Of a DNA stretch of 6,694 nucleotides, positions 1 through 6,694 are shown piece by piece. The stretch comes from an uncultured Anaerolineaceae bacterium (GTDB taxonomy: Bacteria > Chloroflexota > Anaerolineae > Promineifilales > Promineifilaceae), in the NCBI GenBank assembly GCA_937967805.1, contig CALBTC010000515.1, positions 1 through 6,694 of the forward strand, written 5' to 3'. Made by a program: the position numbers and the translations under genes. Below the pieces are notes generated by a model. The model did no database searches. It had not been told where the DNA came from and worked only from the letters and a program-made list of their open reading frames with translations. Positions within the stretch are counted from its first letter, which is position 1, and each line of letters starts with the position of its first letter.

Positions 1-835
1 GGGGCGGCTGGTATTCACGAATGAACCAGGGTTGAATCTCCGGCAATCTCTGGTTAAGCGCCGGACGGGCCGTAGAAACGGCCAAATTTACCTGTGACCA
101 CGCCTGGCCGCTGCGCTGGGTCACTTGGGCCAGGTAGTTGATTTCCAGTGCGTAACGGCCGTTTTCCGGCAAAAGGCGAATATCATACAGCGGCTGCCAG
201 CCGGCCTGGTTTACTACGTAGCTCACTTCGGGTTGGAAACGGCCGTCACTCACCACCTCCACCTCAATTTGGGCCTGGTACTGCTGTGGCGGTTTGGTCG
301 ATTGAATCTGCTTGAGTTCCGCCTGCAACTTTTGCAGGCGGCGCATGAGCGTTCTCTGTTCCTGGTCCAGTTGGCGCACGGCCGTGCGCATCGCTTCATC
401 CTGTTCCTGCAAAAAGGCAATCACCTGCTGCTGTTCGGCTACGGTTGTTTTACCCCGCGAGAGACCTTTGGCAAATTCGGCCGTGGCCTGGCGGATGCCG
501 TTTAAATAGGTTTCGTGTGCCTGCCAGCCCGTCTTTTGGTCTTCCAATACCCGGAGAGAATCCTTGACTTCTTCAATTTGCGCTTCCAGCTCACGCACTG
601 CTTCGGCCGGCGACGCCTCAAAAAATTGGCGCGTGACCTCCACGCCCAGCAGCCGAACGACGGCCGTCCCGCTGCCCCGCACCCGGATCGAATTGGTATC
701 CATCGTCAAGGGCAAGTCAGGCACAATCAGGCGATGGCGACCGGCCACAAGTTCGCAACTGCCCAGGCCAGACACACGCGCACGGTCCGGGTAAACGGTC
801 ACATCTTTAATTGCAATCTCAACAGAGACATCCAT
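1..835 (-). CDS. MuiA-family protein (DUF4140/DUF4139), N-terminal part, runs off the left edge
   Basis: The minus-strand reading frame opens at ATG 835-833 and stays open for 278 codons to the window edge, so the C-terminus is missing. The N-terminus (MDVSVEIAIKDVTVYPDRAR) fits the DUF4140 module, which typically begins with a V-x-VYPD-x-A motif. Residues about 77-178 are rich in E, Q, K and R and look like a coiled coil. From about residue 199 a DUF4139-like domain begins, with AGWQPLYDIRL (211-221), QVTQRSGQAW (237-246) and NLAVSTARP (250-258). This order is that of the 'mucoidy inhibitor A' family, whose members usually have around 500 residues or more; the biochemical function is unknown and the name comes from an effect on capsule mucoidy. 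The start is supported by AAGGAG five bases upstream. It lies 153 bp downstream of the histidine kinase, with a hairpin between them. Family assignment is confident; any role in polysaccharide control here is inference. Confidence 0.88.
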   Translation of the reverse strand, partial: MDVSVEIAIKDVTVYPDRARVSGLGSCELVAGRHRLIVPDLPLTMDTNSIRVRGSGTAVVRLLGVEVTRQFFEASPAEAVRELEAQIEEVKDSLRVLEDQKTGWQAHETYLNGIRQATAEFAKGLSRGKTTVAEQQQVIAFLQEQDEAMRTAVRQLDQEQRTLMRRLQKLQAELKQIQSTKPPQQYQAQIEVEVVSDGRFQPEVSYVVNQAGWQPLYDIRLLPENGRYALEINYLAQVTQRSGQAWSQVNLAVSTARPALNQRLPEIQPWFIREYQPP

Positions 836-840
836 GAAAT

Positions 841-846
841 CTCCTT
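841..846 (-). promoter_or_regulatory. Ribosome binding site of the MuiA-family gene
   Basis: On the minus strand AAGGAG lies five bases before the ATG at 835-833. It is a near-perfect Shine-Dalgarno sequence and fixes the start of a gene whose far end is outside the window. Confidence 0.8.
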
Positions 847-898
847 AGACAAAAAGTGCCTCGGGTCTCGTCCCCGACAAACATTCTCATTCTTTTGA

Positions 899-965
899 GG
901 AGCGGAGCATCCTCAGTTGCGGAGTGGGATTGCTCTAGCCGTTCGCATCTGAGGATGCTCACTCC
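899..965. repeat. Long imperfect inverted repeat (hairpin element) between the histidine kinase and MuiA-like genes
   Basis: A perfect 12-bp inverted repeat, GAGCATCCTCAG at 905-916 and CTGAGGATGCTC at 949-960, forms the core. After one mismatch the stem continues inward with 918-923 against 942-947, including one G-T pair. Outward, GGAG (899-902) pairs with CTCC (962-965) past a small bulge. The loop is about 18 nt (924-941). Read as a mobile unit, it has 17-18 bp terminal inverted repeats and a 67-bp total length, the size range of REP-like or very short MITE-like elements. Read as RNA, it would form a stable hairpin in a kinase-muiA transcript. No T-run follows it on either strand, so it is not a standard intrinsic terminator. 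Repetition elsewhere in the genome cannot be judged from this window. Confidence 0.75.
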
Positions 966-988
966 ACCACATTTGAGCAATATTAGCG

Positions 989-2188
989 TTAATACTTGGA
1001 CGGCAGTTCGGGCAAAGCCAGCCAGATAGGCATCTCAATATGAAATGTGCTGCCAGGACAGTTATCTTCATCAAAACCGGGGCTTTCTGCCCAGACGCGC
1101 CCACCATGCGCCTCGACGATCCCGCGGGCAATCGGTAATCCGAGCCCAGGACCACCACCTTTAAATTTTGTCTTGCTGGATGAATGCAGGCTGGCATCAG
1201 CAATGCTGCCAAATTTCTCGAAAATCGATTCCAGATTCTCAGCATCTATGCCAATACCTGTGTCCCTAACCTGGATATCAACAAATCCGGCCATATCCTC
1301 CGTCACTTCATCTTGCCGAACCAGGCTGCCAGAGACCACCACCTGCCCACCGTCTGGCGTGTACTTCAAACCGTTCATCAAAATTTTAGTGAGTGCTTTT
1401 TTCAGCTTTTCCGGATCGGCAAACGTATCGCTCTCAAACTCAAAAGGGATAATTTTCAAATCGACGCCTCGGCTGGCATAATAACGGTCAACGCTGTCGG
1501 CTACCAGCAAGACCGTCCGCTCCAGGCTGATTTCCTGATACTTTAGCTCTACCGTGCGTAAATCGAGCAAAGACACGTCCAGCATGTCGCCGATAATTTC
1601 GTGCATACGGCGAAAGCCATTGCCCAACCCTTCCAGGTAAATGTGCAGTTGGGGATCATTTTGGGTTTCAGCCCGTAAAATGTTGGTGTAACCTTCTAAG
1701 ATGGTCAGGGGTGTTTTTAGCTCATGGGCTGCCACCGCGATGAACTTGGATTTACTCTCCTTGAATTTCTCCTGCTGGGTACGCAGTTGTTCCATATGGG
1801 AAAGCAGTTCAGATCGCTGCATATCGGACGCCAGCTGCGTCGCTTCAATAATGGCGTAAGTCAACACATCATCGATCTGCCGCCAGGCGGTAAGGGCTTG
1901 TTCGGGTGTAAATTGCCCTTCTAATTTTTTGCCGATTTCCTCCTTCAGCACGCGCAGCAGCACCATCCAATCATACGCCGCCGGGGCATCGTGTCCAATC
2001 GCCGTGAGGGCCCATGATTGCACCTTGGCCAACTGCAATTCTCGTAACACGCCAACGCTGTCTACCAACACAGCAAGAAACTGTGGCACATCATCCTCAT
2101 CGGGCAGCATGTTAGGCACGCGGTACAGGGTTTCGGCGCAAAGTCTGGCAGATTGCTGCCGCAGCCACAGCTTTAGATTCTCGCTCAA
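989..2188 (-). CDS. Cytoplasmic sensor histidine kinase (HisKA + HATPase_c)
   Basis: This 399-residue protein is a sensor kinase that should autophosphorylate on a histidine and pass the phosphate to a response regulator not present here. The H-box AHELKTPL lies at 154-161 with the predicted phospho-acceptor His155. The ATP-binding domain has an N-box ([11 protein letters not shown], Asn272), a G1 box DTGIGI (309-314), an F-box IFEKFG (322-327) and a G2 box GGGPGLGL (344-351). All catalytic boxes are intact. There is no transmembrane segment or signal peptide, so it should be soluble. Residues 1-120 are mostly helical and form an unassigned input domain, joined to HisKA by a short charged helix (about 122-148). 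The start is TTG at 2188-2186, overlapping the trmFO stop (TTGA) and preceded by GGAG seven bases upstream. The stop is TAA at 991-989. It contains none of the ACGGCCGT sites frequent in neighbouring genes. The signal and partner are unknown. Confidence 0.93.
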
Positions 2189-3573
2189 TGGCTTTCTCCG
2201 GGCACAACAAGCATCTCTTCGGCAAAATTTGTCTCGGCTATGTCACGATCATAGGCGATATCGTTGTTGCGGGCAAAGCGGCGCATGGCGGTAAGCGCGC
2301 GTTCGCTGTACCAACGGTAGCGGTCTGCTTTTGACATTTGATGCTGCGGCTGAGGGAATAGGCCAAAGTTGGCCTTCATCGGCTGGAAATCTTTAATGCT
2401 GGCGTGGGTGACGTAGTGGCATAAAGCGCCCAGCATCGTGTTGGTGGGGAAGATGACAGGCAATTGCCCTTTGAGCAACCGGGCAGCGTTAAGCCCGGCG
2501 ACCAGGCCCGTTGCCGCATTACCCATGTATCCTTCCACGCCGGTAATTTGCCCGGCAAAAAAGAGATCGGTACGGCCGCGATATTGCAAGGTCGGTTGCA
2601 GCAGCCGGGGGGCATTGATGTAGGTGTTGCGGTGCATCATGCCGTAGCGTAAAAATTCAGCGTTTTCCAGGCCGGGGATAAGCCGCAGCACCCGCTTTTG
2701 CTCTCCCCACTTCAGGTTGGTCTGGAAGCCAACAATGTTGTAGAGGGAGCCAATAAGGTTGTCCTGGCGCAGTTGGACAACGGCGTACGGCCGTTTCCCG
2801 CTGCGTGAATCAATCAAACCAACCGGCCGCATCGGACCAAACGCCAGCGCCTTGCGCCCCCGCTGAGCCATCACCTCAATGGGCATACAGCCTTCAAAAA
2901 AGTTAGGGTCTTCCCGCTCGAACTGCTTCAAGGTAATCGTCTCGGCGGCCAACAGCGCGTCACAAAAGCGATCGTATTCCTCTTTGGTCATGGGGCAGTT
3001 GATGTAATCTCCCTCTTCCTGCCCTTCATCGTAGCGGGATTGGCGGAAAGCGATGTTGAAGTCGATTGTCTCATGATCCACAATGGGCGAGACAGCGTCA
3101 TAAAAGTAGAGGTATTCTTCGCCGGTCAGTTCGCTGATGCTGGCGGTGAGGGCCGCAGAGGTGAGTGGGCCGCTGGCAATAATTGTGGGCGTTTGGGGAA
3201 CGGCCGTCACTTCCTCGCGAATCAGTTCAATGTTGGGCTGGGCTTCAATTTTTTCGGTGACGAGTGCGGCAAATTTTTCACGATCCACAGCCAGAGAGGT
3301 ACCTGCGGGAACGGCCGTTTGTGCGGCGCAGTCTAAGATGAAAGACCCCAGGCCACGCAGCTCAGCTTTGAGCAGCCCAGGCGCCTTGTGCGGCAGCATG
3401 GAGCCCAAAGAGTTACTGCAAACAAGTTCGGCGAGCTGCTGGGTGACGTGAGCAGGCGTCTGCCGCTGGGGGCGCATCTCATACAATTTCACCTGTATGC
3501 CCTGCCTGGCCAGCTGCCATGCTGCTTCTGTTCCGGCTAATCCACCACCTATAATCACAAGAGGTTGGCTCAT
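2185..3573 (-). CDS. trmFO: TrmFO, folate/FAD-dependent tRNA (uracil-54-C5)-methyltransferase
   Basis: TrmFO makes ribothymidine at position 54 in the T-loop of tRNA, taking the carbon from 5,10-methylenetetrahydrofolate and electrons from FAD/NAD(P)H, unlike the SAM-dependent TrmA. The 462-residue product is slightly longer than the usual 435-450. It starts with the dinucleotide-binding motif [14 protein letters not shown] (6-19), as expected for a GidA-related flavoprotein. The conserved CSNSLGS (Cys52) and [12 protein letters not shown] (Cys229) match the two cysteines that are important in characterised TrmFO (about 53 and 226 in Bacillus subtilis). The C-terminal FAD-contacting motif [14 protein letters not shown] (338-351) is intact, as is the segment with [14 protein letters not shown] (375-388). 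The start ATG (3573-3571) gives the canonical N-terminus but has no good Shine-Dalgarno; an extended -10 lies only six bases upstream. The TGA stop overlaps the next gene's TTG start. GidA (MnmG) is excluded by the shorter length and the CSNSLGS signature. Confidence 0.97.
2196..2199 (-). promoter_or_regulatory. Ribosome binding site deciding the TTG start of the histidine kinase
   Basis: On the minus strand GGAG (in GGAGAAAGCCA) ends seven bases before the TTG codon at 2188-2186. It lies inside the last codons of trmFO. Its good spacing supports TTG as the true start over a later ATG (Met27), and fits translational coupling. Confidence 0.65.
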
Positions 3574-3579
3574 GCCTCA

Positions 3580-3588
3580 ATTGTATCA
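3580..3588 (-). promoter_or_regulatory. Candidate extended -10 promoter element for trmFO
   Basis: The minus strand reads TGATACAAT, an extended -10 (TGn plus TACAAT, five of six matches to TATAAT), ending six bases before the trmFO ATG. No good -35 is visible, which is tolerated with an extended -10. Initiation about seven bases downstream would give a leaderless or nearly leaderless mRNA, which fits the missing ribosome binding site. Two CAATTG palindromes (3578-3583 and 3593-3598) flank it. The rest of the 94-bp gap to the upstream gene shows no terminator, so read-through from that gene is also possible. Confidence 0.4.
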
Positions 3589-3667
3589 CAACCAATTGGA
3601 GAACACCGCGAAATTCTTGCAAAAACAGGAGGGTCTCAAGGTTCGCTTATGGTAAATAAGTTTGGGC

Positions 3668-5074
3668 TTAGGAATAGTGTAATTTTCCAGATAACACCGC
3701 ACCATCGGGAATGTGTATTTGATCTTCGGTTTCGTTGCGCAGCCACACCTCTCCCTGACAAACCACATCCTTGCCGAAGCAAAAATCGCCTTCCACAATG
3801 AGGCTTTTGTTTTGGACTAGCGACGGTGCGCCATGAGGGAATCGAGCTTCCAAATCTGAGACGTATTTGTAGAAACGGTCGTCTAGCTTAATGTTGAAAT
3901 GGCGCATTTGGCGCTGGGCGCTGGGCACAATGCGAAAATCCTCGGTAAGCGTGTACGCATCAGAACGAACAGCCAGCAAATCATCGCTGGTTTTTACCGG
4001 GGCGAAGCGGCTGCGCGGCACACGAATTGCCTCGGCCTCTTTAAAGACAGCAATCGCCGAACCCATCGCCGTTTCCAGTTGGTAAACTGGTATTGAATCT
4101 GGATCGCGCGGATCAACGGTTTTGCTGTTGCGAATCATAGGCAGCCCCAGACGATACTCGTGGGCTTGCATTTGCCGGTAGAGGGTGGGCAAATGGAACC
4201 ACAGGTTATTCGTATTGAAATATTGGTGGCGCTCGGTGTTTTGGAATACGGCCGTGTCCTCTGGGGGACATTGGGCAGATTCTCGCAGGATGAGGTGTCC
4301 ATCGCGGTGCTCGGCCAAATGACCACCTTTCTTATCCATCTCGGTTCGATCGGCCACTTCCATCATAAAAGGAATTTTGTTGTCCACGAAGTAACCCAAA
4401 ATGGATAAATTAGCCACGGCGCCCAAATTATCAGCATTGGAGACAAAGGCAAATTCATATCCTTTTTCCAGAAGATCGGGCAGCATTCCACTGGTAACAA
4501 GCGCGGTGTAAATATCACCATGCCCTGGCGGACACCATTCCAGCTCCGGGTTTTCCGGCCAATCCACCGGCTGCAAATTGTCTTGCCGAATCTTCGGCTC
4601 TTTGTGCTGCAAAAAGCTGTGAGGCAGGGCGTGGTTTAGGTCTGGATATTTTTCCAATAAAGCCAGGGAATCGGCTTCTGTGGAAAAGCTGTTCATGAGC
4701 AGCAGCGGCACATTGGCCAACTGCGCCTGTCGGGCAATGATGTCTAGAAAGGTAAGGCCATCCTTGACAGGCAGCAAAGATTTGGCGATTTCTAAGCCCA
4801 TGCTGGTGCCCAGACCGCCGTTTAGTTTGATAACGGCCGTTTGCGGCAAAGCATCTTTGCCAATTTCTTCTAACTTTTGCGAAAATTGTTCGGAATCCGG
4901 TAATTGTTGTACCGGGTTTATCTCATCTTCAGGGATGTAACCGGTTTGCCCGGTCAGCAGTTGTTCATAGTAGTAAGCAAATGTTTCAATAAAAAGTGAA
5001 GGCAAGCCTTCTGCCTTCATGCGGGTAAAAAACGGAGAAAAAGTGGAAGTTGTAACAGTCATAAAATTGTCCAT
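3668..5074 (-). CDS. UTP--glucose-1-phosphate uridylyltransferase, eukaryotic (UGP2) type
   Basis: The enzyme makes UDP-glucose and pyrophosphate from UTP and glucose-1-phosphate, feeding glycan, glycolipid or storage polymer synthesis in the cytoplasm. The 468-residue length fits the UDPGP family (about 470-510). The nucleotide-binding loop LNGGLGTSMG (84-93) is the UGP form; UDP-GlcNAc pyrophosphorylases usually carry L-x-GGQGTRLG. Further family motifs are CPPGHGDIY (181-189), VSNADNLGA (211-219), FNTNNLWFHL (286-295) and RFAPVKTSDDLL (356-367). The last ~45 residues have the alternating V/G pattern expected of the C-terminal left-handed beta-helix. Bacteria more often use GalU, which is a different family. 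Two starts are possible: ATG 5074-5072 or ATG 5062-5060 (Met5). Neither has a clear Shine-Dalgarno, and the first is overlapped by a TATAAT. It lies 30 bp after the TPR gene. Specificity for another hexose-1-phosphate cannot be excluded. Confidence 0.92.
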   Translation of the reverse strand: MDNFMTVTTSTFSPFFTRMKAEGLPSLFIETFAYYYEQLLTGQTGYIPEDEINPVQQLPDSEQFSQKLEEIGKDALPQTAVIKLNGGLGTSMGLEIAKSLLPVKDGLTFLDIIARQAQLANVPLLLMNSFSTEADSLALLEKYPDLNHALPHSFLQHKEPKIRQDNLQPVDWPENPELEWCPPGHGDIYTALVTSGMLPDLLEKGYEFAFVSNADNLGAVANLSILGYFVDNKIPFMMEVADRTEMDKKGGHLAEHRDGHLILRESAQCPPEDTAVFQNTERHQYFNTNNLWFHLPTLYRQMQAHEYRLGLPMIRNSKTVDPRDPDSIPVYQLETAMGSAIAVFKEAEAIRVPRSRFAPVKTSDDLLAVRSDAYTLTEDFRIVPSAQRQMRHFNIKLDDRFYKYVSDLEARFPHGAPSLVQNKSLIVEGDFCFGKDVVCQGEVWLRNETEDQIHIPDGAVLSGKLHYS

Positions 5075-5104
5075 TATAAGGAGCTAATAGAGCTCTGGTT
5101 TTGG

Positions 5105-5629
5105 TTATTGGGTACGGCCGTTTAATTGTTTTTGCAATTTGTCAATCAGGTTTTGGGCGTCTCGGTCATGTGGGTTTGCCTGCAATGCTCGCTGAAACCA
5201 GGCAATGGCCATCTCATACTCACGCCGGTCACGGTAAATGAGTCCAATGTTATAAGCTGCATTTGGGGCGGTCGGATCAATAGCCAATGCCTCTTCGAAA
5301 GCAGCAATTGCCCGGCGCTGATCTTCATCCCGAGCCAGTACGGGATTGCCCAGATAAGCCGCACCCAAATTGGTCCACACCATCACGTTGTCAGGTGCTT
5401 GCTCACGAAGCTTTTCCAGCAGCGCCACAGCCTGCCTAAACTTTTTTGTCAAAATGTATGCCCCACTCAAGTTTAAGGATGTATCGAAATGTTCTGGTTT
5501 TAAGGAATGGGCTTTTTGCAAGAGAGTAACAGCATCATTCACCTTGCCTCGATGCAAGAGCTCGCTCCCGCGCCGAAACAGAGACTCAAATTCCCGTTCG
5601 CCTGCCTGATCTTTAGAAACTTTCTTCAT
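5105..5629 (-). CDS. TPR-repeat protein (four tetratricopeptide repeats)
   Basis: This 174-residue protein consists almost wholly of tetratricopeptide repeats: about 14-47, 48-81, 82-121 and 122-155. Each shows the usual pattern of small and hydrophobic residues, with consensus-like ends such as LQKAHSLKPEH, FEEALAIDPTA and FQRALQANPHD. The third repeat carries an extra segment of about six residues (around GNPVLARDEDQR, 94-105) between its helices, so the superhelix may be kinked there. No signal peptide or membrane segment is seen, so it is probably a cytoplasmic scaffold or adaptor; the partner is unknown. The lysine-rich N-terminus and charged C-terminal helix (156-170) cap the fold. AGGAAGG ten bases upstream supports the ATG at 5629. 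It heads the minus-strand block and lies 30 bp before the pyrophosphorylase gene, suggesting co-transcription. The TPR assignment is firm; no specific function can be given. Confidence 0.88.
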   Translation of the reverse strand: MKKVSKDQAGEREFESLFRRGSELLHRGKVNDAVTLLQKAHSLKPEHFDTSLNLSGAYILTKKFRQAVALLEKLREQAPDNVMVWTNLGAAYLGNPVLARDEDQRRAIAAFEEALAIDPTAPNAAYNIGLIYRDRREYEMAIAWFQRALQANPHDRDAQNLIDKLQKQLNGRTQ

Positions 5630-5639
5630 TTTTACACAA

Positions 5640-5646
5640 CCTTCCT
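5640..5646 (-). promoter_or_regulatory. Ribosome binding site of the TPR gene
   Basis: AGGAAGG on the minus strand lies ten bases before the ATG at 5629-5627. The spacing is a little long but usable, and no better start is nearby. Confidence 0.5.
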
Positions 5647-5655
5647 AAAGGATAC

Positions 5656-5691
5656 CCTTAACATAAGCTGCCATCAGCGACCCTGTTAAGG
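5656..5691. repeat. 8-bp inverted repeat overlapping the candidate TPR promoter
   Basis: CCTTAACA (5656-5663) and TGTTAAGG (5684-5691) are exact reverse complements separated by 20 bp. They cover most of the candidate -10 and -35 hexamers. The geometry suits a dimeric regulator binding on one DNA face about 2.7 turns apart, but an 8-bp match in AT-rich DNA can also occur by chance. Confidence 0.45.
5660..5689 (-). promoter_or_regulatory. Candidate promoter for the TPR-led minus-strand block
   Basis: On the minus strand TTAACA (5689-5684, five of six matches to TTGACA) is separated by 18 bases from TATGTT (5665-5660, four of six matches to TATAAT). It would start transcription about 25 bases before the TPR start codon. 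The match is modest. The two hexamers fall largely within the arms of an 8-bp inverted repeat, so the resemblance could partly reflect an operator. Confidence 0.35.
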
Positions 5692-5813
5692 TAGCAAATC
5701 CGTTTAAAGTACCAAGCATAGGCGTTTCCAGCAAGGTAAAACAGTTGGATAATGCACTCTCTATACGAATAATCTTAATAATAAATTTAAGGTAAATTGC
5801 GTAAACAAAAAAC

Positions 5814-5819
5814 TATAAT
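5814..5819 (+). promoter_or_regulatory. Candidate -10 element for the lipoprotein gene
   Basis: A perfect TATAAT lies 52 bases before the lipoprotein ATG, inside a very AT-rich stretch (about 5760-5837). No convincing -35 is found 16-18 bases upstream; TTTAAGG nearby is too far away. The AT-rich DNA could act as an UP-like region. The location is right, but the call rests on a single hexamer. Confidence 0.4.
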
Positions 5820-5859
5820 ATTATTACTGTTATTCAACCCCCAATGTTCACAAGAGAAG

Positions 5860-5864
5860 AGGAG
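5860..5864 (+). promoter_or_regulatory. Ribosome binding site of the lipoprotein gene
   Basis: AGGAG lies seven bases before the ATG at 5872. This is ideal spacing and confirms the start that gives an intact signal peptide. Confidence 0.8.
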
Positions 5865-5871
5865 ATAAAAG

Positions 5872-6534
5872 ATGAACAAAAAAGCTGTACTACTCTGGAT
5901 AATCGCCTTCATTTTTTTAGTTGCCTGCGGCGGAGGAAGTGACCCGGAACCAGACGCCCCCGCTTCAGACAATGATACCAGCTCTTCCGTCATAACGGAA
6001 ACGGCCGAGACAACTGAGACAATGGAAGACGACAATGGCGCAGAGGATGCGGAAGAAATGGAAGAGGATCCCACTGAAGAAGGTGAGCCGGCAGAAGAGA
6101 CAGAGCCCATGGAGGAAGAGACTGAAGAAGATCCTGCCAGTGAGGAGCCTGCTGAAGAAACGGCCGAAGAATCAACCGCTTCTGACTCACCTTTCGGCGA
6201 TCGTCCCATGACCGGCACCGATCCTGAAACAGGTCTGCCCGTAAACCCGGAAACAGTTAGACCGGGTGACACATTTATTGTCCGTGGTGAAATAATTAGC
6301 ATGAACTTGACCCCGACCACATCACCAGAATTCTTAATTCAATCCCCGGATGGGCTTAAATTCCGCTTGCGCAGCCAGGACCTGGCCGATACATATTATG
6401 AGGATGGCGATCAGCTTCAGGCATTTCAATATCAGAATGGCCTTTTAGCCCAAGCTACAGCGACCCTGGCTGCGGATGCCAGCCCGTCTGATATTCCCAC
6501 AACGACAGATTTGGTGCTGGTTAAAGACGAATAA
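5872..6534 (+). CDS. Secreted lipoprotein with a highly acidic linker and a small beta-rich C-terminal domain; function unknown
   Basis: The 220-residue product begins with a classic lipoprotein signal: MNKK, a hydrophobic core (5-17) and the lipobox LVAC with Cys19 as the predicted lipidated residue. It should be cut by signal peptidase II and anchored on the outer face of the membrane. Residues 20-110 form a disordered linker with no Lys or Arg at all; within 43-100, 31 of 58 residues are Asp or Glu, and EPAEET occurs twice (72-77, 92-97). Residues about 128-200 contain alternating strands (TFIVRGEIISM, EFLIQSPDGLKFRLRSQ, DQLQAFQYQNGLLAQATATL) that could form a small OB-like barrel; this is a guess from pattern only. 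I recognise no named family. It has a strong ribosome binding site and its own terminator, so it is probably a single-gene unit diverging from the TPR-led block. It could be a ligand-binding or wall-spacing protein. Confidence 0.88.
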   Translation: MNKKAVLLWIIAFIFLVACGGGSDPEPDAPASDNDTSSSVITETAETTETMEDDNGAEDAEEMEEDPTEEGEPAEETEPMEEETEEDPASEEPAEETAEESTASDSPFGDRPMTGTDPETGLPVNPETVRPGDTFIVRGEIISMNLTPTTSPEFLIQSPDGLKFRLRSQDLADTYYEDGDQLQAFQYQNGLLAQATATLAADASPSDIPTTTDLVLVKDE

Positions 6535-6566
6535 TCAACATCCAAACAACCAAACTCGTTTTAGGC

Positions 6567-6602
6567 AAAGCTGTGATGCAAAAATGCGTCACAGCTTTTT
6601 TT
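6567..6602 (+). terminator. Rho-independent terminator after the lipoprotein gene
   Basis: A 13-bp stem, AAAGCTGTGATGC (6567-6579) against GCGTCACAGCTTT (6586-6598), has one G-T pair and a six-base loop. It is followed by a run of seven T residues (6596-6602) and lies about 32 bases after the stop codon. The A-run before the stem gives it some activity potential on the opposite strand as well. Confidence 0.92.
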
Positions 6603-6656
6603 ATTCGTGTAGCACATATCGGCTATTAAAATGGCACTCATTATGTTGATTTATAT

Positions 6657-6685
6657 TTGATCTTATGAAAAGTAATTGTTATAAT
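6657..6685 (+). promoter_or_regulatory. Sigma70-type promoter reading out of the right edge
   Basis: TTGATC (6657-6662, four of six matches to TTGACA) is followed after exactly 17 bases by a perfect TATAAT (6680-6685), which also has the TGn of an extended -10 (TGT at 6677-6679). The flanking DNA is AT-rich. This is the best promoter in the window; the gene it serves is outside it. Confidence 0.6.
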
Positions 6686-6694
6686 GCCCCTAGT

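What the first reader, a model, noticed from the sequence alone, without database searches (positions are those of the whole stretch)
155..5121. ACGGCCGT palindrome about 100-fold over-represented (HIP1-like)
The exact 8-bp palindrome ACGGCCGT occurs ten times, starting at 155, 239, 378, 660, 2787, 3200, 3311, 4248, 4833 and 5114. About 0.1 copies would be expected in 6.7 kb of evenly composed sequence. All copies are inside coding regions. They fall in all three frames: six encode Thr-Ala-Val, three Asn/Asp-Gly-Arg and one Arg-Pro, so a single protein motif does not explain them. Near copies add to this (TCGGCCGT at 477; ACGGCCGA at 6001 and 6160; ACGGCCGC at 2572). One copy extends to a 16-bp palindrome (374-389). 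The behaviour resembles the cyanobacterial HIP1 octamer GCGATCGC and could reflect DNA methylation, a repair or segregation signal, or mutational bias. The kinase gene (1.2 kb) has none, which is unusual in this context.
Basis: partly seen in the sequence, partly recalled or inferred. Interest (0 to 1): 0.7.

Follow-up and report, generated by a model that had tools for sequence, protein, structure and literature searches.

The report
Genome-wide repeated palindrome in Chloroflexota
One bacterial family outside the cyanobacteria fills its genomes with thousands of copies of an exact 8-letter palindrome, almost always completed where a silent change can complete it, and some viral and plasmid-like sequences carry it too, the same odd behaviour as the unexplained HIP1 repeat of cyanobacteria.

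Summary
The window is Chloroflexota (Anaerolineae) DNA. In the relative nearest in TrmFO, ACGGCCGT occurs 11,907 times in 8.1 Mb (reversed control 403); 27 of 52 genomes of that family carry at least 990/Mb. In samples of its class and phylum no genome outside the family reached 200/Mb. Some members carry GCGGCCGC, TCGGCCGA, CGGCCG or TGCCGGCA instead.

Where seven bases match and a synonymous choice could complete the eighth, it is completed in 97-99% of cases (about 40% expected). With one other base fixed wrong the preference nearly vanishes. All six substitution classes are affected (lambda 43-128), non-coding DNA too. Thr-Ala-Val is enriched 5-7-fold. This excludes codon usage and deamination and disfavours a mismatch-repair bias. 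Cyanobacterial HIP1 obeys the same rule; E. coli Chi does not. Some viral and plasmid-like contigs carry up to 3.7/kb.

No methyltransferase, Vsr or DndC family tested explains the carriers. The reader protein is unknown.

The parts
155..162 (.). ACGGCCGT copy 1 (Asn-Gly-Arg, DUF4140/DUF4139 gene)
   Evidence: intact in L001 and L002
239..246 (.). ACGGCCGT copy 2 (Asp-Gly-Arg)
   Evidence: intact in L001; in L002 the alignment has a gap at its last base
378..385 (.). ACGGCCGT copy 3 (Thr-Ala-Val), core of a 16-bp palindrome
   Evidence: intact in L001 and L002
374..389 (.). 16-bp perfect palindrome around copy 3
660..667 (.). ACGGCCGT copy 4 (Thr-Ala-Val)
   Evidence: not kept in L001 (2 mismatches) or L002 (4 mismatches)
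2787..2794 (.). ACGGCCGT copy 5 (Arg-Pro, trmFO)
   Evidence: intact in L001, L002 and L013
3200..3207 (.). ACGGCCGT copy 6 (Thr-Ala-Val, trmFO)
   Evidence: intact in L001, L002 and L013
3311..3318 (.). ACGGCCGT copy 7 (Thr-Ala-Val, trmFO)
   Evidence: intact in L001, L002 and L013
4248..4255 (.). ACGGCCGT copy 8 (Thr-Ala-Val, UTP--glucose-1-phosphate uridylyltransferase gene)
   Evidence: one mismatch in L001 and L002, three in L013
4833..4840 (.). ACGGCCGT copy 9 (Thr-Ala-Val, same gene)
   Evidence: intact in L001, L002 and L013
5114..5121 (.). ACGGCCGT copy 10 (Asn-Gly-Arg, TPR gene)
   Evidence: intact in L001 and L002
477..484 (.). near copy TCGGCCGT
2572..2579 (.). near copy ACGGCCGC
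6001..6008 (.). near copy ACGGCCGA
6160..6167 (.). near copy ACGGCCGA

Best explanation
ACGGCCGT is the highly iterated palindrome (HIP) of a Chloroflexota family, the counterpart there of cyanobacterial HIP1. SHOWN: the exact palindrome, and only it, is favoured over one-letter variants, by odds of 41-136 in the large chromosomal samples and 13-111 on the six viral or plasmid-like samples tested. The bias acts in coding and non-coding DNA and on transversions as well as transitions. In the octamer sets it is about threefold weaker when another copy lies within 60 bp. The preferred palindrome differs between member lineages. INFERRED: such a pattern points to a bias in fixation rather than in mutation. 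Most likely a dimeric, sequence-specific DNA-binding or DNA-modifying protein reads the exact palindrome, and DNA living in this cell gains by carrying it, whether chromosome, phage or plasmid. That gain could be better maintenance, protection or repair, or preferential copying by recombination. Lineages switch palindrome when that protein's specificity changes. The protein, its chemistry (methylation is the leading candidate) and the benefit are not identified.
For: Genome-wide counts and family restriction. Codon-controlled completion: 1027 of 1059 (G001), 1955 of 1976 (G206), 392 of 401 (nine other high sequences, window included), 1117 of 1131 (G186, GCGGCCGC) and 2102 of 2188 (G156, CGGCCG), against 416, 826, 160, 408 and 808 expected; 204 of 207 (G222, TCGGCCGA), 115 of 119 (G228, TGCCGGCA) and 184 of 203 (G243, CGGCCG), against 72, 51 and 63. 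All-or-none: lambda 41-136 falls to 0.76-1.75 with one fixed mismatch elsewhere; the low genomes give 1.09-1.45 there. Six substitution classes, lambda 43-128. Non-coding copies 20-149 times the neutral expectation while near-misses stay at 0.57-1.71. Thr-Ala-Val 4.9-7.4-fold in ACGGCCGT genomes against 0.84 (G186), 2.1 (G156) and 1.3 (low); Ala-Ala-Ala 3.9-fold in G186 against 1.2-1.8. Distance effect: lambda 39 at 9-60 bp, 133-144 at 120-600 bp. Conservation: 8 of 10 intact at about 82% nucleotide identity, 7 of 10 at about 76%. Viral and plasmid-like sequences. HIP1 yardstick.
Against: No protein that reads the palindrome was found. Lambda is of similar order in chromosomes of different lineages, in some viral contigs and in cyanobacterial plasmids. 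Selection alone need not give that, because effective population sizes must differ; it may hint at a common molecular bias instead. The distance effect is modest, its bootstrap ranges barely separate (24-85 against 87-247), and in the CGGCCG genome (G156) lambda falls again at 300-600 bp. The Arg-Pro frame shows no peptide enrichment (0.98-1.09; a loose test). Copies are rarer in non-coding than in coding DNA. The dense viral contigs may be long-resident prophages or plasmids, so selection on free phages is not shown; 24 of 28 viral contigs with related terminases have no copy.
Confidence: 0.5

Rival explanations
1. Biased repair ratchet (Elhai's model): a methyltransferase marks the palindrome and mismatch repair then keeps mutations that create it and reverts those that destroy it. 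The palindrome is a by-product without function.
For: The frequency is near the one site per 1000 nt that the model predicts (PMC4390886). Lambda of similar order across lineages, contigs and cyanobacteria suggests a molecular constant. Cytosine-5 methyltransferase genes were found in 10 of 14 HIP genomes against 5 of 20 others.
Against: Mismatch repair acts very unequally on mismatch types (my knowledge), but lambda for C-G transversions (87) lies between those of the two transition classes (46 and 123), and the ranges overlap. No PF00145 gene was found in G004, G172, G199 or G206, the last with 15,176 copies (drafts, so gaps are possible), and those found fall into several groups without one shared close relative. 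Vsr is in 4 of 14. The distance effect is not expected.
Confidence: 0.2
2. Recombination-coupled molecular drive: DNA carrying the palindrome is taken up, cut or copied preferentially and converts near-miss alleles in transformation or between chromosome copies, as proposed for DNA uptake sequences.
For: Conversion by recombination ignores mismatch type, which fits, and would act on mobile DNA too. Uptake sequences also reach about one per kb (my knowledge).
Against: Uptake sequences are not palindromes (passage of PMC1939737). Drive should fade when copies are as dense as 2/kb, yet lambda is still 39 within 60 bp. No uptake or competence genes were tested.
Confidence: 0.2
3. Cytosine deamination, CpG decay or Vsr repair: only C-T changes are involved.
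For: CGGCCG holds CpG; Vsr genes occur in 4 of 14 HIP genomes and 3 of 18 others.
Against: All six substitution classes are affected; Vsr was not found in 10 of 14.
Confidence: 0.02
4. Codon usage, amino-acid composition or chance.
For: Six of ten copies share one frame.
Against: The codon-controlled test, non-coding copies, reversed control 403 against 11,907, and almost no effect when another base is fixed wrong.
Confidence: 0.01
5. Restriction pressure against near-misses: the cell cuts sequences one letter off and protects the exact palindrome.
For: Near-misses that a synonymous change could complete are almost absent. G204 and G207 hold a methyltransferase beside a possible nuclease gene. 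With one fixed mismatch the CGGCCG genome G156 gives lambda 0.76, a slight avoidance.
Against: Near-misses that cannot be completed are not strongly avoided: lambda 0.76-1.75 with one fixed mismatch, and non-coding near-misses are at 0.57-1.71 of neutral.
Confidence: 0.03

Closest known systems
HIP1 (GCGATCGC) of cyanobacteria
   Same: Exact GC-rich octamer palindrome with the same behaviour under the same kind of script: lambda 47 and 22 in two cyanobacterial plasmids, nearly all-or-none (1.4 and 2.3 with a fixed mismatch), pooled substitution classes 25-51. Dense on some viral contigs (33 of 120 loci at 1/kb or more, all chosen for holding a close pair).
   Different: Another phylum, another core (CGGCCG, no GATC). 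PF02086 genes are in 13 of 14 carriers, and the two tested are Dam-type, but the palindrome holds no GATC.
Alternate HIPs of cyanobacteria (GGGATCCC, TCGATCGA, GGCGCC and others; Elhai 2015, PMC4390886)
   Same: One palindrome replaces another in single lineages, at similar density.
   Different: Here a series with one core and changing outer pair (ACGGCCGT, GCGGCCGC, TCGGCCGA, bare CGGCCG), plus TGCCGGCA. In the cyanobacteria each has a predicted matching methyltransferase; here none was pinned down.
Chi of E. coli (GCTGGTGG)
   Same: Over-represented 8-mer that acts in DNA processing (my knowledge).
   Different: Not a palindrome; lambda 1.5 in 200 kb of K-12 by the same kind of test (84 of 160).
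DNA uptake sequences of Neisseria and Haemophilus
   Same: About one per kb, spread by drive or selection (my knowledge).
   Different: Not palindromes (passage of PMC1939737); not tested here with the same code.

Membership tests
HIP class (Elhai 2015) | GC-rich palindrome of 5-8 bases | tested here: met
   ACGGCCGT, GCGGCCGC, TCGGCCGA, CGGCCG, TGCCGGCA
HIP class (Elhai 2015) | About 500-2500 copies per million bases | tested here: met
   991-2102/Mb in 27 of 52 family genomes; GCGGCCGC 1505/Mb in G186 (my division); CGGCCG in G156 exceeds the range (1105 in 209 kb)
HIP class (Elhai 2015) | By far the most over-represented word | tested here: met
   Top octamer by order-2 O/E, among words with at least 40 counts on both strands together, in samples of G001 (33), G186 (35), G206 (47) and G156 (15); top palindrome by z in G222 (O/E 53) and G228 (23)
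HIP class (Elhai 2015) | Alternate HIPs occur where the usual one is rare | tested here: met
   G186 has 83 ACGGCCGT and 12,040 GCGGCCGC; G222 198 ACGGCCGT; G228 14 ACGGCCGT and 3665 TGCCGGCA
HIP class (Elhai 2015) | A methyltransferase that can act on the palindrome is present | tested here: inconclusive
   PF00145 in 10 of 14; A1 family in 6 of 14; PF01555 in 31 of 32 genomes, carriers or not; specificities unknown; drafts of untold completeness
HIP class (Elhai 2015) | One-letter deviations most common at the first and last base | tested here: inconclusive
   Raw counts: so in G001, G206 and the other high set, not in G186 or in G156. After codon control every position shows a strong bias (odds ratios about 20-460, few misses)
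HIP1 proper | Sequence GCGATCGC | tested here: not met
   It is not among the top words listed for these genomes
Vsr-driven enrichment | Vsr endonuclease present | tested here: not met
   4 of 14 HIP genomes
Vsr-driven enrichment | Only T:G (C to T) changes affected | tested here: not met
   All six classes affected
Dnd phosphorothioate sites (GGCC core recalled, Streptomyces) | dndC gene present | tested here: not met
   Over cut-off in 2 of 16 HIP genomes (G002, G204); a 93-residue partial match below cut-off in G199
Chi-type recombination hotspot | Recognition by RecBCD or AddAB | not tested
   No call on these genes; Chi itself lacks the lambda signature
DNA uptake sequence | Preferential uptake in transformation | not testable with these tools
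   -

The most novel reading that the evidence does not exclude
HIPs are a general, convergent bacterial system rather than a cyanobacterial oddity. An all-or-none recognition of one exact palindrome acts as a credential on all DNA that lives in the cell, so that chromosome, phages and plasmids are all pulled to carry it. It obeys one rule in at least two phyla (a bias of roughly 15-135-fold, blind to the kind of substitution), weakens within about 100 bp of another copy where that was measured, and is strong enough to rewrite tripeptides across the proteome. The reader protein changes specificity between close lineages.
Probability: 0.3. Interest if true: 0.92.

Novelty: new variant of a known kind. 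Interest (0 to 1): 0.78.

Why it matters
HIP1 was described in 1995 (reference seen) and its role was still called a mystery in 2015; one obstacle is that it was studied in one phylum. A second phylum with many genomes, a replacement series of palindromes and HIP-bearing viral contigs makes comparative tests possible: which gene changes when the palindrome changes. The codon-controlled test gives one number, lambda, that can be compared between organisms. Here it already speaks against codon usage, deamination and simple mismatch-repair explanations, and it sets HIPs apart from Chi. Practically, the density of the palindrome could help to assign metagenomic phages and plasmids to hosts.

Tried and rejected
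A1 is full length in 6 of 14 HIP genomes and 0 of 18 others, but was not found in 8 HIP genomes, so it is a lead only. Vsr and dndC were rejected. Simple near-miss toxicity was rejected. The low genomes are not a clean 'no HIP' class for CGGCCG, because several show a weak bias (lambda 1.5-5.7). The TrmFO tree has a poor backbone, so gains and losses of HIPs could not be ordered. The named relatives that I used are metagenome drafts, so a missing gene may be a gap. Positions printed for the second sequence of reversed alignments are not true locus coordinates and are not used. Literature: in the listings of nine searches (long ones cut) of one open-access library I saw no report of HIPs in Chloroflexota; I opened four papers, and most subscription papers are not held. 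Xu, Lawrence and Durand 2018 (recalled: HIP1 conserved by selection) is not held; Delaye and Moya 2011 was seen only as a reference and is not held. Seen of PMC4390886: abstract and outline, sections 2.3, 2.5.3 and 2.6, discussion parts 1-2 of 3, and passages; passages only of PMC1939737, PMC5317091 and PMC6560206; other papers as search listings.


Full report
WHAT IS THERE. ACGGCCGT occurs ten times in the window at the stated places. Shuffles give a mean of 0.09 and a maximum of 3. The frames are as described and the kinase gene has none, but neither has the matching stretch of the relative L001. At 1.5/kb a 1.2-kb gene without a copy is ordinary.

WHERE IT COMES FROM. The TrmFO protein (window 2185-3573) matches Anaerolineae and other Chloroflexota drafts: 93% in L001, 88% in L002, 67-79% in L003-L018. 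The window's own genome is not held, so relatives stand in for it.

IT IS GENOME-WIDE. Counts of ACGGCCGT with the reversed word as control: G001 11,907 in 8.1 Mb (403); G002 12,866 in 7.7 Mb (64); G003 6147; G004 6919; G005 9707; G204 8075; G205 6466; G138 6514; G206 15,176 in 7.5 Mb (183); G207 8313. In 52 genomes of G001's family the densities fall into groups: 27 at 991-2102/Mb, 3 at 421-514/Mb, 22 below 200/Mb. In 199 genomes of the class only G001, G138, G172 and G199 exceed 1000/Mb and G156 has 421/Mb; all five are also in the family list. In 251 genomes of the phylum only G001 exceeds 200/Mb. The class and phylum sets are samples.

A SERIES OF PALINDROMES. G186 has 83 ACGGCCGT but 12,040 GCGGCCGC (control 2). 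G222 has TCGGCCGA, 94 in 85 kb, O/E 53. G228 has TGCCGGCA, 43 in 45 kb and 3665 genome-wide (control column). G156 has the hexamer CGGCCG, 1105 in 209 kb, and G243 has 92 in 32 kb. Other members show a weak CGGCCG bias.

ALL-OR-NONE RECOGNITION. I took every coding place where all letters but one match and the last letter is a synonymous third position, and compared the choice with that genome's own codon usage for the same amino acid, first two bases and next base. The palindrome was completed in 1027 of 1059 (G001), 1955 of 1976 (G206), 392 of 401 (nine other high sequences, window included), 1117 of 1131 (G186) and 2102 of 2188 (G156) cases. The expected numbers are 416, 826, 160, 408 and 808. 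Ten low loci gave 35 of 61 (21 expected). G222 gave 204 of 207, G228 115 of 119 and G243 184 of 203. Four other words tested in G001 and G206 showed no such bias except a small excess for one in G001 (12 of 26 against 7.4). The odds ratio, lambda, is 41-136 for the first five sets and falls to 1.75, 1.35, 1.62, 0.97 and 0.76 when one other base is fixed wrong; in the low set that figure is 1.09-1.45. Partial matches are hardly sought or avoided.

NOT A MUTATION SPECTRUM. Pooled over six sets, lambda is 128 (A-C), 123 (A-G), 43 (A-T), 58 (C-A), 87 (C-G) and 46 (C-T): a threefold spread, with no split between transitions and transversions. Deamination or Vsr would touch C-T only. Mismatch repair favours some mismatches strongly (my knowledge). 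In non-coding DNA copies are 73, 149, 54, 44, 20 and 73 times the composition expectation, while near-misses stay at 0.57-1.71; G156 and G186 lie clearly below their coding lambda there, and copies per kb are fewer in non-coding than in coding DNA.

PROTEINS ARE CHANGED TOO. Thr-Ala-Val is 4.9-, 7.3- and 7.4-fold over independent expectation in the ACGGCCGT sets, 0.84 in G186, 2.1 in G156 and 1.3 in the low set. Tyr/His/Asn/Asp-Gly-Arg is 2.8-3.5-fold against 0.9-1.0 in G186 and the low set (1.8 in G156). Ala-Ala-Ala is 3.9-fold in G186 against 1.2-1.8 elsewhere. The Arg-Pro frame shows no enrichment (0.98-1.09; a loose test).

CONSERVATION AND SPACING. Of the window's ten copies 8 are intact in L001 (about 82% nucleotide identity) and 7 in L002 (about 76%); 16 of 20 L001 copies in aligned stretches are intact in L002, and 16 of 22 the other way. 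Independent bases would give about 20% and 11% (my arithmetic). Lambda is 39 for places 9-60 bp from another copy, 85 at 60-120, 133-144 at 120-600 and 131 at 600-1200, and falls to 15 beyond 1200 bp, perhaps recently acquired DNA (five octamer sets). In G156 the trend is less regular.

VIRAL AND PLASMID-LIKE DNA. A terminase-bearing stretch of G002 (L238) has 18 copies in 7.6 kb and completes 45 of 45 possible sites. A viral contig with an 86% identical terminase (L317; portal and terminase by PHROGs) has 60 in 21 kb and completes 110 of 122, lambda 13. Of 148 viral loci then held (28 terminase relatives, 120 pair hits; some share a contig, and short pair hits are biased to high density) 33 have at least 1/kb, up to 3.7/kb; five further samples gave lambda 20-111. 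L362 looks plasmid-like (ParA, FtsK). Against this, a phage-like 4.4-kb contig of G172 has none, and 24 of the 28 viral contigs with related terminases have none; their hosts are unknown. Residence as prophage is possible.

YARDSTICKS. The same kind of script on cyanobacterial plasmids gives HIP1 lambda 47 (265 of 282) and 22 (88 of 99), 1.4 and 2.3 with a fixed mismatch, and 25-51 for the pooled substitution classes. E. coli Chi gives 1.5 (84 of 160). So this is HIP1-like in the strict sense, and Chi is not.

WHAT READS IT. Unknown. Cytosine-5 methyltransferases (PF00145) were found in 10 of 14 HIP genomes and 5 of 20 others, not in G004, G172, G199 and G206, and they fall into several groups. 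PF02086 genes over 190 bits are in 13 of 14 HIP and 4 of 18 other genomes (two tested are Dam-type), but the palindrome has no GATC. A beta-class methyltransferase family (A1) is full length in 6 of 14 and 0 of 18; in G204 and G207 it sits beside a possible nuclease gene, of which the G207 copy has a weak AHJR-like match. Vsr 4 of 14 and 3 of 18, dndC 2 of 16. Elhai's model of GmeC-directed mismatch repair remains possible but does not predict a bias blind to the kind of substitution.

VERDICT. A real, strong HIP system, shared by about half of one family and replaced by sister palindromes in some others, outside the cyanobacteria and with the same quantitative rule as HIP1.

Noticed in passing
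G034 (L601, 15 kb): CGCCGGCG occurs 20 times in 15 kb (1.75 expected by composition), 57 of 65 completable sites completed against 31.8 expected; G034, G067 and G095 each have about 4200 copies genome-wide (control column). Possibly another HIP elsewhere in the class.
   Followed up: partly
L236:3249-4991, L237:3014-4759: Beta-class methyltransferase (family A1) beside a 241-242-aa ORF; the L236 copy has a weak AHJR-like nuclease match (Pfam E 0.015, below cut-off): a possible restriction-modification pair in two HIP genomes.
   Followed up: partly
L221-L230 (PF02086 loci): PF02086 adenine methyltransferase genes over 190 bits in 13 of 14 HIP genomes (two tested are Dam-type), recalling the GATC enzymes of HIP1 cyanobacteria, although this palindrome has no GATC.
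   Followed up: no
L536, L468, L552 and other viral loci: Viral contigs very rich in cyanobacterial HIP1 (up to 4/kb; 33 of 120 loci, all chosen for a close pair, at 1/kb or more), so HIP1 also sits on mobile DNA.
   Followed up: no
L233 (G172:C117): Phage-like contig in a HIP genome with no copy in 4.4 kb: a recent arrival or a binning error.
   Followed up: no
L317:6693-7943 and L238:3280-4404: A methyltransferase gene in a HIP-rich viral contig (phrog_67) and a methyltransferase-like gene in the related phage-like stretch of G002 (PF01555 hit); a possible way to find the palindrome's modifier.
   Followed up: no
L242:3528-4295: Small methyltransferase-like ORF with a TSPPY motif (typical of N4-cytosine enzymes, recalled) in G206, in which no PF00145 gene was found.
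   Followed up: no
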